This document shows, one piece after another, positions 1 through 41,623 of a stretch of 41,623 nt of DNA. The position numbers and the translations under genes are program-made. The stretch is from a virus: positions 1 to 41,623 of the IMG/VR virus record IMGVR_UViG_3300025642_000012, one strand, 5' to 3'. Numbering within the stretch: position 1 is the stretch's first letter; every line of letters starts with the position of its first letter. The notes under the pieces were generated by a model. It had not been told where the DNA came from and did no database searches. It worked only from the letters and a program-made list of their open reading frames with translations.

Positions 1-725
1 ATTTTAATATAATTGATGATACTTTGGGGGCAACTTTGTCTATTCTTGATTCATCAGGCAACGTCGGCATCGGGACAACGAGTCCGACAGCATTACTCCA
101 CTTAGCAGCAGGGACAGCTACAAATCCCCCTCTGAAACTAACAGAAGGAGTAGCTCTTACAACTCCAGAAGCAGGAAGTATTGAATATTACAATGGGAAG
201 ATTTACATTACAAACCAAAACGAACAAAAAGCGATAGACAGAACTTCTGATGTAATTGTGTCAACAGTAACAGTCGCAGACACAACAACTGAAACAACTC
301 TTTACACTGCTCCAATCGCTGCGAATAGTTTAGAAGCTGGAAATGTCTTTAAAGTTCATTGTGATGGAATAGTTACTAACGATAGTGGAACTGCTGGAGA
401 TGAAGTTACTCTAAGAATATACGTAGGAGCAAGTGAGACTCCAGTAGCCACTTTAGAAACAAACACAAGACAATTAACAGACCAAGACTGGCATATGAAT
501 GCTAATGCTACTCAAAGAACTATCGGAGCGTCAGGGTCAAGAGCAATTCATATTCATTTAGAAGTTGGAGACGCTACTGCCAGAGGAGATATTACTTCAA
601 TGGTTGGAATAGCAACAATCGACACAACAGCTAATATGGATATAAGGATTACAGCTCAATGGGCTAGTGCTGAAACAGACAATACGATAAGCTTGTATCA
701 GGGGTTTACGGAATACAAGAACTAA
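1..725 (+). CDS. Tail fibre protein, C-terminal part (truncated by window edge)
   Basis: The frame is open from base 3 to the TAA at 723-725 with no convincing start, so the N-terminus lies outside the window. It contains the phrase SGNVGIGTTSP, common in phage fibre and tail proteins, followed by a beta-rich Thr/Ala-rich region. It overlaps the next gene as TAATG. It may be the end of the repeat-containing fibre gene that begins at 40531 if the genome is circular. Host-binding function is inferred from composition and position. Confidence 0.7.
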   Translation, partial: FNIIDDTLGATLSILDSSGNVGIGTTSPTALLHLAAGTATNPPLKLTEGVALTTPEAGSIEYYNGKIYITNQNEQKAIDRTSDVIVSTVTVADTTTETTLYTAPIAANSLEAGNVFKVHCDGIVTNDSGTAGDEVTLRIYVGASETPVATLETNTRQLTDQDWHMNANATQRTIGASGSRAIHIHLEVGDATARGDITSMVGIATIDTTANMDIRITAQWASAETDNTISLYQGFTEYKN

Positions 726-1114
726 TGGATATCAAAACTAAAATCACGACCTCTGTCCTCACCGCAGTAACTGCTCTCGGTGGCACAGTAGCCAGCGTAG
801 ACATCCTCGCATCGAACGGTGTGGACAACATAATCGAGGAACAGGTCGTCCAAGCGAAGGAAGTGAAAAACACAATGACACTGCTCAAATTCAAAGACAC
901 CTACGACGACAGCGACACAAAAAGACTCAAAGCCCACCTCCGCCCACTCGCCCTCAAGATCAAAAACGAAGAAAAGATAGAAGTCCTCAAAATGGATGAA
1001 TTCCAAGCTCTAATGTCAATCACAGACAACGATGAAAAAATCACCTTCGTAAACGATAAAGGGGAAGATGTCTCAACAATCGTCAAAAATTATTTATTTA
1101 ACCAAACACAATGA
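725..1114 (+). CDS. Hypothetical protein with hydrophobic N-terminus
   Basis: 129 aa. The first ~30 residues are a weakly hydrophobic Ala/Val/Thr stretch after Lys, resembling a signal peptide or short anchor. The remainder is charged and alpha/beta. I do not recognise the family. It starts at the ATG overlapping the previous stop (TAATG) and its last codons contain the TTTAACC motif that precedes the next start. It sits in the post-fibre cluster of small membrane and lysis-type genes. Confidence 0.6.
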   Translation: MDIKTKITTSVLTAVTALGGTVASVDILASNGVDNIIEEQVVQAKEVKNTMTLLKFKDTYDDSDTKRLKAHLRPLALKIKNEEKIEVLKMDEFQALMSITDNDEKITFVNDKGEDVSTIVKNYLFNQTQ

Positions 1115-1347
1115 TCACAACACGAAATCTCGACTGGAACGAAACAATCGGAGGGTTTTGCGATATTCCACAAGAAATGGACGATGATCTTTCCACCGCC
1201 GAAACAGCACTTGAAAACATAACTATGTCCCGGGACAAAATCGCCACCGCATTCGGGAACGCACCGGAGCAGCGAGAATCACTCGCATTACTCGACAAAC
1301 AAATCGGTGAAATCCGCGAATGGATATTTCAATTATTAATTAAATGA
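1111..1347 (+). CDS. Hypothetical small helical protein
   Basis: 78 aa, acidic and largely helical, family unknown. The ATG overlaps the previous stop by 4 nt and is preceded by TTTAAC with 8 nt to ATG, the phage's apparent initiation motif, here embedded in the coding sequence of the upstream gene. It lies directly before a holin-like gene. Confidence 0.6.
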   Translation: MITTRNLDWNETIGGFCDIPQEMDDDLSTAETALENITMSRDKIATAFGNAPEQRESLALLDKQIGEIREWIFQLLIK

Positions 1348-1373
1348 AAAATTTTACAATTAACCAAATTAAC

Positions 1374-1586
1374 ATGAATGAAACTAAAAGCGCACTATCG
1401 TCAACCACGATAAAAAGCTCCATCGTCGGAGGGATACTCGGACTAATAACACTCCTCAAAGCTTTCGGAGTGGATATCGACCTAGATCAAGGCAATGTGA
1501 CTGAGATCGTCGGAGCTTTCGCCATCATCATCACAGCCGCAATGGCAGCGTGGGGACGATTCAAAGCGACAAGTAAGATCAAATAA
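1374..1586 (+). CDS. Holin-like membrane protein
   Basis: About 70 aa from the chosen ATG. It has a hydrophobic segment (residues ~11-25, SIVGGILGLITLL), a polar/acidic middle, a second hydrophobic segment (~43-60) and a basic tail with GRFKATSKIK. This layout resembles small phage holins that end in a GR.KA-type basic tail. An in-frame ATG at 1344 exists, but 1374 is preferred because ATTAACC lies 9 nt before it. Two-helix topology and the neighbouring tiny membrane genes fit a lysis cassette. Family assignment is by pattern only. Confidence 0.6.
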   Translation: MNETKSALSSTTIKSSIVGGILGLITLLKAFGVDIDLDQGNVTEIVGAFAIIITAAMAAWGRFKATSKIK

Positions 1587-1745
1587 ATGACCCAACAGAC
1601 ATGTCTCGAAATCATAAAGATAGCTTTACTCGCTGGAATCCTAGCTGGAATAGTATTTATCTTCGCAGCCGTACAGACACAGAATGTCTATTTCTCAATC
1701 CTCCACGACGCAACAAGCGTTGAAGTTCAAACCGTCTATGAATAA
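1587..1745 (+). CDS. Tiny membrane protein
   Basis: 52 aa. Starts directly after the stop of the holin-like gene (TAAATG). One clear transmembrane segment at residues ~10-30 (IKIALLAGILAGIVFIFAAV) follows a short polar N-terminus, and the tail is polar. No family recognised. It could be a holin partner or spanin-like component given its place between a holin-like gene and a second membrane protein. Confidence 0.55.
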   Translation: MTQQTCLEIIKIALLAGILAGIVFIFAAVQTQNVYFSILHDATSVEVQTVYE

Positions 1746-1748
1746 TCT

Positions 1749-1868
1749 ATGACTAAAGATAAAAAATTTCGCCTAAAGATCATCATCCATAAACGGAAAC
1801 CCGAACCATCTGTAAAAAGGTTCAAACGCAAAATGCGTCTAAAAAAAGGAATGACTAAACTAGTTTAA
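1749..1868 (+). CDS. Very basic small peptide
   Basis: 39 aa, about one third Lys/Arg, so probably nucleic-acid or membrane-surface binding. No family recognised. It starts 3 nt after the previous stop and ends 2 nt before the next ATG. Tight packing on both sides is the main evidence that it is translated. Confidence 0.45.
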   Translation: MTKDKKFRLKIIIHKRKPEPSVKRFKRKMRLKKGMTKLV

Positions 1869-1870
1869 TT

Positions 1871-2098
1871 ATGAATACAATTGAAGCGGTAAACGCAAAG
1901 GTCGAAAAGAAAGTAGACAGAGCTTGGTTTATCTGGGCGATCAGTTTAGCTGGAGGAATATTATTCTTCGTCAATGCTCAAGTCTCATCCAACAGAGAAG
2001 ATGTGATTGACCTAAAGTCAATCGTCCCTGTGCTAAACGAACGAACCCAAACAATAATCGACGACATAAAGCAAATCAAAATTATAATCCAAAAATGA
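1871..2098 (+). CDS. Single-pass membrane protein with C-terminal coiled coil
   Basis: 75 aa. Transmembrane segment at residues ~19-35 (WFIWAISLAGGILFFV), then a ~40-residue amphipathic helix rich in Ile/Val/Asn typical of a coiled coil. This topology is seen in inner spanins and XhlA-like lysis proteins, but no family is certain. Stop and next start overlap as ATGA (2095), indicating translational coupling to the tail adaptor gene. Confidence 0.55.
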   Translation: MNTIEAVNAKVEKKVDRAWFIWAISLAGGILFFVNAQVSSNREDVIDLKSIVPVLNERTQTIIDDIKQIKIIIQK

Positions 2099-2931
2099 CC
2101 ACCTTCCTCAAAATCTCAGACATTAAAACCTCCATTATAAATAATAAGGATAATGTAGGCGGAGCAAACGACACTCAAATTATCGAGTGGTGCGAGTTTA
2201 TCAATCAGTCACTCTATCCGAAACTAGTCAATATCAATCCGAACGACTATTTAACTAATTCGGTTTTTAAAACAATCGCAGACACGGCTAACTACACTCT
2301 CCCGACTAACTTCCAGAATATCAGAGTCGGTGGAGTCTACGAAACACAAACAGGGACTGATTTCGGAGCTTTGAACTACGACGCCGAAACAGTCGCCTTT
2401 TCGACCATCGGGCAAACTATCACCGGAGGAACAAGCGGGGCAACAGGGACGCTCTCTGTGGTCAAATCTAGCACCCTAATACTCACAAGCGTATTGGGGA
2501 CTTTCGAAGACAACGAGGTGATTACAGGCTCGACCGAAGGCTCGGCAACAGTAAACGGAACGCTCATTGCTTACAAATATTCGAATGTAAATCTCGTCGA
2601 GACTGGGTTCGGAAGTCAAAAAACAGGCTACTGGCTGGATGACTCTTTGAACTTCACCCCAACACCAGACCAGTCAAAGGTTTTTGTTTTGAGATACATC
2701 ACATCACTCACAACCCTGTCCTTATTGACAGACGACACAATCATCCCTGCTCGCTATCGTGAGTTCGCAAGAGACGCAGCAGATATTTATTGGAATCAAT
2801 GGCGAGACGACTCTGCGAGTGAAGCCGAAAGCGGACAAAGAGCGGCGCAAGCTCTCACTCATCTTTTAGGCACATTTGCCAAAACACCATCTGTTTTTAG
2901 TCTCCCGAATCGAACTAATATTTATCGTTAA
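2095..2931 (+). CDS. Tail adaptor (head-tail connector) protein
   Basis: 278 aa. The helical N-terminus (residues ~1-60) and C-terminal part with RYREFARDAADIYWNQW match the usual pattern of podovirus tail adaptor proteins, which dock under the portal ring. Residues ~108-158 hold a Gly/Thr-rich beta insert (TGGTSGATGTL) that recurs in the next gene. It is directly followed, with a 1-nt stop/start overlap, by the nozzle-type protein, the standard order. Function is by context and pattern. Confidence 0.65.
   Translation: MTTFLKISDIKTSIINNKDNVGGANDTQIIEWCEFINQSLYPKLVNINPNDYLTNSVFKTIADTANYTLPTNFQNIRVGGVYETQTGTDFGALNYDAETVAFSTIGQTITGGTSGATGTLSVVKSSTLILTSVLGTFEDNEVITGSTEGSATVNGTLIAYKYSNVNLVETGFGSQKTGYWLDDSLNFTPTPDQSKVFVLRYITSLTTLSLLTDDTIIPARYREFARDAADIYWNQWRDDSASEAESGQRAAQALTHLLGTFAKTPSVFSLPNRTNIYR
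2420..2444 (+). repeat. 25-bp repeat encoding shared beta insert (copy 1)
   Basis: 25 bp identical to 3391-3415 in the neighbouring nozzle gene. It encodes the ITGGTSGAT start of a ~50-residue Thr/Gly-rich module in both tail proteins. Confidence 0.8.
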
Positions 2932-4745
2932 TGTTCCCAGTTTTAAAGCCATCTCGAAGAAGCTCTAAAAAGGTGCGCTCAACTATGCCCACGAAAGGGG
3001 CAAATGAGCTGTATTTAACGCAATTCCTCTCACCGAAACAGGCAAAAAAGGTGATGAATTACTTTATCAGACAAGAAACTGAACTCTATAAAAGAGGAGG
3101 AATCCGCCAAAGACAAAGAGTTGCAAGCATCGAACGACCTGTAATCTTCAGAGAGTGGACAAATACAACTGCTGCCTTGGCTTATGGCACAACGCTATCT
3201 GTTTTTAATCACAATGACGACACAATCAACACAGTTAAGACTGACTTCACAGCCGACCTAACCGATGCCGTCCGCTACGGAACAGATATTTATTCTTGCA
3301 ATGGTATTTATGGAGATGTGATCTACAAGACTACACTCCCGACCCTACTCTACAACACCCAAACTGCCAATTTCACAGCAGGGCTAGTAATCACCGGAGG
3401 AACAAGCGGGGCAACTGCCACAATCATCACAGACACAGACGCAGGAGCAACAGGAACGCTCACACTCGACAACATCACCGGAATCTTCGTCACCACCGAA
3501 ACAATCACCGACTCATCAACTGGAAGCGCAAAAGCCAACGGCGCTTTGGTGTTTACAAATACAGCCGTAATCACAGCAAGTGGAGGAACAGTCCCGAAGT
3601 GTGAAGCATTATCTATTTTCGATAAAAGCCTTGTAGCCATCAAAACGAACAACAACGAGAGCGAATTGCTTTTGACGGCTCAAAACGACTTCACAGACTG
3701 GGACACGAGCGTCGTCACCCTCGGAGCTGCTTATTCAATCATCTACGCCTTCGCAGGAAAAGCAAAAGGGTCTTCTAACTTCCAGTCCAATCAAGGTGGA
3801 AATCAAAGCTACGGAAATGTTTTAGTCGGATTCTTTGAAAGTGGTTATGCAGGGTTTGAAAGAAGCTCACAAGACATCGGGGCTGTTCAAACTCAAATCT
3901 TCCCTGTCATGTTTGAGAAACTTAATGATGGTGGTGAAAGAAATTCACTCTCATTTCCAAAAGGAATCGCTTTTTGTAATGAGAATGGAATTTTTGTCCT
4001 CATCAACAACTTAAACGGAGAGAGAGTTGAACTGACACGAAATATCGCCCGAAGCAGGAAAGCCGACTTCGACTTCACTGGTGCAGACATCGCCTGGTCT
4101 TCGATCGACAACAGACTTTATGTCACCCTCCGAGAGAATGCCGAAATCAATAACCTGATCTTGTGGTTCGATACTCAATCTTTCAAAGAAATCATTTGGG
4201 GCGAAATACCTTTCGGAGTCTCTTCATTCTTCACCAAAGATAAAAAACTGTTTGGAACTGCCTCTGCTTCTCCCAGAGTCCTCGAAATGTTCTCCGAAGA
4301 TCAAACAGACGACGAGGGGGCAGCAATCGACTACGAATACATCCAACCGATGAACGAAGGGAGTCTCGAAACAATCAAAGACTGGAAACAGCTTGACCTT
4401 GGTGGAGATATTTCAAACGGTGCCCCAGTAAGCGTGGAAGTGCTAGGAATAAAGGAAGAAGGTGGTGAAATAGTCGAAACTGGTATATCTTATACTTGGA
4501 CATCAGCCGGAGGTCTGTCAACCGAAAGCGAACTCGGAACAGCTGAACTAGCAGTCGATGCCTTCGTCGCAACCCCTTCGGCAGGTAAACCGATCTGGAC
4601 TCCCGCCACTGGACATAAAAAAGCCTACGGATACAACTCTTATTTATTAAAAATCTCAGGCTCTGACAAAGCAAAAAACATCATCAGATACGCCACTGGG
4701 ACAATCGCAGAAAAGAGAAATCAACGACAAAATATTTTAACCTAA
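2931..4745 (+). CDS. Tail nozzle / stabilisation protein, beta-propeller type
   Basis: 604 aa. Repeated beta-blade segments (for example IAWSSIDNRLYVTL and LILWFDTQSFKEIIWG) resemble P22 gp10-like tail stabilisation or nozzle proteins that cap the adaptor ring. An N-terminal region with RGGIRQRQR is typical of this group. Residues ~153-205 hold the same Thr/Gly-rich insert as in the adaptor. The ATG overlaps the adaptor's stop. The last codons supply TTTTAACC ahead of the next gene. The family is inferred from blade pattern and gene order. Confidence 0.65.
   Translation: MFPVLKPSRRSSKKVRSTMPTKGANELYLTQFLSPKQAKKVMNYFIRQETELYKRGGIRQRQRVASIERPVIFREWTNTTAALAYGTTLSVFNHNDDTINTVKTDFTADLTDAVRYGTDIYSCNGIYGDVIYKTTLPTLLYNTQTANFTAGLVITGGTSGATATIITDTDAGATGTLTLDNITGIFVTTETITDSSTGSAKANGALVFTNTAVITASGGTVPKCEALSIFDKSLVAIKTNNNESELLLTAQNDFTDWDTSVVTLGAAYSIIYAFAGKAKGSSNFQSNQGGNQSYGNVLVGFFESGYAGFERSSQDIGAVQTQIFPVMFEKLNDGGERNSLSFPKGIAFCNENGIFVLINNLNGERVELTRNIARSRKADFDFTGADIAWSSIDNRLYVTLRENAEINNLILWFDTQSFKEIIWGEIPFGVSSFFTKDKKLFGTASASPRVLEMFSEDQTDDEGAAIDYEYIQPMNEGSLETIKDWKQLDLGGDISNGAPVSVEVLGIKEEGGEIVETGISYTWTSAGGLSTESELGTAELAVDAFVATPSAGKPIWTPATGHKKAYGYNSYLLKISGSDKAKNIIRYATGTIAEKRNQRQNILT
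3391..3415 (+). repeat. 25-bp repeat encoding shared beta insert (copy 2)
   Basis: Identical to 2420-2444. Marks a mobile or duplicated beta module present in both adjacent tail genes. Confidence 0.8.
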
Positions 4746-4749
4746 CACA

Positions 4750-5976
4750 ATGACCGCCCCGACAAGCCTTCCCGACTTCGCCTTCGACTTCACCGAGATA
4801 AATGAGACAACAGCCCCAATACTGGCTGAAACCTCGCTAGAAGGCTCCACTGCCCTCGTACTCGCCTCTGCGTGGACAGGAAGCATCACCAAAGCCGCAA
4901 TCCTCGGAGCAAAGACTCCAACAGGAAAATATATGCAACTCTACATCGTTGCTGGAGGATGGACAGACTCAACCCACATCGTAATAACAACTCGTCCACT
5001 CAAACAAGACTCGGATGACATCAACACAGCCGACACAGCCAATGATTTTGACCTCCCAGCCGGAACGAAGATTTATCCAGTCGTCTCGAATTATCATTTG
5101 AAATATCTAGCACAAGCCATCCTCGGGACTATCTCAAACGGAAGTCTTTTATTCACCATCGGAACAAATACAGATTCGACAGTCACGATCAATCACGCTC
5201 AAAGTGGATCAACAGTCGGATGGTTAAGAAATAATATCTCAACCGGAAAAGCTCAATTCTCAAATGACGGAACAACTTGGGTAAACTTCGACAACGCAGG
5301 TGTAGGAGTCCTCACAGGAGGTGATGGAATCTCAATCACTGGTGCAGGTGCTACAATAAATGTAGACACAACTGACACCGATGTATTCGTAAAAACAAGT
5401 AGCGGAGCAGCAGATGAAAATAAAGTGCCAGTCTTAAATGCAGACGGAGATATAGCAGATGGTTTTATCCCAAGCACAATCGCAAGAGATAGCGAACTCT
5501 CTGGAATATCACCAACAGACGGAACGACTCTAACTGGCGGTGCAGCCAGTGATGCTGACGCTCTGCATACTCACTCTAATGTTTCAGCACCAGTCGCCGT
5601 AAAAGCCGGAACAACAACTACGCTGTGGACAGATGCTACCGAATACGACACTGCCAGCACATCCTATGTTTCAAAAGGGGCTACAAAAGTAATGAACTTC
5701 AACGGAAATATGACATTTAGTGTAGCCCTTAAAAACTCTAATAATGGTCAAAATGCTAGTTTAAAAACTTCCTATACTGATGCTGCAGGAACTGCAGCGT
5801 CGCTCGAACTAACATCAGATACATCAGCGACATACAATACAAAAACTGGAACTATCTATCCAGCGATTGGTTCAAATATTACTTTTGAGCTAAAAGCAAG
5901 CGCTAATACTGCATACGCAAAAGATATGTTTTTCAAGGCGGTCATCGTTAACGCTGATGATTCCAAGATTCTCTAA
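4750..5976 (+). CDS. Tail fibre / appendage protein
   Basis: 408 aa, Thr/Ala/Gly-rich and beta-rich throughout with few charged helices, typical of trimeric tail appendages. It contains GGDGISITGAGATINV and SDADALHTHSN, phrases usual in phage fibres. The C-terminal ~130 residues look like a compact beta domain that could bind receptor. The start is supported by TTTTAACC 8 nt upstream, inside the end of the nozzle gene. Receptor binding is inferred. Confidence 0.6.
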   Translation: MTAPTSLPDFAFDFTEINETTAPILAETSLEGSTALVLASAWTGSITKAAILGAKTPTGKYMQLYIVAGGWTDSTHIVITTRPLKQDSDDINTADTANDFDLPAGTKIYPVVSNYHLKYLAQAILGTISNGSLLFTIGTNTDSTVTINHAQSGSTVGWLRNNISTGKAQFSNDGTTWVNFDNAGVGVLTGGDGISITGAGATINVDTTDTDVFVKTSSGAADENKVPVLNADGDIADGFIPSTIARDSELSGISPTDGTTLTGGAASDADALHTHSNVSAPVAVKAGTTTTLWTDATEYDTASTSYVSKGATKVMNFNGNMTFSVALKNSNNGQNASLKTSYTDAAGTAASLELTSDTSATYNTKTGTIYPAIGSNITFELKASANTAYAKDMFFKAVIVNADDSKIL

Positions 5977-5991
5977 ACATTAAACAACTAA

Positions 5992-8724
5992 ATGCTTAAT
6001 CTATACCAATCACGAATAGGAGAATCATCCCTCACTTCGGTGAGAGAACAGCGGCTCACTTATCTCACCCCAGCCGAAAAGCAAAGAAAGCTCGAAGCTC
6101 AAACTAGAGCAGTCGCCGCTCAAACAGTCAACCCTGCGAAGCCCACAATAACTCCCCCAGCGTCCACAGGGACAGCTAGAGGGGTAATAACACCGACTAT
6201 CTTTCAAGGAGGACCAACAACATCCCCCATCCAACAAAAGATAGACGCTTCAATCGACTCTGCTACTTTTACCCCAACTCAAAACACAGACGCTTTAGGG
6301 AATGTGTGGGAAACAAAACAGGGCGGTGCGAAAGTTTTAATTGGAGGTGGATATATCAACGAGAAAGGTGTGCGTGTTCCTGAAACAAGCTCTGCGACCG
6401 CTCGCTCACTCGACCCTATTTTATCTACTCAAGGCGCCTTATCACGAGATGCCACAAGTCAAATCGCGGCTGGATACGCCAATATCGCTAAACAAAGAGA
6501 AGCAGCGGGAGAAACAGCACAAGCTAATGTAGTCGCACCAATCACCTCTTTCCTTCAAGAAAGCCCCGAAGGAGTCCAAAGTGGTCTTCTCAAAAATAAA
6601 ACAGTCCAGTCTAATATTGCCTCAGCTAGAGATCGAGCAATTTCAAGCGACCCGCGAGTTATTGATGCAAAAAATAAACTCTTGAACTCGTCGGCTAAAC
6701 TCGCCTCTGCTCGGCAGAACATCCAAACCATAAAACAAGCCCAAGAAGTGGCTAATTTGGAACAGGAAATCACCGTAGCAAACGATATTATCGCCCTCGT
6801 CGAAGAGAATCAAAAAACAGCCGACGAAAGAATCACCAGTTTTTTAACACCAGACACCCTCGGAGCAATCGCTCTAAACCCAGAAATAGCAGATTCTCTA
6901 CTGGCTTCTTTTGAAGGAACATCCTACACAACAGCCCAAATACGAGAAATGGCGTATTTACAAGGTCAAGTAAACGAATATGCAAGCAAAAAGACCCTCA
7001 CACCCGAAGAGCAAGTCAAACTAGATCAAGCAAGAGCCAATCTCACCAAAACACAAGCGGAAGTAGCTCAAATCGGGAAAACAGACCCCACTACCTCACA
7101 ACAAGACTTCGGTTTTTATCAACAACTCCAAGCAAGTGATCCAGCAATGGCTGAACAGTTTGCCAAGATGAAGGGGTTTGGGGCGGAGGCACCATTAAGC
7201 TCAATAGAGCAACAAATAAAAGAAGCCGATCTCGCATACAAGAACGCTCAAACAGCTGTCCAACGAGCGAATGCACGAAAGACCCTCGACGGATTAACAG
7301 ACTACAAAGCGTATTCTGAAACAAATGCTGATGTTGTTGGCACATTGAGCAATCTAGGAGATTCGATGCACACAGACGAACTATACGCCGCTGCGGGGAT
7401 CTCACGGACAGGAGGACAAGAGTTCTACGGACAATGCGCTGCATTCGTGAATGATACATTAGGATCTGCGAGTAAATACGGATCAAATCTTACTGATAAA
7501 ACTCGCAACATCAATAGCGACACTCCAACTCCAGGCAGTGTGTTCGTATCCAATATCGGAGCGGCTGGAATTGGTCATTGTGGATTTGTCGAATCGGTAG
7601 ATTATGAAAATCAAACAGCTACCATTTATGATGTAAACCGACACGGAGGAGGTCAAGGAAGCCGCAGAAATATCTCGTTTAATGATTTAGCCTCTCCAAC
7701 AGGCGAGGGCGTGATCGGTTATGAGAACCTGTCTTTGACCTCGAAGGAGAATGCAGGTGCAGCAGGAACTGCAACCGAAGCTGATAGATTCGTAAGCAGA
7801 TATGAATTAGCCTCAACTCCATCCGCTAAAGATGCAATTCTCGCCGAGGCTGAAAAAGCTAATTTAGGTGAACAAGTAGCTGAAAGATTAGCAGACTCAG
7901 TAGTGCAAGACCCAACTAGCCAAAATATTCTTGCTGCCACTGGGTTAAGTCAAAACGCTTTCATGGCGGCTACAGGTCAGTTATCAAAGCTTCCAAGAGA
8001 TGCCGCTACTCGTAATAGAGCCAATAAGGAATTTGAAACATGGGCTAAAACAAATGATGTAGATACTTCTTTGATTGGAGCGCAATATGATGCTTATCAA
8101 AAGACTGTGACTGCTAATGTTTTAAGAAACAATCAATCTCAAGTAGCAGAAAGTGAGGTAGGAGCGACGCTAGGTAATCTCAAGGAGGCTGCTGACGAGG
8201 CTTCTTTCGGAGATATTAAGTTAAAAAATGTTGTGAAGATGTTCGCCGGAGAACAATTCAATGACCCTAATTTGTCTAAGTACAGTTTCCATCTTAGCCA
8301 GTTGAGGGAGGAGTTCGCGCTATATAATGCTGCTCTTTCTGGTCAAATTGACGATAATGGTAATATCAGAAAAATCAATGATTCAGATCATGATAGAGCA
8401 GAGCAAATTATCTTCGACGGATTTGCGGAGGGTGGCATCGAAGGATTTGAGAACGCGTTAGAGGCTTCTATTAGTAAAATGGGAGTGATATTGGAATCCA
8501 GTATCTCGGCACAGCAAGATCGAGTTTGGGATATATTTGGTGTTCAAAAACCACAAGGAGGAGAAGTAGACTTAATAACATTCGACCTAGAAGATGAAGG
8601 CGAACAGGCGAGCTATACTGAAACGAAAAATACGATTCAAGGGCTTATAGACGCAGGAGAAAACGACGAGGATATTGAACAATATTTAATTGAACTCAAA
8701 ATAGACCCTAACCAATTTTTATAA
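5992..8724 (+). CDS. Large internal virion protein with CHAP peptidase domain
   Basis: 910 aa. The first ~450 residues are Gln/Ala-rich helical coiled coil. Residues ~470-575 form a CHAP (NlpC/P60-like) domain with nucleophile C482 in GQCAAFV, H529 in GHCGFVE and N549 in YDVNRHG as the likely catalytic set. The C-terminus is helical and acidic. CHAP enzymes cut peptidoglycan peptide bonds. In a large virion protein between tail and ejection genes it most likely opens the wall during DNA entry. Its ATG is 15 nt after the fibre gene, and its stop overlaps the next ATG. Confidence 0.75.
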   Translation: MLNLYQSRIGESSLTSVREQRLTYLTPAEKQRKLEAQTRAVAAQTVNPAKPTITPPASTGTARGVITPTIFQGGPTTSPIQQKIDASIDSATFTPTQNTDALGNVWETKQGGAKVLIGGGYINEKGVRVPETSSATARSLDPILSTQGALSRDATSQIAAGYANIAKQREAAGETAQANVVAPITSFLQESPEGVQSGLLKNKTVQSNIASARDRAISSDPRVIDAKNKLLNSSAKLASARQNIQTIKQAQEVANLEQEITVANDIIALVEENQKTADERITSFLTPDTLGAIALNPEIADSLLASFEGTSYTTAQIREMAYLQGQVNEYASKKTLTPEEQVKLDQARANLTKTQAEVAQIGKTDPTTSQQDFGFYQQLQASDPAMAEQFAKMKGFGAEAPLSSIEQQIKEADLAYKNAQTAVQRANARKTLDGLTDYKAYSETNADVVGTLSNLGDSMHTDELYAAAGISRTGGQEFYGQCAAFVNDTLGSASKYGSNLTDKTRNINSDTPTPGSVFVSNIGAAGIGHCGFVESVDYENQTATIYDVNRHGGGQGSRRNISFNDLASPTGEGVIGYENLSLTSKENAGAAGTATEADRFVSRYELASTPSAKDAILAEAEKANLGEQVAERLADSVVQDPTSQNILAATGLSQNAFMAATGQLSKLPRDAATRNRANKEFETWAKTNDVDTSLIGAQYDAYQKTVTANVLRNNQSQVAESEVGATLGNLKEAADEASFGDIKLKNVVKMFAGEQFNDPNLSKYSFHLSQLREEFALYNAALSGQIDDNGNIRKINDSDHDRAEQIIFDGFAEGGIEGFENALEASISKMGVILESSISAQQDRVWDIFGVQKPQGGEVDLITFDLEDEGEQASYTETKNTIQGLIDAGENDEDIEQYLIELKIDPNQFL

Positions 8725-10550
8725 TGTTATCAGAAGAATCAAAAGCGGCACTTGATGCAGTAATTGCTCCAATACAACGCAGGAAAAAGAGCAAGTTTTT
8801 GACAAGCACTAAATTTACGCAACCAGCTCCACCAAAGGGAATACCGACAGTCACAGAGGCTCTTGGTGATCTTCCAATAGTAGGAGGGACAATCAGGCGC
8901 GGAGCAGAGGCGATAGAAAAAGGCTCTCAAAATGTTCAAGAGACTGTAAGAGGTTTTATGCACGGAAACGAAAAACAGCAAATGGACTATGTTAATAAAA
9001 GACTTGCTGAGAAAGGTCTCACTGTCGAAGATATACCAGAAGACCAAAGAGAGCAAACCATCGCCAACATAGCTAAACAAATGCCCGCTGGACAAGGATT
9101 AAATCCAGGAGTAGCTGCGTTTAAGATTGGTGGTGATGCCATAGGAGCTACAGCTAATGCAGTCCAAGCACCATTAGAGCCAGCAGCAGAGTTGATGGTA
9201 AATACAGTAAAGAATTATTATGGCAATAAAATTAGAGAAGTCAACATTGAGGCTGGAAGAGATCCAGATGAGGCTATCGAAAATATCCAAAACTATTTTG
9301 GAGAAAAAGCCGCTGGATTAGCAGAAGGCTGGCAGTCGTTCAAAGAAAACAATCCCAACATTGCTGCAACAGCAGAGGGTTCAGCTGGATATGTTAATGC
9401 CTTTCTCACTTTTGGAATCGGTGGAAAAACAGTAAAAGAGACAGCCAATATTACTAAAAAAACACTACCAGAATTAAAAGAATTAGCGACAGCACCAATC
9501 AAGAAAGGCAAAGGTCTTATTAGCGAGGCGACAGGAACTGCTAGTAAAGCAAGAAGCGCGCAAGTTATTGAAGAAACTAGACCAACGTTCAAAGGTGCAG
9601 AAGCAGCGGTAGAAAAAAATATAGAAGCAACTGCTAGAAGGAAGGCTACAAAAGAAGGTTTAATGTCAGACTATAAAGTAGCTGAAAAAACAACTGGTGA
9701 AAAAGTAGTTCCAAAATTCACTGGTGAGTCAACTAAATTTGCAAAAGAAGGTGCGCACAAACGAGTTGTAGCAGAGTTTTGGGATAATCCAAAAGCAATA
9801 TTAGATAAAGGTGATTTAGCAGATTATGCTATAAAGATTTCTGATATGTCTCCATCAGGAGGAACGAGCTATCGAGCAGTTGCTGATTTAAGAAAATATG
9901 TAGTAGAAAATACAAGCAAGAAGTTTGCTCAATTAAGTGATTCTTATTCAACAGCTAAAAAGGCACTTTTTGAATCTGCAACACCAGAAGCAAAGAATGC
10001 TGCTAAGGCACAGATAGACAAGATAGGCAAAGCTATGGACGCAGAAATTAAGAATTTGAGTGGCAATACTGTTGATGGACAAGTATTTAGAGATGGGCTA
10101 GAGAGTGTTTTATTAGAACAAAAAGTTCCACTTGTGCGTTCACCAATAACAGAAATAACAAAAAAAGATTTAGACAGAATATTAAAAGAAAATCCTAATG
10201 ACCCACGGGTTCAACAATATCTTGATGACTTAAAAACTGAATCTGCATTCAAGGCTGAAAAAACTAGTAGAGACACTGTGCTAAAACTAAAAAGAAAGAT
10301 AATGGATGGAGGGACAGTAAAAGAGCCATCAGTAAGAAAAATGTTACTTGAAGACGGAATAAGCAACGACTTTACAGCAGAAGGTGATTTATTGAGATCT
10401 GTTTTACCAGAAGCTTTAGTTAAGGATATTGTAAAAAGTAGAGTAATTACTGAAAAAAATATGAAAGCAATAGCAATAAAACTTGCCGAAGCATATGGAA
10501 TTGGAAAAGTAGTAGAGTTTGCATCTGGTTCAGATGTCCCTTTTTTCTAA
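8724..10550 (+). CDS. Internal / ejection-type virion protein
   Basis: 608 aa, Lys/Glu/Ala-rich and mainly helical, with Gly-rich hydrophobic patches near residues ~45-60 and ~125-160 that could insert in membranes. It directly follows the CHAP virion protein with a 1-nt overlap, the position of podovirus ejection proteins. No enzymatic motif was seen. Codon use becomes A-richer through this gene. It meets the small minus-strand gene tail to tail with overlapping stops. Role is inferred from context. Confidence 0.55.
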   Translation: MLSEESKAALDAVIAPIQRRKKSKFLTSTKFTQPAPPKGIPTVTEALGDLPIVGGTIRRGAEAIEKGSQNVQETVRGFMHGNEKQQMDYVNKRLAEKGLTVEDIPEDQREQTIANIAKQMPAGQGLNPGVAAFKIGGDAIGATANAVQAPLEPAAELMVNTVKNYYGNKIREVNIEAGRDPDEAIENIQNYFGEKAAGLAEGWQSFKENNPNIAATAEGSAGYVNAFLTFGIGGKTVKETANITKKTLPELKELATAPIKKGKGLISEATGTASKARSAQVIEETRPTFKGAEAAVEKNIEATARRKATKEGLMSDYKVAEKTTGEKVVPKFTGESTKFAKEGAHKRVVAEFWDNPKAILDKGDLADYAIKISDMSPSGGTSYRAVADLRKYVVENTSKKFAQLSDSYSTAKKALFESATPEAKNAAKAQIDKIGKAMDAEIKNLSGNTVDGQVFRDGLESVLLEQKVPLVRSPITEITKKDLDRILKENPNDPRVQQYLDDLKTESAFKAEKTSRDTVLKLKRKIMDGGTVKEPSVRKMLLEDGISNDFTAEGDLLRSVLPEALVKDIVKSRVITEKNMKAIAIKLAEAYGIGKVVEFASGSDVPFF

Positions 10551-10705
10551 AAAATCAAAGCTACTACCAACAAAATACCAAAGAATAACATTTTTACCAC
10601 CAACCACCCAAAACAACAAAAACCAATAAAAGCAAGGAGACTTAGACCATCCTTACTTAAAAGAAGCACAGCTAGTATGACGATTACCCAGAACGGTATA
10701 AACAT
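10547..10705 (-). CDS. Tiny two-helix membrane protein downstream of tRNA
   Basis: 52 aa, starting ATG at 10705 and ending TAG at 10547-10549. Almost entirely hydrophobic: segment 1 residues ~2-16 (FIPFWVIVILAVLLL), a short SKDG turn, then segments from ~21 to the end with one Lys. It is the last gene of the rtcB-tRNA unit, 45 nt below the tRNA 3' end. Its stop overlaps the stop of the convergent virion gene. Could be a holin-like or inhibitory peptide; no family recognised. Confidence 0.5.
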   Translation of the reverse strand: MFIPFWVIVILAVLLLSKDGLSLLAFIGFCCFGWLVVKMLFFGILLVVALIF

Positions 10706-10749
10706 ACTCCCACACTCTACTCTTTACTGTAAGAGATGTCAAGAGAGAC

Positions 10750-10825
10750 TGGTAGGCTAGGATGGAATCGAACCATCTGCCAGTCCCTTATGAGAGGATT
10801 GCTCTAACCAATGAGCTACTAGCCT
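10750..10825 (-). tRNA. tRNA with CAU anticodon (Met, or Ile2 if modified), CCA encoded
   Basis: 76 nt cloverleaf on the minus strand. 7-bp acceptor AGGCTAG/CTAGCCT; D stem GCTC/GAGC; anticodon loop CTCATAA (anticodon CAT) on a stem with one A-C mismatch and one G-T pair; T arm GATGG-TTCGATT-CCATC; discriminator A and genomic CCA. The first 7 nt (10819-10825) overlap the last codons and TAG stop of rtcB, so the tRNA must be cut from the rtcB transcript. Met and lysidine-modified Ile2 cannot be told apart from sequence alone. Confidence 0.93.
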
Positions 10826-11979
10826 TTTATGACCGCCAATGGAGTTAGTTCCACTAAAATATCAACTAGCTCTTTTTGATTTTCCATAACAACATCAATA
10901 TCTTTGTACGAACCACTCGCTTCGTCTAAATCTTTTTCAGTTCGGATTCCGTGGATAATTCCTTGATCGTTGAGTATTTTTATTTCTTCCTCCAGATTAA
11001 GCTCTCTTTGAGCTTGTTTTCGACCCATACAGCGACCAGCTCCGTGCGAGCAAGACTCAAAAGATTCTTTGCAGCCTTTTCCTTTTACGATGTAGGATTT
11101 CGTGCCTTGGCTCCCCGGGATAATACCAACCGTCCCCTCTCGCGCCAGTGTCGCCCCCTTTCGGTGAACCATCACATTTGAACCGAAATGACTCTCCAAA
11201 GATGCGTAGTTGTGAGCTATGTTTATCACATCATCATAATCGAATACTCCAATAGTATTACCGAATGAGTTTAAACATTGAGCCATCATCTGTTTTCTGT
11301 TTGCCAAAGCAAACTCAACACAATAATTCATCTCTCTCAAATATGCTTGTCCCTCTTCGCTGTCGAGTGGCAGAAAAGCTAACTCGTGTTCTTTTGGAAC
11401 AGACGAGTGCCACTTTTCATTTAATTCAATAGCTAATTTATTGTAATGTTCGGCGACTTTAAAGCCAAGATTCCGCGATCCCGAATGAATCATAATCCAA
11501 ATATGACCATCTGAACCTTTTTGAATTTCGATAAAATGATTGCCTCCTCCTAGCGTCCCGATAGATTTAAGGGCATTGTTTTTTTCTTTATATGTAATTT
11601 CATCTTCCCATAACTCATAGTTCGGCAGCAAAGTCTTGTCTTGCGCTTCTTGATGTTTTGAAAATCCAACAGGAACAACCTTACGAATTTCACCCATTAT
11701 TTTTTTAAGAGTCTCAATATCAATGTCTGTTAAAGAAGTTCTAACTGCGCACATCCCACACCCAATATCGACACCAACTGCGTTTGGGATAACAACTCCT
11801 TTGGTCGCCATAACTCCTCCGATGGGCATTCCATAGCCGAGATGCGCGTCTGGCATCAAAGCAATGTGCTTGAAAACAAATGGCAAATTAGCCAAGTTTT
11901 TAGCCTGTTCAACTGCTCCATCCTCAATATCTTCAAGCCACATCTTGATCGGTATTTTTTCTGATGAGATAACTTTCAT
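10819..11979 (-). CDS. rtcB: RNA-splicing/repair ligase RtcB
   Basis: 386 aa. RtcB joins RNA 2',3'-cyclic phosphate (or 3'-phosphate) ends to 5'-OH ends using GTP and Mn2+, classically repairing or splicing tRNA. Family signatures are in order: PDAHLGYGMPIGG (43-55), VDIGCGM with metal-ligand C74, GGGNHF (N147, H148), HSGSRNLG (H165), NIAHNYA (H256) and SHGAGR with the guanylated His at 312. All expected catalytic residues are present and the length is normal for the shorter phage/bacterial form. It reads into an overlapping tRNA gene. A sigma70-like promoter ends 7 nt before its ATG, so the mRNA is probably leaderless. Likely role: repair of tRNAs cut by host anticodon nucleases. Confidence 0.95.
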   Translation of the reverse strand: MKVISSEKIPIKMWLEDIEDGAVEQAKNLANLPFVFKHIALMPDAHLGYGMPIGGVMATKGVVIPNAVGVDIGCGMCAVRTSLTDIDIETLKKIMGEIRKVVPVGFSKHQEAQDKTLLPNYELWEDEITYKEKNNALKSIGTLGGGNHFIEIQKGSDGHIWIMIHSGSRNLGFKVAEHYNKLAIELNEKWHSSVPKEHELAFLPLDSEEGQAYLREMNYCVEFALANRKQMMAQCLNSFGNTIGVFDYDDVINIAHNYASLESHFGSNVMVHRKGATLAREGTVGIIPGSQGTKSYIVKGKGCKESFESCSHGAGRCMGRKQAQRELNLEEEIKILNDQGIIHGIRTEKDLDEASGSYKDIDVVMENQKELVDILVELTPLAVIKG

Positions 11980-11985
11980 AAAACA

Positions 11986-12014
11986 AGCTTATCAAAATAC
12001 TCCCACCAAGTCAA
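11986..12014 (-). promoter_or_regulatory. Sigma70-like promoter of rtcB, leaderless transcript
   Basis: -35 TTGACT (12009-12014), 17-nt spacer, -10 TAAGCT (11986-11991). The expected start of transcription, ~7 nt further, coincides with the rtcB ATG at 11979. Confidence 0.7.
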
Positions 12015-12092
12015 ACAAAACAATGAGAAACTAATAAGACTACTGCATACATACAGTTTTAATTCTCTTTGCAGAGCGTAATGCAAAGTCAA

Positions 12093-12120
12093 TTGACAAA
12101 CCTCCCAAAGAGAATAGAAT
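12093..12120 (+). promoter_or_regulatory. Sigma70-like promoter of the amidase gene, leaderless transcript
   Basis: -35 TTGACA (12093-12098), 16-nt spacer, -10 TAGAAT (12115-12120). ATG is at 12128, where transcription should begin. Divergent to the rtcB promoter; the 148-bp intergenic stretch holds nothing else recognisable. Confidence 0.75.
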
Positions 12121-12127
12121 AAGCTAA

Positions 12128-12646
12128 ATGAAAACCAAAGTCTGTATCCACCACAGCGTACTCCCTCTCTCCACTCCCAACCAGTGGGACATAATCCTCC
12201 ACAGCCACAAAAAAAGAGGATTCGGAGACAACACGGCGTACCACTTCTTCGTCGAGGCTGATGGAAAGATCAGAGAAGGGCGACCACTCACAGAATCGTC
12301 GTCAGGCACACAGAACGCCGCTGTGAACGCCTCACACATCCATATCTGTTTAGCGGGCAACTTTGAGACAGAACACCCCACAGAGGCTCAAATCAACGTT
12401 TTGAAACGAATGCTGGCAGCGAGAAACATAACCGAAGTAATCGGACACCGCGACGCTGCGGCTTCGCTCTGCCCCGGGCGCAACTTATATTCTCTAATTT
12501 CCACGCTTTTGAATGACAACATCACCCTAGCTAAACGAATCTGGGTAGCAGCAGACACACTCAAAAAACAGGTCGGAGCATTCCAAGAAGAAATGGAAGA
12601 GATACAGGAATCAGCTCACCAAATTGCGAATAACGAACGAAACTAA
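12128..12646 (+). CDS. N-acetylmuramoyl-L-alanine amidase (Amidase_2 / T7-lysozyme type endolysin)
   Basis: 172 aa. Zinc amidase cleaving the bond between muramic acid and L-Ala of the stem peptide. Visible zinc ligands are H9 (VCIHHS), H107 (IGHRDAA) and C115 (SLCPGR), with the AYHF and CLAGNFE segments usual in the family. The catalytic domain fills residues 1-~125 and a charged helical tail of ~45 residues follows. No signal peptide, so release would need a holin. It is a lone + strand gene with its own promoter. Its stop overlaps the convergent gene by 4 nt. Main lysis enzyme candidate. Confidence 0.9.
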   Translation: MKTKVCIHHSVLPLSTPNQWDIILHSHKKRGFGDNTAYHFFVEADGKIREGRPLTESSSGTQNAAVNASHIHICLAGNFETEHPTEAQINVLKRMLAARNITEVIGHRDAAASLCPGRNLYSLISTLLNDNITLAKRIWVAADTLKKQVGAFQEEMEEIQESAHQIANNERN

Positions 12647-12840
12647 TCACCCATAACAAAAGGATGCTTTGGTGGGAAGAAGAACTTCGAAGGTTTTGAA
12701 TTAGTATTCAGACTAGTCGTGGCATTTTTGAGACTCATCTTGTGTTTGTCTTTAGCCCAATCAAAGTCGTGCTTGAATGAACCGGGCTGTTTTCCTTTGG
12801 TTTCCTTTCTTGCGACATTTTCGTGTCCTATCTTGGTCAT
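12643..12840 (-). CDS. Hypothetical basic protein
   Basis: 65 aa, Lys-rich, family unknown. ATG overlaps the stop of the upstream gene (ATGA), the last member of a coupled chain. It ends overlapping the amidase stop on the other strand, marking the end of the minus-strand early block. Confidence 0.55.
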   Translation of the reverse strand: MTKIGHENVARKETKGKQPGSFKHDFDWAKDKHKMSLKNATTSLNTNSKPSKFFFPPKHPFVMGD

Positions 12841-13049
12841 ACAAATATTATATTATCACCTAAACGATAATCAGGATATAGCTTGAGGTTTGGGTGAGCT
12901 TTGACATAAATCTTATCACTACCTTTATTCATCTCAACACACTGCTGACGATGTAGATTACGATAAGTAGCCTCAAGGGAAACTTCGGGACACTCTCTCA
13001 TATGAAGCCGTAGTTCTTTAATTCGTGAGTTTATTTGTTCGAGTGTCAT
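12837..13049 (-). CDS. Hypothetical helical protein
   Basis: 70 aa. The N-terminal half is an Arg/Glu-rich amphipathic helix (EQINSRIKELRLHMREC); the C-terminus is beta-like. Family unknown. ATGA overlaps at both ends show translational coupling with its neighbours. Confidence 0.55.
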   Translation of the reverse strand: MTLEQINSRIKELRLHMRECPEVSLEATYRNLHRQQCVEMNKGSDKIYVKAHPNLKLYPDYRLGDNIIFV

Positions 13050-13180
13050 TGGTTGAGGATTATTTGAGTGATATTACACATACCGTAGTCGTAGGCTATC
13101 TCCCACGCTATCTTAATCAAGACATAAAATATAAGTAGATGGAGCAGGATGAGTGCGGAAAATTTTAGGAGTTTATTCAA
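13046..13180 (-). CDS. Small membrane protein (TTG start)
   Basis: 44 aa from TTG at 13180, inside the end of the upstream gene, to TGA at 13046, overlapping the next ATG. One transmembrane segment at residues ~8-24 (SALILLHLLIFYVLIKI), then a short exposed tail. No family recognised. Both overlaps and the clean hydrophobic segment support translation. Confidence 0.5.
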   Translation of the reverse strand: MNKLLKFSALILLHLLIFYVLIKIAWEIAYDYGMCNITQIILNQ

Positions 13181-13310
13181 TTGTTAATGGTCTATCAATT
13201 GCTTTTTCAGTAGTAGCCCCACAGAGAGGGCATCGAAGGAATCTTTTGTAGTCTTGGGTGACAAACGCCTCTTTCATCTCACCTTCGCAATCAGTCACAG
13301 GACACTTCAT
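13173..13310 (-). CDS. Small zinc-ribbon protein
   Basis: 45 aa with two cysteine knuckles (KCPVTDC and RCPLCG) separated by ~25 residues, the pattern of a four-Cys zinc ribbon. The start ATG overlaps the upstream stop (ATGA). Probably a nucleic-acid or protein-binding accessory factor; partner unknown. Confidence 0.6.
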   Translation of the reverse strand: MKCPVTDCEGEMKEAFVTQDYKRFLRCPLCGATTEKAIDRPLTIE

Positions 13311-13693
13311 TTATTGTGAAGGAAGCCGAACAGCTCATCGGTTTTCTCGCTTGACAATTCTTGAAGGCTTTTTCTTATCCCGTATTTTTTCCATAAATTA
13401 ACAAGTTTTTGTGTGTTTACATTAGGTCGAAGTTCAATTATTCTGTCGAGTAAAATCGGGTGTCCGAGGATTTTTTGAATCGTAAAATCACCAACCCACC
13501 CCGCGGTTTTGTCTCCGTCGCCAAAAATAATTATTCCGTCGCCATCTTTTCGCAAAACTTTCGAGGTAAATGAATGTTTTGTTTTTCTGCAATTTTCAAG
13601 AATAGGCAGTCGAACTTTGCACCCAAAACTCAAAGTTTTGTCCGCAAAATAGTCGATAACTTCCTGCGCGATTTCGGGAGTGATTTGCTTCAT
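13307..13693 (-). CDS. Hypothetical protein
   Basis: 128 aa, mixed alpha/beta. The middle contains a Gly/Asp-rich turn (GDGIIIFGDGDKTAG). Family not recognised. Overlaps the upstream gene as ATGA and the downstream gene likewise, within a translationally coupled operon. Confidence 0.6.
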   Translation of the reverse strand: MKQITPEIAQEVIDYFADKTLSFGCKVRLPILENCRKTKHSFTSKVLRKDGDGIIIFGDGDKTAGWVGDFTIQKILGHPILLDRIIELRPNVNTQKLVNLWKKYGIRKSLQELSSEKTDELFGFLHNK

Positions 13694-13980
13694 TTTGATA
13701 AATTTAAAATTTCAAATACGGCGTCCACGACTTTTGGTTTCTGATCTCGGAGGAGGTTGTGAGATAACTTCCAAGCATCGACAAGTTCTAAAATATCAAA
13801 CTCTGCTGCTTCCATAAAAGCCCTCTTGTTGCCCTGATCGAAAACTTTTTCCATCGCCGCCAGCACATCGGAAAGAGTTAAATTAAATTTAGATTTCGGA
13901 GTAAAGGAGCTGTCGCCTTCTCTTCCATATTTTTCAGTCAAGAATGCGAGCTTTTCTTCGGTGGTGATTTTAGTGGTCAT
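13690..13980 (-). CDS. Hypothetical helical protein
   Basis: 96 aa, predicted almost all helical, acidic and Leu/Ala-rich. Family not recognised. Ten nt separate it from the upstream stop; its stop overlaps the next start. Confidence 0.6.
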   Translation of the reverse strand: MTTKITTEEKLAFLTEKYGREGDSSFTPKSKFNLTLSDVLAAMEKVFDQGNKRAFMEAAEFDILELVDAWKLSHNLLRDQKPKVVDAVFEILNLSK

Positions 13981-13989
13981 TGTGTAGAA

Positions 13990-14274
13990 TTAATATAAGT
14001 CTTCGCTGTAAAGTTCGCCGTTCGCCCAGTAGCCATTTGGAGCTAAGTTCCCCTCAGTGCAAACAGATTTTATTCCTGCGCTGATTTGTAAAGCATATCC
14101 TTCTGGTCGATCGACATAGCGATTTTTTGAGGTGATGAATCCTTGGGCGCATGGCTTTGAGCTCGGCTTGACTTCTCGTAATCGCATCGCGTTGAAGCAG
14201 TCCGAATGACGATGTCCTCTGAAGATTCTTCCGTCTTCAGACTTGACTGCCGCGCAGATGCAGACTTCATTCAT
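13990..14274 (-). CDS. Conserved-looking phage hypothetical protein
   Basis: 94 aa from ATG at 14274. A GTG 21 nt upstream gives a longer frame, but 14274 is preferred because TTAACCCCC sits 10 nt before it. Motifs RGHRHSDC and QGFITSKNRYVDR are of a type seen in many phage hypotheticals, with a Cys/His pattern that could bind metal. It overlaps the end of the preceding gene by 8 nt. Confidence 0.65.
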   Translation of the reverse strand: MNEVCICAAVKSEDGRIFRGHRHSDCFNAMRLREVKPSSKPCAQGFITSKNRYVDRPEGYALQISAGIKSVCTEGNLAPNGYWANGELYSEDLY

Positions 14275-14482
14275 CGTTTTGGGGGTTAATTTCACTTAAT
14301 TTAATCAATCTACAAACACCGTAGACATTATGAGCAATCTTCATCCGGCTCAAAATACAATCTGGGTAAAGTGGACAATCTTCGGGATCTTCGGGACAAA
14401 GATTCTTCCGCATCGTTTGGAGCGTCCTTTGGGACTCATCTGATTCCATCTCCTCTCCCGATCTGAGTTTTATGATATTCAT
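14267..14482 (-). CDS. Cys-containing hypothetical protein
   Basis: 71 aa. Central CPEDPEDCPLYPDC cluster plus a later Cys suggests metal binding. Family unknown. Its C-terminal codons carry the TTAACCCCC motif for the next gene. Copy A of a 38-bp direct repeat lies directly upstream of its ATG. Confidence 0.55.
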   Translation of the reverse strand: MNIIKLRSGEEMESDESQRTLQTMRKNLCPEDPEDCPLYPDCILSRMKIAHNVYGVCRLIKLSEINPQNDE

Positions 14483-14483
14483 A

Positions 14484-14521
14484 ATTTAGAAGTCTAATTT
14501 CTTATGCTGGCTCAATGCTCT
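14484..14521 (-). repeat. 38-bp direct repeat, copy A
   Basis: Matches 15008-15045 at 37 of 38 positions. Contains the inverted repeat TTAGA-AG-TCTAA and, on the minus strand, a TTGAGC box. Placed just before the ATG at 14482 and across the end of the pentapeptide gene. Confidence 0.85.
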
Positions 14522-14979
14522 ATTTTAAATCCAAGTGCTTCTAGGAATACTGGCACTTGTGTTTTTGTGAGAATTTTCGGGCTGGATGTTTTTCCATAAA
14601 ATTTGCAATTCATGAGGTCGGCACCGCAGAGGTCGGCACCGCAGAGGTTGGCACCGCGGAGGTTGGCACCGCGGAGGTTGGCACCGCGGAGGTTGGCATC
14701 GCAGAGGTCGGCACCGCAGAGGTCGGCACCGCAGAGGTCGGCACCGCGGAGGTTGGCATCGCGGAGGTTGGCATCGCTGAGGTTGGCATTGTTTTCAACT
14801 GCTTCAACTATTGCCTCTTTTATTGTTTCTCTATCAGACTGAAAAAGAATTGATCCGGTAAGTCTGTTTTTTATTTCTATTTTCCAACTCTTTTTTACCT
14901 CTTGTTTCTGGTCGCACTCGGAAACAAAACTTTGTAGCTCATCAATTTTTTTGAGAGCTTCTTCTTTTGTGATTTTCAT
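14512..14979 (-). CDS. Pentapeptide-repeat protein
   Basis: 155 aa. The first ~60 residues are helical and charged. Residues ~64-120 are about 12 pentapeptides of the A(D/N)L(R/C)(G/D) type, which fold into a right-handed beta-helix whose shape can mimic DNA, as in Qnr/MfpA gyrase-protecting proteins. The ending ALGFKIEH is short. TTAACCCCC lies 11 nt before ATG. The gene is bracketed by 38-bp direct repeats. A gyrase or other DNA-enzyme target is possible but unproven. Confidence 0.85.
14614..14790. repeat. 15-bp tandem repeat inside the pentapeptide gene
   Basis: About 12 consecutive 15-bp units (consensus GAGGTCGGCACCGCA on the + strand) encoding the pentapeptides. Near-identical units suggest recent expansion. 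Confidence 0.9.
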
Positions 14980-15007
14980 GATAATTGGGGGTTAATTGTT
15001 TTTTACT

Positions 15008-15045
15008 ATTTAGAAGTCTAATTTCTTATGCTGGGTCAATGCTCT
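15008..15045 (-). repeat. 38-bp direct repeat, copy B
   Basis: Second copy, 29 nt upstream of the pentapeptide ATG. Holds TTAGA-AG-TCTAA and TTGACC on the minus strand, so may be an operator or promoter element rather than an insertion scar. Confidence 0.85.
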
Positions 15046-15073
15046 CCGACCTTTATTTTGGGGGTAGTCATAA

Positions 15074-15703
15074 TTAGTAATTTAATTTTACATTTTTCAA
15101 CCAGTCAACCGAGTCATCACAAGTTTCTGCATTTCCTCCACAGACCCATTTCCACGCTAATTCTTTGTCGGGGAATCTTCCGTAGCTTTTATTCCAAATG
15201 TATTTGAATGCTGCGAATGATTCTGCTGTTGAGTTGAATCTTTTTAATTGTCTCTCTCTGCTCGCCCAAGTCATTATCCCGTGGCAATTGTTTAGTGTGA
15301 GTGCAGCGTGGCTAGTACAGCCACTAGATTCGGCTATTGAGACGGCGTAGGCAAGTCTGTTGAGGTCGAGGGGACTGTTACGCTCTTCAGGAACTCCTGC
15401 TCCGGCTGATGGGCTAAATCCTGCATCGCCTTGACCACTATCGCTAACTCCGCTCTCGCTGCCGTCAACTGAAACTCCTGCTGTGCGATAATCACGGACG
15501 AGGAGGAGATCTGCTCCAGCAACTCTACTTGGCGATTCGACTGCTCTTGTAAGGGCGATACTGCCTGGGGTGAATCGGAAGCATCCGAGGATGATAACAA
15601 AGCTACAAAGAGAAACACCAAGACCAAAACGGTCGAACCAATTACGAGAGTACGAGGGTTTACCGGTTTTTCGAGATTTAAAGTTTGGTTGTTCATTTTT
15701 CAT
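15074..15703 (-). CDS. Lysozyme-like muralytic domain (frame -1 to the anchored coiled-coil gene)
   Basis: The reliable part is the C-terminal ~95 residues (about 15370 down to 15074): a lysozyme/transglycosylase-like module with LAYAVSIAE (possible catalytic Glu), NNCHGIM and IWNKSYG. The frame stays open up to an ATG at 15703, but its first ~110 residues look like a shadow of the overlapping gene at 15334-15696 and contain no further ATG, GTG or TTG. A slip at CCCC (15370-15373), or one missing C there, would fuse the membrane anchor and coiled coil directly to this domain, giving a ~208-aa anchored wall hydrolase. Confidence 0.6.
   Translation of the reverse strand: MKNEQPNFKSRKTGKPSYSRNWFDRFGLGVSLCSFVIILGCFRFTPGSIALTRAVESPSRVAGADLLLVRDYRTAGVSVDGSESGVSDSGQGDAGFSPSAGAGVPEERNSPLDLNRLAYAVSIAESSGCTSHAALTLNNCHGIMTWASRERQLKRFNSTAESFAAFKYIWNKSYGRFPDKELAWKWVCGGNAETCDDSVDWLKNVKLNY
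15334..15696 (-). CDS. Membrane-anchored coiled-coil protein (N-terminal part of split muralytic gene)
   Basis: 120 aa. Transmembrane segment at residues ~16-35 (TLVIGSTVLVLVFLFVALL) followed by a long amphipathic helix (residues ~50-95). TTAAT lies 10 nt before this ATG, matching the phage's initiation spacing, so this is probably the translated start. Standing alone it resembles an inner spanin. Read with a -1 shift at 15370-15373 it continues into the lysozyme-like domain. Confidence 0.65.
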   Translation of the reverse strand: MNNQTLNLEKPVNPRTLVIGSTVLVLVFLFVALLSSSDASDSPQAVSPLQEQSNRQVELLEQISSSSVIIAQQEFQLTAARAELAIVVKAMQDLAHQPEQEFLKSVTVPSTSTDLPTPSQ

Positions 15704-15761
15704 GGGATTAAATTATTTGTATTTTGTATCGCACTCACTTTCGTGTGGTGCGTTGTTTGTT

Positions 15762-15983
15762 TTAAATGTATAAATTTGCCAATGTTTTACCAAGTGCTTT
15801 TGCTAACTTCTCGACCGTCCCAACTCCCGGATTCTGAATGTCTCCGTTCTCTATTCTTTTGATGTGAGAATGAGCTACACGACCATCAGGAGCTGTCATG
15901 TTGCTTAGTTCGTTTTTAGTCCACCCTTTAGCCTCTCGGAGAGCTTTAAGCTTTGAGCCGATATTTATTGAACTGGTCATCAT
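15762..15983 (-). CDS. XRE-family helix-turn-helix regulator
   Basis: About 73 aa. A single Cro/C1-type HTH domain: KLKALREAKGWTKNELS, then RVAHSHIKRIENG as the recognition region and TVEKLAKALG. No second domain, so probably a small repressor or Cro-like switch. An ATG at 15989 lies inside the -10 box, so the real start is 15983 or 15980, giving a leaderless mRNA. Located between resolvase-like and muralytic genes. Operators not identified; the TTAGA-AG-TCTAA repeats nearby are candidates. Confidence 0.85.
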   Translation of the reverse strand: MMTSSINIGSKLKALREAKGWTKNELSNMTAPDGRVAHSHIKRIENGDIQNPGVGTVEKLAKALGKTLANLYI

Positions 15984-15987
15984 AATC

Positions 15988-16016
15988 ATCTTAGTTCATC
16001 GACTACATAAAGTCAA
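15988..16016 (-). promoter_or_regulatory. Sigma70-like promoter of the XRE regulator
   Basis: -35 TTGACT (16011-16016), 17-nt spacer, -10 TAAGAT (15988-15993). Predicted transcription start falls at about 15981, on the ATGATG start codons. Confidence 0.7.
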
Positions 16017-16022
16017 GTTTAT

Positions 16023-16436
16023 TTACAGATTAATCTCACACTCTGCATATTCCTCCAACTCCGCTTCTCTAACGCTCTTCCTCGGGTGAATAGCACAAAA
16101 CTCAACCCATCTTTTAATTGGAATGTAAAGACATCTTTTCTTTTTCCGTGGAACATAGAAGCAGATCACCACATAAGCCGGAGTGTTCTTGAGAAACACG
16201 AAGTCGAAAGGCTTCTTGCTTGTAAATCTCATGTGTTTGTTTCCGCCAAAAACTGGCAATGAGTCTGTTATCTTGTGATACAGCCCGCTCTCTGAACTAG
16301 CAGCCAGTAAAGCCTCGACTTGATGATCTTTCACGCTATCTAGGCGAATGGCTTTGGTCTTGCACAATTTCAACTCGAAACATCCGTGCATTGTGTGCTT
16401 CTTGGAAAGTGCGGTCTGAATGTCTTTCTCTTTCAA
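16023..16436 (-). CDS. Holliday-junction-resolvase-like nuclease (PD-(D/E)XK type)
   Basis: 137 aa. The FELKLCK segment (E-x-K) followed by SVKDHQVEAL and a later KKPFDFVFL-YVVICFYVPR core resembles small phage resolvase/RecU-like nucleases of the PD-(D/E)XK fold. No clear upstream Asp is visible, so catalytic competence is unproven. Overlaps the end of the HNH gene by 4 nt, within the recombination block. Confidence 0.5.
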   Translation of the reverse strand: MKEKDIQTALSKKHTMHGCFELKLCKTKAIRLDSVKDHQVEALLAASSESGLYHKITDSLPVFGGNKHMRFTSKKPFDFVFLKNTPAYVVICFYVPRKKKRCLYIPIKRWVEFCAIHPRKSVREAELEEYAECEINL

Positions 16437-16822
16437 AATCTAAATGCTTCAAGAAATAAAGCTCTATTCTCCTCGTCAGCGTACTTCTCAATAAAAGCCT
16501 TATCTGCCTCTGTCGGCTCATATCCCATCTCGGAAAGGTAGTGAATAGTATGTTTTAAGTACGCTTGTTGATTTTCGGTTGTGAGGTGAGTTAAGTGCTG
16601 TCCGTCTTTCTCATCTCTGTTGATGTGGCAAGTGAAGTTGCTCATTGGAGCGGCATTGAATGGCGAATTACTTACCCTCCGAAAGATGTGATGTAAACAA
16701 TCTGCGTGAAACCAATCGCACACCCAACAGGTTGTGACTGGGTGATAATCAAAAAACAAAGCTTGAGTCTTCTCGGTAAACTTTGCTTTGGGTGGTTTCG
16801 CTCTGAATGGAGTGCGTTTCAT
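16433..16822 (-). CDS. HNH-type endonuclease-like protein
   Basis: 129 aa. CWVCDWFHADCLHHIFRR followed by SNSPFNAAPMSN and CHINRD shows paired Cys knuckles, an H-H dyad, a central Asn and a distal His, the layout of a zinc-bound HNH nuclease. Close to NinG-like or packaging-associated HNH proteins, but its place among recombination genes suggests DNA processing. Stop overlaps the resolvase-like gene. Confidence 0.65.
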   Translation of the reverse strand: MKRTPFRAKPPKAKFTEKTQALFFDYHPVTTCWVCDWFHADCLHHIFRRVSNSPFNAAPMSNFTCHINRDEKDGQHLTHLTTENQQAYLKHTIHYLSEMGYEPTEADKAFIEKYADEENRALFLEAFRF

Positions 16823-17206
16823 TTAAATATTAAATTTTTTGTAGCAATTATCAATGTCTTTTTCTTTATTTTTCTCAGCCGTATTCCAAATATTAGTCTG
16901 AGCTGTAACCCCCCCCTCGTCGTATCTTTTACCTTTTCCGTTTAACTCGACATAAGACCAGTAATCATAATCAGCAAGGTCGATGCACTTTTCAAGTTCT
17001 CTCTTTTTGGTGATTTCTTCGCCCCTAGCGTTGGCTTCCTCAATCAGAACTCTTTCTCGTTCGTTTTCAAGAATGAGATTCTCTTGGCTTATTTTCATTT
17101 CCAACTGCCTCTCGATTGAGTTCTGCTTCATCTTTTGAGAAGTTAGAACCGAGCCTCCGATGACAACGCAGATTATCGTTGCCGAGATGATGATTTCTTT
17201 TTTCAT
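16823..17206 (-). CDS. Membrane-anchored coiled-coil protein
   Basis: 127 aa. N-terminal anchor or signal segment at residues ~5-22 (IIISATIICVVIGGSVLT), then ~60 residues of Glu/Lys-rich coiled coil and a C-terminal domain with two Cys. TTTAACC with 9 nt to ATG decides the start. Spanin-like or membrane-tethering role possible; unknown. Confidence 0.6.
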   Translation of the reverse strand: MKKEIIISATIICVVIGGSVLTSQKMKQNSIERQLEMKISQENLILENERERVLIEEANARGEEITKKRELEKCIDLADYDYWSYVELNGKGKRYDEGGVTAQTNIWNTAEKNKEKDIDNCYKKFNI

Positions 17207-17216
17207 GGTTATTGGG

Positions 17217-17537
17217 TTAAATGCTCATAATCTTTTTTTGCGTGTAAAGCTGTTCTCTAACTGCCGAAAGCTGATTCGCCTTAATTGTTCGCTCGGTCTT
17301 GGCTCGTTCATAATCCACCATCTCGTCGAATGTTTGATCCTTTAGTAGCTCTCTGAAGTAGGCTTGGCTAATCTCCTTTGAAGCCATTGCTTGAAAGTGA
17401 ACTTTTCTCACATCGGACTCCTTTTGTAAGAGGAGAAACTTAGCGTCCCTCTCGTCTTTCAGAAGTCCATCAAGTTCTACTGACAGTCTTGAATGCTGCT
17501 CGGTGGTTGAAACGAGATCAGAGTAGTCTGCTTTCAT
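17217..17537 (-). CDS. Hypothetical coiled-coil protein
   Basis: 106 aa from ATG at 17537 (13 nt after the SSB-like gene; a longer frame to 17570 would overlap it). Almost wholly charged helix. No family recognised. TTTTAAC lies immediately before the ATG, closer than usual. Its neighbours suggest an accessory recombination or replication role. Confidence 0.55.
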   Translation of the reverse strand: MKADYSDLVSTTEQHSRLSVELDGLLKDERDAKFLLLQKESDVRKVHFQAMASKEISQAYFRELLKDQTFDEMVDYERAKTERTIKANQLSAVREQLYTQKKIMSI

Positions 17538-17550
17538 TGTTAAAATAACA

Positions 17551-18246
17551 TCAAAATGGGAGATCGTCAATAACTACTTTCTCGTCTGTCGGTGATACTG
17601 CCGCAGCCACTTTAGCTTTTGCCTCTGGTGTTCCTGCGTTTTTGAGGTCGTTGACGGTGAGAGTTTTATCTTCCTCGACCTTTGGCTCAAAATACGGAAT
17701 CTCAAGCTTTTCTACTTCGGAGATTAAGAACTTTTTAACTTTGATGAAAAAGGTTTTCCAGTCGTCCTTGTCGTACTTAACTCCTGACTCGGTCGTTGGC
17801 ATTCCGTTGATGGCTTCTTTTTTCTCTCCGTCGTAAAAGTGGTTGGCGAGCTTGTCGTTACCCTGTCGCATTGTGATTCCGACGATCTTTTTACTATCAT
17901 CACCCTCGAAGTCGTAAGGGGCGAATGAGATTGATTTTGAGAGGTCAGCCGAGAAGATTTTTTTAGCGAAGTCGGGGAAGAAACGAGCCTCTGTGTTGAG
18001 AGAGACAACAGCGTCTTCAAGCTCTACATCGCAGGATTTTCCGAAGTCAGAATCTTTAAACTTGATCGAGACAATACGACCCTCCCATTCTTTAAAGATA
18101 AACTCCCATTTTTCTCCGCTTGCTCCATTGGGGATTTCCCACTTGCGACAAGTCGCTCCGGGAGTTCCTTCCTTTACTTTTTGAGAGAAGTTTCCGCCCA
18201 CGATTGAGAGGAATGGTTTCCCTGATGTTATTGGTGTGCCAGGCAT
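17551..18246 (-). CDS. Single-stranded DNA-binding-like protein
   Basis: 231 aa ending in the acidic-hydrophobic tip IDDLPF, the protein-docking tail characteristic of SSBs (E. coli ends DDDIPF). The first ~110 residues are beta-rich with aromatic residues (WEFIFKEWEGRIVSIKF), fitting an OB-like fold. A linker with Pro/Ala/Lys precedes the tip. It sits below the RecB-family nuclease gene. TTTAACC with 9 nt spacing precedes ATG. OB fold is inferred; the tip is seen. Confidence 0.7.
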   Translation of the reverse strand: MPGTPITSGKPFLSIVGGNFSQKVKEGTPGATCRKWEIPNGASGEKWEFIFKEWEGRIVSIKFKDSDFGKSCDVELEDAVVSLNTEARFFPDFAKKIFSADLSKSISFAPYDFEGDDSKKIVGITMRQGNDKLANHFYDGEKKEAINGMPTTESGVKYDKDDWKTFFIKVKKFLISEVEKLEIPYFEPKVEEDKTLTVNDLKNAGTPEAKAKVAAAVSPTDEKVVIDDLPF

Positions 18247-18319
18247 TATAATTTGGTTAAATAATTTGTGAGAAGCTCATCCGAGCTAACAATATGGGCT
18301 AATTCTACTTTAAATATAG

Positions 18320-19348
18320 CTAAAAATCAAGTTTAATTATTTCCATATCTACTTTTTTCCACTGGTCTTCGTAGATGTAGGCAGTTAATCCTTCTACTCT
18401 CCATCCGCTCAATTCTAACAAGCGGGCATAAAAGCTCATTTGTAATCTGTATTTAGAAAGCTTGTTGGCTGGTAGCTCTGCCATCTGTCCTAAAAACTTA
18501 TCGCCTTTCTTTTCTGCTCCGACATTGATTTTGTAGTCCTCGACTCGGCAAATCTTTTTCTCTGAATCGATAACCTTCAATCGGTCTATCATCCCGCATA
18601 ATCCTCTCTCGACATTCGTGACCACAATCTCGGTTTCAACCTCGTGATCTCCGAACTTATCAATAAACTCTGAAACGATTTTCCTCAAAGCAGGATGAGT
18701 TGGGAGAGCTTTGTTAAATTCTAATTCTTTTTTGTCCTGAATAATCTTTCCTAGTTTTTTAAATTTCTCGTAGTGTTCGAGAGCATTGTGAACCGAAGTT
18801 CCAAAGTCAGCCGAGACTTTCCCTGCGCCATTCCAAAAATCTAAAACCTCTGACTGTTTGCATCCTAGCTTTTTGGCGTAGTGAAAAGAAATTGTTTCTT
18901 TGTCGAACTCTTTCACCCATCTCTTGATGTAGTTCGTCGCAGATATTAGCTCTGCGCCGTTGTAGGTGTATCTGTGGCTCTTCGGATCGAACTTGAGCAC
19001 TATTTCTTCGTTGAATGATTTAGTGCCTGATTTAGCGTCTGACGACATAGGAAACTCAACTTCTAAATGAGTAATCTCACCGACTTTAAATTTGGCGAAC
19101 TCTTCGCCATCGGAAAGTTTTGCAATCGTGTGAACCTTCGCTTTTAACGGAAGGCTGTTAAATATCTCTTCGTGTTTTTCGTTGGCTTTCTCTCCAATAT
19201 GCCCGAGTCTTGTATCACCGAACATAACAGCAATAGCCCTTGAAGAAAACTTATTATCTCGGTCGTGGATAATATTGACATCAGAGCCAGTCTTGATTGA
19301 GTCGTCATTTACAGGATTAAAAGAAATCCCTACTATTGTTTGAATCAT
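18320..19348 (-). CDS. HIRAN domain fused to RecB-family PD-(D/E)XK nuclease
   Basis: 342 aa. Residues ~3-98 match the HIRAN pattern (VGISF, then HDRDNKFSSRAIAV and LGHIGEK), a module that binds 3' ends or damaged and stalled DNA. Residues ~120-340 form a RecB/Cas4-like nuclease: GTSVHNAL (183-190), D255 in GMIDRL, EDYK (270-273) and Q303 in RLQMSFYA, the full active-site series. Probably a phage exonuclease for recombination with the SSB-like protein below. Fusion of the two is unusual at this small size. Confidence 0.8.
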   Translation of the reverse strand: MIQTIVGISFNPVNDDSIKTGSDVNIIHDRDNKFSSRAIAVMFGDTRLGHIGEKANEKHEEIFNSLPLKAKVHTIAKLSDGEEFAKFKVGEITHLEVEFPMSSDAKSGTKSFNEEIVLKFDPKSHRYTYNGAELISATNYIKRWVKEFDKETISFHYAKKLGCKQSEVLDFWNGAGKVSADFGTSVHNALEHYEKFKKLGKIIQDKKELEFNKALPTHPALRKIVSEFIDKFGDHEVETEIVVTNVERGLCGMIDRLKVIDSEKKICRVEDYKINVGAEKKGDKFLGQMAELPANKLSKYRLQMSFYARLLELSGWRVEGLTAYIYEDQWKKVDMEIIKLDF

Positions 19349-19359
19349 TTTAAGTGGTG

Positions 19360-19437
19360 TTATTGTTCTGTTTCGTAATCTGCTGGGTCGTATCCTCCAT
19401 TTTGTGCTCGGATAGACCAGTCCGTTGGTTCATTCAT
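19360..19437 (-). CDS. Micro-ORF, acidic peptide
   Basis: 25 aa, starting with ATGA overlap on the upstream stop. Acidic, Trp/Tyr-containing. Support is the coupling and position, 11 nt before the nuclease gene. Confidence 0.35.
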   Translation of the reverse strand: MNEPTDWSIRAQNGGYDPADYETEQ

Positions 19438-19553
19438 TTGGCAAAGATTAAAGTCTCCAGCTCTTTTAGCTCGTTTTCAACAGCCTCACTGTCTTGTGAG
19501 AACTTTGCTGCCGCGACCATCAGGTCTTCTAGTGATTTTTCAAAGTTAGTCAT
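19434..19553 (-). CDS. Small acidic helical protein
   Basis: 39 aa, one amphipathic acidic helix. ATGA overlaps at both ends show coupling. Family unknown. Confidence 0.5.
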   Translation of the reverse strand: MTNFEKSLEDLMVAAAKFSQDSEAVENELKELETLIFAK

Positions 19554-19672
19554 TTTTTAGAATTAAATAATTTCTTTCTCTCTTTAACTAGCTTCTTGTT
19601 CACCTCGATCTCCTTTCTAAACTCTTCGAAAGCTTTTTGGAGGTCTTCGTGTGTGACATAGCTTTTAGGCAA
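19550..19672 (-). CDS. Small charged helical protein (TTG start)
   Basis: 40 aa from TTG at 19672, inside the preceding gene. Lys/Glu-rich amphipathic helix (HEDLQKAFEEFRKEIEV). Stop overlaps the next ATG. No ATG is available in frame; TTG is chosen by overlap and composition. Confidence 0.45.
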   Translation of the reverse strand: MPKSYVTHEDLQKAFEEFRKEIEVNKKLVKERKKLFNSKK

Positions 19673-19829
19673 TTGAAGGGTCTTTAATTTGCTTTTTAAG
19701 GGCGTAGAAGATCGTATCTGACATGTAGACCTTTCTATCCTGCCCTGCCTGTGTGAGGGCTGTAGCCTCCTCTAGGAGCTTCCTAGTGGCAAGGTCGATC
19801 GAGAGTGGCTTTCGTTTTGGTTGAGTCAT
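19665..19829 (-). CDS. Small RHH-like DNA-binding protein candidate
   Basis: 54 aa, first gene of the minus-strand early operon. Basic N-terminus KRKPLSIDL (beta-strand-like) followed by two helices (LATRKLLEEATAL and VYMSDTIFYALKKQI), the outline of a ribbon-helix-helix repressor. ATG is 13 nt below the predicted transcription start. Could autoregulate the divergent promoters at 19849-19954. Confidence 0.55.
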   Translation of the reverse strand: MTQPKRKPLSIDLATRKLLEEATALTQAGQDRKVYMSDTIFYALKKQIKDPSIA

Positions 19830-19848
19830 TTGGTTTGGTTATGTGAAT

Positions 19849-19877
19849 AGTCTAGCAAACGGAATCCACCCTGTCAA
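19849..19877 (-). promoter_or_regulatory. Strong sigma70-like early promoter (minus strand)
   Basis: -35 TTGACA (19872-19877), 17-nt spacer, -10 TAGACT (19849-19854). Drives the operon starting at 19829. Confidence 0.8.
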
Positions 19878-19925
19878 TCTTTTAAATATAAAACGAGTAT
19901 ACAAAAGATGGGTTGATTTATAATC

Positions 19926-19954
19926 TTGACCTCTCTCCTCTCTCGTGATAATCT
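19926..19954 (+). promoter_or_regulatory. Sigma70-like promoter (plus strand), divergent early
   Basis: -35 TTGACC (19926-19931), 17-nt spacer, -10 TAATCT (19949-19954). Predicted start ~19961, next to the TTG start of the following gene. Confidence 0.65.
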
Positions 19955-19961
19955 GTCGTCC

Positions 19962-20114
19962 TTGTATCTCAACAGAATTATCAGAACGATTGAAGCGAAA
20001 GGCAAAAAGCCATTCTATTTAGCAAAGAAGAAAAAGGGAACTGTCCGCCACGAATACAGACTGAAATTCCCGGGACTGACAAGGATGGTTGAAAAGTCTC
20101 TAAAAGGAGTGTAG
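19962..20114 (+). CDS. Small basic protein (probably leaderless TTG start)
   Basis: About 50 aa, Lys/Arg-rich (RTIEAKGKKPFYLAKKKKG). The open frame extends up to a TTG at 19926, but that lies in the -35 box, so the TTG at 19962 is the latest start fitting the promoter. Could bind nucleic acid. No family recognised. Confidence 0.5.
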   Translation: MYLNRIIRTIEAKGKKPFYLAKKKKGTVRHEYRLKFPGLTRMVEKSLKGV

Positions 20115-20123
20115 TATTAAGGT

Positions 20124-20498
20124 ATGAAAAAAAAGTGGATAGTAGATGAGTTTCTCGAAGAGGGCTTTTGGCTCATTTGGGACTGCTCTCCAAAGGAAGC
20201 AACTGACTTTGTGAATACTAGATTTAGTAATAATCCGTTTGAAGAGTCTCGTGGCGATGCTAATGGAAGAGCTTTTACATTCGTAACTAGCAAAACAACT
20301 TGGGCTACGATCGCCCTGTTCATCAAAAACAAGAAGGAGGCTCTCAACGACTTTGTGCTAGACCACGAGCTAGTCCATGTAGTGATGCACGGCTTCAACA
20401 ATCGAGGAGTGCCAATCAGCCTAGACAATACTGAAACCTTTGCGTATTATCTTACATATCTGAAACGAAAGATAATGGCAGAACTGAAAAAGAAATAG
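20124..20498 (+). CDS. Zincin-like HExxH protein
   Basis: 124 aa. HELVH (H81, E82, H85) and a downstream Glu in NTETFAYYLTYL (E104) form a gluzincin-type zinc site, similar to ImmA/IrrE-like and related small phage metallopeptidase-like proteins. Substrate unknown; ImmA-like proteases cleave phage repressors. Immediately follows the basic protein, in the early + operon. Proteolysis is unproven; the motif is clear. Confidence 0.65.
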   Translation: MKKKWIVDEFLEEGFWLIWDCSPKEATDFVNTRFSNNPFEESRGDANGRAFTFVTSKTTWATIALFIKNKKEALNDFVLDHELVHVVMHGFNNRGVPISLDNTETFAYYLTYLKRKIMAELKKK

Positions 20499-20534
20499 TT
20501 GACTCTCTATATTCCCCTGGACTCTGTTCAGCCC

Positions 20535-20559
20535 CCCACAAAATCTCGGTGTTTGTGGG
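20535..20559 (+). other. Stable hairpin after HExxH gene
   Basis: CCCACAAA (20535-20542) pairs perfectly with TTTGTGGG (20552-20559) over a 9-nt loop. No T-run follows, so not a classical terminator. Lies in a 325-bp gene-free stretch (20499-20823) that otherwise holds two promoters, a terminator and a tRNA-like element. Confidence 0.6.
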
Positions 20560-20569
20560 AATGTAGAGA

Positions 20570-20597
20570 TTGACTTTCTCCCCACAACTGATATACT
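20570..20597 (+). promoter_or_regulatory. Sigma70-like promoter upstream of a terminator
   Basis: -35 TTGACT (20570-20575), 16-nt spacer, -10 TATACT (20592-20597). The intrinsic terminator begins only ~22 nt after the predicted start, implying a ~48-nt RNA. Confidence 0.55.
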
Positions 20598-20625
20598 GAA
20601 CCTACATTTTCCGGGTGTTGCATGC

Positions 20626-20651
20626 AATCCACTTTCATCGGTGGATTTTTT
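20626..20651 (+). terminator. Intrinsic terminator
   Basis: Stem AATCCAC (20626-20632) / GTGGATT (20641-20647), 8-nt loop, then a T-run to 20651. Separates the HExxH operon from the replication operon. Confidence 0.75.
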
Positions 20652-20656
20652 GCGTA

Positions 20657-20685
20657 TTGACATAAAGAGAGTGGTTTGATAGAAT
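20657..20685 (+). promoter_or_regulatory. Strong sigma70-like promoter before tRNA-like element
   Basis: -35 TTGACA (20657-20662), 17-nt spacer, -10 TAGAAT (20680-20685). Among the best matches to consensus in the window. Predicted start ~20692. Confidence 0.8.
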
Positions 20686-20720
20686 TAGTACATATAAAAT
20701 AATAAATAAATTTAATATAT

Positions 20721-20817
20721 GGAGAGGTGAAGCGTCACGGCGAACGCACCCCACGGAGATCACACTCAACGCGTCAATAAGTGTGTGTAGCAGGTTCGAC
20801 TCCTGCCCTTCTCCCCA
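20721..20817 (+). ncRNA. tRNA-like RNA element with intact T arm and CCA end
   Basis: GGAGAGG (20721-20727) pairs with CTTCTCC (20808-20814), followed by CCA (20815-20817). Perfect T arm GCAGG-TTCGACT-CCTGC (20790-20806). A short GCG/CGC D-like arm holds GG in its loop. I find no 5-bp/7-nt anticodon arm; instead CACACT/AGTGTG closes a 13-nt loop. One unpaired C lies between T arm and acceptor, and there is no discriminator base before CCA. Driven by a strong promoter and abutting the ATG at 20824. Either a degenerate tRNA or a tRNA mimic. Confidence 0.55.
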
Positions 20818-20823
20818 CTCAAA

Positions 20824-20979
20824 ATGAACAAGGAACTCCACAGGGCGAAATACACAAGAGACATAAAAGCAGCCCTAATGTCCCTCTGGTACTTCGTGGA
20901 CGGAGAAGAGCAGAAGACAGTCGATAAGATGCTTAAACAGATAGACTCACTGACCGTAAAGACGGATATTGCTTCTTGA
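20824..20979 (+). CDS. Small hypothetical protein after tRNA-like element
   Basis: 51 aa, helical and charged, family unknown. ATG lies 7 nt beyond the CCA of the tRNA-like element, so processing there would leave a near-leaderless mRNA. The promoter for the replication operon lies within its last codons and just beyond. Confidence 0.55.
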   Translation: MNKELHRAKYTRDIKAALMSLWYFVDGEEQKTVDKMLKQIDSLTVKTDIAS

Positions 20980-20997
20980 GCAAAAAAGGTGTACAAT
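20969..20997 (+). promoter_or_regulatory. Sigma70-like promoter of the replication operon
   Basis: -35 TTGCTT (20969-20974, weak), 17-nt spacer, -10 TACAAT (20992-20997). Gives a ~100-nt structured leader before the ATG at 21105. Confidence 0.5.
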
Positions 20998-21031
20998 CGA
21001 GTAAATGACCTCTTGCAAAATTATTTCGGAA

Positions 21032-21104
21032 GCTCACATCACCTTTCTCTCGCAAGGGGTTTTTAGTGGTGTGAGCCTTTGAGATAATTTAAACCCCCTG
21101 CGAC
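21032..21104 (+). promoter_or_regulatory. Structured 5' leader, possible pseudoknot over the initiation motif
   Basis: 11-bp hairpin (21032-21042 with 21066-21076, one G-T pair) and a 23-nt loop. Loop bases CGCAAGGGG (21051-21059) are complementary at 8 of 9 positions to CCCCCTGCG (21094-21102), which is the C-run of the initiation motif beside the ATG at 21105. Pairing would form a pseudoknot that hides the start. Structure by eye only. Confidence 0.55.
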
Positions 21105-21287
21105 ATGAAGAATCAGAACTATAAAAAACTCGCGAAAAATTTGCACGCTGCAAACTTCAGAATGTATGGAGTTGGAAATTTTGATATTAACCAAGAAGAG
21201 GTTTCTGAAATATTAGAATCTATTTTTAATAATCCTAAAAATTTACAAAGTATTTATGAACGACTGGAAAAAAAGAGGATGGGTTAG
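21105..21287 (+). CDS. Hypothetical protein, first gene of replication operon
   Basis: 60 aa, Asn/Lys-rich, helical, family unknown. Start set by TTTAAAC with a C-run just upstream. Its end overlaps the next gene by 32 nt. Expression may be controlled by the structured leader. Confidence 0.6.
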   Translation: MKNQNYKKLAKNLHAANFRMYGVGNFDINQEEVSEILESIFNNPKNLQSIYERLEKKRMG

Positions 21288-21921
21288 GCTTTACAGGAGC
21301 ATTGAAGATAACAGCTTATACTTCCTCGAACCATTCACGAAAGCGCAAGCATGGATTGATTTATTTCTTAATGCCAACCACGCAAAGGGATTTATCAGCA
21401 TCCGCGGAAACATAATAAATATTGAGAGGGGACAGATCGGATGGAGTGAATTGACAATGAGCAAGAGATGGAAGTGGAGCAAGAACAAGGTAAGACGCTT
21501 CCTAAAACTACTTGAAACTGAACAGCAGATAGAACAGCAGAAAGACCGATACCTAACAACAATAATCACCATTCTAAACTATGAGAAGTTCCAAAACGAT
21601 ACAGCAGACGATACAGCAGAAAGACAGCAGAAAGACAGCAGACGATACATAAACAAGAATGATAAGAATGAAAAGAATGAAAAGAAACCACCCTCGGCTT
21701 CGCCTCGGTTTGTGATTCCTAAAATCGAAGAGTGTATTGTCGTATTCGATGAAAAGGGATTCAACGAAGCCGAGGCGCAAAAATTTTGGAACTTCTACGA
21801 ATCGAAAGGCTGGATGGTCGGCAAAAACAAAATGAAAAGCTGGCGCGCCGCAGTAGGAGGCTGGTGTAGCGGCAAAGAACCCAAAATTAAAAAAGCAGAT
21901 AAAACTACCCGCTATTTATGA
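21256..21921 (+). CDS. Phage replisome organiser / replication initiator
   Basis: 221 aa. N-terminal winged-helix pattern of phage replisome organisers: WVRLYRSIEDN near the start, NANHAKGF, RGQIGWSELTMSKRW and NKVRRFLKLLE, then TIITILNYEKFQ (to residue ~113). A poorly ordered Asp/Lys/Glu linker follows, then a C-terminal FYESKGWMVGK-type helix bundle with MKSWRAAVGGW, as in helicase-loader or DnaT-like domains. It should bind the phage origin and recruit the helicase encoded next (ATGA overlap). Confidence 0.75.
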   Translation: MNDWKKRGWVRLYRSIEDNSLYFLEPFTKAQAWIDLFLNANHAKGFISIRGNIINIERGQIGWSELTMSKRWKWSKNKVRRFLKLLETEQQIEQQKDRYLTTIITILNYEKFQNDTADDTAERQQKDSRRYINKNDKNEKNEKKPPSASPRFVIPKIEECIVVFDEKGFNEAEAQKFWNFYESKGWMVGKNKMKSWRAAVGGWCSGKEPKIKKADKTTRYL

Positions 21922-22994
21922 ACACAGAATTAGACATCATCGCCGGAATCTGGGAACGCAAAGATGTTCGATCAGAATTGATGTGCCTCGACTCAAAACT
22001 TTTTACAAATCACCGAGATTTTTTTGAGAAATCGGTCAAATTTCATAATGGAGAATATGTCAAATTCGGAGAAGACTGGAAACATATTCAGGAATTCAAA
22101 GAATTTTGGTGTCCGCCAATCACTGACAAAATAATAAATCAGCTGAAAAAGGAATATATTGAATTTAAAATAAAAAGCAATCCGCTCAACACAAAGGAAG
22201 ATTTAGAGAAAATTTTGGCAGAGGTTTATCATATGCAGGATTTTGACTCAAAAACGATTGATGACTGCCTAAACGAAATATTGATCGAGCGAAGTGAAGG
22301 CAAAACAAACGGAGTCCAAACAGGAATAGATTTTCTCGACAGAAACACAATCGGGCTGAAAGGCTGTCATTTTTGGATCGTGGGAGGATATACGAATGTT
22401 GGTAAAACTCAATTTGCACTTGAAATGATAAAGAATGTCGCGAAAAATGATTTAGTTTTTTTCTATTCGCTGGAAATGTCAAAGAAAGATATTATCGAAA
22501 GATTTTTAAGAATGTTTGAAATACGATTTAGAGAAAAAGGAGTAGATGATTTGAGAAAATTAAAACTAAAAATATTCAACGATAAAAATAGGATTGAGCA
22601 AATTGAGTCTCATTTAATTTCGACACAGGAAAAACCAAAAGTAGTTTTCATTGATTTCATCCAAAATATAAAATCAGATGAAAAAAGCGAATATGAAAGA
22701 CTAACAAACATCTCAATCAATCTTCAATCGCTCGCATTAAAAAATAATATATGCATCGTTGGACTTTCGCAAGTTTCAAACGAATCAGCCAACAACGATA
22801 AGAAAACAATGGGGTTCAAAGGCAGTGGAGCAATAGCAGCGGCTTGTGATGTTGGAATCGAGTTAGTCCGCGGAAAAAACGAACAGGGTTTAGAAATTGT
22901 TCCGTTTACCTGTAGAATAAGAAAGAATAGGCACGGAAAAACTGCTGAAACAGATTTAGAGTTTAATAAAGAAAATGGTCAAATAATGTTCTAA
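21918..22994 (+). CDS. Replicative DNA helicase, DnaB-like
   Basis: 358 aa. RecA-fold motor domain from residue ~130: GIDFLDRNT, Walker A GYTNVGKT (157-164), YSLEMSKKDI, Walker B VVFIDFIQ (~241-248) and GLSQVSNES, ending with RKNRHGKT. The N-terminal ~120 residues are not a typical DnaB N-domain and the protein is shorter than DnaB (~450). Unwinds DNA at the fork as a hexamer. Coupled to the organiser gene by ATGA. No polymerase or primase lies nearby, so the host replicase is probably used. Confidence 0.85.
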   Translation: MNTELDIIAGIWERKDVRSELMCLDSKLFTNHRDFFEKSVKFHNGEYVKFGEDWKHIQEFKEFWCPPITDKIINQLKKEYIEFKIKSNPLNTKEDLEKILAEVYHMQDFDSKTIDDCLNEILIERSEGKTNGVQTGIDFLDRNTIGLKGCHFWIVGGYTNVGKTQFALEMIKNVAKNDLVFFYSLEMSKKDIIERFLRMFEIRFREKGVDDLRKLKLKIFNDKNRIEQIESHLISTQEKPKVVFIDFIQNIKSDEKSEYERLTNISINLQSLALKNNICIVGLSQVSNESANNDKKTMGFKGSGAIAAACDVGIELVRGKNEQGLEIVPFTCRIRKNRHGKTAETDLEFNKENGQIMF

Positions 22995-22995
22995 T

Positions 22996-23124
22996 ATGCA
23001 AAGCCACTGCTGTTTAGCGAAAATCGAATACGACGACGACGGAAACGCAATCTGCTCGTCGTGTAAACAAGAATGCGACACGAGCAATACAACTAGCAAG
23101 ACTCAACTCGTACCTAGAATCTAA
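22996..23124 (+). CDS. Small Cys-rich protein
   Basis: 42 aa with CC near the start, then CSSCKQEC, a zinc-ribbon-like set. Fits exactly between helicase stop and methyltransferase ATG (adjacent, no gap). Family unknown. Confidence 0.5.
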   Translation: MQSHCCLAKIEYDDDGNAICSSCKQECDTSNTTSKTQLVPRI

Positions 23125-23775
23125 ATGCTAAAGCTAAACGAAATCACGAACTGGGAACAGTCTATAAATCAGGTGGTAAACGCAGACTGTTTGGATTTTA
23201 TGAAGCTGCTACCCGACAACTCGATTGATTTAGTTCTGACCGATCCGCCGTACGGAATAAATGTTCAAAACAGGAACTGTACTGCTAGTAGAGAAGACAA
23301 GCGAAGTGTAGATAAAGTTTTTTGGGACAAAAATAAACCAAATGACGATGTTTTTTTCTTTATGCGCCTCGTCAGCAAGAGACAGATAATTTGGGGCGCA
23401 AATTATTTTAACTGCTTTAGTGAAGGTGGTTCAATAGTTTGGGATAAGCTTCAGCCTTTGCCGGACAGTAGCCAATGCGAGATAGCAAGTATTTCTGGAT
23501 ATAAAAAAGTTTTCAAATATACACAGCGATGGACAAACTTTGTGAACACAAAAACAAGCATTCACCCGACTGAAAAACCAGTAGAACTTATGAGGTGGAT
23601 AATTGAAAAATTCACTGAAGAAAATGATTTAATCCTCGACCCATTTCTCGGCAGCGGAACAACAGCACGAGCTTGTAAAGACCTCAATCGTCGCTTCATC
23701 GGTGTCGAGCTAGAAGAAAAATACTGCGAGATCGCAGAATCACGCCTCCAACAACAAGTAATGCAACTACTATGA
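23125..23775 (+). CDS. DNA methyltransferase (N6-adenine / N4-cytosine, N6_N4 class)
   Basis: 216 aa. Catalytic motif IV TDPPYG at residues ~38-43 precedes the AdoMet-binding motif I DPFLGSGTT at ~171-179, the beta-class order. IHPTEKPVELMRW is the usual motif before motif I. A short recognition region lies between. Methylates the phage DNA, likely to evade host restriction; target site unknown. No cognate restriction gene seen. Stop overlaps next ATG (ATGA). Confidence 0.9.
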   Translation: MLKLNEITNWEQSINQVVNADCLDFMKLLPDNSIDLVLTDPPYGINVQNRNCTASREDKRSVDKVFWDKNKPNDDVFFFMRLVSKRQIIWGANYFNCFSEGGSIVWDKLQPLPDSSQCEIASISGYKKVFKYTQRWTNFVNTKTSIHPTEKPVELMRWIIEKFTEENDLILDPFLGSGTTARACKDLNRRFIGVELEEKYCEIAESRLQQQVMQLL

Positions 23776-24074
23776 ACTACCAAACAATCCTAACAAAGCT
23801 CGAACACTGGAAACAAAAGGACGATGAACGCATCAGCGCAGTTCGACCAGATGGCAACTTTTATTATGGTAATAATTTAAGACTAGTCGCTGCGTATCTC
23901 GACAACTTCGACGACATTCTCCAAGAATGGCTCAATTTCTACATCTACGAAGTCCCCACAATCAAAGGAAGAGCACCAGTAAGTGGAAAAAACGGCATAC
24001 AATACGACGCAAAAGACAGAAATCAATTCATCGAATTTCTAGAATCACTGGACAAAAAGAAAGCAAAAGAGTAG
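23772..24074 (+). CDS. Hypothetical protein
   Basis: 100 aa, helical with aromatic residues (DGNFYYGNNLRLVAAYLD). Family unknown. Coupled to the methyltransferase by ATGA overlap. Confidence 0.6.
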   Translation: MNYQTILTKLEHWKQKDDERISAVRPDGNFYYGNNLRLVAAYLDNFDDILQEWLNFYIYEVPTIKGRAPVSGKNGIQYDAKDRNQFIEFLESLDKKKAKE

Positions 24075-24083
24075 ACTTAAGCT

Positions 24084-24380
24084 ATGAACAAAGTCCTAAC
24101 AAATTACGAAAAAGCAGCAGATGGACTAGCCGTTGCCTTTCTAAAAGAGCTGTACCCCGACGAAAACCCCCGAGAATGGTACTGGGTCGGAGCCAAAATC
24201 GGAGAAATAATGAACTGGGGGGACTGGTTCGTTGACACAACAATAATGGCAGACTTTTTCAGATACAAATTAACATCAGACGAGTTTTTCGAATGGTACG
24301 ACCAGCGAATAGACGGAGAAAATTTAAATATAATGCACTTCAAGCTCAAGAAGAACGAGAAACTATTAAAAGATTTTTAA
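24084..24380 (+). CDS. Hypothetical Trp-rich protein
   Basis: 98 aa, predicted alpha-helical with many Trp/Phe (REWYWVG, NWGDWF, FFEWYDQR). Family unknown. Nine nt after the previous gene. Confidence 0.6.
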   Translation: MNKVLTNYEKAADGLAVAFLKELYPDENPREWYWVGAKIGEIMNWGDWFVDTTIMADFFRYKLTSDEFFEWYDQRIDGENLNIMHFKLKKNEKLLKDF

Positions 24381-24399
24381 TGAAGAATAAAACCCCACA

Positions 24400-24537
24400 A
24401 TGATCGACATAAAATGCGGAGAATGCGGCAGTTCGATGCAGAAGACCGAATCAAAACCCGGATTCCAAAAGTTTATTTGTCAATGCGGAGAAACACTTCA
24501 ATTTAAATCACAAAACAAAGTAACCACTTCAAAATGA
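24400..24537 (+). CDS. Small zinc-ribbon protein
   Basis: 45 aa with KCGECG and FICQCGE knuckles, a four-Cys zinc ribbon. Preceded by TAAAACCCCACA then ATG, a variant of the initiation motif. Stop overlaps the next start (ATGA). Confidence 0.55.
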   Translation: MIDIKCGECGSSMQKTESKPGFQKFICQCGETLQFKSQNKVTTSK

Positions 24538-24719
24538 ACAACGAACTAGCAAAAGAGGCGATAATCGGGCTGAACAAGGAAAAGGAAATGCTAACTCCGT
24601 TTGTGGCTTGTTTAAACACATACGAAGCAACTCAATCAAACAGACGGATAGAAAAAATAGATCTTCAAATTTTGAGTATTATAAACGCCGCACAAATCCG
24701 CTCTAACGATCAAGAATGA
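24534..24719 (+). CDS. Hypothetical helical protein
   Basis: 61 aa, helical, family unknown. Coupled to the zinc-ribbon gene. The ~95 bp that follow show no further coding. Confidence 0.5.
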   Translation: MNNELAKEAIIGLNKEKEMLTPFVACLNTYEATQSNRRIEKIDLQILSIINAAQIRSNDQE

Positions 24720-24814
24720 GCCAGTAGCTAATTGTATTCATTCTCACAGTAGAACGCAACAGGAGCAAAACAAATAGGCAATACGCCCACGAGGAGAGTA
24801 GTAACCAACAACAG

Positions 24815-24961
24815 ATGAAAAAGATAAACGAACTTTCCGACTTCGCCGAACTCAAACCATCTGAACAGAAAAAAATAATGAAGAAAGTAATCAAAGGAGC
24901 GTGCGAACTTCAAAGAAAAATCATCCAACAAGCGAAGACCAAAGCACCATCACCGGAATAA
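24815..24961 (+). CDS. Small Lys-rich helical protein
   Basis: 48 aa, Lys/Glu/Gln-rich helices, family unknown. Last gene of the + strand replication operon before the convergent minus block. Confidence 0.45.
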   Translation: MKKINELSDFAELKPSEQKKIMKKVIKGACELQRKIIQQAKTKAPSPE

Positions 24962-25005
24962 TTAAAACCAAGATAACGAGAGAACGCGCAGTGGAGAGGG
25001 AAAGG

Positions 25006-25152
25006 TCATTCATCTAAAAATATTGTGTTAAGAGTTAGCATAATCAAGCAAAAAACAGGCAGGAAAGTAGACATCCAGCCGCTTGAATACCCGCTGGCAA
25101 GGAGAATCGTAGCGACAATCGTCAAGGTGGCGAAAAAGATAATTGTTTTCAT
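25006..25152 (-). CDS. Small two-helix membrane protein
   Basis: 48 aa. Two hydrophobic segments (residues ~3-19, IIFFATLTIVATILLA; ~28-45, TFLPVFCLIMLTLNTIF) split by SGYSSGW. ATG overlaps the previous stop. Holin-like size and topology, but sits at the end of an early-type operon. Family unknown. Confidence 0.5.
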   Translation of the reverse strand: MKTIIFFATLTIVATILLASGYSSGWMSTFLPVFCLIMLTLNTIFLDE

Positions 25153-25259
25153 AATTTATAAATAATATAAGTAAATAAAGAAAGTGGAAGAGTGTAGCGA
25201 ATCAAACACCTTCGAAGCTCAATCCAAGCCAAAGCGGTAATTTCTTCTAGTTCAGTCAT
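25149..25259 (-). CDS. Micro-ORF
   Basis: 36 aa; amphipathic start, hydrophobic C-terminal half. TAATG overlap with the upstream gene and ATGA with the downstream one are the main support. Confidence 0.4.
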   Translation of the reverse strand: MTELEEITALAWIELRRCLIRYTLPLSLFTYIIYKL

Positions 25260-25612
25260 TAAGATTGACATAATTTAATTATTTCTAAAAGTTTTTTATA
25301 GTTTTCTTTTTCTTCTAATTCAGAAATAAAATCTGAAATATCTTCGAATAAATTGCATTCGTGCTTGTTGTCATACCCTAAAAATTCTTTTGAAATATTC
25401 TCAAGTGGAATTTGAGTTGCGACCATTGCATTTTGCGCCCGCTTTGATAAAGCTGTAATTGTTTCTTTTTCGTCAGTTATCCCGAAAGCAAAAGGATCGC
25501 AAAACCTATTTACTGGAGAAAATTCTTTATAAATTTCAGGATAATCTTTTTCTATTTCATCAATTTTTTCTTGATTAAGGTCGTAAAGGCTTATTTTGAT
25601 GTGCTGTTTCAT
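25259..25612 (-). CDS. Hypothetical acidic protein
   Basis: 117 aa, acidic, alpha/beta start then helices ending in a Glu/Lys-rich segment. Family unknown. Preceded 4 nt upstream by the stop of the RHH-like gene. Confidence 0.6.
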   Translation of the reverse strand: MKQHIKISLYDLNQEKIDEIEKDYPEIYKEFSPVNRFCDPFAFGITDEKETITALSKRAQNAMVATQIPLENISKEFLGYDNKHECNLFEDISDFISELEEKENYKKLLEIIKLCQS

Positions 25613-25616
25613 AATA

Positions 25617-25754
25617 TTAAGAATTAAGTGATTGAATTAACGCTTTTCTACATATTTCAGAGCGTGTAGTTCCTTTAGCTTCAGCCCGCACTTTACTTTT
25701 CTCCCAAATTGAAGGCTCGCACCTGAATCGTTGAATCTTTTTAACTTCTCTCAT
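25617..25754 (-). CDS. Small RHH-like protein
   Basis: 45 aa: KIQRFRCEPSIWEKSKVRAEAKG then TRSEICRKALIQ, a strand-helix-helix outline as in ribbon-helix-helix DNA-binding proteins. Start overlaps the previous gene by 14 nt. Could be an autoregulator of this small-gene operon. Confidence 0.5.
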   Translation of the reverse strand: MREVKKIQRFRCEPSIWEKSKVRAEAKGTTRSEICRKALIQSLNS

Positions 25755-25908
25755 GTTTTTTTTTAAATAATTTAATAACATTTCTTATTGTTTCTAAGTC
25801 TATTTTTATTTCAACATCTGAATCACGGGTTTGCGAAATTACAAAATCTTTTTCAAGATTTTCAAGGTATGCTAGCGTGATGATTAGACCTTTTTCTTTG
25901 ATATACAT
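25741..25908 (-). CDS. Hypothetical small protein
   Basis: 55 aa from ATG at 25908, chosen because TTTAATC stands before it and because an upstream ATG at 25971 would overlap the Cys/Trp gene by 52 nt. Alpha/beta, family unknown. Confidence 0.5.
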   Translation of the reverse strand: MYIKEKGLIITLAYLENLEKDFVISQTRDSDVEIKIDLETIRNVIKLFKKKHERS

Positions 25909-25919
25909 AATATAATTGA

Positions 25920-26030
25920 TTAAAGATAATGATCGTATTTCTTTTTTCCGCACCAGTCGCATTTCCACCACATAAATTTTTTAGTCATTGTCCACGAGTG
26001 AAGACCGAGAAAGCAAAGTAATTTTTTCAT
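25920..26030 (-). CDS. Small Trp/Cys protein
   Basis: 36 aa ending WWKCDWCGKKKYDHYL, a half zinc-ribbon knuckle. Five nt from the upstream stop. Family unknown. Confidence 0.45.
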   Translation of the reverse strand: MKKLLCFLGLHSWTMTKKFMWWKCDWCGKKKYDHYL

Positions 26031-26035
26031 TCTGA

Positions 26036-26278
26036 TTAATCAAAGTATTTTCTATATTTCTTGTAAACCACATCCCAAGCCTCGTCTAAGTCTTTTTTGC
26101 TTCGCGCTTGAAGCGAGAATATAGAAATGCTGTTATTGAAAGTTTTATCTTCACCACTTTTAACTAATGCTATCGTTATAAAATCAAAGAATGGAATATA
26201 ACCAAAATCTTTTTCGACTAGTTCTTTTTTCATTCCACATTCTTTTTCTTTTTCGGAAACAAAATCTATTATTATCAT
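26036..26278 (-). CDS. Hypothetical protein
   Basis: 80 aa, alpha/beta, no recognised motif. Operon member with a short gap on both sides. Confidence 0.55.
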   Translation of the reverse strand: MIIIDFVSEKEKECGMKKELVEKDFGYIPFFDFITIALVKSGEDKTFNNSISIFSLQARSKKDLDEAWDVVYKKYRKYFD

Positions 26279-26302
26279 AAAATATTTGATTAATTAAGTA
26301 TT

Positions 26303-26527
26303 TTAACCATGTGATAGTCTTGCCTTCCATTCGTTGCTGATCTCTGTTTTTGCATAATCTAAAACAAATTCGATGTTGTGTTCAATGGCGTCCTCTTCGG
26401 TTATATTGAATTTGCAGCTGAATGCTTTAAATAAGTCTTTTTTTGCTTCTTTCTTTCCACCGCTGCTAAAATCTTCTGTTAATTCTTGCAGTAATTTAGC
26501 AAAAGCGATAATTTCTTTGTTATTCAT
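26303..26527 (-). CDS. Hypothetical helical protein
   Basis: 74 aa, helical, Lys/Glu-rich, no recognised family. Starts 3 nt after the upstream stop, with TTTTAAAAT before ATG. Confidence 0.55.
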   Translation of the reverse strand: MNNKEIIAFAKLLQELTEDFSSGGKKEAKKDLFKAFSCKFNITEEDAIEHNIEFVLDYAKTEISNEWKARLSHG

Positions 26528-26530
26528 ATT

Positions 26531-26689
26531 TTAAAATGCTGGGTTTAAAATAAATGTTTTTAACATTTCATCGTCAACTTTAACCTCGTCTTGAACATAG
26601 AGTAATTTTTGATAAACTTTTGTCAAAAGCTCTTCTGAAATTGTTGGTTCGAGATTTAGAATCCGTTGCTTTGGGGTAATAATTTTCAT
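26531..26689 (-). CDS. Hypothetical small acidic protein
   Basis: 52 aa, helical. TTAACCC with 10 nt to ATG supports the start. Its C-terminal codons carry a TTTTAAA box just before the next gene. The 62 bp above it hold only a weak GCTCC/GGAGC hairpin. Confidence 0.55.
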   Translation of the reverse strand: MKIITPKQRILNLEPTISEELLTKVYQKLLYVQDEVKVDDEMLKTFILNPAF

Positions 26690-26751
26690 TTTGTAGTGGG
26701 TTAAGTAGCTCCATCTTATAGGAGCGTAGCCACGGAAGTCAAGCCTTACTT

Positions 26752-26877
26752 TTATTCCGCCTTGACAAAGCGAGCAGACATAACACGAAGCTCTCTTTTC
26801 TTGCTCCGGCAGTCATTAGAACGCACTGAACGCTCTAAAATAGCAACTGGAGGCGGTAGGTAGGGGTGTTTTTTCAT
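26752..26877 (-). CDS. Small basic protein
   Basis: 41 aa, Arg/Lys-rich with a Pro-rich start (KHPYLPPP). ATG 11 nt after the upstream stop. Composition fits a nucleic-acid binder. No family recognised; modest support. Confidence 0.4.
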   Translation of the reverse strand: MKKHPYLPPPVAILERSVRSNDCRSKKRELRVMSARFVKAE

Positions 26878-26887
26878 AAAATAAAAG

Positions 26888-27157
26888 TTAGATTCCGTAG
26901 CTGATTACATATTCTTTTGCTTCTTTTTTTGAGACATCTTTACCATCCCAATCTAAATAAATAGTATCTCCATCGCACAAATCAATAAGCTCGCAAATTA
27001 TTTCTTTTTGCCTTGGCGTGTCTTTTTGCATAATTGCACTTATTGAGCTGCCAATTTTTGAATATTCTTTAAGCAGCTTTACTCCATTTTCCGAGCTGTC
27101 GAAGTCCCAGCGTTTTAGCGTTCCCCATTTTAGGGTTAGGTAGGATTGTTTACTCAT
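26888..27157 (-). CDS. Hypothetical protein
   Basis: 89 aa; LTLKWGTLKRWDF near the start and DGDTIYLDWDGKDVSKKEAKEYV at the end resemble a compact alpha/beta fold. TTTAACCCCC with 9 nt to ATG. Preceded by a structured element rather than the palindrome cassette. Confidence 0.55.
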   Translation of the reverse strand: MSKQSYLTLKWGTLKRWDFDSSENGVKLLKEYSKIGSSISAIMQKDTPRQKEIICELIDLCDGDTIYLDWDGKDVSKKEAKEYVISYGI

Positions 27158-27182
27158 TTTTAGGGGGTTAAATTTAATTAAA

Positions 27183-27243
27183 GGGAGGGCAGAACCTTGC
27201 GACCGATTCCCGAATCGCCGAGTCCCATTAGTCGCGCCCTCCG
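27183..27243 (-). ncRNA. Structured intergenic RNA element
   Basis: On the minus strand, GGAGGGC pairs with GCCCTCC (7 bp), enclosing GCGAC/GTCGC (5 bp) and a CGATT-CGGG-AATCG hairpin. Located between 27279 and the gene at 27157, where neighbouring junctions carry palindromes. No tRNA features. Role unknown: terminator, processing or mRNA stability site. Confidence 0.45.
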
Positions 27244-27256
27244 ACGCGATTCAAGC

Positions 27257-27285
27257 TTGACTCCGAGAATGTATTTAGCTACAAT
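27257..27285 (+). promoter_or_regulatory. Possible antisense promoter
   Basis: TTGACT (27257-27262), 17-nt spacer, TACAAT (27280-27285) on the + strand, pointing against the minus operon. Good consensus match, but it overlaps a likely coding micro-ORF and could be chance. Confidence 0.35.
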
Positions 27286-27380
27286 GATTTAGATTTTGCT
27301 TCAGCGTTTAAATCATCATAACCTTCAGTAATACTCTCGTGTTGAGTCAATCGAGAAATCAAATGTTTATGTAGGTTCAC
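27279..27380 (-). CDS. Micro-ORF (GTG start)
   Basis: 33 aa from GTG at 27380, within the end of the upstream gene. Composition is protein-like and acidic at the C-terminus (EGYDDLNAEA). Weak support. Confidence 0.35.
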   Translation of the reverse strand: MNLHKHLISRLTQHESITEGYDDLNAEAKSKSL

Positions 27381-27747
27381 CTATTTCTTCTTTTACCTTT
27401 ATGTATAGCTCATTCGGTTCGATATGGTATAATTTAAAATAATAATCATAGAATTTTTTATAATGTTCTATATCGTGTTTTAGACTTTTGATTTTAGAAT
27501 TATGATCTTTTAGCAATTCTTTATCTGTTCCTTTTATTTCAGCAATAGCATTTCTCAATTCACTTCCCCATCTCCAACCGCTTGTATCCCAGATGCTGAT
27601 ATGTCCGTCGCCCTTTAGGTGCATAGTTACAGATCCAATAACTTGATCTGCAGTAAACGAGTTTAATATCTCGTTTTTTGTTTCACTGTCTAGCTGCTCG
27701 AAATAGTCAATAACATCTTCTTTCGTAGTTTCAATGTTCAGTTGCAT
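27367..27747 (-). CDS. Hypothetical protein
   Basis: 126 aa. Helical N-terminus, a Gly/Trp-rich beta hairpin (KGDGHISIWDTSGWRWG), then a long Lys-rich helix. Family unknown. TTAACCCCC with 10 nt to ATG. Palindrome repeat R1 lies directly upstream, beyond the start motif. Confidence 0.6.
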   Translation of the reverse strand: MQLNIETTKEDVIDYFEQLDSETKNEILNSFTADQVIGSVTMHLKGDGHISIWDTSGWRWGSELRNAIAEIKGTDKELLKDHNSKIKSLKHDIEHYKKFYDYYFKLYHIEPNELYIKVKEEIGEPT

Positions 27748-27765
27748 TTTAAAGGGGGTTAATTA

Positions 27766-27820
27766 GAGTGGTTAATCACTCACGCAAGCTCTCGGAGTGA
27801 GAGCAAGCGTGAAAGGTTAA
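27766..27820 (-). repeat. Intergenic tandem palindrome R1
   Basis: GAGTG-GTTAAT-CACTC hairpin joined to TCACGC-AA-GCTCTC...GAGAGC-AA-GCGTGA. Perfect double stem with a symmetric 2-nt internal mismatch. Sits between two small genes. Confidence 0.9.
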
Positions 27821-27823
27821 GCT

Positions 27824-28030
27824 TCAGATAGAATAAATCAATGCTTGTTTTGTAATATGAGTTGGCAAGTTTAGATTTTTGATATTATTAACAATGGTTT
27901 CGTTAGAGAACTTATTCTTTTTCCATCGTTTTATATTAGCGGCGAGAAGCTCTATTATTTTAGTTTCTGCTTCGACTGGCGATATGTTTAGTGTTTTCAT
28001 CTTTTGGGGGTTAAATTGAGTGTTAATCAC
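27824..28030 (-). CDS. Hypothetical small helical protein
   Basis: 68 aa, helical, basic middle (NIKRWKKNKFSNETIV). Family unknown. TTTAACCCCCAAAAG directly before ATG. Flanked by R1 and R2. Cassette member. Confidence 0.55.
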   Translation of the reverse strand: MINTQFNPQKMKTLNISPVEAETKIIELLAANIKRWKKNKFSNETIVNNIKNLNLPTHITKQALIYSI

Positions 28031-28070
28031 TCACGCAAGCCCCGGAGTCGAGGCAAGCGTGAAAGGTTAA
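28018..28070 (-). repeat. Intergenic tandem palindrome R2
   Basis: Same architecture as R1; inner stem GCCCCG/CGAGGC with one C-A mismatch, differing from R1 while keeping most pairs. Confidence 0.9.
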
Positions 28071-28071
28071 G

Positions 28072-28296
28072 CTAGTTTTTTGGATAGTCGGGATATTTCT
28101 TTTGAATTATTTTAGGCGGTCTGTTATCTTTTGTGTCATATTTAATGCAATCTTCATTCATGCAACTGTAAGTTGTCGCGAATCCGTTAAATCCTTTTGC
28201 ACGTTTCCGACCGCAAACTATGCATTTCTCCTCCTCCCTGCAATCTGTAAGGTTCTCGAATGTTTTTAGTAGGTCTTTTGGTTGAAGTTTAGACAT
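28072..28296 (-). CDS. Zinc-finger-like small protein
   Basis: 74 aa with EKCIVCGRKR and YSCMNEDC, a treble-clef or ribbon-like four-Cys site. Basic C-terminus. Starts after TTAACCCCC; TAG stop. Cassette member between R2 and R3. Target unknown. Confidence 0.6.
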   Translation of the reverse strand: MSKLQPKDLLKTFENLTDCREEEKCIVCGRKRAKGFNGFATTYSCMNEDCIKYDTKDNRPPKIIQKKYPDYPKN

Positions 28297-28315
28297 TTTA
28301 AAGGGGGTTAATTTT

Positions 28316-28369
28316 GAGTGTTAATCACTCACGCAAGCCCTCGAAGTAAGGGCAAGCGTGAAGGGTTAA
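28316..28369 (-). repeat. Intergenic tandem palindrome R3
   Basis: Same architecture; inner stem GCCCT/AGGGC. The TAA stop of the upstream gene (28366-28368) lies in its edge. Confidence 0.9.
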
Positions 28370-28662
28370 GCGGTGATTGATTCGGTGTTGTGTTTTCGGT
28401 TGCATTCGCTCCACTCTGCCGCTGCTTGAATGTATTTTTTAGCTTCTCTTTTTAATAATTCTCCCGACCAATTGCCGAAAAAATAATTGCGAATCTCTCT
28501 AATTGTCGAGATAGAACACTCGCCGAACTCTTCTTTAATTATTCCCCACGAATCCGAGTTGCTCGCGTCGAGTGAAGCCAGTGCAATCATCGCTTCAATC
28601 GCTTTACCAGTGAGAGTGTTTGATTCTCCGAGCGTTTCGAGATGCTGTTCAATGTTATTCAT
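28366..28662 (-). CDS. Hypothetical helical protein
   Basis: 98 aa, helical, with WSGELLKREAKKYIQAAAEW near the end. Family unknown. TTTAACCCCCAAAAG directly before ATG. Between R3 and R4. Confidence 0.6.
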   Translation of the reverse strand: MNNIEQHLETLGESNTLTGKAIEAMIALASLDASNSDSWGIIKEEFGECSISTIREIRNYFFGNWSGELLKREAKKYIQAAAEWSECNRKHNTESITA

Positions 28663-28680
28663 CTTTTGGGGGTTAAATTA

Positions 28681-28735
28681 GAGTGGTTAATCACTCACGC
28701 AAGCCCTCGGACCGAGAGCAAGCGTGAAGGGTTAA
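28681..28735 (-). repeat. Intergenic tandem palindrome R4
   Basis: Same architecture as R1; inner stem GCCCTC/GAGAGC with one mismatch. The TAA stop of the first cassette gene lies in its edge. Confidence 0.9.
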
Positions 28736-28929
28736 CTCATTTGCGAGTATTTTTCTGCTTGATGGTTTTTTATAAAATATTGAGCGTCTTTTTTAGTGTA
28801 AAATAGTGCAATTTCTGAAATTGTTTTGTCGCAGTATTTACGAACACAATTAAATTTTACGCACCATCCTTTTTTAATTTTTAAAGGCTTTTCGCTTGTT
28901 CCGAGAATTTTATCATTCTGTTTAAACAT
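28732..28929 (-). CDS. Hypothetical small Lys/Cys protein, first of cassette operon
   Basis: 65 aa from ATG at 28929; a longer frame to 28980 is rejected because it runs through the -35 and -10 boxes and through the TTAACCCCC motif. Basic, with CVKFNCVRKYC; family unknown. Leader predicted to be only ~17 nt. Confidence 0.55.
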   Translation of the reverse strand: MFKQNDKILGTSEKPLKIKKGWCVKFNCVRKYCDKTISEIALFYTKKDAQYFIKNHQAEKYSQMS

Positions 28930-28952
28930 CTTTTGGGGGTTAATGTAATTCA

Positions 28953-28980
28953 AGTTTACTCCGATTAAATCCATTGTCAA
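28953..28980 (-). promoter_or_regulatory. Sigma70-like promoter of the minus-strand small-gene operon
   Basis: -35 TTGACA (28975-28980), 16-nt spacer, -10 TAAACT (28953-28958). Start predicted at ~28946, so TTAACCCCC lies in the first bases of the RNA. Confidence 0.7.
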
Positions 28981-28991
28981 TACTAATAAGA

Positions 28992-29020
28992 TATACAGAG
29001 TATAAAGAAAGTATTATAAT
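28992..29020 (+). promoter_or_regulatory. Possible + strand promoter with long leader
   Basis: TATACA (28992-28997), 17-nt spacer, perfect -10 TATAAT (29015-29020). Would give a ~210-nt leader containing the 29122-29155 inverted repeat. Confidence 0.45.
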
Positions 29021-29121
29021 CTAAACTAAAAGAAGCAAAGCACTGTAAACATAGAACATAGACAAAACACCAGCCCGATTAATTGAAAGCCAAGCGGTAA
29101 AGGTTGTGGGTTTTTCATTTG

Positions 29122-29155
29122 TTTGGGTGTTAGTTTACTTAATTTTACACCCAAA
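29122..29155. other. 9-bp inverted repeat in divergent region
   Basis: TTTGGGTGT (29122-29130) and ACACCCAAA (29147-29155), 16-nt AT-rich loop. Operator or leader hairpin. The 28930-29236 gap otherwise holds only divergent promoters. Confidence 0.6.
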
Positions 29156-29200
29156 AGAATCAAAAGTCAAGGCGGTTAAAGACTACACATAAAGAAAAGC

Positions 29201-29230
29201 TTGACTTATTTAACTCAAAATGAGAGAATA
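29201..29230 (+). promoter_or_regulatory. Sigma70-like promoter, near-leaderless
   Basis: -35 TTGACT (29201-29206), 18-nt spacer, -10 AGAATA (29225-29230), with ATG at 29237 where transcription should begin. Confidence 0.5.
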
Positions 29231-29236
29231 AGAGCA

Positions 29237-29407
29237 ATGAATAAGGAACAAACAGACCGCTGTAAAGAATGCAAAGGCGAGATGGTGGAAGTCGGAGGAA
29301 CAGGAAAAAGCATCATTAAATTCAGTGATAACGGTGAAGCTGTAATCGGAGGAAGATATCAAAAGCTCTATCAATGCAAAGACTGCAAAACAATCACCAT
29401 TAAATGA
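29237..29407 (+). CDS. Zinc-ribbon protein
   Basis: 56 aa with RCKECKGEM and YQCKDCKT, a four-Cys zinc ribbon around a Gly-rich beta hairpin. A TTG at 29201 in frame lies in the -35 box, so ATG 29237 is chosen. First gene of the late + block. Could be a small transcription-related factor; unproven. Confidence 0.6.
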   Translation: MNKEQTDRCKECKGEMVEVGGTGKSIIKFSDNGEAVIGGRYQKLYQCKDCKTITIK

Positions 29408-29617
29408 ACACCGAATCAAGATTTACCGAACTAACAAAAGGATTAAAGGACATCTCCGTCCCTTTAAAGAAAAACATATTCGGCTGGAAAAAGTACAGCA
29501 TAACTTTCCCTTTAACGAAAGAATCAAGAAAAATTAAAGGGTTTTGGAAGCTTTGATGCAATACTTGAAAAAGACCACGGAACAGGTATAATGGCAATAA
29601 CTCAAATATTTAAATGA
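29404..29617 (+). pseudogene. Hypothetical protein interrupted by a frameshift
   Basis: Frame 1 runs 29404-29556 (50 aa: LKKNIFGWKKYSITFPLTKE...). The +1 frame continues as LKGFGSFDAILEKDHGTGI to TGA at 29615-29617, which overlaps the next ATG as ATGA like other gene pairs here. Removing one A from the A5 run near 29530 joins them into a ~70-aa protein. Either an assembly indel or a real frameshift. Family unknown. Confidence 0.5.
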
Positions 29618-29832
29618 AATGCGAAGAATGTGGAAACGAAACAGGAGCAGCCTCGTTAATAAATAGCAGATGGTTATGCATCAAATGTAAACCAAAAGAA
29701 GAAAACAGAAACGCCTTCACATTCATCCCCGGAAAAGGATGCGCCGCTCACGGATACAGAAAAAGAGAACAAGGCAAAGTAGTAAAAAGAATAATGGAAA
29801 GAGGACGACAAGAAATAGCAAAAGGCAATTAA
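29614..29832 (+). CDS. Zinc-ribbon protein
   Basis: 72 aa; KCEECGNE and WLCIKCKPK give a classical four-Cys ribbon, followed by a basic helical tail (KREQGKVVKRIMERGRQE). Directly upstream of terS. DNA or RNA binding is likely from composition only. Confidence 0.6.
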   Translation: MKCEECGNETGAASLINSRWLCIKCKPKEENRNAFTFIPGKGCAAHGYRKREQGKVVKRIMERGRQEIAKGN

Positions 29833-29842
29833 ACAATATGAC

Positions 29843-30283
29843 ATGACAAAACTAACTGGAAGACCGAACGGAAGACCGAGAATCTACACCGCAGAATTAG
29901 CATTATGTATTTGCAAAAGAATATCAGAAGGTGAAAGCGTACGGAAAATAGCAAGAGATAATGATATGCCTGATGCGTCAACTATCCACAGATGGGTATT
30001 AGAAGATGAAAAGGGCTTTTACAAGCAATACGCGAAAAGTAAAGGGATTGGAGCAGAAGTTGAGTCGGAAGAAATGGATGAAATAGCAAGAACTGAAAAA
30101 GATATTCAAAGGGCTAAATTGATAATTGATACAAAGAAATGGAATCTATCTAAAAAGCTTCCTAAACGATTTGGAGAGAAGTTAGATTTAACAAGTGATG
30201 GGGAGAAGATGGGCAATGTAGATGTATCAAAACTAGATCCTGAAAAAAGAAAAGACGCACTGAATAATCTGCTAGGACTGTAA
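29843..30283 (+). CDS. terS: Terminase small subunit
   Basis: 146 aa. N-terminal helix-turn-helix (GRPRIYTAELALCICKRI then SVRKIARDNDMPDASTIHRW) followed by helical oligomerisation segments including AKLIIDTKKWNLSKKLPKRFG, the standard small-terminase layout. Recognises phage DNA for packaging and delivers it to the large subunit encoded 120 bp downstream. The 30284-30402 gap has no convincing gene. Confidence 0.8.
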   Translation: MTKLTGRPNGRPRIYTAELALCICKRISEGESVRKIARDNDMPDASTIHRWVLEDEKGFYKQYAKSKGIGAEVESEEMDEIARTEKDIQRAKLIIDTKKWNLSKKLPKRFGEKLDLTSDGEKMGNVDVSKLDPEKRKDALNNLLGL

Positions 30284-30402
30284 ATAAAAATATTCTGTAC
30301 TTTGCGGTGAGCGAGTCTGATGATAGCCCTTGCACAAGCCAATGTAGAAAATAAGAGAAATCGCTTAAACGCTATAAAAACAGAGAGTGAAATACCCAAT
30401 AA

Positions 30403-31941
30403 ATGGAATATCCCAAACAGATCGACAAGAACGAGCTATTCAGAATCAATATTTTACAGAAAGCGCAAAAAGATAAAGAGATTCAATCGCTCTTGCTCGC
30501 AGAATGTAAAGATGATATTCTGTTTTTCTTCAATGTATTCGGCTGGACATACGATCCAAGAAAAGAAGAAAACGGACAATCAGCACACATCCCATTCATC
30601 ACTTACGACTTTCAAGACAAATTCATTACTGGCGTAATTCAATGCATCCGAGACAAACAAGACAATACAACCGAGAAAAGCCGAGACATGGGCTATTCGT
30701 GGATGGTGGTAGTGATTCAAGTCTGGGCATTCATATTCCAAAAGTGGTCAAGCCTTTATGGATCGTATAAAGAAGATTATGTAGACAAGCAGGGAGATAT
30801 GGATTCACACTTTGAACGAATCAGATATGTCCTCGGACGACTCCCAAAATGGATGAAGCCAGAGATTTTAGAGAAGTTCAAACAAGTTTCGACAGATGAT
30901 TGCTCAATCAGTGGAGACACTGGCGAGAACTTCGGAACAGGCGGACGAAGAAAGTTCGTCGTCCTCGACGAGTTCGCTCTTTGGCAAAACGCCGAGAAAG
31001 CATTCAGAAAAACTAGAGATGTTTCGCAGTGCAGGATCATCGGCGGAACACCCGAAGGAAGATTCAATGTCTACGGCAAGATAATGACAAGCCACGAGGA
31101 CTATGCTCACTTGTCGATGAAGAAGTTTAGGCTTCATTGGAGCGATCACCCAAACAAAACACAAGTTTGGTACGAGAACGAGAAAAAGAATCGAACACCG
31201 CTTGAGACCGCAAAAGAGCTAGACATTAGTTATGACGACTCGGTGACTGGCGCTGTGTACAAAGACTTTCAAAGAAAAGCCAACTTCGGTAAATACGAGT
31301 TTGATCCTGAGCTACAACTTTACACCTCGTGGGACTTCGGGAGAGATATGACAGCGATCATTTGGATTCAAAAAGACTTCAAAACCAACACCTGTAAAAT
31401 AATCGACTCATTCCAAAAGACAGATAAAGATATTGATTTCTTCGCTGCCTTCGTCAACGGAATACCAACTCCCGGATTTGAATACACCGAAAAGGAAATG
31501 AACTTAATCGAGAAGCATCAAAAATGGAAGAGTTATTACCTCAATCACTTTGGCGATCCGTACAACGCACACAATAGAAATGTAATCAGCGAGAACACAA
31601 TCGTCAAGCAGTTATCTAAATACGGAATCAGCATTCAAACCAAAAGTGGGACACTAGTCGCAGATCGAATAGGAAAGACAATCCTAGCCCTCCCGAGATA
31701 CTTCGTCGACGAGAATCAACTTGACTTCATTCAAGCAATCACGCAAGCCCGCTATCCCGAAGTAAAAGAAGGCAGCCAACGAACAAGAGAACAAAAGCTC
31801 CCGATCCACAATGCAACCTCTCACTTTCGGACAGCTCTTGAGTACTGGGTAGACAACGAGCCGTTTAAGGTGGCGCAAGATGATGTCAGTGCAATTAGAG
31901 AATACCGCGCTAAAATGCACTCACTTAATTCACGAAAATAA
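30403..31941 (+). CDS. terL: Terminase large subunit (packaging ATPase/nuclease)
   Basis: 512 aa. Deviant Walker A EKSRDMGYS (~90-98; typical of TerL groups with an upstream Lys/Arg), Walker B VVLDEFALW (~185-193) and coupling motif GGTPEGR. The RNaseH-like nuclease half starts at TSWDFGRDMTA (first Asp ~310) and ends near HNATSHFRTALEYW. Pumps DNA into the procapsid and cuts concatemers. An in-frame TAA immediately precedes the ATG, fixing the start. Confidence 0.92.
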   Translation: MEYPKQIDKNELFRINILQKAQKDKEIQSLLLAECKDDILFFFNVFGWTYDPRKEENGQSAHIPFITYDFQDKFITGVIQCIRDKQDNTTEKSRDMGYSWMVVVIQVWAFIFQKWSSLYGSYKEDYVDKQGDMDSHFERIRYVLGRLPKWMKPEILEKFKQVSTDDCSISGDTGENFGTGGRRKFVVLDEFALWQNAEKAFRKTRDVSQCRIIGGTPEGRFNVYGKIMTSHEDYAHLSMKKFRLHWSDHPNKTQVWYENEKKNRTPLETAKELDISYDDSVTGAVYKDFQRKANFGKYEFDPELQLYTSWDFGRDMTAIIWIQKDFKTNTCKIIDSFQKTDKDIDFFAAFVNGIPTPGFEYTEKEMNLIEKHQKWKSYYLNHFGDPYNAHNRNVISENTIVKQLSKYGISIQTKSGTLVADRIGKTILALPRYFVDENQLDFIQAITQARYPEVKEGSQRTREQKLPIHNATSHFRTALEYWVDNEPFKVAQDDVSAIREYRAKMHSLNSRK

Positions 31942-31942
31942 C

Positions 31943-31970
31943 TTGCATTCTTCCAAAAATAGAATATAAT
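31943..31970 (+). promoter_or_regulatory. Sigma70-like promoter of the portal gene
   Basis: TTGCAT (31943-31948), 16-nt spacer, perfect -10 TATAAT (31965-31970). Leader of ~20 nt to ATG 31997. Confidence 0.65.
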
Positions 31971-31996
31971 TTGTTCACCTTGCTGTCTCACTCACT

Positions 31997-33733
31997 ATGA
32001 CAAAACAGCAAAAGTTCGAAACGAATCAAGACAAAGATTTCGTGAGGGCTATGGATATTATGCGCTACGGCAGCCCCAAAGTAGACGCGTTTGTTAGGAG
32101 TGCGAAAGTAGTGACAGATATGTACGCAGACTGTTTTCGAGTGAGCGATGATATTAACGATATGACTAATCCGATGCTATTAGCGCAGGTTATTGATCGT
32201 ATTGTCGAACAGCTAAAACCACTAGATTACATCTTCAGAATACCAAGTTCAACCGAAGAAGAGAAGCAACTTTTAAGAGATGCACACTCGCAGATACTCG
32301 ATGAATCTGGGTTTATTTCTTGTCTTCGGGATGACCCGAGGGGCTTCCTCTCACAGGCACAAACAGGCAACACAATAATGCACTTCGGAGCAGAAGATTC
32401 CGACTTGACACCAATATACTTTCGGTGTTTGTCTATGTCTCAGGTGTTTTTTCCAACATCAGCAACCCAGCTTCGAAGCAAGAATGGTGACAATGACGCG
32501 AACGAGGCTTTCGTTATCTTCGAATATCCATCAGACGAGATTGATGAGAGATACCCAGAAGCAAAAGGGAAATATCTATGGGGAGACTTGCCAGAGGTGC
32601 AGGGTCAAGACGCGTATCAAAATGCAAATGATAATGTAGATCGTGACCGAGAACAGATCACCCAAGTCGGTATTTACTACAACGCTATTAAGAAAATCAA
32701 AAAGGTATTCATCGGGAGGACAGGCTATGAAGCCGATAAGGAGACAAAAAAAGACTGGAAGTATATTCTTGATGGTAAATCTTACATCCCGCTGCTTCAC
32801 TTTAAAGGCAAATCGCTTTTAGGTGAGATGTACGCAATGGGATTCGGACAGCAACACGCTAAACTTGCGAGAGAAGATCAGAGGCGTAGGAATATGGCAT
32901 TCAGACACATCGAGAACAATATTTATCCAACTCGTGGCATTCAAATGGAGGAGAGTAAATATGGAGTCTTTTTGAGCCAAATGTACGAAGCGGCACAACT
33001 TCGCCGAGATGGTGAAGATCCAATCGTTCGACTTGATCCGGGGACTTCGACAACCATTGAAACATTCAAAAGTGACCCACTCACTGGAGAGTTCGAACGA
33101 GCGAATAATGACACAACCGAACAGGTCAAAAGAAATGGCATTGCTTTACAGGATATAGATCGTCCAGCCACTCAAACAGCAACTCAAACTCTTGCTGAAG
33201 AAAGTGCAAGGATTCGTCCAGCAGTATCGATGCAAGAAACAAATGCTACCGAGTATCAGTTCGCGTATAGAATCATCATCGACTTTATGCGTCGTTTCAT
33301 CAAGCCAACCAACGACACCCCAGTGGTGACCAATGTTAAAGCGAAAGTAACCGAAACAGACGCAATGCGAAGAGGATTGCCAACTGAAAGAATCGGTGAA
33401 GAAGTGAGAGTCGAGGGAATCACTCTCGGTGATATTTCCGTCTTGCTGAAAGAAAAGAAAAAGATCATCGTGCAAGAAGACAGCCGCAGTGGAGCGTGGG
33501 AAACAGACGCATTCGTGATGTCTAAAGTGGGAATGGGCGCACAGTTCGCAGCTGGAACACAAGCTGAAACAAAATGGAGACAGAAGGGATTAATGGCTCT
33601 CGGTGAAGACACACTTGCTCAAGAACTTAAACCAATTCCAGATGAACAAAACGGAGGGAATGCTGCCAATCCCGCAGGACAGAATGCAGGACTACTTAAA
33701 GCGGCGAACCCTGGACAAGGACTATTGCAGTAG
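31997..33733 (+). CDS. Portal protein
   Basis: 578 aa directly after terL, with portal-like composition: a helical wing region, a central segment (FDIDR-like surroundings of AMGFGQQHAKLAREDQRRRNMAFRH is split by the family's helical stem) and a long Gln/Thr/Arg helical C-terminal part. Twelve copies form the DNA gate at the capsid vertex. Length fits podovirus portals. The call rests mainly on position and size. Own promoter with TATAAT. Confidence 0.8.
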   Translation: MTKQQKFETNQDKDFVRAMDIMRYGSPKVDAFVRSAKVVTDMYADCFRVSDDINDMTNPMLLAQVIDRIVEQLKPLDYIFRIPSSTEEEKQLLRDAHSQILDESGFISCLRDDPRGFLSQAQTGNTIMHFGAEDSDLTPIYFRCLSMSQVFFPTSATQLRSKNGDNDANEAFVIFEYPSDEIDERYPEAKGKYLWGDLPEVQGQDAYQNANDNVDRDREQITQVGIYYNAIKKIKKVFIGRTGYEADKETKKDWKYILDGKSYIPLLHFKGKSLLGEMYAMGFGQQHAKLAREDQRRRNMAFRHIENNIYPTRGIQMEESKYGVFLSQMYEAAQLRRDGEDPIVRLDPGTSTTIETFKSDPLTGEFERANNDTTEQVKRNGIALQDIDRPATQTATQTLAEESARIRPAVSMQETNATEYQFAYRIIIDFMRRFIKPTNDTPVVTNVKAKVTETDAMRRGLPTERIGEEVRVEGITLGDISVLLKEKKKIIVQEDSRSGAWETDAFVMSKVGMGAQFAAGTQAETKWRQKGLMALGEDTLAQELKPIPDEQNGGNAANPAGQNAGLLKAANPGQGLLQ

Positions 33734-33974
33734 AATCGCAGGGTCAAAAGTAATCCAGTTCGCTGAAATGTGGGATAAAAAAGACTTTCAAAACGATGTC
33801 TTGAATCAGATAACAGGAATACTCATTGAACATGTTGAAGACAAAAAAAATATAGTAATGACACCGCAAGAAGAGTATTGGTTCAGAAAAGGATTAAGCG
33901 AACTACCAATACTTTGGGAAGGATGTATAGCCGCTAAAAAAGAAGAAGCTAGAAAGTCAAGCAAGACTGAATAA
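33684..33974 (+). CDS. Hypothetical protein between portal and scaffold
   Basis: About 96 aa from ATG 33684, overlapping the portal end by 50 nt; other in-frame starts (33603 GTG, 33660 ATG, 33768 ATG) are possible. Helical, with KDFQNDVLNQITGILIEH and many Lys/Glu. Family unknown. Followed by the structured RNA region. Confidence 0.5.
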   Translation: MQDYLKRRTLDKDYCSRIAGSKVIQFAEMWDKKDFQNDVLNQITGILIEHVEDKKNIVMTPQEEYWFRKGLSELPILWEGCIAAKKEEARKSSKTE

Positions 33975-33979
33975 AAAGT

Positions 33980-34007
33980 TTGACTTTAATAAAAAATACA
34001 TTATCAT
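33980..34007 (+). promoter_or_regulatory. Sigma70-like promoter of structured RNA / capsid operon
   Basis: -35 TTGACT (33980-33985), 16-nt spacer, -10 TATCAT (34002-34007). Predicted start ~34014. Confidence 0.7.
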
Positions 34008-34013
34008 TTAAAT

Positions 34014-34147
34014 GATTAAGAAAATTTGCTCCTTGAAAATCACACCTTGCTAGTATCAGAGACGGCGGTTCGTCTCTGTCAAAACTACTAGCAAGGTGGG
34101 TTTGACAGATTACGAACCTCCCTCCCTGATACAAAATCAGGGTTTTT
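34014..34147 (+). ncRNA. Structured RNA with own promoter and terminator (sRNA or attenuator leader)
   Basis: Perfect 13-bp outer stem (34043-34055 with 34086-34098), inner 8-bp hairpin CAGAGACG/CGTCTCTG (34057-34064, 34071-34078) with loop GCGGTT. GGTTCGT (34067-34073) is complementary to ACGAACC (34112-34118), allowing a loop interaction or switch. Ends in an intrinsic terminator. Precedes the scaffold start by 20 nt. Could be an independent ~133-nt RNA or a leader that gates capsid gene transcription. Confidence 0.7.
34124..34147 (+). terminator. Intrinsic terminator upstream of scaffold gene
   Basis: CCCTGAT (34124-34130) / ATCAGGG (34136-34142), 5-nt loop, TTTTT then ATATTT. A competing GGGTT/AACCC pairing with the initiation motif at 34151-34160 is possible. 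Confidence 0.8.
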
Positions 34148-34167
34148 ATATTTAACCCCCCATAAAA

Positions 34168-34872
34168 ATGTCTAGTGAAACCAACGACAACATCGACGAG
34201 CTAAAAGCCGTCGAAGCTGCCGAGTCGGTGATAGCAGACCCAGACTCTACGGAGGATGAGAAAGCTGAAGCCAAAACGGTAATCGAAACTGCTGAAAACG
34301 CAGAATCGAAAAAGAAAGAGGAAACCGATGAGGAAGAGGCACACAAAAAAAGGGTGTGGACTGGGATGATCGAGTCCGAAGTGACCAAAATCGCTTTAAG
34401 GGACGATTACTCAATCGACAACCTGCCACTAGGGAAGCTTCGGGAAGCTGTGGAGAAACACTTGAAAGATAAATTATCTCCAAAAGTATCTCAACAGACA
34501 GATGAAGACAAACTCGTGCAAAGAGCAGTCGAGGAAACTAAAACGCAAATCCTCCTTGACCAAGCAAAAAGCCTCCTGCCAGAAGAACACGGAGAACCAT
34601 TCGTTTCAGAATACGAAGAGCTAAAGACAAAAGGCTACACTGCCACCGAAGCTCTCGATAAAGCTAAACGAATCTACCAAGTTCCAACAGCAGAAGACAA
34701 ACGGAGAAGTGATGATCTCAATTCTATGAGAGCTGTCAAAGGAGGCTCGGTATCTCCTAACCGCGTAAGCGGAGCATATGACCCAGTAGAACACGAGAAA
34801 TTCAACGCTCAACAAAAGAAAATGGGGCTTAGCGCAGTGTCAAAAGAGGCATTCCTCAAAGTAAATAATTAA
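34168..34872 (+). CDS. Capsid scaffolding protein
   Basis: 234 aa, highly charged (Glu/Lys/Ala) and mostly helical, beginning with an acidic coiled-coil-like stretch and lacking globular motifs, as expected for a scaffold. Sits just before the capsid genes. TTTAACCCCCC with 11 nt to ATG. Call is by composition and position. Confidence 0.65.
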   Translation: MSSETNDNIDELKAVEAAESVIADPDSTEDEKAEAKTVIETAENAESKKKEETDEEEAHKKRVWTGMIESEVTKIALRDDYSIDNLPLGKLREAVEKHLKDKLSPKVSQQTDEDKLVQRAVEETKTQILLDQAKSLLPEEHGEPFVSEYEELKTKGYTATEALDKAKRIYQVPTAEDKRRSDDLNSMRAVKGGSVSPNRVSGAYDPVEHEKFNAQQKKMGLSAVSKEAFLKVNN

Positions 34873-34892
34873 TCTTTTAACTCAAAACTACA

Positions 34893-35426
34893 ATGTCTTT
34901 CAATTATGTAGGCTCACGCAACGGCGCACAACGCAATCTGACAGAACCAATCGTCATCACTACCAGTGATGTTGTGGCTGTCGGCTCTGTCGTAGAAACT
35001 TATTCTGCGGGAACTGCGGGTTATGGTGCTGCTGCCCAGCCGATCAAAGGTATTGTCCACGCCATCGTAGATGCTGATGGACTGCCGATCACAAACTCGA
35101 CACATACTGCTGGAACAGCCCACTCGGCTGACAATGCCAGCGTCACTGGTGATGGAACTCAATATGTCATTATCGACACAAGCGAATCTTCGCTTTACTC
35201 CGCTACTGTTAGTGGAACAATCGGTACAACTGTTAGCTCGGATTCTGGTTTTTGCAAAATTGATGTTGATTCGTCAAATACTAATTACAATCAACTCTTG
35301 GAAACAACTGCTACTCGTACTATTGGAACACCTGCAAACTTCTACTCACACGGTGTTGACCCTCAAGACTCAACTCGTCTTATTGTCAGTATCGCAATGT
35401 CGGAAGAAGCTTCTGTTCTCGAATAA
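34893..35426 (+). CDS. Capsid decoration / head-stabilising protein candidate
   Basis: 177 aa, Thr/Ser/Ala/Gly-rich beta protein, similar in composition to decoration proteins that lie next to major capsid genes. Starts after TTTTAACTCAAA-type motif (11 nt). No specific family recognised. Confidence 0.55.
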   Translation: MSFNYVGSRNGAQRNLTEPIVITTSDVVAVGSVVETYSAGTAGYGAAAQPIKGIVHAIVDADGLPITNSTHTAGTAHSADNASVTGDGTQYVIIDTSESSLYSATVSGTIGTTVSSDSGFCKIDVDSSNTNYNQLLETTATRTIGTPANFYSHGVDPQDSTRLIVSIAMSEEASVLE

Positions 35427-35454
35427 AATTTTAATCTTTTAACTAAAAACTACT

Positions 35455-36468
35455 ATGTCTGTAATTGAAACATCGGCGACTCTCGGCTCCCCCTTCCTTA
35501 AAGGAATTACAGCCGAACTCGCTGACATAACTTCTCAAGTAGATTCTCAATATGCACTCGCCAAAGATACTGTCTTAGGTGTTGATAAAAACGAGGCATC
35601 GAGTCTATTTAAGAACAAAACATCCGATAAAGCTCGTGAGACTATCTCGGGTGTGAGCGCAATTGGTAAATTGCAAAAAACCGCAGAAGGTGCTGACTAT
35701 AAATCTGATTCTCGAATCTCGACTTATGTCACGCAGTTCGAGTGGGAGAAATATACGAGTGGTATTACGATCACAGAGGAAGACCGAGACGATCAAATTG
35801 TTAGCGAGAAATTGGATCGAGCGAAAGCTCTCCTTGTCGCTGGGATGACGACTCTCAATCAACACTCTTTCGATCTGTTCAACTACTCGCAAACAGCTCA
35901 AGCGTCTTTGCCTGACCATTTGACCTTTTACGGTGATGGTGTGCCTTTCGGTTCAATCATTCATCCAATCAAAGGAACAGGTGGGACTCAAAGCAACGCC
36001 TCCGCAACAGGTATTCCGTTTACCGAAGACAACCTTGAAACGGCTCGTCTTGCCTTGATGGCTCAACGAGGAGATAAAGCTGGTGAAACTCTCAACTATG
36101 GTCGTAGCAAACTCATCCTTTGGGGTGCTCCTGCTATCGAGAAAAAAATGATCATCGCAACAAGAGGTGAAAAACGTTCTGGAACTGCCAACAACGATGT
36201 CAGCATCTACGATGGCTTGTTCACGACTGTCTCTTCACAGCTCTTGGCTGCTGCCAATGGTGGTTCGGATACTCGCTGGGGCTTGATTGACCCGATGAAC
36301 ACTCCTGCTGCCTTTTGGACACGCCGCGCTCTTACTCTCGGAACTCCGTATGTCACTGACTCGAACAAAAACATCACTGTTGATATTTCTGCTCGATACA
36401 AAGTCGGCAATAAAGACTTCCGTGGATTCTGGGTTTCTGGTGGTGATTCTGCTGCTTACGCTCTCTAA
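35455..36468 (+). CDS. Major capsid protein (HK97-like)
   Basis: 337 aa following scaffold and decoration candidates. Features fitting HK97-fold capsids: helical N-arm, FEWEKYTSGITITEEDRDD (E-loop/spine region), a long LETARLALMAQRGDKAGE helix and a C-terminal half with MNTPAAFWTRRALTLGTPYV. TTTTAAC with 11 nt to ATG. A perfect 7-bp hairpin follows its stop. High expression expected. Confidence 0.8.
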   Translation: MSVIETSATLGSPFLKGITAELADITSQVDSQYALAKDTVLGVDKNEASSLFKNKTSDKARETISGVSAIGKLQKTAEGADYKSDSRISTYVTQFEWEKYTSGITITEEDRDDQIVSEKLDRAKALLVAGMTTLNQHSFDLFNYSQTAQASLPDHLTFYGDGVPFGSIIHPIKGTGGTQSNASATGIPFTEDNLETARLALMAQRGDKAGETLNYGRSKLILWGAPAIEKKMIIATRGEKRSGTANNDVSIYDGLFTTVSSQLLAAANGGSDTRWGLIDPMNTPAAFWTRRALTLGTPYVTDSNKNITVDISARYKVGNKDFRGFWVSGGDSAAYAL

Positions 36469-36474
36469 ATATCT

Positions 36475-36495
36475 GGGGAGGCGAAATTCCTCCCC
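36475..36495 (+). other. Hairpin after major capsid gene
   Basis: GGGGAGG (36475-36481) / CCTCCCC (36489-36495), 7-nt loop, no T-run. Likely mRNA 3'-stabiliser or weak attenuator. Confidence 0.6.
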
Positions 36496-36515
36496 ATCAA
36501 TTTAACCACAATAAA

Positions 36516-37475
36516 ATGACTGATTTAAGCTCATTAAATGTCGCAGGGATTCCAACGCTCGGTGCAGGTGGTGGACTTCCGACTACTCCCGGTAAGTATA
36601 TCTTCGTTGATTACGGTGCTGGAAGTGACGGCAATACGGGTGAAACAATGAAAGAACCTGTAAAAACTATCGCGCAAGCTTATTCTATGGCTCGCACGAA
36701 CAAAGACGACACTCTCGTGCTGATTGGTAATTCCACTCACACGATAACCTCAATGATAGATGGTTCTAAAAATCGTGTCCACCTTGTTGGACTTGATTGC
36801 ACAAACCGTTTGTATGGTCAAAACGCAAAAATTTCAATGGGCGTAACTACTGCAGCAACTGATGTTTTTGGATTCAAAGATACTGGCGTTAGAACTTCTT
36901 TTGCCAATATTAAGTTTATGAGTAGCAATACTAAAACTGAGCACGTAGCTACCTTTGGAGGCGGTGGAGAATATACCAAGTTCACGAATTGTGAATTTTA
37001 CGCATCCGGCAAACAGGCTTCTGATACTCATGCAGAATTTGTTCATAATATTGATTCTCCACAATTCAGTAACTGTACATTTGGCTCATTAGCCACTGCT
37101 GTCACTGGTAATAAAATTCGCCCAGCTATGCTTTTAACAAAAGGAACTGTAGCTGCTGGAGCAGTAGCTAGAGATACTTACATGCATAATTGCAGATTTT
37201 GGAAACTTGCAGGTGGAACAGCTACGGCAATGATTAAAGGTGCTTCTAATGATGTAGAAAGAGATTTTGAACTACATGATTGTCAATTTGTTGCTGCACC
37301 ACTTGGTTCAACTCCAGCCGTAGCTATTGATTCAGGCACACAAGCAAGAGGCTATATACGTTTAACAGGAGACACAGCGGCTACTAATTGCACAAAGATT
37401 GCAACTGATATTGGTGTATTTAATGTAACACCTGCTCGTGCTGCTACTGCGACTATTGGTATTCAAGCTACTTAA
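36516..37475 (+). CDS. Right-handed beta-helix virion protein
   Basis: 319 aa. IFVDYGAGSDGNTGETMKEP then a series of strand-turn units (FANIKFMSSN, FTNCEFYASG, FSNCTFGSLA, MHNCRFWKLAG, LHDCQFVAAP) typical of parallel beta-helices such as pectate-lyase-like spike or head-fibre proteins. Location just after the capsid gene suggests a head decoration fibre rather than tail spike. No catalytic residues recognised. Confidence 0.65.
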   Translation: MTDLSSLNVAGIPTLGAGGGLPTTPGKYIFVDYGAGSDGNTGETMKEPVKTIAQAYSMARTNKDDTLVLIGNSTHTITSMIDGSKNRVHLVGLDCTNRLYGQNAKISMGVTTAATDVFGFKDTGVRTSFANIKFMSSNTKTEHVATFGGGGEYTKFTNCEFYASGKQASDTHAEFVHNIDSPQFSNCTFGSLATAVTGNKIRPAMLLTKGTVAAGAVARDTYMHNCRFWKLAGGTATAMIKGASNDVERDFELHDCQFVAAPLGSTPAVAIDSGTQARGYIRLTGDTAATNCTKIATDIGVFNVTPARAATATIGIQAT

Positions 37476-37493
37476 TTTTTAACTTAAACTATT

Positions 37494-37628
37494 ATGTCTG
37501 AAGAAATCAAATCTCGAAACTCCGACTTGGTCGAAATGGGCGTAGATGAATACGCCGAACCCAAAGAGGAGAAGGATAAAAAGCCTAAAAAAGAGAAACT
37601 CGTCGCGACAATCGAGGAAGCTGAATAG
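37494..37628 (+). CDS. Small charged protein
   Basis: 44 aa, Glu/Lys-rich and probably disordered or helical. TTTTAAC with 10 nt to ATG; TAG stop. Followed by a 7-bp hairpin. Role unknown. Confidence 0.55.
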   Translation: MSEEIKSRNSDLVEMGVDEYAEPKEEKDKKPKKEKLVATIEEAE

Positions 37629-37636
37629 TGTTTTAA

Positions 37637-37658
37637 CACAGCCTCGTTCGGGGCTGTG
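37637..37658 (+). other. Hairpin
   Basis: CACAGCC (37637-37643) / GGCTGTG (37652-37658), 8-nt loop, no T-run. Between two late genes; processing or attenuation site. Confidence 0.55.
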
Positions 37659-37706
37659 ATTAGTACATTTACTCGCCCCAGCTCGCAAGCCGTTAATTCA
37701 AAATAT

Positions 37707-38033
37707 ATGCCTAAAAAAACTGTAAAAGCCACGCAAAAGATGCTTGATGATAATCCTGACTGGGTTAAAGCAGAAATTAAAGTCGGCGATCCGATCGAAG
37801 TCCCCGAGGTAGAAGAATCTGAACTAGATAAATTCAAAGGGATCATCGCTAGCGTTAATGTCGAAAAAATATCCGAAAGTGATCTTTGTCCTGTCTATCC
37901 GGGAGGAGAGCCACACATCGTAATCGCAAATGTCCACATTCCTTTGGAGATCGGGAAAATACTCGTCTCGGAAGCAAAGATTCTTCACGAACAAAAAAAG
38001 TTAGAAAAACTTAAAGTAAATTTAACCAAATAA
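37707..38033 (+). CDS. Hypothetical structural-region protein
   Basis: 108 aa from ATG 37707 (a longer GTG frame starts in the preceding hairpin). Basic start, then alpha/beta; VYPGGEPHIVIANVHIPLEIG in the middle. Possibly a head completion protein by position. Its last codons contain TTTAACC for the next gene. Confidence 0.5.
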   Translation: MPKKTVKATQKMLDDNPDWVKAEIKVGDPIEVPEVEESELDKFKGIIASVNVEKISESDLCPVYPGGEPHIVIANVHIPLEIGKILVSEAKILHEQKKLEKLKVNLTK

Positions 38034-38035
38034 TT

Positions 38036-38467
38036 ATGTCTCAACTACCAATCACAGGTATCGTCCTACTCAGCGCGAAACAAGCAACAGGGATTGACTC
38101 CCCAGGCGCAGCAGTCGCAGGCTACCCAATAAAATACATCGACATCGTAGCCGCTGGTTTAGCCGCTGGTGATTCCTACACTGTCAAAATCGTCGGAAGC
38201 AATCAGGACGACTGCCCAGACTTTACTGCTGCATCAAGCACTACGAATCTTTGGACTTACGCTCGTTGCACGATCAAAGACTCCAACACCACAATCGTAG
38301 GATCAACTGGTTTAACACTCTCAAGCGGTGGAACTTACGACAATGGAACTTACACCCTCAATGTAGAAGGTCAAGGCTTCAAATGGATCAACGCTATTAT
38401 CACAGCTAAAACTGATGCAGATGACTCTGCCAGTATTTCAGCATTTTTAAGTGTTTATGATGATTAA
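38036..38467 (+). CDS. Beta-rich virion protein
   Basis: 143 aa, Ala/Thr/Gly/Ser-rich strands (DSYTVKIVGSNQDD, YTLNVEGQGFKWINAII). Looks like a small head or tail decoration protein; no family certain. TTTAAC with 9 nt to ATG. Confidence 0.5.
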   Translation: MSQLPITGIVLLSAKQATGIDSPGAAVAGYPIKYIDIVAAGLAAGDSYTVKIVGSNQDDCPDFTAASSTTNLWTYARCTIKDSNTTIVGSTGLTLSSGGTYDNGTYTLNVEGQGFKWINAIITAKTDADDSASISAFLSVYDD

Positions 38468-39317
38468 AAAAATAGTAGATATAGATAGAGAGCGAAACAC
38501 CCACCTAGCCGCAGCAGCTGGAGAGCAGCGCAGTTATGAGTCTTTTAAGAAATTAAGAGAAGGAGAGGAGAAAATGAATAAAAGCCTCAAAAGCGAAAAC
38601 GCAGCCTTTTTAGAAGAAAACACCAAGCTTAAAAAAGACAACAAGGAGAGGAAGGACGCTCTTTCTAAAATAGAAAGAACATACAACACAACAAATACTA
38701 ACTTGGCGAAAGTAAATAAAGAAAAAAAGGAAGCAGAAGCAGAACTAACCGAAGCCGAGAAAAAAGCCGAAAAGATAATCAATGAGTCCAAAGAAAAAAG
38801 CAGCGAAATTATTAAAAAAGGCAGAGAGGAGGCTGCATCTTTACTAGAAGACTCTCAAAACAAATCAAACGCGCTATTAAAAGAAGCCAAAGAAGAGAAA
38901 GATGAATCGGAGGCTGAAAAGAAGAATATCGAAGACGAAAAGAAAGAGTGGAGCGACAAGAAAAGCAAACTGGAAATAAAAGTAGCCGATTTGAGCAAAG
39001 ACCTCCAAACCGTAAAAGAGCTTAAAGCCAGAAACGACAAAGCCAACACAGAACTTAAAGAGATCAACGAAAAGATCAAAGAGACAAACGAGAAGATTAC
39101 TAACCTAAAAGAAGACGAGAAAAAGGCTATCAGTGCGACAGAACAAGCCGAAGAGCAGAAAACTAAAACCCTAAAAGAGTTAAGCCTATTAGAAGCCAAA
39201 AAGGTCAAAGCAACAATGGCTCTCGATGAAGTCAAAGCACTCTATGAAGAGGTGAGGGAATGGAGAACCAAAAGCGGACTAGAAACACCCGAATTAGAGA
39301 TATTAAAAAATAACTAA
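38457..39317 (+). CDS. Long coiled-coil protein
   Basis: 286 aa. From residue ~30 to ~265 an almost unbroken Lys/Glu/Ala coiled coil (for example AEAELTEAEKKAEKI). Starts ATGATG at 38457/38460, overlapping the previous stop. Could be a tail-needle, fibre stalk or capsid internal protein. Absence of hydrophobic segments argues against a tape measure. Function unknown. Confidence 0.55.
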   Translation: MMIKKIVDIDRERNTHLAAAAGEQRSYESFKKLREGEEKMNKSLKSENAAFLEENTKLKKDNKERKDALSKIERTYNTTNTNLAKVNKEKKEAEAELTEAEKKAEKIINESKEKSSEIIKKGREEAASLLEDSQNKSNALLKEAKEEKDESEAEKKNIEDEKKEWSDKKSKLEIKVADLSKDLQTVKELKARNDKANTELKEINEKIKETNEKITNLKEDEKKAISATEQAEEQKTKTLKELSLLEAKKVKATMALDEVKALYEEVREWRTKSGLETPELEILKNN

Positions 39318-39322
39318 ATCTT

Positions 39323-40528
39323 ATGAAAAAATATATACTGCCAGTCTTTCTAGGGCTACTCGCAGCAGCGGGAATAACTTTTGCTGAAACTAACGACGAC
39401 AGCGGAGGATGGTTTTTCGATGGAACAAACGCCACGATCAATAACAATGTAGCGATCCCAGGTGATTTGACTGTTTCAGGAACTTGCACAGGATGTGCGG
39501 CATCAGAGACAGACCCAATCGTCGGAGCAATCACAGGAATCGTCAAAGCAGACGGAGCGACCAACATCGCAGCAGCGGTAGCAGGAACAGACTACGCAGC
39601 CCCAAATCAAACGATGTACATCGGAACGACAGCAGTAGCAATCAACCGAGCGACAGCAGCGCTCACGCTCGCAGGAATCACGCTGACAACTCCGAACCTC
39701 GGCACACCGTCGACGCTCATCGGGACGAATATCACCGGCACGGCGGCGAGCTTCAGCATTGGAGGAAGCGCAGCAACAGTCACAGGATTCACTCCGGCTT
39801 CCGGTTCGCTCACACTCTCGGGAGCAGACGCAGTCACGATCACGACCACAGGAGCAACGAACTCAACACTCCCACTCGGAACAAATACGCTGGCTGCGAA
39901 TGACCAAAACTTTTATATCGGCACAACGCAGGTAGCAATTAATCGTGCTTCGGCGGCTCTCACACTCGCTGGAATTACACTCACAACTGCGGATATTGGA
40001 ACTCCGAGCGCAGGCACGCTCACAAATGCGACAGGGCTGCCTCTCACGGGGCTTGTGGACGACACGACGACGGCTCTCGGAGTAGGTACGCTAGAACTCG
40101 GACACGCGACAGACACAACGCTCTCTCGTTCTGCTGCTGGTGTTTTGGCAGTCGAGGGTGTAGTAATTCCTAGCATCTCCTCGACTTCAACTTTCACGAA
40201 TAAACGTACTACTGCGAGGGTGGCTACTTTCGCCTCGGATGCAACTCCAGATGTAAATTCAGATAATTACGATGCAGTCACAATCACGGCTTTAGCAGCA
40301 GCGATTACTGATGTTAATATGACTGGAACTGAAACCAATTTTCAGAAAATTATCTTCAGGATAAAAGATGATGACACAGCGAGAGCAATAACTTGGGGTT
40401 CAGACTTTGAAGACGCCGGAGTGGCTTTGCCAATAACGACAGTCGCGAGCAAACTGCTGACGGTCGGATTTATTTATAACACGGTCACCGCGAAATGGGG
40501 ATGCGTGGCAGTTGGTAACGAAACCTAA
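39323..40528 (+). CDS. Tail fibre protein with N-terminal signal-like peptide
   Basis: 401 aa. Starts KKYILPVFLGLLAAAGITFA, a textbook signal peptide (basic, hydrophobic, A-x-A-like site), unusual for virion proteins. The body has two copies of a ~50-residue fibre repeat (YIGTTAVAINRATAALTLAG and YIGTTQVAINRASAALTLAG) and a C-terminal beta domain. Common in trimeric tail fibres. Signal peptide could mean surface export, or a hydrophobic trimer anchor. Confidence 0.65.
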   Translation: MKKYILPVFLGLLAAAGITFAETNDDSGGWFFDGTNATINNNVAIPGDLTVSGTCTGCAASETDPIVGAITGIVKADGATNIAAAVAGTDYAAPNQTMYIGTTAVAINRATAALTLAGITLTTPNLGTPSTLIGTNITGTAASFSIGGSAATVTGFTPASGSLTLSGADAVTITTTGATNSTLPLGTNTLAANDQNFYIGTTQVAINRASAALTLAGITLTTADIGTPSAGTLTNATGLPLTGLVDDTTTALGVGTLELGHATDTTLSRSAAGVLAVEGVVIPSISSTSTFTNKRTTARVATFASDATPDVNSDNYDAVTITALAAAITDVNMTGTETNFQKIIFRIKDDDTARAITWGSDFEDAGVALPITTVASKLLTVGFIYNTVTAKWGCVAVGNET

Positions 40529-40530
40529 CT

Positions 40531-41623
40531 ATGAAACTTAAAAAAACCCTCATTTCGGCTAGTGTTGGCGTGGTCGCCCTCGCTGGCGTTGTCGGTCTTG
40601 TGCCGGACACAATGTCCAACGCCGAAATCGCTGCGGTCGAATTACACGCGCAGGAGATTTTCGGCGGAAATGCGGAAGCGGTAAAGCAGATGATTTTCGA
40701 CGAGATGAAACCCGCGAAAGTGAAGCTCAAGGGTAAAAATTGGGAGCTGACCGGAGAGAATTTCAAATCCACACTCAAGGAAAATGCCGTCGACGGCTGG
40801 GAATACGAGGAGAATGGAAAGACTCTCGGCTTCAAATCAAAAGGGATGGCGTGGGACGGTGCGAAAGTAAAGACGAAAGCCGCGAAAGTGAAAGGCAAAA
40901 TCCGAAAGAATGAGGTCGATTACGAAGACGCTCTCGGTGCAGGCGTGGACATTAAAATCGTGCAAGGCAATAACAAGTTTCAGAAAATAATCGAAATTGA
41001 ATCGCTCGCTTCGCTGGGAGAAATCCCCGAAGGTGCGGAGTTCCTCGAATTTTCTTTTAAACTTTCGGGCGACTTTGATTTGCCCGAAGGACGAATCACC
41101 GACAGAATTCCGTTTGGTGAAAATAGCTTTGTGAACCCGATTCGAGCGTGGGATTCGAGCGAGCCAGTCGAAGATGAGGAAAGGGTCGAGAGCGGTGCTT
41201 TCGGAGAAATCCAAAACGGAATCCTCACTAAAAAAATCCCTGTCGCGTGGCTTCAGCAAGCTACATTCCCAGTAAAGACAGATGCGACGATTACATTTGG
41301 TAGCGAATCAGTATTTGAAGAAGCATCGACATCTAATGTGTCAGCCACATTTGACTCTACAAACGAGAAAGTCGTCATTGCCTACCGAGATGGTGGCAAT
41401 TCCTATTACGGCACAGCCGTCGTCGGCACCGTCTCCGGCACGAGCATTTCTTTCGGAACCCCCGTCGTTTTCGAATCTGCCAACTCAATCTACACCTCCG
41501 CCACCTACGACGCCAATTCCCAAAAAGTCGTCATTGCCTACCGAGATGGTGGCAATTCCTATTACGGCACAGCCGTCGTCGGCACCGTCTCCGGCACGAG
41601 CATTTCTTTCGGAACCCCCGTCG
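40531..41623 (+). CDS. Signal-peptide-bearing repeat fibre/adhesin, truncated at window end
   Basis: At least 364 aa with no stop before the edge. N-terminus KLKKTLISASVGVVALAGVVG resembles a signal peptide. Residues ~30-240 are a mixed domain. From ~265 on, repeats of 52 residues containing KVVIAYRDGGNSYYGTAVVG begin, encoded by a 156-bp DNA period. Such beta-propeller-like repeats occur in adhesins. The partial fibre gene at 1-725 may be its far end on a circular genome. Confidence 0.6.
   Translation, partial: MKLKKTLISASVGVVALAGVVGLVPDTMSNAEIAAVELHAQEIFGGNAEAVKQMIFDEMKPAKVKLKGKNWELTGENFKSTLKENAVDGWEYEENGKTLGFKSKGMAWDGAKVKTKAAKVKGKIRKNEVDYEDALGAGVDIKIVQGNNKFQKIIEIESLASLGEIPEGAEFLEFSFKLSGDFDLPEGRITDRIPFGENSFVNPIRAWDSSEPVEDEERVESGAFGEIQNGILTKKIPVAWLQQATFPVKTDATITFGSESVFEEASTSNVSATFDSTNEKVVIAYRDGGNSYYGTAVVGTVSGTSISFGTPVVFESANSIYTSATYDANSQKVVIAYRDGGNSYYGTAVVGTVSGTSISFGTPV
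41368..41623 (+). repeat. 156-bp tandem repeat at window end
   Basis: 41368-41467 and 41524-41623 are identical over 100 bp at a 156-bp spacing. The window stops inside the second copy. Confidence 0.95.

Follow-up and report, generated by a model that had tools for sequence, protein, structure and literature searches.

A candidate transcription attenuator with two competing RNA folds ahead of the scaffold and capsid genes of an uncultivated phage

Directly upstream of its scaffold-like gene, the phage analysed here encodes a strongly folded RNA (34043-34147), for which two mutually exclusive and nearly isoenergetic folds are predicted. One of them contains an intrinsic terminator, and the other takes up most of that terminator's 5′ arm. 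We propose, with a probability of roughly 0.62, that this element is a transcription attenuator controlling the scaffold-decoration-capsid operon. The window comprises the whole of an IMG/VR virus record (41,623 bases).

Locus and parts of the element

The element and the genes around it are as follows.

31997-33733, plus strand: portal gene, upstream of the element, 34% identity to L106
33603-33974, plus strand: small gene of 123 aa, overlapping the end of the portal gene, directly 5′ of the element
33980-34007, plus strand: sigma70-like promoter TTGACT-16-TATCAT, 10/12 consensus, predicted transcription start near 34014
34043-34055, plus strand: arm a, 5′ arm of the 13-bp stem 1, with analogous arms in L189, L190, L192 and L107
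34053-34085, plus strand: segment c, 5′ half of the antiterminator hairpin
34057-34064/34071-34078, plus strand: inner hairpin of 8 bp in state A, contained in segment c
34086-34098, plus strand: arm a′, 3′ arm of stem 1, lying in the apical loop of the antiterminator
34100-34132, plus strand: segment c′, 3′ half of the antiterminator hairpin, including 34126-34130 of the terminator 5′ arm
34124-34147, plus strand: intrinsic terminator, a 7-bp hairpin (34124-34130/34136-34142) followed by U5 (34143-34147)
34168-34872, plus strand: scaffold-like gene, the first gene behind the switch, between the portal and the decoration and major capsid protein genes
34893-35426, plus strand: decoration-like gene, function by position only
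35455-36468, plus strand: major capsid protein (MCP) gene, Pfam Phage_capsid_4 (5.6e-09)

The names portal and scaffold were given by gene position and by the family matches of relatives. Genes at the position of the portal gene in the related loci L189, L107 and L027 match portal or connector families, and the scaffold-like proteins were without a match to any family in the family search. The scaffold-like gene shares 33% identity over 172 aa with the L106 gene at the same position, and the decoration-like gene 53-66% with the same-position genes of L189, L190 and L192. By its position, the 123-aa gene is the counterpart of genes of 86-110 aa in relatives. The initial annotation had placed the element between the portal and scaffold genes, which is correct except that this small ORF intervenes after the portal gene.

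The unit it described, a promoter, nested perfect stems and a terminator at 33980-34167, is present there. Its 13-bp and 8-bp stems correspond to 34043-34055/34086-34098 and 34057-34064/34071-34078, and the terminator (hairpin 34124-34142, T5 at 34143-34147) does end 20 nt before the scaffold ATG at 34168. The promoter call also holds at 10 of 12 consensus positions, a score that is by itself not above chance (6 sites of at least 9/12 found in 4 kb against 5.5 expected); a minus-strand promoter-like site inside the scaffold gene (34739-34712, 10/12), the only one recorded as a possible start for an antisense RNA, is likewise no more than chance. Folding energies, calculated with ViennaRNA at 37 °C, set the region apart. 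The minimum for 33980-34167 is -51.7 kcal/mol compared with a shuffle mean of -29.7 (z -6.4; 0 of 200 shuffles as good), and in a composition-corrected scan of both strands of the 41.6 kb the windows covering the element rank first. Neither the window nor 12 related loci gave a match to Rfam covariance models at the gathering score, with chance-level matches only below it; the element is not a known Rfam family. No further copies of the arms were found elsewhere in the genome.

Several other features of this phage were recorded along the way. Directly 3′ of the MCP gene, at 36475-36497, lies a hairpin, GGGGAGG..CCTCCCC, that lacks a clear U-tract. An imperfect hairpin, CACGCTTGC..GCTTGCGTG, occurs in four minus-strand copies (27745-27822, 28006-28073, 28294-28371 and 28660-28737) in the gaps of a minus-strand gene cluster, most copies being followed by TTAACCCCC and a start codon. 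Genes have no Shine-Dalgarno sequence, and many carry TTTAACC 8 nt before the ATG (seven exact cases of TTTAACC-N8-ATG; examples are the gene starts at 17206, 18246, 27157 and 28662 on the minus strand and at 36516 and 38036 on the plus strand), possibly an unusual start signal of the phage or its host. Also on the minus strand, at 10750-11979, a tRNA-Met (CAT) adjoins an RNA ligase RtcB gene, and at 14512-14979 a gene for a pentapeptide-repeat-like protein contains an array of 15-nt repeats. A 91% direct repeat with 156-nt spacing occupies the very end of the contig (41341-41467/41497-41623).

Two competing folds of the leader RNA

In state A, arms a and a′ form the 13-bp stem 1, which is accompanied by the inner 8-bp hairpin and the intrinsic terminator; the 5′ part of c′ then folds into a local hairpin (34099-34104/34113-34118). 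State B is a long imperfect hairpin in which c (34053-34085) pairs with c′ (34100-34132), interrupted by single mismatches. As c′ covers five of the seven bases of the terminator 5′ arm, state B acts as an antiterminator in the predicted structures. A pairing of the loop GGTTCGT (34067-34073) with ACGAACC (34112-34118), which had been suggested previously, is possible but forms only part of this longer complementarity. A full pseudoknot comprising all pairs of both helices was rejected, since the pair map leaves no nucleotides to cross the 13-bp stem.

For the transcript 34014-34150, the predicted probabilities are 0.48 for state A and 0.52 for state B, and the computed barrier from A to B amounts to about 25 kcal/mol. 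With similar energies and such a barrier, the outcome should be set during transcription. A temperature switch was discarded, as the terminator probability changes little, being 0.57 at 0 °C and still 0.29 at 45 °C. When ten bases of arm a are withheld from pairing, the probability of the terminator falls to 0.033, compared with a mean of 0.98 for shuffled controls, only one of 2,000 being as low; in these controls only bases unpaired in state A were shuffled, and they were designed post hoc with the fold already seen. For this reason, the comparison with relatives and the position-independent scan carry more weight than the controls on the window. The energy of 5′-arm sequestration taken alone is unexceptional, with shuffles as good in 41 of 500 cases for the window, 34 for L190 and 63 for L191.

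A stepwise-folding heuristic, which is crude and gives outcomes for L189 and L190 that vary with the barrier limit, brought the window and L107 to the terminator state at barrier limits of at least 8 kcal/mol. In both, the rival fold is at least as stable as the terminator state; stepwise folding nevertheless ends in the latter because a:a′ forms before c′ exists.

Related phages and a position-independent scan

Copies of this phage in IMG/VR are identical, and peptide-word searches with the window's own proteins returned these copies, one remote terminase match or nothing. INPHARED phages gave no match to the MCP or portal at 1e-5. INPHARED MCPs at 21-23% identity were used for a first alignment, and successive MCP alignments were then scanned for relatives. 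The MCPs of the loci so obtained are 29% (L026, L027), 46% (L107), 50% (L106/L191, L190), 51% (L192), 58% (L189) and 42-46% (L194-L203) identical to that of the window. Their usual gene order is portal, small gene, gap, scaffold-like gene, decoration-like gene and MCP.

In L189, L190, L192 and L107, the pre-scaffold gap contains the same interleaved order of segments, a, c, a′, c′, with the terminator 5′ arm inside c′. The letters of the element differ, arm a reading CACCUUGCUAGUA in the window, AGAACAGCGAG in L189, ACACGAC in L190, ACUCUAC in L192 and AUAUCCCAUCACA in L107. Conservation of the paired bases, which the initial annotation had taken as a touchstone, is thus found for the helices and their order but not for the sequence. 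Owing to this lack of sequence conservation, covariation is countable only for L190 against L192, where two of the seven a:a′ pairs show double compensatory changes, as do two of twelve pairs in the outer part of c:c′, one position of the latter being a non-standard pair in L190. For each of the window, L189, L190, L192 and L107, the fold of a transcript cut before the terminator 3′ arm is better than 500 of 500 shuffles. The probability of the terminator differs among these relatives, being 0.93-0.94 for L189 and L190 and about 0 for L192 and L107.

The element is weak or absent in L106/L191, and absent from those of the sister phages L194-L202 that were examined, several of which carry a different conserved RNA at the pre-scaffold place. 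This second small RNA is located at 3589-3632 in L107 and at the same place in L194, L195, L197, L198, L199 and L201. It consists of a closing stem, a hairpin with the loop A(U)GNCA whose pairs occur in several compensatory forms, and single-stranded AAAACAGGU, 6-15 nt before the scaffold start codon. It had no Rfam match and was not seen in the window.

Promoter-like sites of at least 10/12 precede the scaffold gene by no more than 300 nt in 7 of 17 related loci, where 0.86 would be expected (P ~6e-6, a value that ignores the relatedness of the loci and is hence too small). No such site occurs in that interval in L189, L190 and L192. The promoter was accordingly dropped as a defining feature of the element, and in these three phages the switch would act on transcripts coming from upstream.

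To search without a choice of place, a two-state score was computed for 577 terminator-like hairpins, collected from 189 loci (1.5 Mb, both strands); it combines a stable upstream fold with a stable fold sequestering the 5′ arm of the hairpin. Two terminators missed by the finder (L192 and L107) were added by hand. Among the 230 hairpins that passed the sequestration filter, the top four are those of L137, the window (rank 2), L189 and L190, and all four sit directly 5′ of a scaffold-like gene. Hand-added L107 came sixth; hand-added L192 was lost at the exchange filter, since the antiterminator already incorporates its upstream fold. The element of L137, a distant relative, was found only by the scan, and an 8-bp a:a′ (AUAACCGC/GCGGUUAU) can be drawn in it by eye. 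As the loci were fetched by their MCP, the scan is silent on the frequency of the switch in phages at large; no other evidence speaks as strongly for the arrangement being real and linked to the pre-scaffold place.

Attenuator model, alternatives and known systems

Two hallmarks of an attenuator are found here: an intrinsic terminator upstream of the gene to be controlled and a predicted second fold which occupies one arm of the terminator and is incompatible with it, the latter likewise in relatives. The earlier suggestion of an attenuator for the capsid genes thereby gains substance from the antiterminator overlapping the terminator 5′ arm and from the same architecture ahead of the scaffold gene in five other phages. 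In the model that we favour, the leader would be transcribed from the promoter-like site at 33980-34007. As it is made, a and a′ would pair first and keep c from c′, so that the terminator could form and actually stop transcription before the scaffold gene. Were arm a unavailable as a′ emerges, c would pair with c′ during the synthesis of c′, and the c:c′ hairpin would take the terminator 5′ arm before the 3′ arm exists, allowing read-through into the scaffold and capsid genes. An occupant of arm a would thus permit c:c′ ahead of the terminator 3′ arm, and the choice between the two folds would be a regulated one. By this model, it is probably RNA folding that gates capsid production.

Since arm a differs completely among relatives, what withholds it should be either phage-specific or not sequence-specific. 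In the first case one may think of an antisense RNA or of a co-evolving protein that binds RNA, possibly the scaffold protein; in the second, of the ribosome or the speed of transcription. Synthesis of the P22 scaffold protein is autoregulated, and the scaffold protein of this phage, acting on its own operon, would be an obvious possibility.

Among the alternatives, a constitutive and perhaps leaky terminator, combined with a long hairpin that serves as a processing or stabilising site like the RNase III sites between phage genes, would fix the ratio of portal to capsid transcripts and leave the second fold without a regulatory role. Hairpins do occur in several other gaps of this phage, and L026 and L027 have long nested hairpins and a terminator at this place with no obvious switch. 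Such a terminator, however, needs no fold that sequesters its 5′ arm, yet folds of this kind are seen again in five phages of differing sequence, and in the pair L190 and L192 each of the competing helices carries compensatory changes; we consider this explanation unlikely. The element might instead be a small-RNA gene, as the initial annotation also offered, with read-through into the scaffold gene being incidental. The promoter-like site and the terminator bracket the fold and would release a structured RNA of ~133 nt, and promoter-like sites are enriched at this place in relatives. Against a function in trans, no significant target emerged in the genome (complementarity of the leader to this phage's gene starts was not above chance, P 0.07), the arms are not conserved, and L189, L190 and L192 have the switch but no promoter was found there, which makes this reading quite improbable.

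Leader-peptide attenuation would have a ribosome on a 13-codon ORF (34012-34053) block arm a and thereby favour the antiterminator. The stop codon of this ORF does lie inside arm a, and the small gene of L137 likewise has its stop codon in the candidate arm a. Its ATG at 34012, however, precedes the predicted transcription start near 34014, and of the relatives compared for such a short ORF, L189, L192 and L107 have none and L190 just an ATG at the end of the arm. As a general mechanism it was therefore rejected, being possible in the window but not conserved in relatives, and we judge it very unlikely. The put-like RNA considered in the initial annotation, which would modify the polymerase in cis so that later terminators are ignored, agrees with the two stem-loops near a promoter. 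Against this proposal, the element contains a terminator of its own, with which it competes by sequestering the 5′ arm; moreover, there is no Rfam match, and arm and loop sequences are not conserved. We give it hardly any credence.

The attenuator that we propose recalls several known systems. Amino-acid operon attenuators of the trp and his kind let early pairing in the leader decide whether the terminator forms, as would be the case here; unlike them, the element has no conserved leader peptide, and its folds exclude each other through the interleaving of helices in addition to the sharing of strands. In the immunity of phage P4, premature termination goes together with the pairing state of a phage leader RNA and with the CI RNA; P4 differs in acting on early genes through a processed RNA from the same operon, a trans-acting RNA being only hypothetical here. 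The put RNA of HK022 also consists of stem-loops in a phage leader and modifies the polymerase, but is without the terminator that this element carries. Control by an attenuator and antiterminator was reportedly proposed for the phage P1 ref gene by Windle, Laufer and Hays in 1988. The likeness to our case is a phage gene proposed to be under attenuation and antitermination, although ref is a recombination gene and not a capsid operon. Attenuators of pT181-type plasmids are controlled by antisense RNA and have a 5′ leader with two exclusive folds, the outcome being set during transcription, and their specificity sequences are exchangeable while the ON and OFF folds are retained (PMC4878617). 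The element resembles them in its two predicted exclusive folds, in an outcome that should be set during transcription and in sequence that varies while the folds are kept. It departs from them in the interleaving of its a:a′ and c:c′ pairings, in its place before phage scaffold and capsid genes, and in a stepwise-folding default that is termination in the window and not read-through. Membership in the pT181 family is not claimed, an antisense RNA being only a candidate regulator here.

In the open-licence literature, we found no published description of such a switch before phage scaffold or capsid genes. The element may represent an undescribed class of late-gene control in phages, a leader switch whose topology (a, c, a′, c′ overlapping a terminator) is fixed while its sequence drifts freely, and which is read by an effector particular to each phage, for instance an antisense RNA or unassembled scaffold protein; we put this forward tentatively and hold it to be rather doubtful. 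In well-studied phages, late genes are described as being under positive control, by Q-like antiterminators or late activators (PMC10695390). A folding switch directly upstream of scaffold and capsid genes would offer another means of tuning how much capsid protein is made, and when. At least six uncultivated phages share the arrangement although their sequences are unrelated, and for lack of sequence conservation, sequence-based searches for RNA families are blind to it. With the two-state terminator score no alignment is needed to find it, and the score may be used on any phage collection.
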